Of a stretch of 64,000 bases of DNA, positions 1 through 64,000 are shown piece after piece. The DNA comes from Paracyclopina nana (lineage: Eukaryota > Arthropoda > Copepoda > Cyclopoida > Cyclopettidae). A program made the translations under genes and the position numbers. Under the pieces are notes generated by a model. The model was not told where the DNA came from and made no database searches. It saw only the letters and a program-made list of their open reading frames with translations. Positions within the stretch are counted from its first letter, which is position 1; each line of letters starts with the position of its first letter. The stretch spans positions 16,752,501 to 16,816,500 of the forward strand of contig JAGUCH010000002.1 in assembly GCA_019096065.1 (NCBI GenBank). The letters are read 5' to 3'.

Positions 1-923
1 TTTTCCAAAACATGTCAACATCCTTCACCAATTGAGCCGGCATGTTGAACAGCTCCGCAGTGTTTTCGATCATGAAGGTGACAGCCTTGATGAAGAGCTG
101 GTGGTTGGACTGCAGGCAATCCGGAGCCAGCTTCCGAGGACACATGATGTGCGTGGCAAAGACGGTGGCCAGGTTGGACGAGGTCATCTTGTTGTGCTCG
201 ACGTTGTCAATGACATCTTTGAGGAGGCAAAGGAGGTCTTTGAGCAGAGCGTAGTTGGCCTCGGGAATCAAGAGGAAGAGAAGCTGCAGGCATTGAATTT
301 TCTTGGGGGAGGTTTCTTCATCAGTGCCTGGCAGCGAGGCTACCTGGCAATGCGCTCGGTAGTAGGCATCGGTCAAGAGAGGCTCAGTCAGGTCAGAGAG
401 GAAAGTCTTCAATGTGCTGGCACATTCGTGAACAGTGAAATCACCCGAGTCGAGGTCAACAGGGATGCCTTTATTGAGCCTCTCCTTCAAAATCTGGAAC
501 AGCAGCATGAGCTATTTGGCTTTATAAATAATATTGCTTTTTTTTTTGGCGTACCTGCTGTTTTTTGAGATTGCCGTGCTTTCTGAAGAGGCCTTCTGAG
601 GTGAGGTTGGACGGACGCTTAAGGTAGGAGATAATTTGAAACACTTGACACACGCCCTCCATGGTCAGGGGTGCTCCCTCCATGACTCCTTTCGCAGAGG
701 CCTTTGATTCGTGGGCAGAGCCTTTTCGCTTGGGCGTGGCCAAAGAAAAGCCTCTTTTCTTCGAGGGAGTCGCCGAGGCCGAATGCAAGTCTTGGTCGTA
801 GAGAAAACTGCAATTGCACTCGTCCGTGTTGAGATCGAGCAGAAAGGACAAGTGCATCTTGACAAGGCAGTGGAACTGATCGGGCACTAGGTGCCGCATT
901 TTGTCAACAGTCGAAGGAATCAT
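1..923 (-). CDS. RhoGAP-domain protein, ARHGAP19-like (partial, runs off the window)
   Basis: Two exons are readable: 923-555 (123 codons, donor GT at 554) and 511-1 (acceptor AG just before, phase 0), continuing past base 1. The joined protein has the RhoGAP landmarks in order: the arginine-finger segment SEGLFRKHGN near residue 111, FLSDLTEPLL, LQLLFLLIPEANYALLKDLL, and the NKMTSSNLATVF helix. The family speeds GTP hydrolysis by Rho GTPases; ARHGAP19 acts on RhoA in cell division. Order and spacing fit ARHGAP19 better than other RhoGAPs (inference). The start is the ATG at 923. A pyrimidine-rich acceptor (ending CTGTGTGCCAG) lies just upstream, so this exon may be internal or carry a spliced 5' UTR. 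The N-terminal part holds a Ser/Lys-rich stretch (residues about 53-85) of low complexity. The rest of the domain and the C-terminus lie outside the window. Confidence 0.8.
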
Positions 924-1988
924 TTTTGAAGCTGGCACACAGGTAAAAGGGATTCACTTGCTATAACGTCATTTCAAGTCCGTCCTTGCAGCCGAGAGCC
1001 GCTGACTTTTGAAAATTGCCACTTTGACGGTTCGGAAATGAGGCCAAGCCGATTCCGAATTTGACTAAAATTTTCTAGGATAATGCGTTACTTCAACCAA
1101 TTCACTGCCCCAATCATTTGCTAATTTATGCTTTGTAATTCGCCTCAGAAATCTTACTAAAAATACTATTTGAAGTTTAAAAGCGCCTTAAATTTTCTTT
1201 ACGGGTACTTTTCACAACAGCTCCAAGACTTCCAAGTTCCAACATAACTACTAGTGATGGAACGAGCCGGAAATTTTCAGCTTGATCAAGCTTCAAGCTT
1301 TTTGAAAAGTGTTCGAGCGATCCCAAGCTTTTGAAAATTATTATCAAGCTTTTTCAAGCTCAAAATTTCACATTTCAAGCTTTTTTCAAGCTTTTCACTT
1401 TTTTAGAATTTTAACATAAAAAATGGCAATTAGTCACCAGATTTGAATAAATTACTCGAAAAGCGCAAATAATGACAGATATAGCTTTAACTTAGATTTA
1501 AGTTCTCCCTCAAGTATTAGTTAATTTTAAAATCATGCCCTTTTTGTTTTGATTAAAAATGGATTAAGTTTTTTTTGGGTGTCAAGCTTTTTCAAGCTTT
1601 GCATTTTGGGGTTTCAAGCTTTTTCAAGCTTTTCAAAATTTGGTTCGAGCGATCCCAAGCTTTTTGCTTATGTAGCTCAAGCTGGGTTTCAGCTTCAAGC
1701 TTTCAAGCCAAGCTGAAACTCGTTCCATCACTAATAACTACCATCTAGTCAGAAGACACTACATAGCAAGTACAAGTAGCAAGTACATTTCTCGCCAAGC
1801 GTTGAACTACAAAAACCCGAGACGCAATTACCGATTACTTTAGACTCTGAGTTAACGAACTTCGATTAGACGAGAAAATTATTAAACGATTTTGCCTGGT
1901 GTTTTCATTGGTTGACGACTGTCGATTTGACGAGAAAATAAATTCAACGATTTATATTTATAGTTTTCGTTTTTATTCATAAGTTATC
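924..1988. other. Intergenic region, no gene seen
   Basis: AT-rich sequence between the RhoGAP gene and the histone H1 3' end. It holds one small transposon (1252-1733). No coding exon or RNA gene was seen elsewhere in it. Confidence 0.6.
1252..1733 (+). mobile_element. hAT-type MITE, copy 1 (482 bp)
   Basis: Bounded by perfect 15-bp terminal inverted repeats (TAGTGATGGAACGAG and its complement). It is flanked by an exact 8-bp direct repeat ATAACTAC at 1244-1251 and 1734-1741. An 8-bp target duplication and TAGTG-like ends are hallmarks of the hAT superfamily. There is no transposase. The interior is made of repeated CAAGCTTTTTCAAGC words that are themselves palindromic. A second copy lies at 38487-38966. 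Confidence 0.88.
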
Positions 1989-1994
1989 TTTATT
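1989..1994 (-). terminator. Candidate poly(A) signal of histone H1
   Basis: AATAAA on the minus strand, about 200 nt past the H1 stop codon. No GGCTCTTTTCAGAGCC-like histone stem-loop is seen between the stop and this site, so the mRNA is probably polyadenylated. Confidence 0.5.
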
Positions 1995-2191
1995 ATTTTT
2001 TCTTTACTTTTGTTCAAGGTAGCATTTTTTTTCATAGCGTCAAGACTCGAGAGGCAAAAACCAGAATACTGAAAGACATGTGCTGATCAGTCCTGCTCAG
2101 CATATGCGGTAAACTATAGAAGAATTTCTCTGTACAGTTTCAAATACAGCAGTAGTAATAGTACAAATGATGAGAACAGATCATGCGGAAA

Positions 2192-2839
2192 TTACTTCTT
2201 GGCCGCTGCCGCCTTCTTTGCTGGCGACTTCTTGGCTGCCTTGGGCTTCTTGACGGCGGCTGCCTTCTTGGCGGGGCTCTTTGGCTTCTTGGCAGCGACG
2301 GCCTTGGGCTTGGCAGGTGCCTTGGCCTTCTTGGCTTCTTTGGTGGCCTTCTTGGCGGGCGACTTCTTGGCAACCTTGGCCTTCTTCTCTCCCGCAGCCT
2401 TCTTTGGCGTCTTGGCCTTGGCGGCCTTCTTCTCTCCGGCGGGCTTCTTGACGGCCTTAGTCTTGGCCGCCTTGGCCTTGGGAGCGGCCTTCTCGGCGAG
2501 ACGGAATGATCCGGTGACGCCGGTTCCCTTGACGTTCTTCAAAGCTCCGGAAGCGAGTCCGTTCCTGAGAGCGACCTTCAGTCTGGAGTTGACCTGCTTC
2601 GGGTCGCTGCCAAGGGTGTAGTTGGCCATGATGTACTTGAGCACGGCTTGCCTGGAGGATCCGGTGCGGTCCTTGAGGGCGGCGATGGCAGCGGCGGCCA
2701 TCTTGGCATAAGTGGGGTGGGTGGCGGCGGCCTTTTTGGGCTTGGCTGCGGACGCGGCCTTCTTGGGCTTGGCGGCCTTGGGAGCCTTGGCGGCCTTGGG
2801 GGTGGCGGGTGCGGCGGCGGGTGCAACGTCGGCGGTCAT
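2192..2839 (-). CDS. Linker histone H1
   Basis: Single-exon 215-residue protein, typical of H1. The N-terminal tail is Ala/Pro/Lys-rich. A winged-helix globular domain spans residues about 40-115 (THPTYAKMAAAAIAALKDR, SSRQAVLKYIMANY, LRNGLASGALKNVKGTG, GSFRL). A long Lys/Ala/Pro tail with SPAKK and TPKK motifs runs to the C-terminus; such motifs are usual CDK sites in H1. It binds linker DNA at the nucleosome dyad and compacts chromatin. The start is the only sensible ATG, about 95 bp downstream of a TATA box. No core histone genes are nearby, and the 3' end lacks the replication-dependent stem-loop, so it is likely a poly(A)-type (replacement or orphan) H1. The opposite-strand open frames here are compositional shadows. 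Confidence 0.95.
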   Translation of the reverse strand: MTADVAPAAAPATPKAAKAPKAAKPKKAASAAKPKKAAATHPTYAKMAAAAIAALKDRTGSSRQAVLKYIMANYTLGSDPKQVNSRLKVALRNGLASGALKNVKGTGVTGSFRLAEKAAPKAKAAKTKAVKKPAGEKKAAKAKTPKKAAGEKKAKVAKKSPAKKATKEAKKAKAPAKPKAVAAKKPKSPAKKAAAVKKPKAAKKSPAKKAAAAKK

Positions 2840-2930
2840 TTTTGAATTTGTTGTGGCTTGTTTATATTATTGGCTTGACAGATCGGTGTGTGCGCTTCGG
2901 TGTCAATTGCGCGAGTGGCGCATGCAGCGC

Positions 2931-2938
2931 TTTATATA
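2931..2938 (-). promoter_or_regulatory. TATA box of histone H1
   Basis: TATATAAA on the minus strand, about 92 bp upstream of the H1 ATG. This places transcription start near 2900-2910 with a short 5' UTR. Confidence 0.7.
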
Positions 2939-5088
2939 CTCGAGCGCCGGAGGTGAAAGAAACGGGTTTCGCGAGAGAAATCTACCATACTTATGTTGCC
3001 TGCAAATTCACGATTTGTGTTTCTTGCTCGACGTTTCGGCCTCCCTATCTCGCAGTCCCCTTGACCAATTGTCACCTTTTCCTCACCGACGGCTCGCCAA
3101 CATTCAGGCCTTCATTTTCAATACCCTTTTATGCCACGCTCAAATCCTCCAGGCACGAAATCAGCTCGATTCCGTCCGATTCTGGGCGACTCGACGTCGA
3201 TGACTTTCGGAAAATGCGTCATTTCTCAGCGAGTGGGCCACCATTCGCGTCGGTTGAGGGTGGCATTTCCTCGGCAGGATGTGGCCTTTGCAACGAGGCC
3301 AAGTTGGCCGAAATCCGTCTGGCCTTTGCGGAGCTAGAGGCCGAAATGTGCGAGCCAAGAAACACAAAATTCTCGCCCGGAATCGTTGATGACCTTATTT
3401 TGTGGATCGCTTTAAAAACTTCGAGGCCGTTTCGGGGCCGCGCCACGCCACCCACAGACCCCGTGGGGGGCTCAAATGAAAGCCTTCGACCCAGCCCTTC
3501 ATTTGGTGGCCTTCAAAGCATTCCTTTCGGCCTGGATGCGTGGGGAAAAGGCTCCGAAAATGAACTACAATGGAGGCAAGGTGGCGGTGATCAACATCAG
3601 CTGCCAGATCGCGGACAAAGCTTTTTTGAAGCGAATTTCTTGGCCTTTTTTCGCATAACGAGGGCCATATTTGCCGGCTCAAAAAGGCCAAATGGCATTC
3701 TGGGAATGATTGGAAGCATTTGCTTTAGTGAATTTTTCCTGTTTGGCCGCCGTAAAATGAGTAATTTTGAATTTTCGTTCACTGCTAAACTGGCGCGTAG
3801 CACAGCGAAAGCCTGGCCCAATGTTCAAGCATAGCACTGATATTCAAGACTTTTTAGGTTGATATCAGCATCTAATGGCACGTTGGCCTTAACCAGTCCA
3901 AGTTTGCCTTCAGTGGGCAGATTTTGGGCCTTTTATCGGCCTGTAAAAGTGGCCAATTGTAAAGCTGAACCAGAGTACTTGCTTGTGTACTCTTCTGCAT
4001 TGCATAAAGAGCGATTCAGTTTTTCGATAAATTGCTCAAGACTCTCTCAAAAAGCAGTTGGAATTATTGGATGAAGTCTCCACGCATCAAGTCAAGATGT
4101 TGATAATGTTATCACTGTTTTCAGCCTAAAATATGCCAAAAATGATGGCCTTGACAGGATGATCTGAAGAAAGGCCTTGACTATCAAGCTGTATGAGATC
4201 AGGTGAAAGTTCAAAAAAAGGTGATCAATACTAATCGTTCGTGTGATTGCATTTAAGTTATGCTAAGGACAAGATGGCCACACTTCCTTTTTTAAGTAGC
4301 CTACTTACTAAACTATAGAGTAATAGCATAGCCTGCTCATTGAATGCAGGGCAGGCCAACCCTGCTGCTTATTCCAGTGCGGTAGCTGAACATTCAATGT
4401 AGGCATTACACGGATTAGCCAAATATGCTTCCACGATCAATGACGTTGTTCCTAATTATTATTACAAAATTCAATATGAAGAAGCCAGACTCACTTTTAG
4501 CAGCTTTCAAAACCAGTTTTGAGCTTGACCAGTTCCCCAAACAAAAGCTGGATTCTTTAAGGAAATTATGGAGATTACTCACCTTTCATTGCTTTAGCTT
4601 TTTGCTTCTCTGTTCAATTTCTAGGGCAACTTATTAGTAGGTTGGTTCAGTAACTTGGAAGAATGTTATTGCTCAGCTTCATGAACTCATAAAGTAATAC
4701 ATATTGAGCTAGACATAATCAATGTCTGTACAAAAGGTAAACTTTAAAAGCGGTTTTTTGATTGTGCAAATAATAGGTCTTGACAAAGTAGCAAAAAAGT
4801 AAAGAACTATAGCAAAAATAAACTAAACGTAAATAAGCAGTCAACTTAAAGGTTAAACTTAAAGAGTTTTGCGTGGTACATTTTTTAAGGACCTTCAAAA
4901 GAGCCAATTGTGACGTTTTAGGCCACAATGCAGTACGTTTTTAAATAGCCCGTTCATACTAGAACTCTAGAAGATAACTACAAATAATCTATGCTTTTGA
5001 GTGAACTCAATTTCGGCGTGAGTACAAGAGCTGGTTCAGGTATGTGCCTTCCTTATGCATAAGTATTTTTGACTTTTTGTTTATAGTG
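2939..5088. other. Non-coding spacer, GGCC-rich in its first half
   Basis: About 3000-4200 has a notably high density of GGCC words, often within TTGGCC or GGCCTT, and is less AT-rich than the DNA after it. No exon with family resemblance was found. The remainder is AT-rich, with nothing recognised. Confidence 0.5.
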
Positions 5089-5097
5089 CTCTAGTGG

Positions 5098-5722
5098 ATT
5101 GTACTGTTCAAATTCGAATCCGCAAAATATGGAAAGGTAAAAGTTCGAATAGTGAAATTTCGATCCGCAAAACTTCGAATAGTAAAGATTGACTAAATGA
5201 CTAAAGAAATCTTGGAAATATTTCGTAAAATATTTTTAACACACCAAAAAAGTCTGAAAATAATAAAATTGGGTACATCTTGGTACATGACAGTTGAGCA
5301 CGCTAATTGAATTTCTTGCCTTGGATAAACCAGTGTCAGCAGTGTGAGAGTGAAAGCTTGACAAAATCCCTGAATTTCTAAAACCCTAAAAAACACCACA
5401 CCGATTTCAGTCCTGATCTTCAAAGCAGTCAAGTGACTAGTTGCAAAAAGCAACAAAAGAAAAGGAAAAATAGGGATATGAATCCTACATGGACAAATGG
5501 GAAACCACACTAAGAACTAAGTTTTGATACTATTATATTAAAACTAAATAATTAAAACTTAAATAATATTAAAACGGACCCCTTTTTTGGCTTAAGTACT
5601 GGTACCCGGACAAATCTAACATAATCTATTCAAAAAGAAAAAAGATATATAACTTTCGAACAGTCAACTATCGAACTTTCACCTATCGAACTTTTACGGA
5701 TTCGAAACTGAACAGATATACC
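5098..5722 (+). mobile_element. Foldback element A with 9-bp target duplication
   Basis: The left end reads CTGTTCAAATTCGAATCCG and the right end is its near complement (CGGATTCGAAACTGAACAG). Both arms continue as short repeated units (AGTTCGAATAG-like, about 15 bp). The element is flanked by an exact 9-bp direct repeat CTCTAGTGG (5089-5097 and 5723-5731). Inverted arms built of short tandem units plus a 9-bp duplication fit Foldback or Mutator-like elements. No coding capacity was seen. Confidence 0.75.
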
Positions 5723-5731
5723 CTCTAGTGG

Positions 5732-7192
5732 GGTAGCGTAACGGCTGACGCACGGGTCAGCTGATCTCAGCTGCGGACACGCGCTGAGCACAAGCAAAAC
5801 AAAGTCAGCAAACGAGTTTTAAAGCTTGAGCAGGCGTCGAAGTGTAGTGAAAAAAGGAAGAGCTGTTGCACAACGTGATTTGAAAACCAAGGTAAGAGAA
5901 TTAGAACCGTTTCTAGAAATTGCTCAGGATTCATAGAGTAATTCACTATTTAGGCATTTTTATTGGTTTAATGGGTCATTGGTTTTTTGGGCATCTTTGT
6001 GTTCTTTCAATTAATATTTCATCTTCCTTAAAATTAATAGAGTCAGTTTGGAGCTTCTTTTGCTGGCAGGAAACAGTCTTCCCAACGACTTTCTTCTTCT
6101 TCGCAGCAAAAATGGCCATGAATTTGGCGAGAAATGTTTTCGGAACATTTTCTTATGCATCCACGCAACCTCTCAACTCGCTGAGTCGCTCGGCATTTTT
6201 TACAGCTTGAAGCGAAGCTTTGACAGATTTGGCTGGCCATCATTTGAGTGATGATGCATGGGTGAAAAGGTCCATTTTTTCAAAAAATGAGATCTTGATC
6301 TTGAAAGCAATTTCCTTTTCAAAATGGTTGCGCAAAACTGGCACAGCAACCAGCAAGCAAGCTTAGCAAGGCAATGAATCAACTTATGTAATGTGCGCAT
6401 TGCATTTGCCCTTCGAGCTAAACGCGTCTTTTCCATATTTTCGCACGATTGCCGACTCTTTGAAAATTGACATTCTTTGCACACACTCACTTCGCAAATG
6501 CTACTTGAGAAATCATAGCCTGGTTGATGGTGCCACTTAAGGAATGGGCAAAATTACCAGAATTGGTTTTTTTCGCCAGTTTACGCATTTTGGCATTTCT
6601 GACAATCGAATGGCTAAAATAAGAGCTGATTTTGAAATTTATCATGCTAGATGGCGCCACTGCAAGGTAGTACAGCTGTTTACGCATGAAGCTTTGAAGA
6701 AAAAGTGTGAAAAAAATATTTTAAGGTTACGCACTCAAAAGCTGCTAAAAGTTGCCAGTATTTTCATAAAACAGCCCAAATCACTAATTACGTGATGAAA
6801 AAAGTGTTTATCTGATAGCTCCATAAGAGCCAACATTATTGGTCTGATTGGTCTAAAAAAGGCGGAAAATTTCAAATTACACTGCAATTGAAGAACTTTA
6901 GCATTTTCCCGCTTTTTTCTGCCGATTGGCCTGATTTTTTTTACTAAGTAGCATGAAATGTAATATGGATCAAGCATTATTTGTCGAATTTTTGAGCAAT
7001 CATATGGGAAGGCCATTTTTTTGGCAAATTTCGAATTGCTATTTAGCTGCCTCTGTAGTGAACATACTATACGGCTTTTCACGCTAGGGTGCGCTGACTG
7101 TACTACGTAACAGACGCCATCGTTCCTTATAGATTAGCCTCCTCCGCAATTTTCCACAATAACAAACCGCAGCTCCATCTTGCGGATCATTA
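5732..7192. other. Non-coding spacer
   Basis: No gene recognised. A single CTAGATGGCGCC word, related to the repeat-borne motif described elsewhere, occurs at 6647-6658. Confidence 0.45.
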
Positions 7193-7561
7193 GCCAGTGA
7201 AGGGTCAAACTTTTTCGTTAGATGGCACTTTTTTGAGCAACTATTTTTGGAAAAACTGTCGCGCGCGATACTTGCCTCATCATTTTGAGCGGAAATTTCA
7301 ATGGCTGATTGGCCGAGCCAGGCTGGAAATATTTGGTTTCAGCAATGTCAAGCTTGAAAATTATTGTTTTATGGCTTTGAAAGAATGCCATCTTGTCTGT
7401 AGATTTTAAGTCATATTAATGACGTTTTTGAAAAGAGTACTCCAAAAGCTAAACACCTGCTAATGTTTGGGTCATCTATGTAGCGCTGCCATGTCCAATG
7501 TACTTGCTCAAGTTGCCGGGCTAGATGGCGCTGCGAATCTAGCAACTTTACGCCTTCGCCT
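7193..7561 (+). mobile_element. TA-MITE copy 1a
   Basis: Member of a roughly 370-bp family with AGGCAAAGG-like inverted ends inserted at TA dinucleotides. This copy is in plus orientation, starts GCCAGTGAAGGG and ends with CGCCTTCGCCT. It carries a TAGATGGCAC word near the left end and GGCTAGATGGCGCTGCG near the right end. It is joined tail-to-tail with copy 1b across TATA. Confidence 0.8.
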
Positions 7562-7565
7562 TATA

Positions 7566-7944
7566 AGCCAAAGGCGTAAAGTCGCTAGATTCCATGCGCC
7601 ATCTAGCCCGGCAACTTTGCCCAGTACATTTGACATGGCTACACTACATAGGAGATCACTAATGGGCTATTTTTTTGGCTTTTGGTGCACTAATTCTGAA
7701 AACTTTATTAATATGACATAATCTACGGATAAAATGGCACCCTTTCAAGCCATGAAACCATCTTCAACTCACACAACTTTTCAAGCTTTTCATTACTGAA
7801 ACCAATTTTTTCTAACCTCGCTCCGCTTATCAGCCAATGAAATTGCCGCTCGTGATCACGTGACAAGTTTCGCGCGCGACAGTTTTTCCAAATATACTTG
7901 CCCTAAAAGCGCCATCTAGCGAAAAGTTTGTCCCTCCAATGGCT
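7566..7944 (-). mobile_element. TA-MITE copy 1b (inverted partner of 1a)
   Basis: Minus-orientation copy that starts AGCCAAAGGCG and ends CAATGGCT before TA. Together with 1a it forms a roughly 750-bp inverted repeat able to fold into a long hairpin. Confidence 0.8.
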
Positions 7945-10565
7945 TATTGCTGCACATGTATGGTATTTGTTTATTTGGCTACTTTTGAAGCAAGCTAAGG
8001 TCCAACGAGAAGCAGTCCAAGTTTTTCTTTTGAAGGCAGCATCTGGCTTATCCCATAACTTATTGCAAGGTTAGCTAGATTAGCTTTAAGCGATTGTTTA
8101 GAATTCATCTGGATTAGCTTATCAGAAAAAGGCTCCCTGCTGCGAAGGGCGGTGGTTCCTTGATGATAACACATTTTTTCGCACTATATACAGCTATTAG
8201 CATGCTTTCAAAGTCTCAAAGCAATTTGCTAAGCACATAATAATGCCATTGTTTCTCTACCGTGATGATGAATTGAATTTTTTCAGTAATTGTTGCTTTG
8301 TGCTTGACCAGCTCTTGATGAAGTCCTTAGGTGAAATTGTTTTATCATCCGGAGGAAAAAACGAATCACGAGGGCATTTTCTTTTTTGCGGCAAAAAATG
8401 CTCACTTTTTTCTCGCGATGACTGCATAATTAAATATCCATCTAATTTGGCCTGCAAACGAGCTCGAAGATGTTTTTGCAACCCTGGCTCGAATATTTAT
8501 AATGGAATGATTTGGAGGGCAAAAAGGAGCTCGTGATGCCATTTTCACCTCTCGTTATTCGACCTTCCGGATTCGTTACCTCCGCTTACGAGAGTAAAAA
8601 AGGACTCTTCAACGAAAACGACATCAATCTGGTTAGCATATCTTCTTCTTCATGCATTTCTAGTTGTCAGCAGCTCATCTCTCAAGCTGTGTAATTGCGC
8701 TAATGAGTAAAGTCGGAAATGAGATCAGGAGAAAAAAAACCTCGAAATGCGCGTAGCTCATTTCCAAGTTCATTTTTAAACAATCTAGGCCCGCGCGCTG
8801 TCAGTTACTTCATCATCGTAAATTCCGAGAGGATATCTATATGTATTCGCGGCCTTGCTTAGTTAGGCATTTCTTCCACTCTGAAAAGAGTGCAAGTTGT
8901 ATAGACAACCGTGTCGAAACAAAGGCATGCCATCTACCGACATTTTTGCAGAAACACTTGGGAGTTGAGCTCAAAATCAAGCCACTTTCTTTAATATTTA
9001 TGAAAGGCTACTTTTATTTTGCTTATGTTTGGCATCTGAACAGTTTGATATTAGGTATCTTAATGTCATGAAATATTTAAAAACCATGAAGCAATCCTTA
9101 AAAAAGTTTGATGGCACTTATTTGCTTGGCTCTTTACTTTGAACTATTCGCTAAAACTCAGCTTTTGTCTCAAGCAGTGTCAGCCGAAAATCCCAGCTGT
9201 TGCCCAAAAAGGCCGCTGGGGGCGCTCTACATCATTCTTATTGGTATGATGCTGGTCTGTATAGAGGAAGCCGAGCTATGCTTTATGATTTGAGTTTGAC
9301 AGATTATTGCCCGGAATCGGAATCATCATGATTGCGTAAAACTCTTGCGCCCACGTGAAAAGGCAGAAATCGAGATGTTTTCTGGGGCTGAAAATCAACG
9401 AGATCACCGATCCTCGCCTCGAAGGTCAGCAATAATAGTGCTGCTAATTGCATTTCTTCAGCCCCAAATGATCTGGAAAACAAAGCCATTAAAAGTAGTC
9501 TTCCTCCCCTTGACTTTAACAAAAATCTCGTGGTTAGCCAAGCTAAACGATTTCTCTGAACCGAGCCATGAATGCGACTCTTCATTTTTTTACCTACGCG
9601 AAATTCCGCATTCATCAGCAGTGTGTGAATTTAAGCCTAATCAGAAAGATCCGCCAACCGAGCCAAATTATATTATATCATCAATTCCATAATTCCCCAG
9701 TAGCCTCCAATATGGCCAAATCATGTCAGTTTACATACAACATGGTTTTTTCACACATTTTTATATTTTTCTCTATTTTTCAATTTTGTCTGGTTTTCAA
9801 AAGTAATTGTTTTGTCTAAACTTAGAGAGTTTTGTGCAACTGAGCAGATATTTATTTTAACTGAGATTGCAAAACTTATATTTTTCGTGAAATGGCAGAT
9901 ATTTCTTGAAATGAAATATAAGGTAATTGGCAAATGAACTCCCATTTTCTAAAGAACTCACATTGCAGTAATTAACAATTTTGAGGCAAGAAAACTGCCA
10001 AAATGCCAGAAATCAGATTTTTAAATTTTTTGGGGGGAATTTCTTGTTAGTATTTGTTTTTTTGTCTCCAAATGGAAGTGTATAAAATGGGCTAGCTCCA
10101 AACAAATGAAAAAGCTCATTTACACTAATTTACACCATGATGTCATCATGTCAGCTCTTTGCTCCAAGGAATCACTCAGCTGTGTGCTTTTTACTCTTTT
10201 TAAGGTCAACTTGCCCAGTTGGTGTCACATGAGTCAGATGGTAATCGATGTGTTTCTTTGTGATTCAAAAGCTAGCTGGCTTCCTGGTCTGAAGTTTCAA
10301 TGGGCGCGCATGTCACACACTCAAATGTTTGGGTGATCTCGAAGGTCAAATGGTTCTTTTCACTGCTGCTGCAGATGCTTTAAAAATGTATCCTTGAATT
10401 GACAGCCTTTCTTTGGTCACTGAACGTTGCTCTCTCTCTCTCTTTTGCTGGCCTTGTAAAATCCTGATTTTGTTGCCTGAAGGGAAAACCCCAATCATGA
10501 TTCCCCTTCTTCCAATGAAGTCTTCTTGAGCACTTGCATGTGATTTGTGACGGCTAGCCATGTTA

Positions 10566-10735
10566 GGGCGTTCCCATATTGGCTGGTTAGTCAAGTGAAG
10601 TGAGGAGAAAAGTTACGCTTGCTTCAGTTCCGTTCTCAGATATTTATGTAGGTACATCCTAACTTCGCTTAATTATATAATAACCCGCTTGCTTGCGAAG
10701 TTAAGTTAGGTTGTCAAACTGAACTTTGCTAACAA
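10566..10735 (+). mobile_element. Truncated copy of the TTA-type MITE
   Basis: Starts GGGCGTTCCCATATTGGCTGG like the two full copies and runs about 170 bp before similarity ends. The word AGCCATGTTAGGGCG occurs at its start and again at the start of the adjacent full copy, suggesting a local tandem duplication. Confidence 0.6.
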
Positions 10736-10749
10736 AAAAAGCCATGTTA

Positions 10750-11131
10750 GGGCGTTCCCATATTGACTGGTTAGTCAAGCTAAGCTAGGAGAAAAGTTAC
10801 GCTTACTTCAGCTCCGCTCTCAGAAATTTATGAAAGTCGATCTTAACCTCGCTTAATTTTTTGTAGTACCCGCTTGCTTGCTACATTAAGTTAGGTTGCT
10901 GAGCTGAACTTAAAGTGTTCGCTGAGTAGCAACTGAAGCTTGCTTGATTTAGATAAGCTAAGTTAGCTCATCAGCCGCTGATATCAAATGTATTGGCGCG
11001 TCAGCATAGCAGCCACCTTAACTCAGCTAAAACCAACTAAAGTCAGCTCGAAAGAGCTGAACTTAGCCAATCGAGTAAGGTTACTGTTTCAGCAAGGTAA
11101 CTCAACTGAAAGTTCGAATATGCGATCGCCC
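10750..11131 (+). mobile_element. TTA-type MITE (PIF/Harbinger-like), full copy 1
   Basis: 382 bp. The ends GGGCGTTCCCATATT and the complement of AATATGCGATCGCCC form an imperfect inverted repeat of about 15 bp. Flanking TTA is duplicated (10747-10749 and 11132-11134). A 3-bp TTA duplication with GGG-type ends fits PIF/Harbinger derivatives (inference). No transposase. Confidence 0.65.
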
Positions 11132-11547
11132 TTATAGTTTCGCCCATAGCCACTTTTGAAGGCTGCAGCTCAGCATGATCTCTCAGCAAGATTGAGTGTC
11201 CGGTCTCGATTATAAATCTCTTGTTGCAGTTGTCCAAATCCTGACCTCCTTGAAAGAAGTGCACCAGTGTTGCCAGATGACCCTATGCGATGATGGGGCA
11301 ATAATAATGGCAGTAATAATTATGGGGAGAGCGTTATAGCAATTAACCTTGCATGCGAGCACTTATCTATCGGCAAGGTTAAGTAATGCACCCAGAAAAG
11401 GGCTGTTGAAGTGGTGTGCAATGGGCATTTGACCGGCACGATGATAAGAGAATCAAGGTTAACTAATTAGGCGTCCGAGGCGGGGAGCCGTGCAACAGCG
11501 TCCCAGATTATTCGAGCAGGCGCCAAAATTACCAAGTTATTAAGTAT

Positions 11548-11900
11548 AAGTCATTAGAGGGACAAACTTTCTCAATAGATGGCGCTTTTTGAGCGGGTGA
11601 TTTTATAGAAACTGTGAAATGCAAAACTTGTCACGTGATTACGATATGAAATTTGATTGGCTGATACGCGGAGCTAGGCTGGAAAAATTTGGTTTCAACA
11701 ATGAAAAGCTTGAACTTTTGGACATATCAAAAAATGTTATATGCCATGAAAGTGTGCCATTTCACATGAATGAAGTTTTCGGCTTTAGTTCTCCAAATGC
11801 CTATTTTTGAGCGTTAATGTAGCGCAGCTATTTCAAATGTATGTAATCAAGTTTCTTGGCTAGATGGCGCTGCGAATCTAGCGACTTTGCGCCTTTGCCT
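11548..11900 (+). mobile_element. TA-MITE copy 2
   Basis: Same family as 7193-7561: GAGGGACAAACTTT with AATAGATGGCGCTTTT at the left, and GGCTAGATGGCGCTGCG followed by GCGCCTTTGCCT|TA at the right. Confidence 0.8.
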
Positions 11901-12367
11901 TATAGCCGAGCTGAACTCGCTCCGCTTGAAAAATCCGGAATGTGCAGTAGTGGTAAATGGTCTGATTTATAAGGAGGGGAAATTTCTGGGGAGCTCGGCC
12001 AAGGTCGAGGATCAGTTTCTCGCGCGGCGGATGATTGGATGAGGAGCGGGATGTCGCAATCGAGTTTGGCCCCAAGCAGCCCATTTCATGATCATCATTT
12101 CGGGGCAAGCCAGCTCCATGATGTCCTATGGAGCGGATGGGAGCGGGCGGGGCAGCTGTAGGCCATTTTTATGGGCTGCTGCACTTGCAACCAGGTCGCG
12201 TCTGATGGTCACCTCCGCCACACACTCACCAATTTTGGGTAGACACGACTGCTATTCTACTCTATATATGCATTTCACTCGCTCAATGCCATCGTGGTCA
12301 ACCTACTACTACCATTTTTACACTGCAGTGCTCCTTTAGCTATGGGCTACATAGGCTGCATAATAAT

Positions 12368-13318
12368 CCGCTAGGTGGAGCTGCGATTTGTTTTGATACG
12401 CGCACCCTTTACAATAGTCAAAAATGCCAAAAAGAACATTAATAGTAAATAATAGTACACTTCTGGCGTTAGCGAAAAGGTATCGTGTTTCGGCTTTATT
12501 TTGTGAATTATTTATTCCAAGTACGTGGGTTGACACTTGAGGTTTAACATAAGAAACTAGCACTCATCCGCTAGGAGGAGCTGCGATTTGTTTTGGCCGA
12601 AGTTGCAAAATTGACCGAACTATTTTCGCCATTTGCTAGTCAAAAATGCAAAAAAACATAAATAGTGACAAAATACACTTCTGTTAATTTGGCCCGTTAA
12701 GAGCACTTTGTGATATATTGGTTTCAATTCGGTGGGTTGGCTCTTGAGGTTTAACCAAACTAATGCTAGGTGGAGCTGCGGTTTGTTTGGGTAGAAATTG
12801 CAAAATGAGCTAGTTCCGCCATTTGCTTGCCAAAAGTGCCCAAACCATCAATAGTGAAAAAATCCACTTCTAGCAATTCTATTCTGAAAAGAAACCGTAT
12901 GATAGGTGCTTTAATTTGTGTTTTGGGATGTATTTTGTCAATTATTCAGATGAACACTCGAGCATTAACTTAAGAAACTAACACTAATAGCAATGGCACA
13001 CTTCTTCTGGTATTGCATCATAAAAAATATTGTGTTTCAGGCTTTTTTTTTGAAGTGTTGATTCCAAGCCCGCGGGTTGACACTTGAGGTTTAACATAAG
13101 AAACTAGTACTCATCCGCTAGGAGGAGCTGCGATTTGTTTTGGCCGAAGTTGCAAAATAGACTGAACTATTCTCGCCATTAGCTTGTCAAAAATGCCAAA
13201 AAACATAAATAGTGAAAAAATCGACTTCTGGCATTTTTCTGAAAATAAGCTATGTGATCTGGGATTTATTTTGTGAAATATCGATTCCAATTCCGCGGGT
13301 TGACACTTGAGGTTAAAA
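12368..13318 (+). repeat. Tandem array 1 of a roughly 200-bp unit
   Basis: At least four units, all in the same orientation. Each opens with CCGCTAGGTGGAGCTGCG or a close variant (core words at 12371, 12571, 12766 and 13118) and continues with GATTTGTTTTGGCCG, TTTTCGCCATT, a CACTTCTGG block and GGGTTGACACTTGAGG. Spacing is about 195-200 bp, with a longer, degraded stretch before the last unit. Not coding. Confidence 0.8.
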
Positions 13319-14223
13319 GCGCGCGTGAATGAATCCTCAATCATTTACGGCAGGCCAAAAATGCCCAAAAAGTGGCACTTTGCCAGCAAGGAAAACATCC
13401 ACTCGCGTGTGACCCTCACCCTGATTACTATTTACACAACACATATTGACTCAGCAGATTCCAGAGTCGTCGGCCATTCTTTGATTAATGACAACGCTAG
13501 CCTACCAAGTCACGATTTTCACCCCCTCTATGATTAGCTAGTACATGGGGATGCCATCAAATGATCTTCATTTCCGGATGCTCATTTCATTTTTCTTCAT
13601 CTCAAGATTGATTGGATTGCCTTTTTGGCAGTTTTACTTTTAGATCAAAAAGCCAACTTGGTGGCCTTCCATGAATGGAAAATCAGATGTCCATTCTAAA
13701 AATGTAGCAGCTGAAGTTGACCAAAACTAGTTTATAATCAAACACCTGGATGTTTTGGTACACATTGCTACGGGCTTTGGAATTCTGTTTTTCATCCTGT
13801 GGCCTTTTTGGCGCTGTGGCCTTGATTTTCCAAGCACTTTCAAGTTGCTGATCAAACGACAAACAAGTTGTCACATGCTGCCAAAATGCATCACCAATAT
13901 CATGCAAAATATGTATGCATGGTATCTTTAGCTTGCATTTGAATCACTGTCAATAATTTAACTTTCTGCCACTTGACCTCGAATTTAAGAGCGTTGGCCA
14001 TACCTACTCAGCGATGACAGCTCTATTTATTATTCCTTGATCTGGTTAGTCAATTTTTGAGTCATGCTCAGCTTTGTAACAAGTGCCCTAAGTAGCAGGA
14101 TGACTATGCAACATTCCCTCCTTATTAGCTCAGCACACTTCACTGCACTGGAGAGGATTTTTGAAGCTTTGGCAGAGATACACAAAATTGTTTATGCTCA
14201 TGTCATACATCCTTGTTGCAATA

Positions 14224-14602
14224 AGGCAAAGGCGTACAGTCGCTAGATTCGCAGCGCCATCTAGCCACGCAACTTGGGCAAGTACATTTGACATGGCTGC
14301 ACTACAAAGACGATCAAAAATTGGCAATTTTTCGGCTGTGCGAGCACTTGTACCTAAAACTTCATCAATGTGACATAATCTAAAGGTAAGGTGGGGCCCT
14401 TTCAAGCCAAATAACCATATGCAACGCAGGCAAATGTACTAGTTTTTCATTATCGAAACCAAATTTTTCTGGCCTGGCTACGCTCATCAGCCAATCAAAT
14501 TGCCGCTCGATATCACATGATGAGTTTCGTGCAAGGCAGTTTTTCCCAAAATACTTGCTCGAAAAGCGCCATCTATCGAAAAAGTGTGTCCCTCCTCTGC
14601 CT
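14224..14602 (-). mobile_element. TA-MITE copy 3
   Basis: Inverted copy. It begins AGGCAAAGGCG after TA and ends CCTCCTCTGCCT before TA. Terminal words CAGCGCCATCTAGCC and AAGCGCCATCTATCG are complements of the family's AGATGGCGCT words. It pairs in opposite orientation with copy 4, 560 bp away. Confidence 0.83.
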
Positions 14603-15162
14603 TATAATGCAGTTTTAATGCTGCTGCAAGCTCATAGATCCTTGAGTGGTTTCCAACCTGGGCACATGCAGCATCAGCCTTTTTTCTGAGGTGTTGTCGT
14701 CGCGGGTATGTCCTAGGCATCCTGGCTCGTCGGTGTGGTCATTGCTAGGTCGTTTCTTTCTCGCGCTTTTGGCCCCGCGGCGCAAGTTCCTGGAGCGGCG
14801 GCGGCCTGAGTGCGCGAGCTTCGCTGATCCTTAGTTTCCTAGTGTGCCTTATTGAAGCAAACTCAGTCACACTTCCAACTCGGGCCGGTCCACACGCACC
14901 GCAACGACTTTCTAATCCGGCATCGAAAGAGACACTACTTGCTTCCAAATTCCGCGAGCCCACATATGAAGTGCAGATAGGGCACACGAGGCACAATCGA
15001 AGGCTATCATCATGATGAAACCCGCACTTGGGGTAAGTTAAATAGGTCAATTATACCTATACCGGTTTGCCCACAATCGACAGTTTTCGTAGCAAGACCG
15101 CGAGCACAAGCAGTCAATGGTGAAAGTCTAGGAGCAAAATTCTTGGATTCGCTGTGTGTATA

Positions 15163-15541
15163 AGGCAGAGGAGGGACGCACTTTTTCGTTAGATGGCGCT
15201 TTTCGAGCAAGTATTTTGGGAAAAACTGCCTTGCGCGAAACTCAGCATGTGATTATTGGTGGCAATTTGATTGGCTGATATGCGGAGCTAGACGAAAAAA
15301 ATTAAGTTTCAACAATGCAAAGCTTGAAAATTTGCGTAAATCGAAAAAAGTATTATGGCTTGAAAGGGAGCCATTTTGTTTGTAGATTACGTCATATTAA
15401 TGAAATTTTCGGCAAAAGTGCTTAAAAAGCCAAACAATTGCCAATTTTTTATCGTCTTTGTAGCGCAGCCATGTCAAATGTACTTGCCCAAGTTGCGTGG
15501 CTAGATGGCGCTGCGAATCTAGCGATTGTACGCCTTTGCCT
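15163..15541 (+). mobile_element. TA-MITE copy 4
   Basis: 379 bp with well-kept ends (AGGCAGAGGAGGGAC and CGCCTTTGCCT), flanked by TA on both sides. Words GTTAGATGGCGCTTTT and GGCTAGATGGCGCTGCG lie near the two ends, on the same strand. Confidence 0.85.
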
Positions 15542-16013
15542 TATTGCTTTGCATTTTCACTTATACTCGATACAGCTTTTTTGCCTGGGCTAAAAAAGCC
15601 CAGCTCCTCGGTGGCTTATGATGATTGCCAAGCTCCTAATGAGTGGGTTGGGTTACGTCACACAATATTCACTTTATCGTGGCAAAAAGCAGCCATCCGC
15701 TTTTTCTTGGAAGCCTTCTGGCTCTCGTCATCAAGTATCCAACCCTAGCACTTTGTTGAATCCTTGAAACGCCACACTTGGGCATACATGTCAGGCTAAT
15801 TCGCAATTGGCTAAAAAAATCATATCTAGCTCGTGGGAAAGCAAAACTCAGCCGCGTTGGCCTTGTATTGTTTTGAGACCTTTGTAGGACCGCCGCGCGT
15901 TGAAATCTCCCAACTCTCTTCTCGCGCGTTTTCCGGTCATGAGATGAGCTAATGAGCTCTTTTGTCTCGAAGGATGCCAAGATCCCCTGGAATTTTGTTC
16001 GTTAGTCGTTTTA

Positions 16014-16394
16014 GGGCGTTCCCATATTGACTGGTTAGTCAAGTTAAGCCAGGAGAAAAGTTACGCTTACCTCAGCTCCGTTCCCAGATATTTAAGAAAG
16101 TCGATCTTAACTTTGCTTAATTTTATGTAGTACCCTCTTGCTTGCTACATTAAGTTAGGTTGCTTAGCTGAATTTAAGTGTTCGCTGAGTAGCAACCGAA
16201 GCTCGCTTGCTTTAGATAAGCTAAGTTAGCTCATCAGTCGCTGATATCAAATGCGTTGGCGCGTCAGCTTGGCAGCCACCTTAACTCAGCTAAAACCAAC
16301 TGAACTCAGCTCGAAAGAGCTGAACTTAGCCAATCGAGTAAGGTGGCTGTTTCAGCTAGGTAACTCAACTGAAAATTCGAATATGCGATCGCCC
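16014..16394 (+). mobile_element. TTA-type MITE (PIF/Harbinger-like), full copy 2
   Basis: 381 bp, closely similar to 10750-11131 over its whole length, including both GGGCG/CGCCC ends. Flanks are TTA on the left and TAT on the right, so the target duplication is not exact here. Confidence 0.65.
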
Positions 16395-17165
16395 TATTGG
16401 CGCCGCGCACATTAAGTGTGAAGAAATTGCCGTTGGCTGACCAATTAAGCACGGATGAGCATTTAGAGGTCAGGGTAAGAAAGTCATGGTTCGTCATCTC
16501 TTTTGATGACCATCGAAATTCCAGCTATGCCTGCCATTATTGGCAAGGCAAGGAAATCCTTCTGCTGGATATGGCACATAATTGGAGGTTCACTTTCTTG
16601 TGATAAATTGCAGCCCGAGTCACTTTTCCAGGATATTTGTAGCAGCTCAAGTCGTGCGTAGTAGCATTGTTATCTTGCCATTTTCCCAGCGTGGAATAGC
16701 TGTACATTTTGTTTGTGCCTGCGTTTAAAGTCAGATGTCAAGTTCAATCATCTTGTTGGGCAAATTGGCAGTTTCTCATGGGCAAAAACATGGAATGCTA
16801 CAAATTTGCGGGTCCATGGCCGCATCACTTGGACGAAGCGTGCTCATAATAACAATGATGTTTACGTGCCCTACATGATGATAGGGCAACGCAAAGATCA
16901 GCCAAGGGCAGCAAGTATAGTGAAGCCTTTTCGGACCAAAATCTGCCTTGGCGAAGGTCTGCGCAGGAATTTCAGCCATATGGCATTATTATATCAGTCC
17001 GTTGGTGTCAATGATGATCAATAAATAGCTGACCTCGCGAAATGCTAAGCACTCCTCACTGCATGGGCGTGGGAAGCCGAGTTTCACTCAAGTGATTAGC
17101 AAAAAGTGGCCATTTCATGCATATACTATAGGCGTATCCCCATCTCATATGGAGAGATACAAATC

Positions 17166-18290
17166 CGCTAGATGGCGCTGCAATTTGTTTGTGTCAGAGT
17201 TGCGCGCGAGGCACAACTGTTTTCGCCATTAGGTAGCAAAAAATGCCATAAATACTAATTGGAAAAAAAACCACTTCTGGTAATTTTGTCCTTTTCGCAG
17301 ACATCTCGTGATTCAGGCTGTATTTTGTGAAGTATTGGTTTCAAATCCGTGGGTTTTAAAACACATTTAAACTTATCAGCTAGATAGCGCTTCAGTTTGT
17401 TTTTGTATAAGTTATAAAACTCAACTATTTCCGCCATTGGCTAGCATAAAATGCCATAAATACTAACAGTGAAAAAAAGCACTTCTGGTAATTTTGTCCA
17501 TATCGCAAACATCTCGTGATTCAGGCTTCATTTTGTGGAGTATTGGTTTCAATTCCATGGGTTTTAGAACGCTTTGAAACTAATCCTCTAGATGGAGCTT
17601 CAATTTGTTTTTGTGGAAGTTATGAAACAGACTCAACTATTTTCGCCATTGGCTAGCATAAAATGCCATAAATACTAATAATGAAAAAAAGCACTTTTGG
17701 TAATTTTGTCCATATTGCGTACATTTTGTGTTTCAGGCTGTATTATTTGAAGTATTGGTTTCAATTCCATGGGTTTTAAAACACTTTGAAACAAATCCTC
17801 TAGATGGAGCTTCGATTTGTTATTGTGGAAGTTATGAAACAGACTGAACTATTTTTGCCATTAGGTAGCAGAAAATATTAATCAAGGATCACAAACATAT
17901 CGTGATTCAGGCTGTATTTTGGAAAATTTTGGCTCCAATTTCGTGGGTTTAAAACACTTAGAAACTTATATCCGCTAGATGGCGCTTCATTTTTTTAGAA
18001 TGAACTATTTTCGCCATTAGGTAGAAAAAATGCCAGAATATATTAATGTAGTGAGAAAAGCTACTATTGGTATTTTTGCGCGTAAGGAATCACAAACATC
18101 TCGTGATTCCGGCTGTATTTTGTGAATTATGACTCTCTTGGTTTTACATAAGTTTTCCGCTAGGTGGAGCTGCGATTTGTGTGGGTAGAGGTTGCGCCAA
18201 AGACTGAACATTTTTTCGCCATTAGCTAGTCAAAAATGCCAAAAATCACCAATGGCAGAAAAATCCATTTCTGGCATTTTTTTTTTCAAT
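17166..18290 (+). repeat. Tandem array 2 of the roughly 200-bp unit
   Basis: Six units in one orientation, with core words at 17168, 17390, 17588, 17800, 17975 and 18160 (spacing about 175-222 bp). Units open CCGCTAGATGGCGCTGC or variants such as CCTCTAGATGGAGCTTC, then share TTTTCGCCATTAG, AAAATGCCATAAATACTAAT, CACTTCTGG, CATCTCGTGATTCAGGCTG and GTGGGTTTTAAAACAC. Related to array 1 but separately diverged. Not coding. Confidence 0.82.
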
Positions 18291-19157
18291 GCCATGATTG
18301 AATGGATTGCGCGTATTTTTTTTGGGGGGGGGCGGCTCAACACGCATGCTAAAAAGCCCATCAGACGGCGTCCTTGATGGACTGACCAGCATTGGAGCAC
18401 GCTATGCTTGAGCCGACGACCCCCTGCTGCCCGGAATTGCATCGTCGGATGCTCAGATAGAGATCTTAGATGGGGAGGGAAAAGTCTGCATATCTTGCTG
18501 CTATATGGCCGAGATGCTAAAAAGGTGTCCTTGGGCTCTGAAAGAATTCTCGAGTCCAAGGAGAAAATTCATTCTTCCAATGCTGCTCCAAAGTGCCATA
18601 GGCCACCCCGCGCCATTATATATGGCCCACACCTTGGAAAATGGACTCGGGGCGACGCGTGAGGGAATGCCAGACATTGCAGTTAACAAAAAGGATGTCA
18701 ATCATTCTAAAGTGGGAAATAATCCGACTGCCGCAAGGACTCCGGAGTCGCCCATTATGGATCTTGGCAAGTGCACCAAATCGTGCCTGGCAATGAGTGA
18801 TTAATAGAATTTTTAGAGGCTGCTACAATGCCTAGCATTTTGGATTTTGGGCGCGGCCGTGGATCATCATCATGGCTGACTCGGCGATTATCGTGATGAC
18901 ATCATGATCCATCCGGTGGTGGCCAATTTCCGACATATCTTCTTCTTGCTCCGGCATTCCTGCCCAGGCCAAGGAGGGTCTATGATGGCCACAAAATAAC
19001 AGGAGTGACCTTCGCCGAAATTAGGGACCTTCATCTGACCTACGGATCTTCCCAAAAAATGCTGCTCGTGCCAGAAAATCACTAAATGGCATTGGCATTA
19101 CTCCCTATATGTATACATGTAGCTCCTATTTTTGAGCTAGGAATAAAAACGGGCCGA

Positions 19158-19163
19158 TATAAA
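19158..19163 (+). promoter_or_regulatory. Possible TATA box for the cysteine-rich repeat gene
   Basis: TATAAA about 225 bp upstream of the first in-frame ATG. If used, a short first exon and an intron ending at the acceptor CTCTTTTGCAG (19403-19413) would be expected, as in many arthropod secreted-protein genes. The first exon was not identified with certainty. Confidence 0.25.
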
Positions 19164-19383
19164 TGTTTCGCTCCTCTGCGAAGGTCAGGTGGTCGAAAAA
19201 AGGTAGCATATCTTTGATTGAACTGTGCCAAGTCATTGTCACAATCTTTTTGCTCGGTCAAGTCCAAGGTAGACGACTGCTACCTGTTTCAGATCAGATA
19301 TGGATGCCCGTTTCACAATCCTGGCAAAGGATTACTCACACACACTTTGATTTTCTCTCCAACCTACTATATAATGTTTCGCA

Positions 19384-22300
19384 ATGCTTAATGACCTTCG
19401 TGCTCTTTTGCAGTTCCTCCTCACCACGACTCTTCTCGTGGGGCTCGCGGCCGCCAAGCCCAGCCCACAGGACAGCTATGGGGCCCCCCAGGCCGACCCC
19501 GTCGTAGACGGCTACGGAGCCCCCAAGGCCCCGCCCTGCCGCACCCAAAAGTCCCCCAACCCCATCCCCGGAGCGGAGTGCTCCGCTGACGCTCCGGAAT
19601 GCCAGCAACAATGCCAAACCGTGTACGAGCCCAAGTGCGAGATCCAGTACGAGGCGGAGTGCAAGACGGTCCAGGACCAGAAGTGCGAGACCAAGTACGA
19701 GGACGAATGCTCGACCACGTACGAGCAGGTGTGTCGCACCGAGTACGATTCCCAGTGCGACACCGTCTATGACACCAAGTGCGAGACCACGTACGAAACC
19801 GTGTATGAGGACAAATGCGAAACGGTCTACGAGGACCAATGCCAGACGGTGTACGATCAAAAGTGCGAGACCCGTTACGAGGACAAGTGCGAGACCGTGT
19901 ACGAGACGAAATGCGAGCAGCAGTACGAGCAGCAGTGCCAGCAGGTCCAGGATCAGGAGTGCAGGTCGGAGAACGAGCGCAAGTGCGAGACCTCGTACGA
20001 GACCAAGTGCGAGACCACGTACGAGACCTCGTACGATCAGGTGTGCAACACCGTTGAGGAGCAAAAGTGCGAGACCGTCTATGACACCATCACGGACCAG
20101 AAGTGCGAGACCGTCTACGAGACCGTGTACGAGCAAAAGTGCTCCACCGCCTACGATACCGTGAACGAGGAGAAGTGCGAGACCAAGTACGACACCGTTC
20201 AGGAGCAGCAGTGCGCCACCGTCTACGATACGGTGAACGAGGAGAAATGCGAGACCAAGTATGACACGGTCAACGAGCAAAAGTGCGAGACCCAGTACAT
20301 CACGGAGTACGACCAAAAGTGCGAGACCAAGTACGATACCCAGTACGACACCCAATGCGATACGGTCTACGACACCGTCTATGAGGACAAGTGCGAGACC
20401 AAGTACGACACCAAGTGCGAGACTGTGTACGATACGGTCTACGATACGGAGTACGACACCAAGTGCGAGACCCAGTACGAGACCGAGTACACCACCGAGT
20501 ACAAGGAGGAGTGCAGCACTGCCTACGACACCAAATGCGAGACCGCCTATGACACCGTCTACGAGAACCAGTGTCAGACCACCTACGACACCAAGTGCGA
20601 AACCCAGTACGAGACGGTGTACGAGCAGAAGTGCGAGACCAAGTACGAGACCCAATGCCAGACCCAGTACGACACCATTCAGGAGCAAAAGTGCGAGACC
20701 CAGTACGAGAACGAGTGTAGCACCGTCTATGAGACGGAGTACGATACCCAGTGTCGCACCGAATACCGCACCGAGTACGAGACCCAGTACGAGACCAAAT
20801 GCGAGACGAGGTACGAGCAGAAATGCGAGACCAGGTACGAAACCGAGTACGAAACCCAGTACGAGCAAGAGTGCCGCCAAGTGCCCGAGCAGGAGTGCTC
20901 AACCACCTACGAGAGCGTCTGCGAGACCCAGTACGAAACCGAGTACGAGGAGGTGTGCGACCAGGCTGCTCCAGACGCATACGGCGCTCCCAAGGCTGCT
21001 CCAGTGTCCAACGCTTACGGCTCTCCCGCTGGCGACTCCTATGGATCCCCCCAGGCAGCCGCGGACTCCTATGGAGCTCCCCAAGCTGCGCCCTGCCGCC
21101 AAGTGCCCAAGCAGGTGGAGAAGCAAAGCTGCAGAGATGTCCCCAGGGAGCAATGCAAGCAGGTGTACCGCTCCGAATGCCAGAACGTTCCCAAGCAGGT
21201 GCCCAAGCAGATTGAGAAGGAAAGCTGCGTCGATGTGCCAAGGGAGGAATGCAACCAGGTGCCGAGGCAGGTGCCCAAGCAGGTGCCCGAGGAGAAATGC
21301 GAGCAGGTGCCGAGGCAGGTGCCCAAGCAAAACTGCCAGCAGGTGGAGCGGCAAAACTGCTTCAATGTCCCCAGGCAAGTACCGAGGGAGGAGTGCCAGC
21401 AGGTGCCCAGGGAGGAGTGCAAGGATGTGCCCAGGCAACAGGAGAAGCAAAACTGCCAGCAAGTCCCGAGGGAGGTGTGCAACCCTGTCCCCAGACAGGT
21501 GGCCAGGGAGGAATGCCAGCAGGTGCCGAGGCAGGAGTGCCGCAACGTGCCCGTCCAGGTTCCCCAGCAGGTGGAGAAGCAAAACTGCCAACAGATCCCC
21601 AGACAGGTGCCCCGGCAACAAGGTAGGGAGGCGTGCGAGCAGGTTCAGCGCCAGGAATGCAACCCTGTGCCCCGACAAGTTCCCAGGCAGCAGTGCCAGC
21701 AGGTGCCCAGGCAGGTGGCGAGAGAGGAGTGCAAAAATGTGCCCCGCCAAGAGTCCAAGGAGGTGTGCCAGTCCATTCCGAGGGAGGTGCAGCGGCAGGA
21801 ATGCTACAACGTGCCCAGGCAGGTGCCCAGGGAGGAATGCCAATACGTGCCCAGACAAGTTGAGCGGCAGGAATGCTACAACGTGCCCAGGCAGGTGGCT
21901 CGACAAGAGTGTCAACAGGTGCCCCGGCAGGTGGAGAAGCAGGAATGCAACCAGATTCCCAGGCAGGTGGCGCGCGAGGCCTGCAAATACGTGCCGAGGC
22001 AGGAGTGCACCAACGTTCCCCGCCAGAATGAGGTGCAGAACTGCAATCAGATCCCCAGGGAGAACTGCTACGACGTGCCCAGGCAGGTGTGCGACCCCGT
22101 CTACAGGCAGGAGTGCCAGCAGGTGCCGAGGGAGGTGTGCAACCAGGTCCCGCGTCAACAGTGCAACCAGGTGGAGCGGCAGGAGTGCCGCGACGTGCCC
22201 CGCGAGCAGTGCAGCCCCGTGCCGCGCGAGTCGTGCAGCAAGGTGCCGCGCCAGCAGGAGGCGCAGAAATGCGGGCAGGTGCCCCGGCAGGAGTGTAAGC

Positions 22301-22560
22301 AGGTGCCCAGGCAGGCCTGCGACCAGGTGCCCCGCGAGAGCTGCCAGCAGGTGGAGAGGCAGGCCTGCTACAACGTGCCGCGCCAACAATGTGACCAGGT
22401 GGAAAAGCAGGCGTGCCGCGACGTGCCCCGCCAACAATGCACTCAGCAATGTACCAACTCCTACACTTGTCAAATCTGCGAGGCTCAAGACTCCTACGGA
22501 GCTCCCGTTGCCAATCCTCTCTCCAACTACTCCGCCGCCGCTGGGAAGAGGAAGAAGTAA
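19384..22560 (+). CDS. Giant secreted cysteine-rich tetrad-repeat protein
   Basis: A 1058-codon open frame. The first ATG (19384) gives a plausible signal peptide (MLNDLRALLQFLLTTTLLVG, then cleavage near AAA-KPS). A good splice acceptor ends at 19413 in the same frame, so the real first codons could come from an upstream exon. After a YGAP-motif segment comes an acidic repeat half (residues about 70-525) built of four-residue units Y/C-D/E-T-x (for example CETK YDTQ YDTQ CDTV). A linker rich in YGAP/YGSP motifs follows (about 527-568). Then comes a basic repeat half (about 570-1030) of units such as CQQV PRQV PREE. The C-terminus repeats the YGAP motif and ends in GKRKK. Cysteines stay on the four-residue register almost throughout. 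It is likely an extracellular structural protein (cuticle, shell or adhesive) that could be cross-linked through disulfides and tyrosines; that role is inference. I recognise no named family. Confidence 0.85.
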   Translation: MLNDLRALLQFLLTTTLLVGLAAAKPSPQDSYGAPQADPVVDGYGAPKAPPCRTQKSPNPIPGAECSADAPECQQQCQTVYEPKCEIQYEAECKTVQDQKCETKYEDECSTTYEQVCRTEYDSQCDTVYDTKCETTYETVYEDKCETVYEDQCQTVYDQKCETRYEDKCETVYETKCEQQYEQQCQQVQDQECRSENERKCETSYETKCETTYETSYDQVCNTVEEQKCETVYDTITDQKCETVYETVYEQKCSTAYDTVNEEKCETKYDTVQEQQCATVYDTVNEEKCETKYDTVNEQKCETQYITEYDQKCETKYDTQYDTQCDTVYDTVYEDKCETKYDTKCETVYDTVYDTEYDTKCETQYETEYTTEYKEECSTAYDTKCETAYDTVYENQCQTTYDTKCETQYETVYEQKCETKYETQCQTQYDTIQEQKCETQYENECSTVYETEYDTQCRTEYRTEYETQYETKCETRYEQKCETRYETEYETQYEQECRQVPEQECSTTYESVCETQYETEYEEVCDQAAPDAYGAPKAAPVSNAYGSPAGDSYGSPQAAADSYGAPQAAPCRQVPKQVEKQSCRDVPREQCKQVYRSECQNVPKQVPKQIEKESCVDVPREECNQVPRQVPKQVPEEKCEQVPRQVPKQNCQQVERQNCFNVPRQVPREECQQVPREECKDVPRQQEKQNCQQVPREVCNPVPRQVAREECQQVPRQECRNVPVQVPQQVEKQNCQQIPRQVPRQQGREACEQVQRQECNPVPRQVPRQQCQQVPRQVAREECKNVPRQESKEVCQSIPREVQRQECYNVPRQVPREECQYVPRQVERQECYNVPRQVARQECQQVPRQVEKQECNQIPRQVAREACKYVPRQECTNVPRQNEVQNCNQIPRENCYDVPRQVCDPVYRQECQQVPREVCNQVPRQQCNQVERQECRDVPREQCSPVPRESCSKVPRQQEAQKCGQVPRQECKQVPRQACDQVPRESCQQVERQACYNVPRQQCDQVEKQACRDVPRQQCTQQCTNSYTCQICEAQDSYGAPVANPLSNYSAAAGKRKK

Positions 22561-23120
22561 TTATTATTCCTTCAGTTGCCATATCATCTACCAACCCACT
22601 TACTACTCCACAACACCCCTAATTCACACCCCGAGGACCCCCTTCCCCCCATGTGACGTATCAGATGACGACATTAGGATGTGATAGACTTGCTCAAGCA
22701 CCTCCAATAGCTGACGACAAAAAAAGCAACATCGAAGAGGACGTTATTACACTACATATGTACCACGCGAGCAGCAGTATGTATATGGAGCTGCGTTCTT
22801 GGCTGACACACAGTAATCATTTGTTAAGTATCATATATGTTTGTTACCACTAATTTATTTTGATGATGATGTTACTGCTGTTTGTTACCAGAAAATATAT
22901 ACCTTCGTACTTTTTACCAGAGCTGGAGTGACTTCACATACGTCATGATGCCGCGTGGCCTTGACATGAGAAATTAACGCCTTGCTCCTCACACGAGAGA
23001 CGGCGAAAATCTTGATGATGATCCACGAGGGGCCGTGCCAAAACAGAGTGACACATAAAAAACATCCCCCCCAAAAAGTCTATCTAATTAGGGCTATGAT
23101 TAAAGAAATGCGGTTCTGCT
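22561..23120. other. Intergenic, 3' flank of the repeat-protein gene
   Basis: Pyrimidine-rich just after the stop, then AT-rich. No gene or clear poly(A) signal recognised. Confidence 0.4.
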
Positions 23121-23250
23121 CCGCTAGATGGCGCTGCGATTTGTTATTGGTGGAGTTGCGCGAACAAGGCTGCGCTGTTTTCGCCATTCGGCTGTCAAAA
23201 ATGCCAGAAAGCATGCATACTGGCAAAATCCACTTCTGGTATTTTTTCAT
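23121..23250 (+). repeat. Single roughly 200-bp-family unit
   Basis: Isolated unit beginning CCGCTAGATGGCGCTGCG, followed by GATTTGTT, TTTTCGCCATT, AAAATGCCAGAAAGC and CACTTCTGG, as in the tandem arrays. It lies 220 bp upstream of the small secreted-protein gene. Confidence 0.7.
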
Positions 23251-23469
23251 TTTAGCCTATCCTGATCCAGGCTATGAGAAGATGGTCACCCCATAACTTA
23301 TGCATAGGAACATCAATCATCTGCGCCTTGCGAAAAACGCGGCGTGCAGCAGCACTTGCGCAATGCTTGAAATGCGTACAAGAAAAGAGGATTTTACTAC
23401 CAACGGGATATAGACGGCCACGCCCCACAGGCAGAGAGAGGCTTTGTCAGTCCCATTCCAGACTTGAAT

Positions 23470-24036
23470 ATGTTGGCATTGAAAAAAGTAGTCTTTGCTT
23501 TGAGCTGCCTTATCATTATGGCGGAATCGCGAACCAGAAGGCATTACTACTATGCTACTCCGGAGCCCACCACCAACGTTTTGGAAGATGCCTACTTATA
23601 CCCTCCACCAAAGGCGTCCGAAAAGACAATTGGCCCATTTGCCCCCGACGACTCTGGCGATGGGTTTTTTGACCCCTTCTACAGTGGTGCCAATGGCGAA
23701 GGTGAAGACCAAGGACTTTTGAACGCAGCCATGCCAGCTCTGGTCACGGGAATCTTGGCACTCGCGTTGAGCTCCATTTTTGCGCCAACCCTGAACCTGA
23801 ACGCCACAACCTCTCCCAATGCCTATCCACTGCTCTGGACCATGCTGCCAATCGGATACGAGCAGCACCAGGATCAGTACAACAACAACAACAACCAGAA
23901 CTACTATGGGAACAGTAATAACCAGTATTATGGCAGAGTGTTGAAGCAAGCCCTCGAGCAGCCCACAATTGAAAAAGTGATGCGAAAACGAGTCTTGACC
24001 AGGAGGAAAAAATCGAGGTCAAGCCTTGATCACTAG
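23470..24036 (+). CDS. Small secreted protein, unknown family
   Basis: 188 residues from the ATG at 23470. The N-terminus LKKVVFALSCLIIMAES is a clear signal peptide, followed by RTRRHYYY. A Pro/Asp/Gly-rich region carries YLYPPPK and a run of acidic residues. There is one hydrophobic stretch in the middle (LVTGILALALSSIFAP, residues about 95-112), an Asn/Gln/Tyr-rich segment (QYNNNNNQNYYG), and a strongly basic C-terminus (RKRVLTRRKKSR). Composition resembles arthropod secreted matrix or cuticle-associated proteins, but I recognise no family. It is a single exon in the same orientation as the cysteine-rich gene 0.9 kb upstream. The hydrophobic middle could instead be a membrane segment. Confidence 0.65.
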   Translation: MLALKKVVFALSCLIIMAESRTRRHYYYATPEPTTNVLEDAYLYPPPKASEKTIGPFAPDDSGDGFFDPFYSGANGEGEDQGLLNAAMPALVTGILALALSSIFAPTLNLNATTSPNAYPLLWTMLPIGYEQHQDQYNNNNNQNYYGNSNNQYYGRVLKQALEQPTIEKVMRKRVLTRRKKSRSSLDH

Positions 24037-25430
24037 GCCAAAATGTACCATATGTACCAATAACTACCATAAAATAGGAGCAATTATTTATATGGCGCGC
24101 AGCATGCAAATTCAATGGCCTTTTCTCTGTTTTTAAAAAGTTGCTAAAATATATGAGCTCCATATGAGAGTTTTCCAAGCCTGACAGCTCAAGTGTGAGC
24201 GGATGAATAAACTCGGAGCCTGTTATTGAAATGTGCATTCAAACATGAGACCTTGAGGAGTGTGTGTATCTTTGCAGCATAAGCAGGTATATTATTGGGA
24301 GTCATGCAGAAAATGCTGATTTGCCCACATTAGTTACATTACTTGCGTAAATGATGAATAAGTTTGCGGCCGCGTATCCTGGAGCCAGACTGGAATTTCA
24401 CTATATACGCCTATAGCTTATAATTCAGCACGACGCCCACGAGCAAGTCAAGAATAATGGCAGCAGCAAAGAAATGAAATGGAGGAAAAAACAAGTTTGA
24501 TGGAGCAATAGAAGTACAAGGCTATTCTATCTGGCTCAATTATTGAGGCTAAACATGATAATTAGCATTCATTGGTGATCAATGACTTTTCAGGTCTGAC
24601 CATATTTGCTAATCGCCCAATAATTGTTCCCTACTGCCTCAGCAAAAGTTAGGCCCCAAGAAAAATCCCTGAGAGGTTGGGAAAAATTTGAGAACCGAGC
24701 AACTATTTTTCATCCGAGCGTAGCGAGGAAATGAAAAATTGTGCAAGGTTCTCAAATTTTTCCCGGCCGATTAGGGACTTTTCGCGGGGCCTAACTTTTG
24801 TTAAAGGCTGTAGGGATTCATTTTTCTCATCCTGTCAATCAATTTCTAAACGCAAGCAAACAGTTTCACATTTCCGAATATCAAGAGATTTTCGTCCTTC
24901 GCTCATCCCCACGCAGCCATAAAAATCCACTCAAAATTGCACAAAGGGGTAAAGGTCAATAAAAGCCAGGAACCATCATCACAAATGCTTCGCAGCTCCA
25001 CGACAACTAGAATGTTGACGAGCGCTTGGCGGTCACTCGAGGTCACGGCCAAAAAAAAGTGATGTATCGGAATTTGAGGCATCATGATGCACACACACAA
25101 TTTCATCAACATTCTTGATGATGGCTAGAATGGGATTTGGAATCGATTTGATCAACTTTGACAGATTCGACCCCCAAAATCCTGACAGGGGACGAGGCCT
25201 ATCGGTCTGGGTTTTTTAAAAGCTTTTGCAACCAAAACCTCATCAATTTTGGTTGGTATATACTTCAGAGATCCGAGGTGGAATATTTATGCCTGGCATT
25301 TTAAATTGCCTCCGGGACTGGGCCATAACTGCCCGCATGTTTAGAAAATCATTGACTTTATATAGCAGACTGTAAAAAAATGCATTTTCTCACTCACTTC
25401 AGCTAGACAACTATTAAGATTTGCGTTATT
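24037..25430. other. Intergenic, no gene seen
   Basis: AT-rich, containing one short hairpin element (24643-24800). No exon recognised on either strand before the SELENOF 3' UTR. Confidence 0.5.
24643..24800. mobile_element. Short hairpin MITE (158 bp)
   Basis: Ends are a perfect 15-bp inverted repeat (CAAAAGTTAGGCCCC and complement), and pairing continues inward (GGTTCTCAAATTTTTCCC against GGGAAAAATTTGAGAACC). Almost the whole element folds back on itself. No target duplication is evident. Confidence 0.6.
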
Positions 25431-25491
25431 GGTGCAGATTCATCAGAATCACTTTGCCCATGTGATTTAGCAAAGGATCGTCATAGACACC
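25431..25491 (-). promoter_or_regulatory. SECIS element in the SELENOF 3' UTR
   Basis: It lies 23 nt past the stop codon of the SELENOF last exon. Lower stem: GGTGT (25491-25487) pairs with GCACC (25435-25431). Quartet: ATGA (25484-25481) opposes TGAT (25445-25442). Upper stem: GATCCTTTGC pairs with GCAAAG-T-GATT with one bulged U. The apical loop opens TAAA, supplying the unpaired AA about 12 nt from the quartet. All parts of the eukaryotic SECIS consensus are in place, and the neighbouring coding exons contain the matching in-frame UGA. Confidence 0.82.
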
Positions 25492-25514
25492 GAACTTGGG
25501 GCAGATCGTGCTAG

Positions 25515-28416
25515 CTAAGGCAAGATGCTATCCTCGCTCAAGATTTCGCCATCTTTGATGAGGTAAATGTCAAGGAATTCCTCCACCGAATCGGTGTTCC
25601 ATTTATCAATGGCAAGCGTCTATGAAAAAAGTAGGGATATACCACAATATGAAAAATAGAAGGAGTTGCCATGCCACATTGACTTGAGAGAAAACCTAAC
25701 CCAGACTTCGTCAACCACCCCTAAACCTATGTATTTTCTGAAAGCTTATGTCCCAAGGGTTCGAAATAAATAACTATAATATCCCCAAAATTGCTTAGAA
25801 AGAACTGTGATATAAAAGAGCTGAGTCGGATCGGTAAACTGAATTATAACACGAGGAAATCGTATTACAGTATATGAAATCTTAAAAATCCTCTCGACTT
25901 CTAGACAATGCTTTTTTCGCATGATAGAGCTTCAAACAAACACCTCTCATAAAATCAAAAGGGCTAACTTTTTAATTTCATTCGCAAATCTCTAGAATGG
26001 TCAGGAAAGGACATATGGAGTGCCAAACTTTATATTAAATTGTTACAAATGGTTTGCCATAACAAATGGTTTGCCACTTGAAAAATTGACCCTCTGTATC
26101 TCTTTTCTTGGTCATCCCAGCAACTTGCTTATGAAATTAAAAAAGTTAGATCTCACAATTTTGGTGGGGGTTATTGAAATGCATGACAGCATTAAAACGA
26201 AGTGGTACTAGAAGTTTTTCAAAATTTTATGTTATGGGACGCGATAGGCCAAGATTTTAAAATTGACACCATGCCACAGTAGAGTCACTCCTAATAAAGA
26301 AGTCGCATCATTGAAAAGTACGTGAAAATGCACCGTAACTTCAAGAATGCCTAAAATTGGCATTTCCTTGATAAATCCCCTTTTAAATCATATGAAAGTC
26401 ATTTTAAAGCCAGAAAAATGTGAAGAAATTAGGTTTTTAGGCACCCAATTGCCTAAATTGATCAAAAACATCCCAATTTTAATAAAAAAATAGCCACAAG
26501 TTTGGTTTTCAAAAACTAAAAACTCCGCTAAATCTCATAAGAATGCGGATATATGAACACAACATGGGTACTAAATTGGATGTACTGTAAAAAGTCCGCG
26601 ATGTGAAATGTCCAGATAAAAAAGTCCGGTTGCAAAAAGTCCAGATACTAAAAGTCCGCTCATATAAAGACCAGATATCAAAAGTCCTTTTATGTGAAGT
26701 CCCAATTTTTATAAAAGACCATAAATACAATAATATGAACCTTAATACAAGTAGATTAAAAAGTTTATCTATATCTTCTTGTGATTCTAATTTTAACTCT
26801 TGGATTGTGTTCTGCTCACGGGAATATCAAATGGTACTGATGCAATCATTTGAGGGATGATATTCTAAAGGATCCTATTATAGTTATTTATTTCGAGCTG
26901 GGGCACGTTAAGTAGGGTCATTAAATAGCTGAGCGAGGATTTTAAAATGGGAAAACTCAAGTGCAGCTTTACTAGCCCGAGCCTGCGAGGGCTGTAATTG
27001 TACGAGTGTTTTTTTTTATACTAATTATTAGTTTATTAATCCCCATTACCAGTCCATAAGGCCATTATCAGTCCATAAGGCCACTGAACTTGAACAGGGA
27101 ACTGAAGATACATCAGACTTCAGCCCTGTTTTACAAAGTAGCCAATTTCCAATTGAACAAAGTCAGAAAAAGCGAATAAATACAGAAGACTCTTTCATTG
27201 ATAAGTCAAACATTATTCAATCAAAGCAGCGTCGGTAACTTTGTTTCACAAATTAAATGCATGCATTAATGTTTTATCAAAGAATTATTATTGATATCTG
27301 TACAAAAATAGTCTTTGTAGAGTGTACTTTTTACATCAGGACTTTTTACATTAGGACTTCATATATTAGGACTTTTTACATGAGGATTTTATATATAAGG
27401 ACTTTTGACATTGCGGACTTTTTACAGTATTCCCACTAAATTATTCCAAGGTGTCCTACTGAAGTTTTTTGGAAAGCATCTTTGAGGAATGCTGAAGTCC
27501 AAGGGATCTAGGCACATAAGATTTTTTCCTAGTTTTCGTGCAGCCTTTTGGCATAGAGTTTCATAGACAAAATCTGAGTTTGATAAAATAAAATCTCCAA
27601 AGATAACATTTTAGTTGCCCAAAAAACATCATGGAAGTCAATTTTGAAGTGTTAGCATCAATCTAGAGCCGAATTAGTGATGGCCTTTTTCGCAGAAGTT
27701 TCAATGAAAACGATGCGACTTTTTTGTTAGGAGTGACCCTTCTGTGGCATGCGAGTCCCCATAAAATAAGCTTTTAGAATATGTATGACTTTTGGGTGGT
27801 TGAGAGAGTTTGGGTAAAGAACTCCACCAGGTCAAAGTGATATGCATTATTACCTCGATAACGGTCTCGTCGTCGTCGAGCAATTTGATGACAGGATCGG
27901 CACCTCTGACGTACTTAATGGTCAAGCCGCTGTACCTGCGCGGGGAAAAGAGAAAACATAGCGCGCGGCCTGGAACTGTAATAATAACACCTCTACTACC
28001 TCTTGGGGCGGTCACTTTTGATAAAGGCCTGCACCTGAGGGTACGCACCTGCAATTATGCCGCAATTAATGAACAACGCCTCGCATAGCATAGCACTGCA
28101 AAATACGAACCCAGTCGTCATCCGCACACTTCAAGGATGGCCTTGGGATACTTGGTCTCCTCCAATTTGCGGCCGTCGTCGCTGCAGCATTTGCGACAAT
28201 TGCTCACCAGGCTCGAAGCCACTCCGAATCGTGACAGATCATCGCAGGACGAGCAGAGCAGTTCGCCTCGGTTGAAGCCCAAGCTTTTGCACTCCTCGGG
28301 GCTCAGCTCTTGTCCGAGCGACAAGTGGGCGAGCTATTTCAAGGCAAAACTTGATTTTACCCAATTAATAATATTCTTTCACGCCTTACCGCGATGAACA
28401 ACGAGAGAATTTTCAT
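25515..28416 (-). CDS. SELENOF: SELENOF (15-kDa selenoprotein, Sep15), with UGA = selenocysteine
   Basis: Five coding exons: 28416-28390, 28333-28111, 28048-28000, 27935-27854 and 25619-25515. All are bounded by GT-AG with matching phases, giving 161 residues (human 165). The N-terminus MKILSLFIALAHLSLGQE is a signal peptide. A cysteine-rich domain that in known homologues binds UGGT follows (LLCSSCDD, CRKCC). The thioredoxin-like domain starts AILEVCG-U-RLG: the codon after CG is TGA (28120-28118), in frame and within the exon, where Sep15 has selenocysteine (residue 81). It continues AYPQVQAFIKSDRPKR, GLTIKYVRGADPVIKLLDDD and WNTDSVEEFL. The protein is an ER-resident redox factor in glycoprotein folding quality control. 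Ordinary gene finders would stop at the TGA and lose the C-terminal half. The last intron (2.2 kb) holds a foldback element. The gene is divergent from RACK1, 382 bp away. Confidence 0.92.
26578..27434 (+). mobile_element. Foldback element B in the last SELENOF intron
   Basis: 857 bp. Inverted ends read TACTGTAAAAAGTCCGC and its complement. Each arm is an array of roughly 15-bp units ending in AGTCC (left arm about 26580-26710, right arm about 27320-27434 in complement). The flanks carry an 8-bp direct repeat ACTAAATT (26570-26577 and 27435-27442). Same design as foldback A. No coding capacity. Confidence 0.75.
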
Positions 28417-28798
28417 GGCTTTTCACCTACGGAGCCATTCTCTGAAATCCGAAAAAATGACACGTAATGCTCAAGCTCACGGCGAACTTGAGAAGAATCA
28501 GCTGCTTTGAAGCAAAACAAGGCTTTCCACAGATCTCAACGTTGGAGCGCGGAGTAGAGCTCTGTGGAAGCGGTTGTTTTGTTCGCCGGAAAAATAAAGC
28601 AGCGTTACCTCACTCACTTTTCAGCTCGCGGAAAATCTATTAATTTGGCGTTTTTTCCCGCGATTTGACGCCTTCCTCTCTACATAATAATCAAAACACT
28701 GTAGCGCGAGGAAGCGGTCCTTTTCCGGAACGTGGCTGCTAGCTTCAGTTCACTGCTTTTGTGAGAAATCAGCCTCCGACTTCTTTTTTGCTGCGACG
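28417..28798. promoter_or_regulatory. Shared divergent promoter region of SELENOF and RACK1
   Basis: 382 bp between the two start codons, transcribed outward in both directions. No TATA box was recognised. A pyrimidine-rich stretch lies near the RACK1 start, as is usual for translation-related genes, but the start site cannot be fixed by eye. Confidence 0.5.
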
Positions 28799-29807
28799 AT
28801 GGCGGAAACTCTCCAGCTTCGCGGAACCCTCGAGGGGCACAGCGGATGGGTGACTCAGATCGCCACCAACCCCAAGTACCCCGACGTCATCTTGAGCGCC
28901 TCCCGGGACAAGACTTTGATCGTGTGGAAAATCACCCGCGACGACCAGTACGGAGTCCCCCAGAAGCGTCTCCATGGCCACGGCCACTTTGTCTCCGACG
29001 TCGTCCTCTCCTCCGATGGACACTTTGCCCTCTCCGGGTCCTGGGACAAGAACCTGCGCTTGTGGGACTTGTCCGCTGGCCGCTCCACCAGGCGCTTCGA
29101 GGACCACACCGGCGATGTCATGAGCGTGGCCTTCTCTGCTGACAACCGTCAGATCGTCAGCGGCTCCAGGGACAAGACCATCAAGCTGTGGAACACGTTG
29201 GCCCAGTGCAAGTACACCATCCAGGAGGAGGGTCACACCGAGTGGGTGTCCTGCGTGAGGTTCTCGCCCAACAACCAGAACCCCATCATTGTCTCTTGCG
29301 GCTGGGACAGATACGTCAAGGTGAGCACTTTGTTTTCCAGCCTCTTGATCATTTGCTGATCCGACTTGATTCCAGGTCTGGAACTTGACCAACTGCAAGT
29401 TGAAGACCAACCACATCGGTCACACCGGCTACTTGAACACAGTGACCATGTCTCCCGACGGCTCGCTGTGCGCATCCGGTGGCAAGGACGCCAAGGCCAT
29501 GCTTTGGGACCTCAATGATGGCAAGCACTTGTACACCCTCGACCATGCGGACACCATCAACTCGCTCTGCTTCTCGCCCAACCGCTATTGGCTCTGCGCC
29601 GCCACCGGCCCATCCATTAAAATCTGGGACCTCGAGAGCAAGAACATGGTTGAGGAGTTGCGCCCCGAGGTGCCCGGCAATTCATCCCGCGCTGGACCCC
29701 CTCAATGCTTGTCGATGGCCTGGTCTGCTGACGGTCAAACCTTGTTTGCTGGCTATTCCGATAATATGATCCGCGTGTGGCAAGTCTCCACTCTGTCCAC
29801 CCGCTAA
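28799..29807 (+). CDS. RACK1: RACK1, WD40 ribosome-associated scaffold
   Basis: Two exons, 28799-29320 and 29376-29807, split by a 55-bp intron (GTGAGC to CCAG). The 317-residue product matches the family length exactly. It is a seven-bladed WD40 propeller with repeats ending in WD-like dipeptides (TLIVWK, NLRLWD, TIKLWN, YVKVWN, KAMLWD, SIKIWD, MIRVWQ). It opens with [20 protein letters not shown], characteristic of RACK1/Gnb2l1. It binds the 40S ribosome head near the mRNA exit and docks protein kinase C and other signalling proteins. A poly(A) signal lies 123 bp downstream. The last part of exon 2 and the 3' UTR are repeated twice more downstream (see 29723-30612). Confidence 0.97.
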
Positions 29808-30612
29808 GTATGTGCTGGATGATTTTGGTTGTAACGCCTATTATAGCTTCTATAATAATCGCCGAAGAGCCTGATGGCCTCTCCGAGGCTGTCATCAGCT
29901 TGAAGCGGTCATTGCCAAAATGGTCCGATAAATAAAACATCCTAAATCGAAAACTCTCTCACAACTTCTCTTGTATTTTGGTCACTATTTCAGTTTTGTG
30001 CAAGCTCACTTTTACCTTGGCCTTGGTAGACTTTTGTTAGGTCTGCTGACGGTCAAACCTTGTTTGCTGGCTATTCTAATAGTATGTTCCACATGTGGCA
30101 AGCCTACACTATATGCACAAGTTAAGCATGTGCTGGATGAGTTTGGTTCAACGCTTATTATAGTGAAGCGGTCATTGCCGAAATGGTCCGATTAACAAAA
30201 CATCCAAAATCGAAATAACAAAAAAATCCTTAGACTTCTCTTGTATTTTGGTCGCTATTTTAGTTTCGTGCAAGCTCATTTTTACCTTGGCCTTGGTCGA
30301 CTTTTGTTAGGTCTGCTGACGGTCAAACCTTGTTTGCTAGCTATTCTCATAGTATGTTCCACATGTGGCAAGTCTTCACTCTATCCACAAGCTTAGTATG
30401 TGCTGGATGAGTTTGGTTGGAATGCCTATTATAGCTACTATAATAATCGCCTCACAGCCTGATGGCCTCTCCAAGGCTGTCATCAGCTTGAAGCGGTCAT
30501 TGCCAAAGTGGTCCGATAAATATAACATCCAAAATCGAAAAAACTAAAAATTCCTTGGACTCCTGTTTTCATGCAAGCTCATTTTAGCCTTAGTCGACTT
30601 TCGTGAGGTTTC
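29723..30612 (+). repeat. Three tandem copies of the RACK1 3' end
   Basis: Units at 29723-30040, 30041-30310 and 30311-30612 each start GTCTGCTGACGGTCAAACC and run through the last 28 codons, the stop and the 3' UTR. The first is the real gene end. Copies 2 and 3 have decayed coding parts (for example GYSNSMFHMW instead of [10 protein letters not shown]). Each duplicated unit is preceded by CTTTTGTTAG, so its edge reads AG|GT. Confidence 0.88.
29931..29936 (+). terminator. RACK1 poly(A) signal
   Basis: AATAAA 123 bp after the stop codon. The duplicated units have altered versions (GATTAACAAAAC, GATAAATATAAC). Confidence 0.65.
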
Positions 30613-31505
30613 TTGAGGAAACTGTGATATGCTCATATACTTAACTTTCATGAAAGGCATGTCTTGTAAGAGCTTAGGAAAAAGTGGAGAAATGCTTCTT
30701 GGCTTAATGCTGTAACTAAACATTTTATGAATTGTCTTTTTTCATAACACTTTCCCAACTTATGCAAATATGGGTACTAACTAAAACTGTCCAAATATTT
30801 TGCAGCTTTCTATTTCCACTGCTAGAAAGCTTGGTTTTGAAGCTTTCCAAATTGGTGCTGGGCTCGTCGATGATCTAACATTTCGTTCAAAGAATCTAGA
30901 GAAAAAGCAACCTCTAGGATTCTCCAATCTCTTAAAAAGTACACCACGTAGTACGTACCTTGACAGTTCAATTAGTATTTATCAGGTACTCCTATATTAG
31001 TATTCCTATCATGAGTTAATTTCCACAGTTGGAATGTGTTTAAGTATTCAGCTATGCTCAAGGATAGATCATATGACATGAGACTATTTACTAAAAAATG
31101 TTAATTATAATTATACCGAAAAATATCTGCAACAAAAAAGCCTCAAGTATTATTATAGCTTGAAACAAGATTTGAAACATGTGAAACAGTTTGAGCTAAA
31201 AACAATTTTTAAGCTTGAGAAATAGCTGTTGTGACCTATGCTTATTTCAAGAATAAATATAGACATGTACTGAAGAAAGAAGTTTTTATGGATCTTTTAC
31301 TGTATGGGCCTGGATTTCAAAGGTACCAAGAAGGGCTAGAGCCAAATTTGCTATATCATAGTATTATATTTCGAAATCTAAAATATCAAATGCTATGTGA
31401 TGATTAGTCATAAAATTGAAATAATAGACAGGAAACTATTGTTTGAAGCAGTCAAGACATATGAAAATACTTTTCAAATCACACGATGAAATATATAAAG
31501 TTAAG
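30613..31505. other. Intergenic between RACK1 repeats and HIP1 3' end
   Basis: AT-rich, no gene or repeat family recognised. It contains the convergent 3' ends of RACK1 (plus) and HIP1 (minus). Confidence 0.45.
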
Positions 31506-34500
31506 TTATTGCTCGTTGATCTGAAGTGAGTGTTGCCCATCTGTAGGTTTCGCATACTGATGTTTTCGTATGGCAAAGAGTTTGGATCGCTGCTTCTCCA
31601 GCTCGGACTCCAGCTCAAGAACCTTGATCTGCACTTCCATCTCCAGCTTTTTGGACTGGTGCACGGAGAGTGCCATCAAATCAACTAGATTGTCACTGGC
31701 TGCCAGCTGCGAGGCGCAAGCTCTGCACGTGGCTATGACTTTGGCCGTGGCCTCCCCGACGGCCTTGGAAGTAGCGGAGAGGACTTCCAGCCTTTTCGAG
31801 CCCTTTTTGGCCTTCACCCTGGACGCCAAGACCATCTGAGCTGTGCTGCCAGCGATCTCCTGCGAGGCCACCATAAGCTCTTCAAATTTGCCTCGGCCAG
31901 AGACGACCGCGTCCGCAGCATCCACCAGACATTTGGCACCCCCTCCAATGTCCTTGGCAGCCGAGATGAGGCCCTGAGACCACTTTTGGTTCCTCTGGTA
32001 AAACTCCTTGGCAAACGTGCCCGAGTCATCCGTGATTTCAGCCTGCAGCTGCCTCGCGTCCTGGATCAAGGTTTGCACTGCGTTCAAGAGAGTGCTGCAC
32101 GAGTCGAGGATCTGGAGGTCCACTTCGATGTTCTTCTTTTGAGCCTCGTTGGCTCGGGCTGCCAGCATCAGCTTCTCCATGGCCGCAGCAGCCTCGGCGA
32201 TGGCATTGTGCATATCCTTGATCTCCTTGTCCACATCTTCGCTGGGGTCGCTTGCGCTCCTGGCCAGGGTGGCAATTTGGTGGCTGGTCTCTTCCTGGAA
32301 TGCCAGCCAGATTGGCTGGAAGTCGTGAGGAGAAGACTCCAATTTGGCCATCAGTTCGCTGCCAATTTCGTAGAGACGAAGGAGCTGCACCGTGTCCGTG
32401 TTTGCATAGGGCATCAGATGCATCAAGGCGGAGGAGACGAGGGACACGGCCTTGTCTTGGGCCAAAGTGGCCTCGCCAGCTTCCTGAGAGGAGAGGAGTG
32501 AGGCATTGAAATGGCTGCCAGAGAAGAGCGAGTCCAGGCTCGGAACTCCGCCACTCATGCTTTTCTCCGCGGACAAAAACTCCTCGGTGGACTTGAGCCT
32601 CCATGTGACTTGATCTCGCCACAGCTGGGTGATCGTGTCCAGTTTCACGTGGAGCAACTGTCTGGCCTCCTCAAGGCCACGCACCTTGTTTTCCAAGTCG
32701 GCCCTTTTCCCAGCCTCGTTGGCCTGCCCAGCCTCCAAAGCCTTCAGTGATAGCTCCTTGGACATGAGTGACACCTCCAAGCTGCTCAGCTTCTCGTCAA
32801 ACAATTTGAAAGCCTCATCATGATGATTAGCATGTTGTAACTCGATCGAGTGACGTGAGCAGAAATCTCGAAGGCTCGTTTCCAGGTGAGCGTACTTCTG
32901 GTTGAGCAGCTCGTGCTTGGATGTCATCTCAATCAGCTTCTTGTCACCGTCGCCCTTCAGCCTGAGCAGAGCGATGTGATCCGTCCGCAGCTTCTGGTAG
33001 GCGCTCTTCAGCTTCTCCAGCTTGCCATCCGCTGGAGCAGTGGCAGCTTCAGCAGCGTTGTTGTTGGAAAATTCCGACATTGCCTTCCGGAGCATTTCGA
33101 GCTCTTCGCGCTGCTGCTTGTCCTTGGCAGAAAAGTCCTGCTCCAAGCGAAGGCGGTGCTTCTGCTCGGTCTCCAGCATTTGGAGCACCATTTGGTATCT
33201 GGAGGAGAGGTCGCTGTACTCTTGCTGGATGTACGCCATGGCAGCATTCTCCGACTCGTCCGCAGTGCTCACCAGCTCATCGTACGTCTGGATCTCGTAG
33301 TGCTGCTGCTCAATATCCTCAAGCTCAATGCTGCTGCTCCTCTCGGACATCTTGTGGAGGGTGTCGAAGAAGTGGGAAATGTCCTCGGAAAGCCTGGGGA
33401 TTTGCACCAGAGCCCGGAGGTACTGCAAGTTGCTCATGTCCTCGTACAACCTCCTGAGAGTGCTGTGGATTTCTGCGAATCGCGACCTGTGACCGGACAG
33501 GGTGTCCCAAGGCAGAGCCCGGTGCAAATACCTCATGAGGCTCGTGGTCAGCTCGAGGAGCCGAGAAGCGTCGTTGGTGCAAGGAGCCAGAGCTGCCAAC
33601 CGGCATTGGCCCGAGAGGGTGAGCGAGAACGACCGGTTTCCAAGCTCGAAAGTGTCAAAGACAGTCTTCATCATCACGGCTGTGGCCTCCATTTGGTCAA
33701 GGAAGTCGACTCCGAGCTCAAAGAGGTCGCCTGCGTCGATATTTTCCAGCTCAGACGACTTCATGGCAAAGTTGCCCGGCACGGACTTGTTCTTGTTGTG
33801 GAACATGAGCTTCCGAATGATCATGCTGCCATACTTGACCACCAATTGCCCGTATGACGAGCCTCCCACTGTGGCATGACTCCTGCACACATCCTCTGTA
33901 ATTAAAAAATATCGAACATTACATACAAGGTTTTTTGGCCATTGGCCAACATAAGCTATATCTCCTTTCAATCTCAAGCTTTTCTAGCTCGTCCTGATCT
34001 TGGTTAAAATAAAATCTTAAATGAGCGAATTCAAAAGCCAAAAAAATTGCCTGGGTTCAAATGCTAATATGATTCACCAAGAAGACTTATCCAGGTACAT
34101 TTCAAAAGTTCATACCAAAAAATGGCCTGAAAAAAGAAGGCCGAGTAAAAGATTCTGTTGGAAACTCATTTTTGCTACCCCTCCCCCTGCATGTATAGCA
34201 AGAAATTATCGGTACATGTGTTCCGTGTCCGCAAAAATCCGCTCGGCAAAAATCCGTTCAGCAGAAATCCGTCAATTGAAAATTCGATTAATCATAGCAA
34301 CTTGACCCAATCATGGTCATATTTTGTTGTACTTGCATAATTTACTCTATTTTTCAACTTTGCAACTTGGGTACAAAATCATTGACTTGAATTTATGCTT
34401 AGAACACCACCCAGGATTTCATCCTTCTTTCAAATATTGCATATCTTTAAATTCAGAACCGTAAAACGGATGGTTTTTTTGCACCAGAATGTACAAAAAA

Positions 34501-35303
34501 TGGCCGAAAATCTTAGATATTTAAAATAAAATAATTTTGGGTAGTTTTCAATCAATCACCCATATCACATATGCATAACACTGGTCAAAATAGTGAAGAG
34601 ATATGCTGAAAAAACAATTATTTTGGTGATGCAGCCGGATGGCATTTTGGTAGCGACAAAATATATTTAAAAATATTTTGAAAATACTTTAATTTTTGAC
34701 GGAGAAAAGATTAACATGGCGGATATTTGCGGAGCTGATGTTTACGGAACGGATTTTAATGGTGCGGATTTTTGCGGATACGGATTTGAACAGTACATTC
34801 AAATGATCGATTTTGAAAATGAAATACCTATGAATGAGCAGTGCTTCATTGATCCACTAATTACGCTGGCGTCTCCTTCCTGCAGGATTCGGTGAAAAGT
34901 GATGAGAAACTTCCACGTGACAATTGGGCTAGAGTGCAATGGAATGTTGTCCTCCACTTTCCGCCAAAAGACAGCAGGTCCCCTGCAAATTTAAGTGAAC
35001 ACAGGTACTCTTTTTTTTCACACTAAATACCTGGTTCGATAGGTGCCCAAGATCAGGGTCCTCACGTGCTTCTCCTTGGGAGGAGCCTCGTCCAAGCTCA
35101 AGGATTTGACCATAGCATAGCTTTGAGATCGCTCAAAGTCCTCTCTTTCCTTCATGAGAGAAAGAAATCAAAGTCATGATTTCTTTTTGATTTTCAAGGG
35201 AGGAGGGTAGTCCTACCTGGTCAAATCCAGTAGCTGCACGGTGGCCAAGGTTGGAGACCATCTGGGTGGCCGCAGGGACCAGGTTGGAGAGCTTCCTGTT
35301 CAT
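31506..35303 (-). CDS. Hip1: HIP1/HIP1R (Sla2) clathrin-actin adaptor
   Basis: Four coding exons: 35303-35217, 35149-35031, 34982-34865 and 33893-31506; 903 residues. The ANTH domain occupies about residues 30-290 (KHVRTLILGTYR, PIVTWKFLITFHRILQ, YGQLVVKYG, GQCRLAALAPCTNDASRLLELT, LPWDTLSGHRSRF, VQIPRLSEDISHFF); it binds phosphoinositides in homologues. A long coiled coil follows. The C-terminal I/LWEQ (THATCH) actin-binding module includes NSC-like LDSCSTLLNAV, FYQRNQKWSQGLISAAKDIGGGA and LVDAADAVV. The protein links clathrin coats to actin in endocytosis. To keep frame with exon 3 (phase 0), the last exon must use the AG at 33895-33894, two bases beyond a more canonical-looking acceptor. 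The ATG at 35303 lies in an exon preceded by an acceptor (ACTTGCAG), so a non-coding first exon is likely upstream. Confidence 0.88.
34212..34800 (+). mobile_element. Foldback element C in HIP1 intron 3
   Basis: Left arm (about 34212-34280) repeats AAAAATCCGCTCGGC-like units. The right arm (about 34698-34800) carries the complements (GCGGATTTTTGCGGATACGG) and ends TTTGAACAGTAC, matching the CTGTTCAAAT terminus of foldback A. The central part is AT-rich. Target duplication not resolved. Confidence 0.6.
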
Positions 35304-35669
35304 CCTGGGAGGCCTGCAAGTCACACAAAGAGGAAAAAGCAACAGTCTGCTCCAACTGACATTTTGTTATGATTCATTTCGCAGACAAAATATTGCTACC
35401 AGATAACACGTGGCGAAAACGGCCAAAATAAAAAAGTAGTGAAATAATCAGCTTTCTCAAAAAATGGTGATGGCAATTCACTTACTTTAATTATGGAGGC
35501 GAGAGTTGGGTTGGTATTGGAGAAAGGCTCCTCGATTTCCAATGATTGACTGTGTGACTCATTGTAATGCCAAGGACAATAGCCTAGATCGCAGCTTATC
35601 TGCGGAATGCAGTTCAGCTAATTGGACTTAATGAAGCTGTCATTGACAAAGAAGTCTACGATTGTTGAC

Positions 35670-36165
35670 GACGGTAAATCTACAAATCCACCCAAACGCA
35701 GTCCACTTGAACACAAATCTGCTTACACGCAGTCCATCATCTGAAAGCAGTCTGAAACCAGACTTTTTTTAAATGAGCACAAATTTGTCTGAGGAACTAG
35801 CTGCTAATTGAGAATGTGTTACGTAATCACTAATCTGCTTAATCGTCTAACTGATTTGACAGTTTAAGGTAATCACTAGAGTGGACAAGCAAGGAGACAC
35901 AGGCTTGCAAAAGTTTTGTTCACCTAAGTTGATTGTTAAGCCAGAGTTTTGGCTTCAATATTTAAATGACAAAAAGTATAGAAGATTAAGCAGATTAGTG
36001 ATTACGTAACACTCTCTCATTGAGTAGTTAGTTCCTCAGACAAATTTGTGCTCATTTTAAAAAGTCTGGTTTCAGACTGCTTTCAGATGATGGACTGCAT
36101 GTCAGCAGATTTGCGTTCAAGTGGATTGCGTTTGGGCGGATTTGCGGTTAAAGCAGTGCACATTC
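35670..36165 (+). mobile_element. Foldback element D upstream of HIP1
   Basis: 496 bp with arms of about 190 bp (35670-35865 against 35975-36165) matching closely, including CAGTCCATCATCTGAAAGCA and GTGTTACGTAATCACTAATC. Outer parts use units such as AAATCCACCC and AAATCTGC. It is flanked by the 8-bp direct repeat TTGTTGAC (35662-35669 and 36166-36173). Confidence 0.75.
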
Positions 36166-36173
36166 TTGTTGAC

Positions 36174-36658
36174 ACATATATAGATATATATATATTGACT
36201 AGACAACGATGTTACAATAATTTAAGAAATCGGCTTCCATGAATGTAAAGATGTCGAGTCTTTTGTTGCATGGTCGAAATAGTGTATAATAGTAGATGAT
36301 CTTGTCCGCCGAGACACCGAAGGAAGGGCTTCTTTTTTGGCATCCTCCTCCTCCTCCTCCTTTTTCGAATAGGAGAGGTGGTGGCCTTTCTATGTATGTA
36401 TATAGGGATTGTCGTTAGTGAACAATGCTTCCTAACAGAAGAAAATCCTCTTCTTCTTCGTTGTCGTGCTTCGTAGTTGTGCTGGAATAAACATGTGTGC
36501 GAATAATGACTGACAACGAATGCACAAATGCACTTTGTAGTAGTATACGACGATGGCCCAAGCTTCATCATCGGCGGCGGCAGAATCGGATTTCTTTCTT
36601 CTCCTCTTCTTCAGCAGTCGAGTCCTAATATAATAAGAGTTGCCAGCAGTTTTGGCAC
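36174..36658. other. Intergenic, simple-sequence rich
   Basis: Contains short TATA and TCC/TTC simple repeats (around 36176-36195 and 36340-36365). No gene seen. Confidence 0.4.
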
Positions 36659-37412
36659 AGAAATGGATGATGATGTCTCTGGTAGTCGTACAAGTAGAGA
36701 GGAGCTCACTCTTTGAAAGCAGCGGCCTTTTGGCGGAGGTCGGGCTGGCGAGCAGTTCAATCGATCACAGTGGAGGCCGCGGAGGAGGAGGCCGAGCTCC
36801 GCGACAAGGAGAGCCGGCCGTTGACCACGACCTTCTTCTGCCTCAACCACTTGGCACCCAACAAGCCACTGTGGTGGTGGTTGTGGTTGTTGCAGACGCA
36901 GCCCAACTCCGAATCTCAATTGGCACTCGTGTGGGTGGACATCGTCAACGACAAGATGTTTGAGGATGTGGAGGACACTGCCGTAATGTCGGTGCCGTAA
37001 ATCTTGCCGGCCTTCTTCGCAATGGTGGAGAGCAGCTCGAGCGAACGGAATTGGATGATGAGGATGAAAGCGGATGACTCTGGTGGCGGCGGCCTTTTGG
37101 CGGAGGTCGGGCTGGGGAGTAGTTCAATCGATCACAGTGGAGGCCGCGGAGGAGGAGGCCGAGCTCCGCGACAAGGAGCGCCGGCCGTTGACCACGACCT
37201 TCTTCAGCCTCGACCACTTGGCACCCAACAAGCCGCGGTGGTGGTTGTGGTGGTCGTTGCTGCCACAGCCCGACTCCGAATCTCAATTGGCACTCGTGTG
37301 GGTGGACGTCGTCGACGACAAGGTGTTTGAGGACGTGGAGGACACAGCCGTGTTGTCGGTGCCGTAAATCTTGCCGGCCTTCTTCGCGATGGTGGAGAGC
37401 AGCTCGAGCGAA
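36659..37412 (-). repeat. Tandem duplication of the GRK2 3' end
   Basis: Two units, about 36659-37045 and 37046-37412. The second is the true end of the gene. The first repeats the last roughly 45 codons and the 3' UTR. Its reading frame is still open and ends at the same stop ([19 protein letters not shown], then THTSAN and stop), with a few substitutions. Confidence 0.85.
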
Positions 37413-40400
37413 CACTTGTGGGCGGAGCGGAGCGAGCTGCTCCACTCCTTCAGCCCGATCTCGTCGTTGTAGGTGAGCACGATCTTGCCGTCGTGCCGCG
37501 TGCGCAGGATGATGCATTGCTCGTTCTTCACCTGCACCAGGTCCGTGGTGATCTCCTCGATCTGCTCCATGAACGTCAGCTCGGGTTTATTGTTCTCGGA
37601 ATGCAGCTCCAGCCGGTTGGGGTAGAGCTTGGCGTAGCGCAGCTGCCAGTTGGTGCCAAAGGGGCCGCCCTGCTTCTTCAGGAAGCCGTGCAGGATGCAG
37701 TCCGAGTCCTTCTCGTCGGCCGCCGTCCCGAACTTCTTCTGCTTCGCGCGCTTCTTGCCCTCGACCTTGTCGTAGTCGTGGTTGATCGTGTCGAACACAG
37801 TGTCCGCCACCTCGGCCTGCCACCGCTCCGAGATCACCAGCGGGAAGTTCTTGTACAACTCTTGGTCAGCGTCCGTCAGCTTGATGCCTACAAGTAAAAA
37901 ATAAGTCATGTGTATAAGCCAGCGGAGGGACAAACTTTGTCGATAGATGGCGCTTTTCGAGCAAGTACTTTGGGAAAAACTGCCAAGTGCGAACTTGTCA
38001 TGCGATTAGTAAAGGCAATTTGATTTGCTGATCCGTGGGGACAGGCATGGAAAATTTGGTTTCAACAATCAGAAGCTTGAAAATTTGTGTGAAACGCTTG
38101 ACGTCTCATGACTTGAAAGGGTGACAATTCGTGCAAAGATTTTGTCATATAACTGAAGTTTTTGCAACTAGAATTCTAAAAGCCAAGCAATTGCCAATTT
38201 TTGATCATCTATGTAGCGCAGCCATATCAAATGTGCTCGCTCAAGTTGCCGGGCTAGATGGCGCTGCAAATCTTGCGACTTTACGCCTTTCGCTTATAAT
38301 TTGAACAAGACATGAGATGTTATGCCAAAAACAACTTAAACAGCTTTCCAACGTTGATCATAGATCATCTTAGGAGGAAAGCCTAAATTTAGTAGCATTT
38401 GTCTGCCGGCTCAATTTTCAGTTTTCGCTAAGGGTTTTCTTTGCTAAGGCCAAAATGTTCATGATATCACATTAACCTGAAGGGTATAGTGATGGAACGA
38501 GCCGGAAATTTTCAGCTTGATCAAGCTTCAAGCTTTTAGAAATGTGTTCGAGCGATCCCAAGCTTTTGAAAATAATTATCAAGCTTTTTCAAGCTCAAAA
38601 TTTCACATTTCAAGCTTTTTTCAAGCTTTTCACTTTTTAAGTATTTTAACATAAAAATGGTGATTAGTCACCAGATTTGACAAAATTACCCCAAAAGCGC
38701 AAAAAATGACAGAAAAAGCTTTAACTTAGATTTTAAGTACTTCACTCCCTAAAGTAATTGTTAATTTTAAAATCAGCCCATATTTGTTATGATTAAAAAT
38801 GGATAAAGTTTTGAAATTTGGTTTCAAGCTTTTTCAAGTTTTGCATATTTTGGGTTTCAAGCTTTTTCAAAATTTGGTTCGAGCGATCCCAAGCTTTTTG
38901 CTTATGTAGCTCAAGCAGGGTTTTAGCTTCAAGCTTTCAAGCAAGCTGAAACTCGTTCCATCACTAGAAGGGTAGCCTAACCCAGACAACGAAAAATGAG
39001 AACATTTTCTGAGCTGAGAGATAGTGTTCCAAGGGTTCATTTAGAAGTAAGTTTAAAATTCTCATAAATTAAAAGTTTCATGACACCCTCTAATGATATT
39101 CTAAGGGTTGTTTATAGCTATGACTATCTATAAATGTCCCCAGTATAGCTTTCTTCAGTTCATTGGCAAGTCTCTAAAACGCTCAGGAAGGGAGATACGA
39201 AAGCTTGTGATCACAGAAGGGTTGACTTGACTGCAAGCTATTTTTTGCTAGGCTGTACCTTCTTTCCTGTTAACTCTAGCTTTGCTTGTGAAGCAATAAA
39301 AGTAGGATCTACTTGTCTTGGAGGGGGTCAATTTTACTAACATAGAGAGAAAAGGTAGCTTAATCTGAGCTACACGCTTTTTAAAAAAAATTCTGTTGTC
39401 GAAAGCGCAAGGCCATCAAATGAACCCGTGGGAAATAGGCTTTCAGAAAATAAAGCACTTTTTTGGCGGGCAATTTTGTCTGGGTTAGGCTAAAGTTGTT
39501 TGAGCAAACCTATAGCCATATTTTGTATCTTCATAACTTATAAAGGTCCAGATTTTGCCCACCAAAGTTTATAAGAAACAAAATTGTGAAATAGTTTTCT
39601 AATAATGTAAAGATCATAACTTTTGGCTTCTTTTGACTTTCAGTGGTCTCATGACTCAATATGTAAGCATCAACTCAAATTCTAACGAGCATTGCATCAT
39701 TATGTAAATCAGCTAAAAATAGATCCTATGTTTTTAGTCGACGCCGCTAGATGGAGCATCAATTTGTTTTGAATGAGCTTGCGTACGAGACCAAACGATT
39801 CTCGCCATTTGACCGCCAAAAATGCCAAAAAGCCTCAATAGCAAAAACATCCACATCTGGTATTTTTCATTTTTCGTCCCAACTCAGATATCTTCATATT
39901 GGTTGAATTAGGACTCACCCTTGGTGTCTTCCTCGTCAAAGGAGCCAATATCGAAGGCGTCGGCTGCGTTGACTTCTCCTCGGGGAGGAATCAAGGGCGG
40001 AGGGTACTTTTGCTGGTAGACTATGCTCCAATCGACTCCGTTGAAGAAGGGATGCTCTTTCAGCTCATCAGAACCGCTACCTCGGCAACCGACTCGCTTG
40101 TCAACGTCTCTCTGGAAGAAGAAGCAAATCAAATAAGTGTCACACACCACAAAATAAGCACCCATTTTTCTTCGGAAATTCAATATTCAATACAGCCCAT
40201 ACATAATGACGACGTTTTGAGGGGAGAGGAGGCTTTTCAGCAGCAACAAGGAATTGCCTTTCTCACAAGTATAAAGTTCAATGAAAGCCTCCCACAACTC
40301 CACACCACTTAACAAAGTGACAAAAGTGGATCATCCTTCTGTCAGATCTTCTTTTGAGTCTTTTTTGCTGCTTGTAACAACAACAGCTTTTGCTTTACTT

Positions 40401-43400
40401 ATAGACAGGGGAAAAAATCTGATGAAGTTATTGCACAGCCAAATTAAGTTGGCCTGGAAATGGAGAGTTTTAAAGGCTATTCTCATTTGGCTATTCAATA
40501 TGGAAGGCTTCTAGTGAAATTGATGAGGCTTCGTCGAGCCCAATTAACAGGTGAGAGAAAGAGAGAAGGAGAAAGAGGCCATTCACTTAATATTGATTAG
40601 AGCAACATTTAGCCTCGTATATAGCAGGCAAAGACAGGTTGCAGCAGTGTGGCTAAACGATACCATTGCTGCTGCCTTTCCCATACGGAATCCTGTGGAG
40701 AAAGGGATTTCGATCGTGGCATGTAGCCACGCACAACAACAAAAGAGTCCTATCAAGGACAGCTTGGAAAATAGCAGAAGAAAGACTTTCCTCAGTGAGA
40801 ACCACCATCATCCACACCAGATATTTGTAATGCTTTTCCAAAAAATGCCATATTATGCCAAAAGCAAAAAATCGACATGATCCCAAAACTGGAAATAAAT
40901 TCCCCTGGTGATATTTTTTCCCGGGAAAACAATTTCCCTGGTTAATTTTATTCCCATTATTGCTGTTACCGGCATAGAAATAAACTAAGAACTACTTGGA
41001 AATTGAAACCTAACCAGGGATGTTCGGTTTCCGGTAGAGATAAGCTGAGTAAAGCAAAGTATCTGCGTTTTAACATGAACAAGTGAAAGCTAGGCTTGGA
41101 GGAGTAGGCTATATTTGTGGCATAAAATACGTTATTCCAAGATGATCTATAGTAATAAGGTGAGTTCTTGTCGCTGCTGTACTATAGCACACAGTCTGAC
41201 TGAGCTGTGGTAGGCTTCAAGACAAAATTTAAATATAATTCTGTGGATTTCACTTCCAAAAATTTCCATAACCTGCCTTAAATTATCAAAAAGTGCCCAA
41301 ATTGCATACTTTTTTAAAAAATACAGAACTTATCTAGGAGCTCTTTTGAAGACGCGTGAGATTAGCCCGCTTGCTTCCATGACTGACACATCACTTAAGC
41401 TCACGCGCTATGTAGTAAGAACTACTAGCGCCACCTAGGCTAAGACAAACAGATTTGGTGATTTTAGCATGCAAAACTTGCGTCAAGAACTCACTTACGA
41501 GACCCCCCTGCGTTATTCAATTTTATGCGCGAGAGCCGATAGCTGACATGGCTGAATCATTCATTCGAAACCTAGCTGAAACATCCGTCAATGGATGCAG
41601 TAGTTTCCAAGATTCATAATTTGCTCTATCTTGGATGACAGCTCGTCAGAAGACTATCATTGTTGCCCCTGGCAAAGCAATTTCCACGAGGACAATATCT
41701 AACCCCATTTATATATTGGTCGTAATTCTCAAAATCATTTTGAATCGTGCTCAATAAGCCAAAGGCAAAAAGTTGCTAGATTAGCAGCGCCATCTAACCC
41801 GGCAACTTGAGCAAGTACGTTTGACATGGCTGCGCTACATAGATGATCAAAAATTGGCCATTATTTGGCATTTGGAGCACTTGCGCCAAAAACTTGATTG
41901 AATTGACACAATCTACATATAAAATGGCACCCTCACAAGCCATTGATACAAATTTTCAAGCTTTTCATTGTTGAAGCCTAATTTTTCCAACCAGGCTCCG
42001 CTGATCAGCCTATCAAATTTCAAATCGTAATCACGTGACAAGTTTCGTTCGTAAAAGTTCCTACCAAACTACTTGCTCAAAAAGCGCCATCTATCGAAAA
42101 AGTTTGCCCCTCCACTGCCTCATGGGGCCGAGGCACACATTCTAATTTTCTACAAAGAATCCCCGAATTATCCACTTGACAACTTCATTGAAGCTGTCAT
42201 CATAAATATAAATGTCTCTTGAGCCACGAAAACTACAGCTAATTTGCTGGGAATAAGATGAAAAGCTATTGTCATTTATCGTACACTGCCTACATCATTA
42301 GGAGAGATGTCATCATAAGGCATCAAACCCAGGAGGGGAAGAAGTTTCCGTGGTAGCCAGCATCTAAAGTTTGAAGACATACCTGAAGGAGTCCTTCCAG
42401 CAGGGTTCTGAGTGCCGTCGAAAAGGTGTCGGGAAGCTCCACGTTCATGGTGAGAGTCATCCTGTCAATCTCGTGTTTGTCCTTGGTTTTGTGCTGGCGG
42501 AAGGGGCTGTGGCCCTTGAGGAGTTTGTAAAGCATGCAGCCAAAGCTGAACCAGTCCGCCGAGGAGTCGTAAGCGGTGCCCTTGGAGAGGACCTCGGGCG
42601 CCATGTAGCCGTGTGTGCCGACCGAGGCGTGCGGCTTCTTCTTGCTGAAGTCGCATGCGAGCCCGAGGTCCGATATTCGGACGTGGCCGTGCTCGTCGAG
42701 GAGAATGTTGGCGGGCTTGAGATCACGGTAGACGATGAATCTGCGGTGCATGTGCTCTAGTCCGAGGATGACCTCGGCGGCGTAGAACTTCATCTCGTTC
42801 TCGTTGAAGACGCCATGCTGCGACAAGTGGTAGTGGAGGTCGCCGCCGTTCATGAGGTCGAGGATGAAGCAGAGCTTGTCGGGCGTGTGAAAGGCATAGG
42901 TCATGCAGACGATGAAGGGGCAGTCTTGGCCGGTGCTCACGAGGCTGAGCATGATGCGCTCGTTGAGCGCCAGCGTCTCGCCCTGCTTCATCTTGATCCG
43001 CTTCTTGTCCAAGCACTTCATGGCGTACATCTTGCCGGTGTCGGCCTTTCGACATCCGTAGACCTCGCCGAAGCCTCCCCGGCCGATGATTCGGTGGACC
43101 GAGAAGTCGTTCATGCTCAGCTGGATGTTAAGCTCCAGGTTCTTCCATTGACAGAAGCGCGTGAACTTCTCCGACTCGACAAACCTCTGGAAGCTGTTCT
43201 CGCGCAGGTAGGTGAAGATCTCCTCGATGTAGGGGTCGAAGAGGGTGGGCGGGACGTCCTGCTTGGCCAGCAGCTTCTGGACGTGCTCCGCCGAGCCCTT
43301 CGAGTAGAGGCCCGAGTTGGAGAGGAGCTCGCGCATGATGAAGGTGTCGTAGATCTCGCGGGCCTTCTTCATCCGCTCCTCCAGCGAGTCGAGCTTCTCG

Positions 43401-43675
43401 TACTTCTTGATGTCCTCGTAGAACTTGAACTGCGGCAGCGGCTCGGTGAGCACGTTCTGGCAAAAGTCCTTGAAGAGGAGGTAGCCGAGGCGCTGGTTGA
43501 AGATCTTGTCAAAGCTGATCTCGCCCATCTTCTCGAGGTACTTGACCATCACGCTCCGCACGCTGGGGTCGGGCAGCAGGATCTTCTTGCTGGCCCTCGC
43601 GGCCGGCGTGCACTTGGACTTCTCCATGGCCATCAGGTAGGAGACGTCGGCCAGGACGGCCTCGAGGTCGGCCAT
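37283..43675 (-). CDS. GRK2: G protein-coupled receptor kinase, GRK2/3 (beta-ARK) type
   Basis: Three coding exons: 43675-42383, 40111-39919 and 37887-37283 (phases 0 and 1 match); 696 residues (human GRK2 689). The start [20 protein letters not shown] is characteristic. The RGS-homology domain is at residues about 54-175. The kinase domain (about 190-450) has the glycine loop [12 protein letters not shown], lysine in [12 protein letters not shown], catalytic [13 protein letters not shown], the GRK2-typical DLG, and [11 protein letters not shown]. The AGC tail carries [20 protein letters not shown]. The PH domain (about 560-655) includes [14 protein letters not shown] and [11 protein letters not shown] and binds G-beta-gamma and PIP2 in homologues. 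It phosphorylates activated GPCRs at the membrane and starts arrestin-mediated desensitisation. Introns 1 and 2 (2.3 and 2.0 kb) are filled with MITEs, two of them in opposite orientation around exon 2. The 3' end is tandemly duplicated. Confidence 0.95.
37917..38294 (+). mobile_element. TA-MITE copy 5, in GRK2 intron 2
   Basis: Starts AGCCAGCGGAGGGACAAAC after TA and ends CGCCTTTCGCT before TA. Words GATAGATGGCGCTTTT and GGCTAGATGGCGCTGCA lie near the ends. Its edge is only about 29 bp from the exon 3 acceptor, so it may supply the branch-point region. Confidence 0.83.
38487..38966 (+). mobile_element. hAT-type MITE, copy 2 (480 bp), in GRK2 intron 2
   Basis: Same 15-bp inverted ends as 1252-1733 and very similar inside. 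Flanked by the exact 8-bp duplication GAAGGGTA (38479-38486 and 38967-38974). Confidence 0.88.
39744..39875 (+). repeat. Single roughly 200-bp-family unit in GRK2 intron 2
   Basis: Begins CCGCTAGATGGAGCATC and continues with ATTTGTTTTG, TTCTCGCCATTTG, AAAAATGCCAAAAAGC and a CACATCTGG block, ending near exon 2. Confidence 0.65.
41757..42120 (-). mobile_element. TA-MITE copy 6, in GRK2 intron 1
   Basis: Inverted relative to copy 5. Starts AGCCAAAGGC after TA and ends GCCCCTCCACTGCCT; the right-hand TA has mutated to CA. Contains CAGCGCCATCTAACCC and AAGCGCCATCTATCG. Confidence 0.8.
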
Positions 43676-45847
43676 TGTGTTTCGTGGCTAGGGCGGCGAT
43701 GCAATTTCACACCATTTCACATTCGCTCCTCGTCCTCTCGCCTGGGTCACGGTGTCGCTGCTGCTGCTGCTGCTGCTACTGGAAGTAGAAGAAGACGACG
43801 ACGACGACGACGTCGACGGCTATGATGATGATGATGATGATCTTTCTCCCACTTTAAGACTTCATTCTTCGGCGGCGGCGCGCGATCAGCTGCGCGGAAA
43901 TCAAAACAAAGTTTGACGGAAAAACGCCACTTTGTTGTTGTCGGGAAAAGTCGCGTGATCGAGTCACACTGACTCGCATCTTTCTATCTGCTCTGCGCAC
44001 GGCGGCCCAGCCCTACTCCCAAGATTGTGGCCGAGCTCAGCGGAGACGGGCCGTGTCAGCCCGAGGGCCAGCCCGTAGAAAGGCCACGACGACGACGACT
44101 ACGCTAGGCCCAGAGGCCGACACGGACGGCTCCGTAGTAGCTGGCTCACCACTTGCTCGGAGGGGACCTTTCAAGATGCGCATCTCATGGCCTCGGCGAC
44201 TAGTTGTAGCTCCGCGGGAGGAAAGTAGCAAGCGCTGCTGAACTTTGCTCTTCTTCTCTGATTTTGCTGTAGCGTATTGAATGTCCTTATCGAATATCTT
44301 CATCGTGCGTTTTATTTTCTGTTGTTGTGTGTCACTGCAGAAATTACAATAAATCTGATCAAGGGTTGTTGAATAATCATCTGCTGCTTCTCCTTCTTTT
44401 TGTCCGTCTATTCCCGATCGACGCACCGTGGTCTTCTTCACCTTCTTTCATTGGCGTATGCATGGGAAAAGTTGAATTGTGTTTCTTCAGTATAATGACG
44501 TGGTTTCTTAGTACGAATAATCATCAGTGAGTATGTCCACTATTCGATGAATCTTGCAGTAATTGACATTCAGCATATGATGCGCGTAATGCTTTCTTCA
44601 AATTGTACAATACATTGTTGGTTTGCCACCGATCACTGACAATATACAGTAACGACAATCAGGGGGAGGGCAGTAGTATGGGCAGGGAATATTCTGATTG
44701 ATGATGGCTTCTCTTTAAAATATGTGTCTTCTTCAATTACTAGGATATAGTAGTAGTATGTGTAAATTCGCGCGTTTTCCCGACACACACACACCCACGA
44801 AAAATAATGGTGCAAAACTCTTCTTCTCGAGACGACGGCGACGACGGGGGATATCGAGGGAGCTGTCATTTACTACACATGAACGCAACAACATCATCTC
44901 GACGAAGTAGCAGCAGCAGCAGTTGTCCTGCTAATTTCAGCCAATTAAGTGAAGGAGGGTCGAGGCTTTTCTATAAGGCAGAAGAAGAAGGATTATTAGA
45001 TTGCTCTCATTCATGCATCCTCCTCTTCCATTCACAAGTGTCGTCAGAGAGTTAGCAGCAGATGATGCAGAGCACAGAATATAGATATAGCAAGGTTGTA
45101 GTTCCGCAAGAACAACAGCATAACAGTATAATCTTCAGTTGCAGGCGTGGTATATACGCGACTACAGTAGTTTACATCTGAATGAAAAATCCTGCACGAA
45201 AGAACAGTATTGATCACATCCAGCGTTGCCTTTCAAAATACATCGCCTAGTAGTATTATATAGTATCATCTCGTCATAGCTCAAGTTTGCAGTTGAGGCG
45301 GGGAGAATCATTTTGGCGTCGTTGCCATATGCTATCTATCGCCAAAAGTTAGCATGAGCAATTGCGGCTAAAAAAGTTCACATTTTTGCCTCCGGGATTG
45401 GATTGGGTCACAAACAAGCCTGTACAATGCAACAGAATGTATGCGCTTGGATGTACGGTAGGGTCAAATATAAAGTAGAATATGACACGGTTGTATCAGC
45501 GTGTGTGCGAGCGACGTAGTCAAACCAACAAGAAGGAGCAATCAATCATTTCAGGAAAACAAACGAAGAAGAAAAGTGCACAAATCATCTAAGCTTCGGA
45601 GTGTCGGACGAAGGCCAACGATGATGATAGCACGCACGCACGCACGGGGCGGGGAGGGCGGGGCCGCAGTAACACTATCAAAGGGCAATCAGGAAAAAGG
45701 CTCTTGCTTGCATCAACCACAGACAGACAGACATCATGTATACTCTGAGTGGCATGAAGAAGAAGGGGAGTGCAGCAGCAGCAGTAGAAGAAATTCATTC
45801 AATCTCGCGAAGGCCGTCATCGTCAAGGTCGGAGTCCTCCTCCCAAT
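43676..45847. other. Intergenic: GRK2 5' flank and SECp43 3' flank
   Basis: Near GRK2 it is GC-rich with (CTG), (CGA) and (GAT) trinucleotide runs at about 43755-43840. Farther out there are scattered CAG/TAG and CACG runs. No exon recognised. Confidence 0.45.
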
Positions 45848-46756
45848 CTAAGGCTGTTGTTGCTGCCAAGCAGACCATGCCGCAGCATACTGCTGTTGCT
45901 GCTGCGAGAACTGTTGAGCATATTGGGAGTAGTAATGTTGATACGTCGAGAAATCCGGGTGGGCTGCTGCGGCGGCGGCCGCAATGTGGGTCGCAGCCGC
46001 GGGCTGGTTCCACGCCGCCGCCGCGGCCGCCGGCTGGGACTGCACTCCCGGCCATCCGGAATCGCCGCCACGCCCACCCCCAGGTGCCCCGCCGCCGCCG
46101 CCAGCCCCGACGGGCCCGTCCAGGCCCCCGCCCCAACCTCCGGCGGAGCCGTTCTGGTGGCCACGCCCACCGCCGCCCATGTCTCCCATGCCTCCCGAGC
46201 CGCCCATCCCGCCGGCCCTGTTCTTCTGGTTGGCCATGCTCACCTTGATGGGCTTGGAGCCAACACCCAATTCACCAGTCATGTTGGCCAGGGCGTGCTG
46301 CTGCTCCGACTCGTTGCCGAAGCGGACGAATCCGTATCCCTTGGAGAAGCCCGAGTCGTCCAAGACAACCTTGGCGCATCGGACGGTCTGATATCGCTGC
46401 GAGAAGAACTGGTAGAGCGCGTAGTCGTCGACATCTGGCGTCAGGTCTCCCACCCAGATGGAGGTGTCGGGCTCTCCGGGCTGCAGCCGCGTGGAATTGT
46501 GGTTGAGCTTGAACCGGACCGGGGGGTTGCTATTGGGGATCACTTTGCCGCCGAGCCGATGCATCGTCAATATTGCTCTCTGGTCGCTATCGAAGTTGAT
46601 GAAGCCGTAGCCAGCTGGCTCGCCGGTGAACTTGTTTGTCATCACTTTGATGGAGACGACGCCGTCCTGGCCCAGCTGCAGCATGGCAGTGCTCAGAAAA
46701 TCCTCGTTCATGTAGGGCTCGAGGCCACCGATCCACAAGGCACCAACTCGGGTCAT
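45848..46756 (-). CDS. TRNAU1AP: SECp43 (tRNA selenocysteine-1-associated protein 1)-like RNA-binding protein
   Basis: 302 residues in one exon from the ATG at 46756. Two RNA recognition motifs are present. RRM1 (residues about 6-84) has RNP2 LWIGGL and RNP1 AGYGFINF. RRM2 (about 98-177) has IWVGDLTPDVDD and RNP1 KGYGFVRF. The opening ALWIGGLEPYMNEDFL is diagnostic of SECp43 rather than of TIA-1 or Nam8. The C-terminal part is Gly-rich, then Ala-rich, then Gln/Tyr-rich (YYSQYAQQFSQQQQQY), unlike the shorter vertebrate tail. SECp43 associates with tRNA(Sec) and supports its modification and selenoprotein synthesis. The presence of SELENOF in the same window agrees with this. The codons upstream of the chosen ATG are a run of threonines with no other ATG. 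Confidence 0.85.
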   Translation of the reverse strand: MTRVGALWIGGLEPYMNEDFLSTAMLQLGQDGVVSIKVMTNKFTGEPAGYGFINFDSDQRAILTMHRLGGKVIPNSNPPVRFKLNHNSTRLQPGEPDTSIWVGDLTPDVDDYALYQFFSQRYQTVRCAKVVLDDSGFSKGYGFVRFGNESEQQHALANMTGELGVGSKPIKVSMANQKNRAGGMGGSGGMGDMGGGGRGHQNGSAGGWGGGLDGPVGAGGGGGAPGGGRGGDSGWPGVQSQPAAAAAAWNQPAAATHIAAAAAAAHPDFSTYQHYYSQYAQQFSQQQQQYAAAWSAWQQQQP

Positions 46757-47967
46757 TATGATAGTAGTAGTTGTAGTAGTAGTAGTGTACACACCAACGT
46801 GGTCGTCGTCACTCGGAGATGCAGAGTCCGCCCTCGAAATCGGTTCTGGCGTGGGGCTGACGAGGACTAGCGATGATGATCGTCTGGCTCTACTCGGGGC
46901 GAACGTGAGTCCTCGTCCTGTTGTTATGGCCTCAAATCCGAAGGTGGAGAACTAGAATATTAGCCGTAACCCCCGCAGAACGTGACGTTGACAGGCAGCG
47001 CTAACATGCATTCGCGGATCGAATTGGGCGCAGCTACGGCCAACTTGTCACAGCCTTGACCACCAGCGCACTTTCTGAGGGCTCTTTCTTATGATTCAGG
47101 GCTAAAATTGTTTTTGCACACGAGCCTACGCTTGTTTACTTCGAGTTCGCTTCCATGAATTGACACCCCTCTCAGTTGACGGAAAAATGATAGCCTTTAA
47201 AAAAGTTGACAACAGCCCTGCTCGGACCAATGATGTGTTTAGGGTCGATGAAACTATTGAGGCTTCCCATCTCCATTGACATGAATTCATATAATGAGTC
47301 ATGACTTTTCATTCAATGGCGCATTTTTTGCATTTATTTTTGAATTTAGATAAAAATAGCTTCTTGAAATAGTATCAAAGGGTGTATCTAATGGGGTAAT
47401 AAAACTGTTTAGTCACACCTAACGCCACGTTTAGATGTTATTTCGCAAGGAGCGATTTGATAAAACATACATTGAGAAAAGTTGACAGGGCATGCACTTG
47501 TAAAAAGCGAGGCTTGATAAATCGAAAATACGCCATTTTGACAATTCGCTGCAACTTTTGCCTTCCCAATTGTGACATTTTTTGAACATTGCCATTTGGC
47601 TGAAGCCTAAAAACTCTCAAATTAATCAGACTTTTCATCAATTTCCAAGCTGTGAAATTGTCCAATCGTATAAGTAATGCTTCGATTAAAGCCAATCTGG
47701 AGCTGGTTCAACTTGAAGGCTTACTAAATTCAGCGTACATCTTGAAAAAGCATTCAATTTTTTTCCCAATTTTTAATACTATTTACATGCTTGGCAAGTC
47801 ATCCTTATTTTTCATGTCTTTGTCGCTGCAATAGTGATTAGAGTTGAGATAAAAGCCTTAAAAATAAGAAGCGAGTTCCTCAAAGCGCCCTCTACCGATT
47901 GTTTACAGATGACTCGGTGAAAAAGGTAGTTTGAAAAGTCATCAGAACAGGGATCAAAGTTGCCGAA
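46757..47967. other. Divergent spacer between SECp43 and Rpt6
   Basis: About 1.2 kb. GC-rich with a TAG trinucleotide run beside SECp43, AT-rich toward Rpt6. No other exon recognised. Confidence 0.45.
47884..47897 (-). promoter_or_regulatory. CTCF-like motif upstream of Rpt6
   Basis: The minus strand reads CGGTAGAGGGCGCT, which fits the YAGRKGGCRSY core of the CTCF consensus. It is 71 bp upstream of the Rpt6 ATG and not inside a recognised repeat. Binding is unproven. Confidence 0.35.
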
Positions 47968-49680
<1,713 letters not shown>

Positions 49681-49699
49681 TCATCTGTTCTCGCTACTA

Positions 49700-50071
49700 T
49701 TATTCGTATAAATAAAGCCCATTTCTAGTTAAATGATCATGCTTGTGTGGGGCTCGAAATGGGATGCCAAGGATTGCGAAAACAGACTCCTCGGTTGGGG
49801 TGTCTAGTTTTTGGCCATCACTCACCTTCTCATGGCCAGCTCGAACCACATTGACATGCAGGGCATGTTCGGACAATGACATGCCCTTTTTGACAGCCAG
49901 CAGCCTCATGGATCTGTTAAAGTGGGCTGAGCCTGTGAAGTAGAGAAGAGCAGTTGCTTTCTCTTCAAAGGGTGCAACTATGATGTCAATCCAGCGATGC
50001 TTCCTTTTCAGGCCTTGCAGCTTGCAAACACCCAAATACTTATGCTGCCTTCCTTCCGATTGCATGGACAA
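49700..50071 (-). pseudogene. POLL 3'-end fragment (duplicated)
   Basis: An open frame matching the last roughly 110 residues of the POLL protein next to it ([48 protein letters not shown]), with substitutions and a lost native stop. It lacks the BRCT, helix-hairpin-helix and the first two catalytic aspartates, so it cannot be an active polymerase. A product of the local tandem duplication. Confidence 0.85.
49711..49716 (+). terminator. Rpt6 poly(A) signal
   Basis: AATAAA 31 bp past the stop codon. The repeated units carry AATATA at the same place. Confidence 0.6.
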
Positions 50072-50349
50072 GTAGTGAGTAAGAGAGCCAATTGTTTTTC
50101 AAATAATCATCTGTTCATGCTACTATATTCTGTATCAATATAGCCCATTTCTAGTTAATGATCTTGCTCATGTGGGGCCCGAAATGGGATGCCAAGGATT
50201 TTCAGGCCGGGCAGCTTGCTAACTCCCAAATACTTTTGCTGCCTTCCTTCTGATTGCATGGATCAAGTGGTGAGTAAGAAAGCCTATTGTTTTTCAAATA
50301 ATCATCTGTTCATACAACTATTATTTGCATAAATATAGCCCATTTCTAT

Positions 50350-51795
50350 TTAATGATCACGCTCATGTGGGGCCCGAAATGGGATGCCAAGGATTGCGAA
50401 AACAGACTCTTCAGTAGGGGTGTCTAATTTTTGGCCATCACTCAGCTTCTCATGGCCAGCACGAACCACATTGACAAGCAGGGCATGTTCGGACAATGAC
50501 ATGCCCTTTTTGACAGCCAGCAGCCTCATGGATCTGTTAAAGTGGGCTGAGCCTGTGAAGTAGAGAAGAGCAGTTGCTTTCTCTTCAAAGGGCGCAACAA
50601 TGATGTCAATCCGACGATGCTTCCTTTTCAGGCCGGGCAGCTTACAAACACCCAAATACTTTTGCTGTCTTCCCTCTGATTGTGTGGACAAGTGGTGAGT
50701 AAGAAAGCCTATTGTTTCCAGGTCACTTATCACTTCTTGGAACAGCCCTTTGAGCATCTGATTGCATGTGTGGGTAATCAACAGGTCGATGTCTCCACAT
50801 GTGGATTTTCCCCGCCTGAAGGAGCCACATGCAATCACCTCGACACCAGGCCTCAATTTTGAGGCTCTTTCATTGACAAATTCGAATATCTCTTCTGCTT
50901 CAGAGCGGTGCATACGTTCATCAAGATCCTCGAATAAGTCGAGGCCAATTTTTTGCTGCCTGGTCAGTGATGCTTTTTCGGCCAAATCTGCCAATGATCT
51001 GAACCCTTGGAGATAGAAGGATTCGGCAGTGGTGGGACCGACGCCCCAAATTTTGGTGAACAAATTAACCGTTTTCACCTTGTCGTTGTTGCAAACCTCT
51101 CGAGCTTTTTGCAGAGTTCCATCCTCGAGAATCTCTGCAATCTTTGCAGCCATTTTCTTGCCCAGGCCAGGAATGGTTTCTGCATCTTTGTAGTCCACTA
51201 TTGCACCAGTGTGTCTTTTGATGGCAGCAATTGCTTTCTCGTAGCCAAAAGCCCTCCACTTGTCATTTGTACTTTTGTAAGCTTCAGCCAATTTCGCAAG
51301 TTCCTCAATTATCCGCTGATTTGAGCTTTCCAGGCTTTTGGTGCCAGACGCTTGAGAGCACACAAATTTGCTAACACAGCTTTTGGACTCCATTTGTGGA
51401 ACAGCTTCATCATCTTTGCCATTTCTTGATGACATAACATAGTGCTCAGGGTTCACCAATCGAGAGGCTTTAAGGCACTCTGTCAGCCATTCAATGTCGA
51501 CTAGCACACTGCTCAACGAAGATTTGTCAGCGGCGATTTTTGCCACAGTCTTTGCTAACATATCAGGAGAAATGCCCTTGACATTGAGCAAAATGAAATT
51601 TTTGAAATTCCCTCCTGTCATTTCACACACATTGTCAACAACTTCACCTCCATTAATTCTAATTTTTCCGATAAGCATTTCCTTTCTCGGCCTGCCAATT
51701 GCTGCTGGATGAATGAAAAGACGAAAGCCAGCGAGAAACTTGTCGTCACATATCAATCGTTGCCTCTTGGCAAGTGTCTCTGGATTTGATGACAT
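50350..51795 (-). CDS. POLL: DNA polymerase lambda (family X)
   Basis: Intronless, 481 residues (human 575). A BRCT domain at residues about 20-115 is followed by a short linker; the long Ser/Pro-rich linker of vertebrates is missing. The 8-kDa lyase region has WRAFGYEKAIAAIKRH and the hairpin IPGLGKKMAAKIAEIL. The second hairpin is WGVGPTTAESFYLQGFRSL. Palm residues include CGSFRRGKSTCGDIDLLITH (two catalytic Asp) and RIDIIVAP (third Asp). [15 protein letters not shown] is the nucleotide-binding YF motif. The C-terminus is [20 protein letters not shown]. It fills short gaps in base-excision repair and end joining. BRCT plus this motif set separates it from Pol beta, and the family-typical GMSLSEHAL supports lambda. 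It is divergent from XRN1 across 406 bp; its 3' end was copied twice downstream. Confidence 0.93.
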   Translation of the reverse strand: MSSNPETLAKRQRLICDDKFLAGFRLFIHPAAIGRPRKEMLIGKIRINGGEVVDNVCEMTGGNFKNFILLNVKGISPDMLAKTVAKIAADKSSLSSVLVDIEWLTECLKASRLVNPEHYVMSSRNGKDDEAVPQMESKSCVSKFVCSQASGTKSLESSNQRIIEELAKLAEAYKSTNDKWRAFGYEKAIAAIKRHTGAIVDYKDAETIPGLGKKMAAKIAEILEDGTLQKAREVCNNDKVKTVNLFTKIWGVGPTTAESFYLQGFRSLADLAEKASLTRQQKIGLDLFEDLDERMHRSEAEEIFEFVNERASKLRPGVEVIACGSFRRGKSTCGDIDLLITHTCNQMLKGLFQEVISDLETIGFLTHHLSTQSEGRQQKYLGVCKLPGLKRKHRRIDIIVAPFEEKATALLYFTGSAHFNRSMRLLAVKKGMSLSEHALLVNVVRAGHEKLSDGQKLDTPTEESVFAILGIPFRAPHERDH

Positions 51796-52201
51796 TGCAA
51801 AGGTATGAAAAGTTGCATTTCACCATTTGACGCAAGATTTATTTGAGATAAACATTTCTTTTTTGCTTCTCGTTAAAGCAGAGCGCGATAAACTAAATTT
51901 GAGGCGTATTCTAAAAAAGTTTGCACATTAATGCTAAAATCAAAGCCGTTTCATGAGTTTCGTGAAACAGCTGATGAATTTAACGTGACTAAAATTGAGG
52001 ACTGTAGGTTTTCATGCGCAAATATTTGAGAAAAAACCTTAAACTGAAATCCAAATAGGAGAGACTTGGGCAGCTTTCGACGCCGCCAAACTTCGTTTGC
52101 TTTTGTTTGCTTGCAAAACAAAAGTTACGAAGCTGAGCAAATCTCAGCCTCAATTCAAAAAGTGAAACTGCGGCGAGGGACGCTTCAACCGCGGCTGCAA
52201 C
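51796..52201. promoter_or_regulatory. Shared divergent promoter region of POLL and XRN1
   Basis: 406 bp between the two start codons with outward transcription. No TATA box or other element was recognised with confidence. Confidence 0.45.
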
Positions 52202-55200
52202 ATGGGAGTCCCCAAGTTTTATCGGTGGCTTAGCGAAAGGTATCCGTGCCTGAGTGACATCGTGAAGGAGCACCAAATCCCAGAGTTTGATAATCTGTAT
52301 CTTGACATGAATGGCATCATTCACAACTGCTCTCATCCGAACGACGACGACCCTCATTTTCGGATCACCGAGGAGAAAATTTTCGCAGACATTTTTCACT
52401 ACATCGAAGTCCTCTTTCGCATGATCCAACCCAAGAAGGTTTTCTTCATGGCCATCGATGGAGTCGCTCCTCGGGCCAAGATGAACCAGCAGCGAGGCCG
52501 CAGATTTCGATCGGCCAAGGAGGCTGAACTGAATGAGAAACGCGCCCGAGATCGCGGCGAAGAGTTGCCCAAGGAGGCACGATTCGATTCAAACTGCATC
52601 ACGCCTGGAACTCCGTGAGTTGATTTCACCTCTTAAAGTGGCCATTTTGTAGTTTTTTCGTTTGTCCAGGTTCATGTGCAGGCTTCATGACCAATTGAAG
52701 TATTTCGTCAATATGAAAATTTCAACCGACAGCCTTTGGCAGAATGTCAAAGTCATCCTGTCCGGGCATGAAACGCCTGGAGAGGGAGAGCACAAGGTGA
52801 TGGACTTTATTCGTTATGAAAAGTCGCAGCCGAATTACGACCCCAACATCAGACATTGTCTTTATGGACTTGACGCTGACCTTGTCATGCTTGGTCTAAG
52901 CTCTCATGTATGTTGCCACTCTTATACATCCTATGACCTATGACTTGGATCAACTCCTTTCTTTGCAGGACCCTCATTTTTCTCTGCTTAGAGAAGAAGT
53001 TAGATTCGGTGGGAAAAAGACCGCGACAAAGCGAACAGTTACGCCTGAGACGACGACGTTTCATCTACTGCACCTGTCTCTCTTGCGAGAGTACATTGAT
53101 CACGAGTTCAGCGAGCTCAAGGCTCCGGGAGCCTTGCCCTTCCCCTACAGTCTGGAGTCTGTTATAGATGACTGGATTTTGATGGGATTCCTTGTGGGCA
53201 ATGATTTTTTGCCCCATCTGCCTCACCTGCATATCAACAAAGGCGCACTGACCGAATTGTATTCAACGTACAAAAGTGTCCTGCCAATCATGGGAGGATA
53301 CATGAACATGGGTGGCACTCTTCACTTAGGCAGATTTGAAATCTTCCTGAAAGCTCTGGCCGAAAGAGAAATGGATAGGTTCGAGGACATCTACTCCGAC
53401 ACCAAATGGCTCGAGGGCAAAACTGCCAAGAAAGTTCAAGGAGGCAAAAGCAAGATTGTGACGGACACTCCAGGGCCAGCCCATGTGGACGAAATGCTAG
53501 GCACGACTAGCAACAACGATTCTGGCTCAACCGATGGCTGGGAGATTGTCTCGCACTCCACCAAGAAGGACAATGACTTGCTGAAGTTGCTGCAGTCTGC
53601 CGATGATTTCCTTTTGGACTCGTCCGACGAGCCCACTGACTCCATGTCGGACACGGATCTGTCTGCTTTCGAAGAGCATAACGGGGCAATTAGTCGAGAC
53701 AACACCTATCACATGGAGTTCAGGCAGCACAAGCGCGAGTACTACATTCGCAAGTTGGGCTACGTCAACGTCACGCCCGAAGTTCTCAGGGAACAGGCCA
53801 TAGGATACGTGAGGGCCATTCAGTGGAATTTGCACTACTACTACGACGGCTGCGTGTCCTGGTCCTGGTACTACCCTCATCACTATGCACCTTGGATCAC
53901 CGACATCACAGGCTTCTCCCATGCTAAGCTCACCTATGAGCTGGGCGAGCCCTTTCTGCCTTTTGAGCAACTTTTGTCTGTGTTGCCAGCCGCGAGCAAG
54001 GACCTCTTGCCTCCGATATTGCAAGGCCTGATGATCAACGAGACTTCCCCGTTGATCGAGTACTACCCTAAGGACTTTGAAAACGACTTGAATGGCAAGC
54101 AACAGGAATGGGAGGCTGTCGTGCTCATTCCCTTCATTGACCAGGGCAAGCTGCAAGAGGCCATTCAGCCTCTGTTCAAGGCCTTGTCCGCGGAGGAGAA
54201 GGGCAGGAACAGGCACGGACCAATGCTGGTGTATACGTATTGCAAGGAGCCTCTCGGCAAGTATCCGGCTCCTCAGTATTTTCAAGAGGTCGAGAATACC
54301 CATGCTGCCTGCCAGCCTGTCTGGAGGAAGGAGTGGGAGGTGCCGACCGATCGGCTTCGCAAGGGGCTCATGGAGGGGGTCAAGTTGGACGTCTACTTTC
54401 CTGGCTTCCCAACCCTCAAGCACATTCCCCACACTGCCAGGTTGAGCAAAGAGGCTGTCAAAGTGTTTGAGCAGAACAGCAGAGGTGACAACATGATGCT
54501 GTACATCTCCGACCAAGGCTTGCCCGATGTGCACAAAGTGTCTGACCTGCTCCTTGGCAGCGAGATTTGGGTCAACTGGCCCCACATGGTTGAGGCCAAG
54601 GTGACCCGAGTGTTTAGCAAGGAGCATAGCTACTCGATCAACAAAGCTGGCGTGGCTTTGTATAGCAAAAATGATGAAGTGACTCTTTTCAACAATAGCG
54701 TGCACGAGGTGTCTGAGAAGTACCGGTCAAGGTGGGGCGTTGTCATCGGCGAAACCTCGGTCATGGTTGAAGCATGTGTCATGACAGGTCGAAAGGTGAA
54801 ACAATGACTTTTTTTTAATGTCCAGTCATTTGAACATCTCCTCCTTAGTATGTTTGTGGGAGAGAAGGCAAAATCACTCTGGAGAAGATTTGGTCCAAAA
54901 TGCCCCAGCCTTACGCACTGCAAACCACGCGCAAGGATATCTTGGTGCATGATCCGAGCTTCACTCAGTTCAGAACTCTGGCTGAGCTGTATCCTCAAGA
55001 CTCGGTCTGCTTTGTCCTGGGAAACCCGTACTATGGATGCGAGGCAAGCGTTGTCAAGGTTGACAAGGAGCACAAAGGAAGAATTCAAGTGTCAGTCATC
55101 GAACCACCCGTAAGCTATTAACTTTTCAGTATAAGGCAAAGGCGCAAAGTTGCTAGATTCGCAGCGCCATCAAGCATTGAAACTTGAGCAAGTACATTTG

Positions 55201-58200
55201 ACGTGGCTGCGCTGCATAGACGGTCATAAATTGGCGATTGTTTTGCTTTTGGAGCACTTGTGCCGAAAACTTTATTCATTTAACATAATCTACGTACGAA
55301 ATGACACCCTTTCAAACTAAGTAACGATATGAAACTCACGCATATTTTCACCCATTTCATTGTTGAAACCAAATTTTTTGAGCCTGGCTCAGCTAATCTG
55401 GAGATCAAGTTGCCACTCCTAATCATGTGACAAGTTGCATGCTCCCCAGTTTTTCCAAAAATACTTGCTCAAATAGCGCCATCTAACCTTAAGTTGGCTA
55501 CGCGCATGTGTCCAGCTCCACGAAAAAGCCCAAAGTTTTGATCATTGCAGGTGCCTTAATTGTCACATATCAAAATGTCCCATTATAAGTAGCACTAAGC
55601 CCTATCAACTAACAATCTTTAAGGACCCAGTAATATACCCTTCTGGATTGGCCTATGCTCAATGTCACATGGCATAATGTCTCACGGCAAATTGTCACAT
55701 AGCATATTGTCCCATAGCAAATGGTCTCATAGCATTTTGTCCCATATCATTTGGTCTCATAGCAAATTGTCACATAGGTATTTGTCACATAGGCATCTGT
55801 CACATAGCATATTGTCACATAGCACAATGGCCCATACAAATTGTCTCATAGCACAATGGCCCATAGCATATTGTCACAAAGCATATTGTCACATAGCAAA
55901 TTGTCTCATAGCAAATTGTCTCATAGCACAATGGCCCATAGCATATTGTCACATAGCATATCATAGCATATTGTCACATAGCACAATGGCCCATGGCAAA
56001 TTGTCTCATAGCATATTGTCACATAGCAAATTGTCTCATAGCAAATTGTCTCATAGCACAATGGCCCATAGCATATTGTCACATAGCTTATTGTTACATA
56101 GCATTTTGTCTCATAGAATATTGTCTCATAGCATTAAGTCATCTAGCAGATTGTTCCATAGCGAATTGTCTCGTAACAAATTGTCACACTATGAGACAAA
56201 ATCCTATGAGACAATTTTTCATGTAACAGTATGCTATGTGACAAATTGCTATGAGACAAATTACTATGAGCCATTTTGCTATGGAACAATATGCTATGAG
56301 ACAAAATCCCATGTGACAATATGCTATGAGCCAATTTGCTATGGGACAATTTGCTATGAGACAATAGGGTACTGGAAATCGGCCCATATTTCGCCCAGCG
56401 GTCAGCGCGTAGATTCTCAGATGGCTGAAAGCTGCCTGCGTGTGCCATCTCAGATGGCAAAATGCATAGTTCTGCCTTAATTTATTTAGAAAAGGGGCAT
56501 TTTTTCAAGCCCAATTTACTTATGGCACTAAAAAAATACGATTTTGTTATAATCTTACCATTTTGCAAGGTCTTGTTTGCTAAATAATCAACTTTTTTGC
56601 CTACTTTAAGGCTGGCTTTTGGGCTGGCTTTTGGGCCTGCTTGTGCATCAATTAAAAGTGCCACTAGATCAGCCTACGCAATAAAAGTGGCTGCTTTAAT
56701 TTATTGAGCTAGCTCTTTATGGCTTTTATTGAGATCAAATTCTGGTAACGACTCCGATCCAAAATGGCCGATGGGTCATCTGCGATCACGCGAACATGAC
56801 GTCAAGCCATCTGAATTTAACGCCATCTAGTGCACAGTGCTTTGCTCCGAGTCCCTATATGCTATGTGACAATAAGCTATGTGACAATATGCTATGAGAC
56901 AATATGCTATGAGACAATTTGCTATGGGACAATTTGCTATGGGCCATTGTTCTATGTGACAATATGCTATGTGACAATTTGATTTCCTTAGTAAAAAACA
57001 ATATAGCCTTGTTACCTCATTGGCTATGGAACATTCTAATATGTTCCAAGAATATAAAATTAATAATTTTTTGTAAAACTGGACACATGCGCGTAGCCCA
57101 ACAAAAGTTTGTCCATCTAACTGCTTATGCGGATAAACTTATTTGACTTTGTCATAGGAACCCTCGTTTCAAGAAATCAGAAAGCTGGAGAGGTCATCCA
57201 GGTCTCCATTTTTCCCTGGCTACAAGGCTGCGCAAAAGCTGGGGATCGGCTCTCACCTGTTGTCAAGAATCACTGGCTCCCTGTTCATCCTGAAGGGGTC
57301 GAAGGGTGCTGAGCTTGAGCATGCTGGAAAGGTCAACATCGGCCTCAACTTGAAGAACAACAAGAAGAGTGAAGAGGTGTGCGGCTATACCAGCAAGAGT
57401 CACGACAATAACTGGCTGTACTCGTCCAAAGCGTTGGACATTCTCAGGTCGTACATGTCTGAGTGGCCGGAGATCTTTGACTACATGTCATCCAGTGACA
57501 AAGTGTCTGGTGACTTTTTCCACTACAGCGACATCTTCCCCGTGGACGAGGGAGAAGACAAGCTCAAAGAGCTGACTGACTGGATCAGGGACCTGCCCTG
57601 TTCCAGTGCTGCCCGCCAGCCATGTGGCACCCTGACAGTAGAAGATGACATCATCAAAGCCATTGAGGAGACTGTCAACGCATCCGTCGCAAGTGACGAC
57701 GTGAGGAAGAAGAAGATTGTGATGCAGCTCAAGCCTCATCTGATCTTCAAGCCCAACTTGTACAAGGGCGGAAGCTTGCCTGACCCCGAGGCCGATTTCT
57801 ACCTCTTTGACCGGGTGGTCAACGTGAGGGAGGGATTCAGTGTTCCCCTCGGCCTTCGTGGCACGATCATTGGCCTGACGAAATCCAGCACCCTGGAAAA
57901 CCTGAGCGTCGAAGTCTTGTTCGACAAGGACTTCCATGGGGGTCTCAACATTAGGACTTCTTCTGCGAGAGCCTACAAAGTCCCGGTCACCGCTCTCATC
58001 AACATTTCTCACGGAGAAAGGAAAGCCAAGCGATCGAGCCAAGCTGTTGAGGAGGAAGCCAAAGCAGCACCGACGTTTGCAGCCAAGCCGAGGGCGTATG
58101 ATTCACGCAAGGCTCAGCCTCAATTGAGCTACTCGAATGTGGCACGGCATCAAGCTGCGGAGACCAGTTCTGCCAAAATCGTCTCTCCTCCTGATCCAAA

Positions 58201-59056
58201 ATCGTTGCCTCCTCCCTTTGAGTTGCTCAACTCGGCTAAAAACGAGCAAAATCACCATAAGGGCAACAATGCTGGAAATGGCTCTGAAGCCCAGCAGCCA
58301 TCATTGAGCATGCAGCAACTATGGGATGCTCTCCAAGGCACTCCTCAAATTATGCCTCAAATTATGCCTCAAATTATGCCTCAAATTATGCCTCAGGTCA
58401 TGCCTCAGGTTATGCCTCAGGTAATGCCTCAGGTTATGCCTCAGGTTATGCCTCAGGTTATGCCTCAGGTTATGCCTCAGGTTATGCCTCAGGTAATGCC
58501 TCAGGTAATGCCTCAGGTTATGCCTCAGGTCATGCCTCAGGTTATGCCTCAGGTCATGTCTCAGGTCATGTCTCAGGTTATGCCTCAGGTCATGCCTCAA
58601 GTTATGCCTCAGGTTATGCCTCAGGATAATGTCCGGGCCTTGAATCCCAATGTGGAGCAATTCTTTGCGCTTTCCCAGCAAGCTCAACACCCCATCAGAC
58701 CTCAGCCTCTTATGACGATGAATGTTCCTCCACCAATGATGCCGCATACCTTGGAGATGGCTCAAGGGTTTCCTCCAAGGCCAGGATTTGGAGCTTCGAA
58801 TGCCTACAATGGGGCGGCTTTGACGAGCTTTGTGCCTTTGCAGGTGGCAATCAAGGGCTCTGGTCGGGGTGCAGGCCGGGGAGGACCAGCTCCAAATCCT
58901 CAGCCTGTGGTACCTGCTCAAGCTCCCAGGGAGACCAGGCAAGTGAAGCCTCAGCCAGCAAAGCCGAAATCGCAGCCTAAAGAAAGCAAACGCAGTAGCC
59001 CGAAGGTGCAGAAAAGCTCTTCTAAAACGAGGCTAGCAGCCAATTTCCAATCTTAG
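52202..59056 (+). CDS. XRN1: XRN1/Pacman 5'-3' exoribonuclease
   Basis: Five exons: 52202-52614, 52670-52907, 52969-54795, 54849-55109 and 57158-59056; phases match, giving 1545 residues. The start [15 protein letters not shown] is invariant in XRN proteins. Metal-binding acidic residues are in place: D35 (LYLDMNG), D86 ([20 protein letters not shown]), E176 and E178 (TPGEGEH), D206 and D208 ([11 protein letters not shown]), and the aspartate in GNDFLPHLP. Conserved PAZ/Tudor, KOW, winged-helix and SH3-like regions should occupy the middle ([40 protein letters not shown]). The C-terminal tail is low complexity, with a PQVM minisatellite near residue 1310. XRN1 degrades decapped mRNA in the cytoplasm (P-bodies). 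Intron 4 (2 kb) holds nested transposons. The 3' end is convergent with Nup37, with only 55 bp between the stop codons. Confidence 0.97.
55493..57102 (+). mobile_element. 1.6-kb inverted-repeat element nested in MITE copy 7
   Basis: The ends GGCTACGCGCATGTGTCCAG and CTGGACACATGCGCGTAGCC are perfect complements over 20 bp and extend slightly further with one extra base. Inside are long arrays of a 15-bp unit. No transposase-like frame. Target duplication not clear. Confidence 0.75.
55662..56985. repeat. Inverted arrays of a 15-bp unit (CATAGCAAATTGTCA-type)
   Basis: From about 55662 to 56185 some 35 units of the form CATAGCAnnTTGTCn run in one direction, with slow base changes (TTGTC/TGGCC, AAA/TAT/CAA). 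From about 56190 to 56365 the same unit runs in complement (CTATGAGACAATATG). A further complementary block lies at 56863-56985. The arms can fold into long imperfect hairpins. Open frames across this region are artefacts of the repeat. Confidence 0.85.
58345..58625 (+). repeat. In-frame 12-bp minisatellite in XRN1 (PQVM repeat)
   Basis: About 23 tandem copies of a 12-bp unit (CCTCAGGTTATG and variants) encode PQIM four times and then PQVM, with two SQVM variants. All units stay in frame, adding about 92 residues to the low-complexity tail. Confidence 0.93.
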
Positions 59057-59111
59057 TTTCTTCTTGTCTCTCCAATGAAGAAAAAGCTGGACGTTGCATT
59101 CACAAACGTAA

Positions 59112-62100
59112 TCAAGACTGTTTATTTGACATTTGGTATACTGTGACCTTTTCATTGTGACCCACAACCTGCAAGAAGACACCAAACATCACACACAGAA
59201 TATACATCGATATTTCAGTAGCATTAGCTTACCAAAAAGTTCTTCTTCGCGTGCCATGACATGCCAGCAATGGGCTCTTTTTGCACAACCGGGATGGTCT
59301 GGTTATTTTTCGTACTCATCACCTGCACGCTGTAATTGGGCTGAGCTGCGGTGGCAAACAGGCTGTCGGAAAACGGCGCTATTTTCACAGACTTGATGAG
59401 ATCCTGCGACATCTTTTTCCGCGCTACCGAAGCCATTTTCGAGGTGTCGAATACGACGACTTCGGACCGAACGGCAGCCGCAATGATCAAGCTGTTGGAC
59501 AGGCTCCAATCGGCTGTCAGCAGTGGCTCTCCATTGCAATACAGGCTCAAAATGGGCTATCCGAAAAATAACACTTGAAATTTCACACTTAATGCTACAT
59601 TAATTTAATTTTTATACCTTGTAGGAAGTTATGTTGAAAATGTGAATGACACCATTTTTCTCGGCAATCTGGAAGAAAAAGTTAGATTACTATTATAGTT
59701 CGAAAGGTTAATAGGAAAGCGGAACCGATGTTTTCGGACGTCAGTTCAGCTGTAGTGACGTCAGGACGCGCGAGCGTAGTTGACCCGTGCCATTTTGGTG
59801 TTACAAGACACGTACTTTAATATCAGGCCAAAAGTAGCCAAATTTATCAAACAATACTGCCACTTTTATTGAGCAAATCAATTCCGGAAGCACTTTTAAA
59901 TGGTGCTTTGGCTTACCCGAAAGCCAGCCTTAAAGCCAGCCTTAAATTTCACTAAAAATTGGAATTTCAGACAATGTAAGGCTCAAAATATGGTCAAATC
60001 ATAATAAAGTGTATCCATCTAATGCCTCAAAACAAGTGGAGCATGCTAAAATCCTACCTTGCCAAATATAATCATGAGAAAAATTAGCTTAATACTGGCG
60101 TACTTAGGCAGCAGAAAGACGTCCAAAAACTTATAAAATTAGTCGCTAGGCTAGATATGGGGTCTGTTTACTGTTTCCTATAACTCAACCAGAAATTGAG
60201 AGCCAAAATAACCCTACTTTAAACTTGAACGTTTTAAGAAAGAGGTGTTAATGTAGCTTATACATTTATAGCTTGTACATTAAGTGCCGTGACAATCTTA
60301 AGCAACAATTTGCAGTTTTGCCTGCTTTGATTTTTCTTACTTAGCCGGTAAGGCAGTTAAGAGTGAGAATCCCATAGCATTGAAGAATGAGTCTAGTGGC
60401 TCCGACAGTTTTTCAAAAATCTTATGGACCATCTTGAGGGGCTACCCCTAGATACTCACTGTACCAAAGGGTTTAGCCCTTGGACCCCTGGGAGGGGAGA
60501 TACACGCCCCCAAAGTTTGGAGACATTCTTATGTAGTAAAACTTTGGACCCCCCTGGTGGCCACATGAGGCAACTTTTATCAACCCATTTTTTGTGCATT
60601 GTTATATCCCCTAAGGGTCTCTTGGGAAATGGGATAAAAGTTGTCGTCATGCATGCCCACTGTGCTCCAGGGGGCAATATGTTATTTTTAGGGGGTAACT
60701 TTGGCGCAAAATTGAGGAACCTTCCCGCGGATGAATTTTTTTCATTTTTTGCACAGAGTCAGCCAAAGGTTAGTACTTTTAAATAAAAGAATAAAAAAAT
60801 GACCCTTTTTTGTTTGGAGCCAGATATTGTCCGTCAAAGTTTTGCTAATTTTAGCCAATATAACTTTGTTTTACAGACTTCAGAATTATGGCCTGAAAAA
60901 GAAATTTTATTATAATTATGATATGTTGTAAACAATTGTTATTATGGTCATTTTTTGTTTTGGTAGCATCTGGGGGTACTTCCTGAATAAAAGTTTTATG
61001 GTTTATTGAAAAAATGGTGTTAATTGCAAGAATTACGTTTGTATGTTACATAATTTATTTTTCACCTCTAAAAATGAAATTTTATTATAATTATTGGCTG
61101 TGGCAAGCAACTTTTATTTTTACTAAGATGAGGTTTGATGGCTTTTTAAGATACTTTTATAATAAACATACATCAGTCTTGTTTAAACTTATATATTTGT
61201 TATATGAACTTGAATATATTGAGCTGAAAATGAAATTTTATTATAAATATGTGGTATATTCAACAACTTTTATTTTTGCTATGATAATGTTGGATCATTT
61301 TTGGGGGTAGTTTAACAGTAAATGTATTAGTTATTATCAAATAACTGCCCCTAAAATTGAGAACACCAAAGTATGACAATATTAAAAGTTGCTCCTTATA
61401 CCCCATATTTATAACAAAATTTCATTTCCAATTCATGCATTTTTATTTTACCAATCAGAAACTAAGGTTTTTTAATTAAACCATTTTTTCAAAAAGTCAT
61501 AAAACTTTTATTCAGGAAGTACCCCCAGATGCTGCCCAAACAAAAAATGACCATAACAAAAATTGTTCACAACATATCATAATTATAATAAAATTTCTTT
61601 TTCAGGCCATAATTCTGAAGTCTGTAAAACAAAGTTATATTGGCTAAAATTAGCAAAACTTTGACGGACAATATCTGGCTCCAAACAAAAAAGGGTCATT
61701 TTTTTATTCTTTTATTTAAAAGTACTAACCTTTGGCTGACTCTGTGCAAAAAATGAAAAAAATTCATCCGCGGGAAGGTTCCTCAATTTTGCGCCAAAGT
61801 TACCCCCTAAAAATAACATATTGCCCCCTGGAGCACAGTGGGCATGCATGACGACAACTTTTATCCCATTTCCCAAGAGACCCTTAGGGGATATAACAAT
61901 GCACAAAAAATGGGTTGATAAAAGTTGCCTCATGTGGCCACCAGGGGGGTCCAAAGTTATACTACATAAGAATGTCTCCAAACTTTGGGGGCGTGTATCT
62001 CCCCTCCCAGGGGTCCAAGGGCAAAACCCTTTGGTACAGTGAGTATCTAGGGGTAGCCCCTCAAGATGGTCCATAGGATTTTTGAAAAGCTGTCGGAGCC

Positions 62101-62971
62101 ACTAGACTCATTCTGCAATGCTATGGGATTCTCACTCTTAATGTTTGCTCAGTTAAAAAATCCCAAGGAAGTCTTGTAGGTATGTTACATTAACTGACGA
62201 GCCACCAAAGTGAAATCTTAAACACCAATTTGCAGGTTCAACTTCCATTTTTCTTTCATAGGCGGTAAGCCAGTTAGTGTTACACAGCGACATAAACTCA
62301 AGATGGGTGAAATGAAGGAGTGCCAATACGCTACAATAACTTAGAGAAAACTTGAGGCAAATTTCTGGCTGATAATGTCTTTTAATGTTACCATCACTTT
62401 GGACAGTTCGTCAGGGTGCCAAACCAGGGACATGACAGGGTGCTCAAAAGTGAATGTGTGCAGGCTCTTGGCGCCGTCAACTTGCCACAAAACGGCCGTG
62501 TGGTCATCGCTGCCACTAATTAGTTGGCCAACATCAGCTTGTGGATGAAAGGCAATAGTGTTGACATAATCCTTGTGTCCCTTGAGAATTTGCAGGCTTT
62601 CGTTTTGGCCCAGATCCGTGGTGAAAAGCCGCACGCAATGGTCGGAGCTGCCAGTGGCAAATTTGATGCATCTCGGAGCGACAGCGAGGGTGGTTTCGGG
62701 TGACCAGGACAGACAATGCACAATGGAGTCATGGTTGATCTACGAGGGAAAACGTCGAAAAACTTGGCTGTTGCAGCGCTAAAAATCAAAGTACCGCTTG
62801 CACTAGTTGAAATTTAGGCCGAGCGGTTTCGTCCGCGTCGATGAAAATCTGGTAGATAATGATGCTGCTTTTGAGGCCAATGGCGACCAAATCGCTCGAA
62901 TGGTCGTGAAACAGCTCCGTCACATACACTTTTTCCCCCAGAGGAATGCTGAGGTATTCCAAAGCCTTCAT
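59112..62971 (-). CDS. NUP37: Nucleoporin Nup37 (WD40)
   Basis: Five exons: 62971-62795, 62739-62392, 59668-59618, 59556-59233 and 59168-59112. All are GT-AG in phase 0, giving 318 residues (human 326). The WD40 blades include VHCLSWSPET, IKFATGSSDHCVRLFTTDLG, LKGHKDYVNTIAFHP, ISGSDDHTAVLWQVDG and PVMSLVWHPDELSKVM, then the very short exon IAEKNGVIHIFNITSYK, PLLTADWSLSNSLI, and PIAGMSWHAKKNFL joined to VVGHNEKVTVYQMSNKQS. The order and wording fit Nup37, a peripheral beta-propeller of the Nup107-160 (Y) complex of the nuclear pore. The last exon overlaps the presumed 3' UTR of XRN1. Intron 2 is 2.7 kb and consists largely of a giant palindrome. A plausible AATAAA lies just inside the stop codon (59126-59121). 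Confidence 0.92.
60361..62137. mobile_element. TTAA-bounded giant palindrome in Nup37 intron 2
   Basis: 1777 bp. The left arm (60361 to about 61025) and right arm (about 61475 to 62137) are nearly identical in complement over about 660 bp, with a loop of about 450 bp. The ends read GAGTGAGAATCCCATAG and complement, and TTAA abuts both (60357-60360 and 62138-62141). TTAA targets are typical of piggyBac derivatives, but the terminal sequence is not the usual one, so the class is uncertain. Each arm has a 120-codon open frame (60424-60786 plus, 61712-62074 minus) of nearly identical sequence and no known family. Confidence 0.82.
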
Positions 62972-63309
62972 GTTTGAACAGTGAATATTTTTTGTTTACT
63001 TTTCGTTTGTCCGGGAAATTTGTATTGTTTTCGTAGGTGTTGCCAGACAAAAAGTGGAAAATTGCAGAAAAAGCCAAAATGATTTTGACGAAAAAATGTA
63101 ACTTTCAGGCCTTGGATTATTCTAATTTATGTTTGATTGCGCCTAACTACAACACTATGAGTTATTAGTTTTCCTGATTTATTAAAGTATCTCGGTATAA
63201 CATGAATTTATTTATTTGAAACGAAAACTCCACTCTGGCACCACTGCTCCTTCAAAGTGATTATATAGAGAGGTCAGAGTTCCCAGACAAAAATCCAGAG
63301 CAATTTTAC

Positions 63310-63492
63310 TTATGCATTATCGAATGGATTGACTTCATCTTCCGCATCTGGCGCGATGACATTCGCACTGCCCAAATTCAAACCAATCAGTGAATTGGAT
63401 TCATAGCCGAATTTGTCCTTTCGCCTCTTGATATTCTTGCGATGGGACACTTTCATCTCAATGATGTCCTTGATCTCCTCCAATTGCTCAAC
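63310..63492 (-). CDS. Last exon of an unrecognised gene
   Basis: A splice acceptor (CTTTTTAG) is followed by 60 in-frame codons and a stop. The peptide starts VEQLEEIKDIIEMKVSHRKN, has a basic stretch (IKRRKDKFGYE) and ends acidic with DEVNPFDNA. The helical and basic start, conserved look and clean splice site make it a credible terminal exon. NPF near the end could bind EH domains (speculative). The rest of the gene lies beyond 64000 or in unrecognised exons. I cannot name the family. The stop is 339 bp upstream of the Nup37 ATG. Confidence 0.55.
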   Translation of the reverse strand, partial: VEQLEEIKDIIEMKVSHRKNIKRRKDKFGYESNSLIGLNLGSANVIAPDAEDEVNPFDNA

Positions 63493-64000
63493 CTAAAAAG
63501 CAAGCATTAAATCTAGCAGCACAACTCATCAAAGTAGCAAATCAGTCTATGAAAACACTCGCAATAACTTCCAGAGAGACCATAAGAAAAAACTCGAGAC
63601 TGTCAAAAGCATTAATAAAGAGATGGCGCCACTCAAATCACATGGAAGAGTATGCTAAATTGCATTCTTCTTCCTTATTTTATCGGCTTCGTCATTGCTC
63701 TCCCCATTTAAAGTGCTCTAATCCGACCTCCGATTTTTCAATTAAAATAAAAAAAAACTCATAATTTTGAGCAGAAATATTCGATTTTGTGGTAGGTTAT
63801 GTGATTTCAGATTAAATTATGTGATTTCAGATAAAAATATGCGATTTTAGATAAAGTTTGGTAAAATTATGATTTGGATTAAGTCACGTGATTTTCGATT
63901 GAATCAGTTGATAGTAGATTAAGTCATGTGACTTGAGATTTTAGATTAAATAATTGGATTTAGATGAAAATTATGTGATTTTAGACATAAACTATATCAC
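63493..64000. other. AT-rich intron or spacer with degenerate short repeats
   Basis: From about 63780 onward the words TTATGTGATTTCAGAT and TTAGATTAAA recur at roughly 20-25 bp intervals with many changes. No exon seen. An AGATGGCGCC word occurs at 63621. Confidence 0.5.

What the first reader, a model, noticed from the sequence alone, without database searches (positions are those of the whole stretch)
19384..22560. A roughly 1000-residue protein locked to a four-residue register, acidic in one half and basic in the other
Seen directly: from about residue 70 to 1030 the protein divides without slips into tetrads whose first position is Cys, Tyr, Pro, Glu or Ala. In the first half the tetrads are (Y/C)(D/E)T(x), rich in acid and tyrosine. 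In the second half they are (C)(x)(x)V alternating with PRQV or PREE, rich in Arg/Gln/Pro. Cysteines occur only in the first tetrad position in both halves. Matching cysteine spacing with opposite charge suggests the halves could pair with each other, or between molecules, as a self-complementary fibre fixed by disulfides and perhaps dityrosine. I know of no described family with this layout.
Basis: partly seen in the sequence, partly recalled or inferred. Interest (0 to 1): 0.82.

Follow-up and report, generated by a model that had tools for sequence, protein, structure and literature searches.

The report
Giant protein zipped by mirrored cysteines
An arthropod gene encodes a long protein whose two halves carry their cysteines in exact mirror image, so the chain can probably fold back on itself and zip shut with up to 46 disulfide bonds; shorter versions of the same pattern occur in bacteria related to Bdellovibrio.

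Summary
The register is real: 46 of 46 Cys in residues 73-525 share one class mod 4, and 46 of 46 in 571-1023 share another. In the same genome 14 of 26 fetched loci encode relatives with a mirror axis; with the window gene, 648 of 672 Cys are mirrored, though 8 of the 15 lists are too short or uniform to exclude chance by shuffling. Charges covary between arms at i+j = S+2 (367 opposite, 19 like; stratified z -11.3), and 367 of 367 arm prolines lie on the Cys face. I infer a secreted antiparallel two-stranded ribbon, about 150 nm long, closed by 46 disulfides, probably cuticular. Nineteen proteins from the class of a Bdellovibrionales genome show the mirror, 16 with a four-residue turn. No Pfam, NCBIfam or PDB match above cut-off, and no paper, was found. 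Disulfides, fold and tissue are untested; AlphaFold support is weak.

The parts
19384..22560 (+). Open reading frame, 1058 aa (the real coding exon may begin at 19414)
19396..19413 (+). Probable splice acceptor (pyrimidine-rich tract ending CAG) before the hydrophobic signal stretch
   Evidence: sequence; in models of relatives L021, L024 the hydrophobic exon also starts without ATG; first exon not found; inference
19414..19455 (+). Hydrophobic core of a signal peptide, FLLTTTLLVGLAAA
   Evidence: sequence; inference, no signal-peptide predictor run
19456..19536 (+). Short YGAP (resilin-like) N-terminal segment
   Evidence: sequence
19537..19599 (+). N-terminal cap with Cys 52 and 66; caps that look similar by eye in L021, L022, L026, L027
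19600..20967 (+). Arm A (residues 73-528): tetrads (C/Y)(E/D)(T/Q)x, 46 Cys, 57 Tyr, net -78
20968..21093 (+). Linker (residues 529-570), YGAP/YGSP-rich, around the mirror axis (residue sum 1096)
21094..22452 (+). Arm B (residues 571-1023): C-x-x-V-P-R-Q-x type tetrads, 46 Cys, 50 Pro; Cys spacing is the exact reverse of arm A
20920..20958 (+). Residues 513-525, predicted strand; mirror positions of 571-583
   Evidence: AlphaFold2 job, (block-mean pLDDT 55-84; whole model 54.9)
21094..21132 (+). Residues 571-583, predicted strand; mirror positions of 513-525 (513+583 = 525+571 = 1096)
   Evidence: block-mean pLDDT 70-76; the output does not show which strand pairs with which
22453..22485 (+). 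C-terminal cap with Cys 1029 and 1032; [YFW]-x-C-x-x-C also ends L021, L022, L026, L027, L030
22486..22557 (+). YGAP tail ending GKRKK

Best explanation
The gene encodes a secreted structural protein that folds back once, at the YGxP linker, into a very long antiparallel two-stranded beta ribbon. Arm A (residues 73-528) runs up and arm B (571-1023) runs down, with residue i opposite residue 1096-i. Each of 46 Cys in arm A faces a Cys in arm B, and I infer that each pair forms a disulfide, giving a 46-rung cystine ladder about 150 nm long (at 0.33 nm per residue) within one chain. Between the rungs Tyr of arm A usually faces Pro of arm B on the Cys side (in some relatives Asn takes the place of Tyr), and diagonal acid-base pairs bind the other side. 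Pro on Cys-side positions would leave the cross-strand hydrogen bonds intact and keep the outer edge of arm B from adding strands. The YGxP ends could tie the rod into a tyrosine-cross-linked (resilin-like) matrix, most likely the cuticle. Shown by sequence: the mirror, the covariation, the proline parity, the family. Inferred: secretion, beta structure, disulfides, intramolecular pairing, cuticle location, mechanical role.
For: Mirror: 45 of 45 intervals identical when reversed, 46 pairs; 0 of 2000 shuffles reached it. The window gene, L022 and the shorter L035 have no intron in the arms, so no splicing model is involved. Family: 15 proteins, 648 of 672 Cys mirrored; seven (W, L021, L022, L024, L025, L026, L027) were never matched in 5000 shuffles each. 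Spacing orders differ between most relatives, so changes in one arm seem to have been matched in the other. Charge covariation at i+j = S+2 over 13 proteins: 367 opposite, 19 like, z -11.3 after stratifying by protein, gap length and position, 0 of 1000 permutations; z -10.4 without the window protein. Bacterial set: 65 opposite, 7 like, not permuted. Pro at even distance from Cys: 367 of 367 in 15 arthropod proteins, 108 of 110 in 19 bacterial ones. AlphaFold2 on residues 497-599: in the best model two strands at mirror positions about 1096. Cys spacing of 5 at the axis in 16 of 19 bacterial proteins favours a hairpin within one chain. Near-identical copies L024/L025 differ by 52 synonymous and 8 nonsynonymous changes and keep 70 of 70 Cys. 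80 matches to cuticle domain PF00379 in this genome mark it as an arthropod's (inference).
Against: The longer AlphaFold2 job (residues 440-656) made arm A mostly helix at mean pLDDT 51.5; in the shorter one only the best of five models reached 54.9, the others 44.3 or less. Foldseek found no useful PDB match. For 8 of the 15 proteins (L028, L029, L032, L033, L035, L036, L037, L044) at least one of 5000 shuffles equalled the observed pairing. Of 26 fetched loci, five gave a partial mirror or none with the models I could make: L023 (23 pairs among 106 Cys), L030 (25 or 18 of 64 Cys, by model), L031 (11, 29 Cys), L034 (5, 18 Cys), L046 (6, 21 Cys); seven gave no usable model. For L027, L029, L032 and L036 the first, stricter models gave fewer pairs (24; 5 and 5 as two pieces; 7; 5); the relaxed splice scoring does not use the mirror but was adopted after I had seen it. 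Proline parity is partly a consequence of the tetrad register. Charge pairs at i+j = S-2 around Cys show no preference (31 opposite, 24 like), and S-4 has a smaller unexplained signal (z -4.3). Tissue, expression and disulfides are untested; the species is not identified.
Confidence: 0.82

Rival explanations
1. Intermolecular zipper: arm A of one molecule pairs antiparallel with arm B of another (domain-swapped dimer or chain), giving a fibre.
For: The mirror and the covariation constrain A-B pairing but not whether both arms are in one molecule. Linkers range from 9 to 49 residues Cys to Cys; the window's 46 allows either.
Against: Short linkers of 9, 13, 13, 17, 19 and 19 in six of the 15 proteins and of 5 in 16 of 19 bacterial proteins favour a hairpin within one chain.
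Confidence: 0.1
2. The regular register is only the relic of 12-base unit duplication; the halves do not pair.
For: Tandem Repeats Finder sees periods of 12, 24, 36, 48, 60, 72 and 108 bases, so the arrays did grow by unit duplication.
Against: Duplication gives same-order, not reversed, spacing; no inverted DNA repeat of 40 bases or more is in the ORF. Exact reversal in paralogues with different spacing orders, plus stratified charge covariation, has no explanation that I can see without pairing.
Confidence: 0.02
3. The arms pair as proposed, but the protein works elsewhere than in cuticle: egg shell, silk, glue or a gland secretion.
For: No expression data. A signal peptide and YGxP ends fit any extracellular matrix. 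L027 carries long SYGSP arms, of a kind seen in elastic and silk-like proteins (recalled).
Against: No tissue-marking domain was found either way. Resilin-like motifs are typical of cuticle (recalled).
Confidence: 0.35
4. The Cys pairs bind metal rather than form disulfides.
For: Cys is strictly kept in pairs.
Against: No His in either half; most Cys are 8 or more residues apart along each arm (two intervals of 4), so four ligands do not easily come together; the protein appears secreted. Inference only.
Confidence: 0.04

Closest known systems
Cystine ladder of theta-defensins, and beta-hairpin antimicrobial peptides (protegrin, gomesin and others)
   Same: A single antiparallel beta-hairpin closed by parallel disulfides; theta-defensins have three in 18 residues, protegrins two, hepcidins four (PMC6327110 and PMC13001179, passages only).
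   Different: 46 rungs; arms of 453 residues; not cyclic; acidic arm; tetrad repeats; resilin-like surroundings.
Cystine-ladder-like motif of green-alga HAP2
   Same: Three parallel disulfides in an extracellular loop (PMC6327110, passages).
   Different: [quoted passage not shown] no mirrored repeat arms mentioned in the passages seen.
Pro-resilin and RR cuticular proteins
   Same: YGAP/YGSP segments at the ends and in the linker (resemblance recalled).
   Different: PF00379 is not among the Pfam matches of this protein; resilin is Cys-poor (recalled).
Bdellovibrionales proteins L048-L050 and relatives (found here)
   Same: Mirrored Cys, many steps of 8, VPRQ-type right arm, diagonal charge pairs, Pro on the Cys face.
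   Different: 4-14 mirrored pairs; turn of Cys spacing 5 (16 of 19) or 9 (3 of 19); a further C-terminal region; steps of 6, 7 and 4; outermost steps unequal (usually 12 and 13).

Membership tests
Cystine-ladder beta-hairpins (theta-defensin type) | Nested Cys pairs with constant i+j | tested here: met
   46 of 46 register Cys of each arm pair at i+j = 1096
Cystine-ladder beta-hairpins (theta-defensin type) | Antiparallel beta-hairpin fold | tested here: inconclusive
   Strands at mirror positions in the best of five low-confidence models; helix in a longer job; sequence tests agree
Cystine-ladder beta-hairpins (theta-defensin type) | Experimentally shown disulfides | not testable with these tools
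   Needs non-reducing peptide mapping
Cystine-ladder beta-hairpins (theta-defensin type) | Short, cationic peptide | tested here: not met
   1058 aa; arms net -78 and +15; antimicrobial activity not tested
Pro-resilin / RR cuticular proteins | Chitin_bind_4 domain PF00379 | tested here: not met
   Not among the three Pfam matches at E up to 10
Pro-resilin / RR cuticular proteins | YGAP-type elastic repeats | tested here: inconclusive
   A few YGAP/YGSP units at ends and linker; long SYGSP tails in relative L027
Mirrored-Cys proteins of this genome | Left and right Cys spacings exact mirror images | tested here: met
   Window protein 45 of 45 intervals; identical reversed lists in 12 of 15 proteins, the other 3 (L029, L033, L044) have 1 or 2 extra Cys on one side
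Any Pfam or NCBIfam family | Match over curated cut-off | tested here: not met
   Weak matches below cut-off only (Mucin-like E 0.012; Gp5_trimer_C E 0.0013 and DUF3432 E 0.0049 for the halves); none in NCBIfam up to E 1

The most novel reading that the evidence does not exclude
This is a protein counterpart of a nucleic-acid hairpin: two arms that carry a mirrored, mutually checked code (Cys facing Cys, diagonal acid-base pairs), evolving by compensated insertions, and giving a single-chain covalent ribbon up to about 150 nm long whose length is set by its gene. The same device is used by an arthropod and by bacteria of the Bdellovibrionota, through gene transfer or convergence.
Probability: 0.6. 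Interest if true: 0.95.

Novelty: categorically new. Interest (0 to 1): 0.9.

Why it matters
The disulfide-closed hairpins described in the passages I read have one to four disulfides. A 46-rung ladder written as an exact mirror in one chain would be a new way to build a long stiff filament from a single molecule, with the pairing readable from sequence alone. It makes a sharp prediction (Cys i to Cys 1096-i) testable in one mass-spectrometry experiment, offers a self-checking evolutionary record (each insertion needs its mirror), raises the question of how such a chain folds without mispairing dozens of Cys, and is a template for designed materials. Its presence in Bdellovibrionales adds an evolutionary puzzle.

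Tried and rejected
Known families: Pfam, NCBIfam and PDB sequence searches gave only weak matches below cut-off or none; the best PDB match of bacterial L049 was E 0.087. Viral contigs: nothing. Papers: ten searches, two of them with six sequence motifs each; I saw listings only, plus passages of three papers, and none described such a protein. Supplements, most subscription papers and preprints are not covered, so absence in print is weakly supported. Arthropod proteomes could not be searched.

Simple repeat relic: rejected because tandem duplication cannot reverse order. Parallel pairing: same-order match only 27 of 45 in the window protein, though it is 25 of 33 in L027, whose steps are mostly 8. 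Alpha-helical pairing: arm B holds 50 Pro, although AlphaFold2 made arm A helical in one low-confidence job. Foldseek of the short model: no useful match. First exon of the window gene: two weak candidates, undecided. L047 (planctomycete) I judged by eye to be a chance short repeat. L033 may be two tandem hairpins; its mirror was equalled by shuffles. L023, L030, L031, L034, L046 were left unresolved. L039 and L040 showed no stretch; L038 showed low-grade stretches on both strands and was not modelled; L041, L042, L043, L045 scored low. Hits at C9:184243 and C2:732140 were not fetched. A codon comparison of L024/L025 with an off-by-one exon end is replaced; an unstratified charge test; a one-strand reading. 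My notebook says that the residue before a Cys pairs with the residue before its partner; that is wrong (such pairs sum to S-2 and show 31 opposite, 24 like) and is corrected here. Facing of Tyr and Pro was counted but not tested against chance.
Full report
WHAT WAS CHECKED. The ORF at 19384-22560 is present and encodes 1058 residues. All 46 Cys between residues 73 and 525 are 1 mod 4, and all 46 between 571 and 1023 are 3 mod 4. The register is perfect inside each half and shifts by two at the YGAP/YGSP linker. Four more Cys (52, 66, 1029, 1032) form end caps. A pyrimidine-rich tract with AG at 19413 before the hydrophobic stretch looks like the end of an intron; models of some relatives also enter at a hydrophobic exon without an ATG. 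I could not fix the first exon.

THE MIRROR. The spacing list of the Cys in half 1, and that of half 2 read backwards, are the same in 45 of 45 intervals. Thus Cys i has a partner at 1096-i for all 46. The list has 10^17.6 distinct orders. With the right-hand spacings shuffled, the best axis gave at most 28 pairs in 2000 trials and at most 33 in 5000 trials restricted to the mirrored span. Same-order matching is 27 of 45. Tandem duplication makes same-order copies, and there are no inverted DNA repeats of 40 bases or more in the ORF, so the reversal needs a reason at the protein level. Antiparallel pairing is that reason.

THE FAMILY. The window lies in a 92-Mb genome of ten contigs with 80 matches to the cuticle domain PF00379, which I take to mark an arthropod. 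Searches with each half led me to fetch 26 further regions. I built splice models with a script that scores tetrad composition and splice sites, not the mirror. Fourteen of the 26 regions gave a protein with a clear mirror axis. Five gave a partial mirror or none: L023, L030, L031, L034, L046. Seven gave no usable model: L038-L040 were not modelled, and L041, L042, L043, L045 scored low. With the window gene there are 15 proteins, with 9 to 46 rungs, and 648 of 672 Cys are mirrored. Reversed lists are identical in 12 of 15. Seven of the 15 were never matched by 5000 shuffles; for the other eight at least one shuffle equalled the observed number. Orders differ between most relatives, while L024/L025, L032/L037 and L035/L036 share theirs. 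So I infer that changes in one arm were matched in the other. For L027, L029, L032 and L036 the relaxed splice scoring was needed; the stricter models gave 24 pairs, 5 and 5 (as two pieces), 7 and 5. The window gene, L022 and L035 have no intron within the arms, so their mirrors depend on no model.

TWO FURTHER TESTS. First, if residues face each other, charges should covary. Thirteen proteins were used (the near copy L025 and the ambiguous L033 were left out) and thirteen shifts were tried. Permuting inside the same protein, the same Cys gap and the same position, the pairs with i+j = S+2 give 367 opposite-charge and 19 like-charge pairs (z -11.3, 0 of 1000 permutations); without the window protein z is -10.4. 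The next values are z -4.3 at S-4, +2.8 at S+4 and -2.6 at S. Most of the signal is at offset 1, with 318 opposite and 8 like; offset 3 gives 43 and 3. Offset 1 means the residue after Cys or Tyr in arm A with the residue after the facing Cys or Pro in arm B. For Cys alone the count is 58 opposite and 7 like, whereas residues before the Cys (sum S-2) give 31 and 24. Passages of PMC9268152 state that diagonal cross-strand contacts follow from the right-handed twist of beta sheets; that the S+2 direction fits hydrogen-bonded sites is recalled. Second, Pro cannot donate a hydrogen bond, so in a two-stranded ribbon it should avoid the positions bonded across. All 367 Pro within the arms of the 15 proteins lie at even distance from the preceding Cys. 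Most of these follow from the tetrad register, but Pro at the other even position of the tetrad also occurs (22 in arm B of 13 proteins) and none at odd positions. This fits Cys at non-hydrogen-bonded sites, where cross-strand disulfides are expected (recalled).

STRUCTURE PREDICTION. Single-sequence AlphaFold2 was poor. For residues 440-656 it gave mostly helix in arm A at mean pLDDT 51.5. For residues 497-599 the best model gave two strands, 513-525 and 571-583, which are mirror positions about 1096, with block-mean pLDDT 55-84 and 70-76 in a model of mean 54.9. The other four models were at 44.3 or below, and the output does not state that the two strands pair. This is weak support. Foldseek found nothing useful.

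BACTERIAL COUNTERPARTS. A DNA pattern for C-x-x-V/I-P-type repeats hit four contigs in the prokaryote collection. One (L047) looks like chance. Three (L048, L049, L050) encode proteins with signal-like N-termini and the same mirror. Searching 58 genomes of the class of G002 (the L050 genome) gave matches in 14. Searching 368 genomes of its phylum with another query gave matches in 19; those loci were not examined. Of the 31 loci L048-L078, 11 repeated a protein already seen, one (L066) gave no qualifying ORF, and the 19 distinct proteins left all have 4 to 14 mirrored pairs and no unpaired Cys inside the mirrored span. Candidate ORFs were chosen by their number of 8-residue steps, not by the mirror, and several are close orthologues. 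Over their whole length 256 of 322 Cys are mirrored; the rest, among them an outermost pair with unequal steps (usually 12 and 13), lie outside the span. Sixteen of 19 turn at Cys spacing 5 and three at 9. Charge pairs at S+2 are 65 opposite and 7 like; 108 of 110 Pro are on the Cys face. The three scanned have no Pfam match over cut-off and none in NCBIfam; neither L049 nor a profile of seven of the 19 has a convincing PDB relative. Whether they share ancestry with the arthropod family or arrived at the same code is open.

HOW IT MOST LIKELY WORKS. The chain is secreted, folds back at the linker, and zips into a two-stranded ribbon of about 150 nm whose 46 rungs are disulfides. Tyr of arm A stands opposite Pro in 36 of the 56 Tyr positions listed for the window protein, otherwise mostly opposite Glu (12); in L022 and L024 Asn takes the place of Tyr. 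Pro on the Cys face keeps the ribbon two-stranded, and the YGxP ends connect to a resilin-like matrix. L027 has long SYGSP segments on both sides, as if the rod were set in an elastic network. Purifying selection is strong between the near-identical copies L024 and L025 (52 synonymous, 8 nonsynonymous changes, 70 of 70 Cys kept). Secretion, the disulfides, the beta fold and the cuticle site are inference.

COMPARISON. The nearest described motif is the cystine ladder of theta-defensins (three parallel disulfides) and the beta-hairpin antimicrobial peptides (passages read). The pairing principle is the same; size, composition, context and evolutionary behaviour are not. It fails the PF00379 test for RR cuticular proteins. 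I rate it categorically new as an architecture, with the caveat that arthropod proteomes and most subscription papers could not be searched.

Noticed in passing
L024 (C1:8.33 Mb) and L025 (C3:3.47 Mb): Near-identical copies of one mirrored gene on two contigs; 52 synonymous against 8 nonsynonymous differences.
   Followed up: partly
L027 (C9:4.197 Mb): Mirrored-Cys gene flanked on both sides by long SYGSP / NSAPDSYGSP resilin-like arrays.
   Followed up: partly
L048: Contig labelled Nitrosovibrio carries much the same gene neighbourhood as Bdellovibrionales contig L049; the label or the bin is probably wrong.
   Followed up: no
L050:4844-5878: The bacterial protein has a lipobox-like LAAC after its hydrophobic start, so it may be a lipoprotein with the hairpin as a stalk (motif recalled).
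   Followed up: no
window 57260-59056: ORF with a long MPQV/MPQI tetrapeptide run.
   Followed up: no
window 55662-56480: ORF made of [12 protein letters not shown] repeats, perhaps a minisatellite read as protein.
   Followed up: no
L033 (C5:0.77 Mb): Possibly two mirrored hairpins in tandem with Cys-to-Cys turns of 10; the single-axis mirror was equalled by shuffles.
   Followed up: partly
L029 and bacterial L067, L069, L070, L078: Steps that break the 4-residue rule (6 in L029; 7 and 4 in the bacterial ones) are also mirrored on the other arm.
   Followed up: partly
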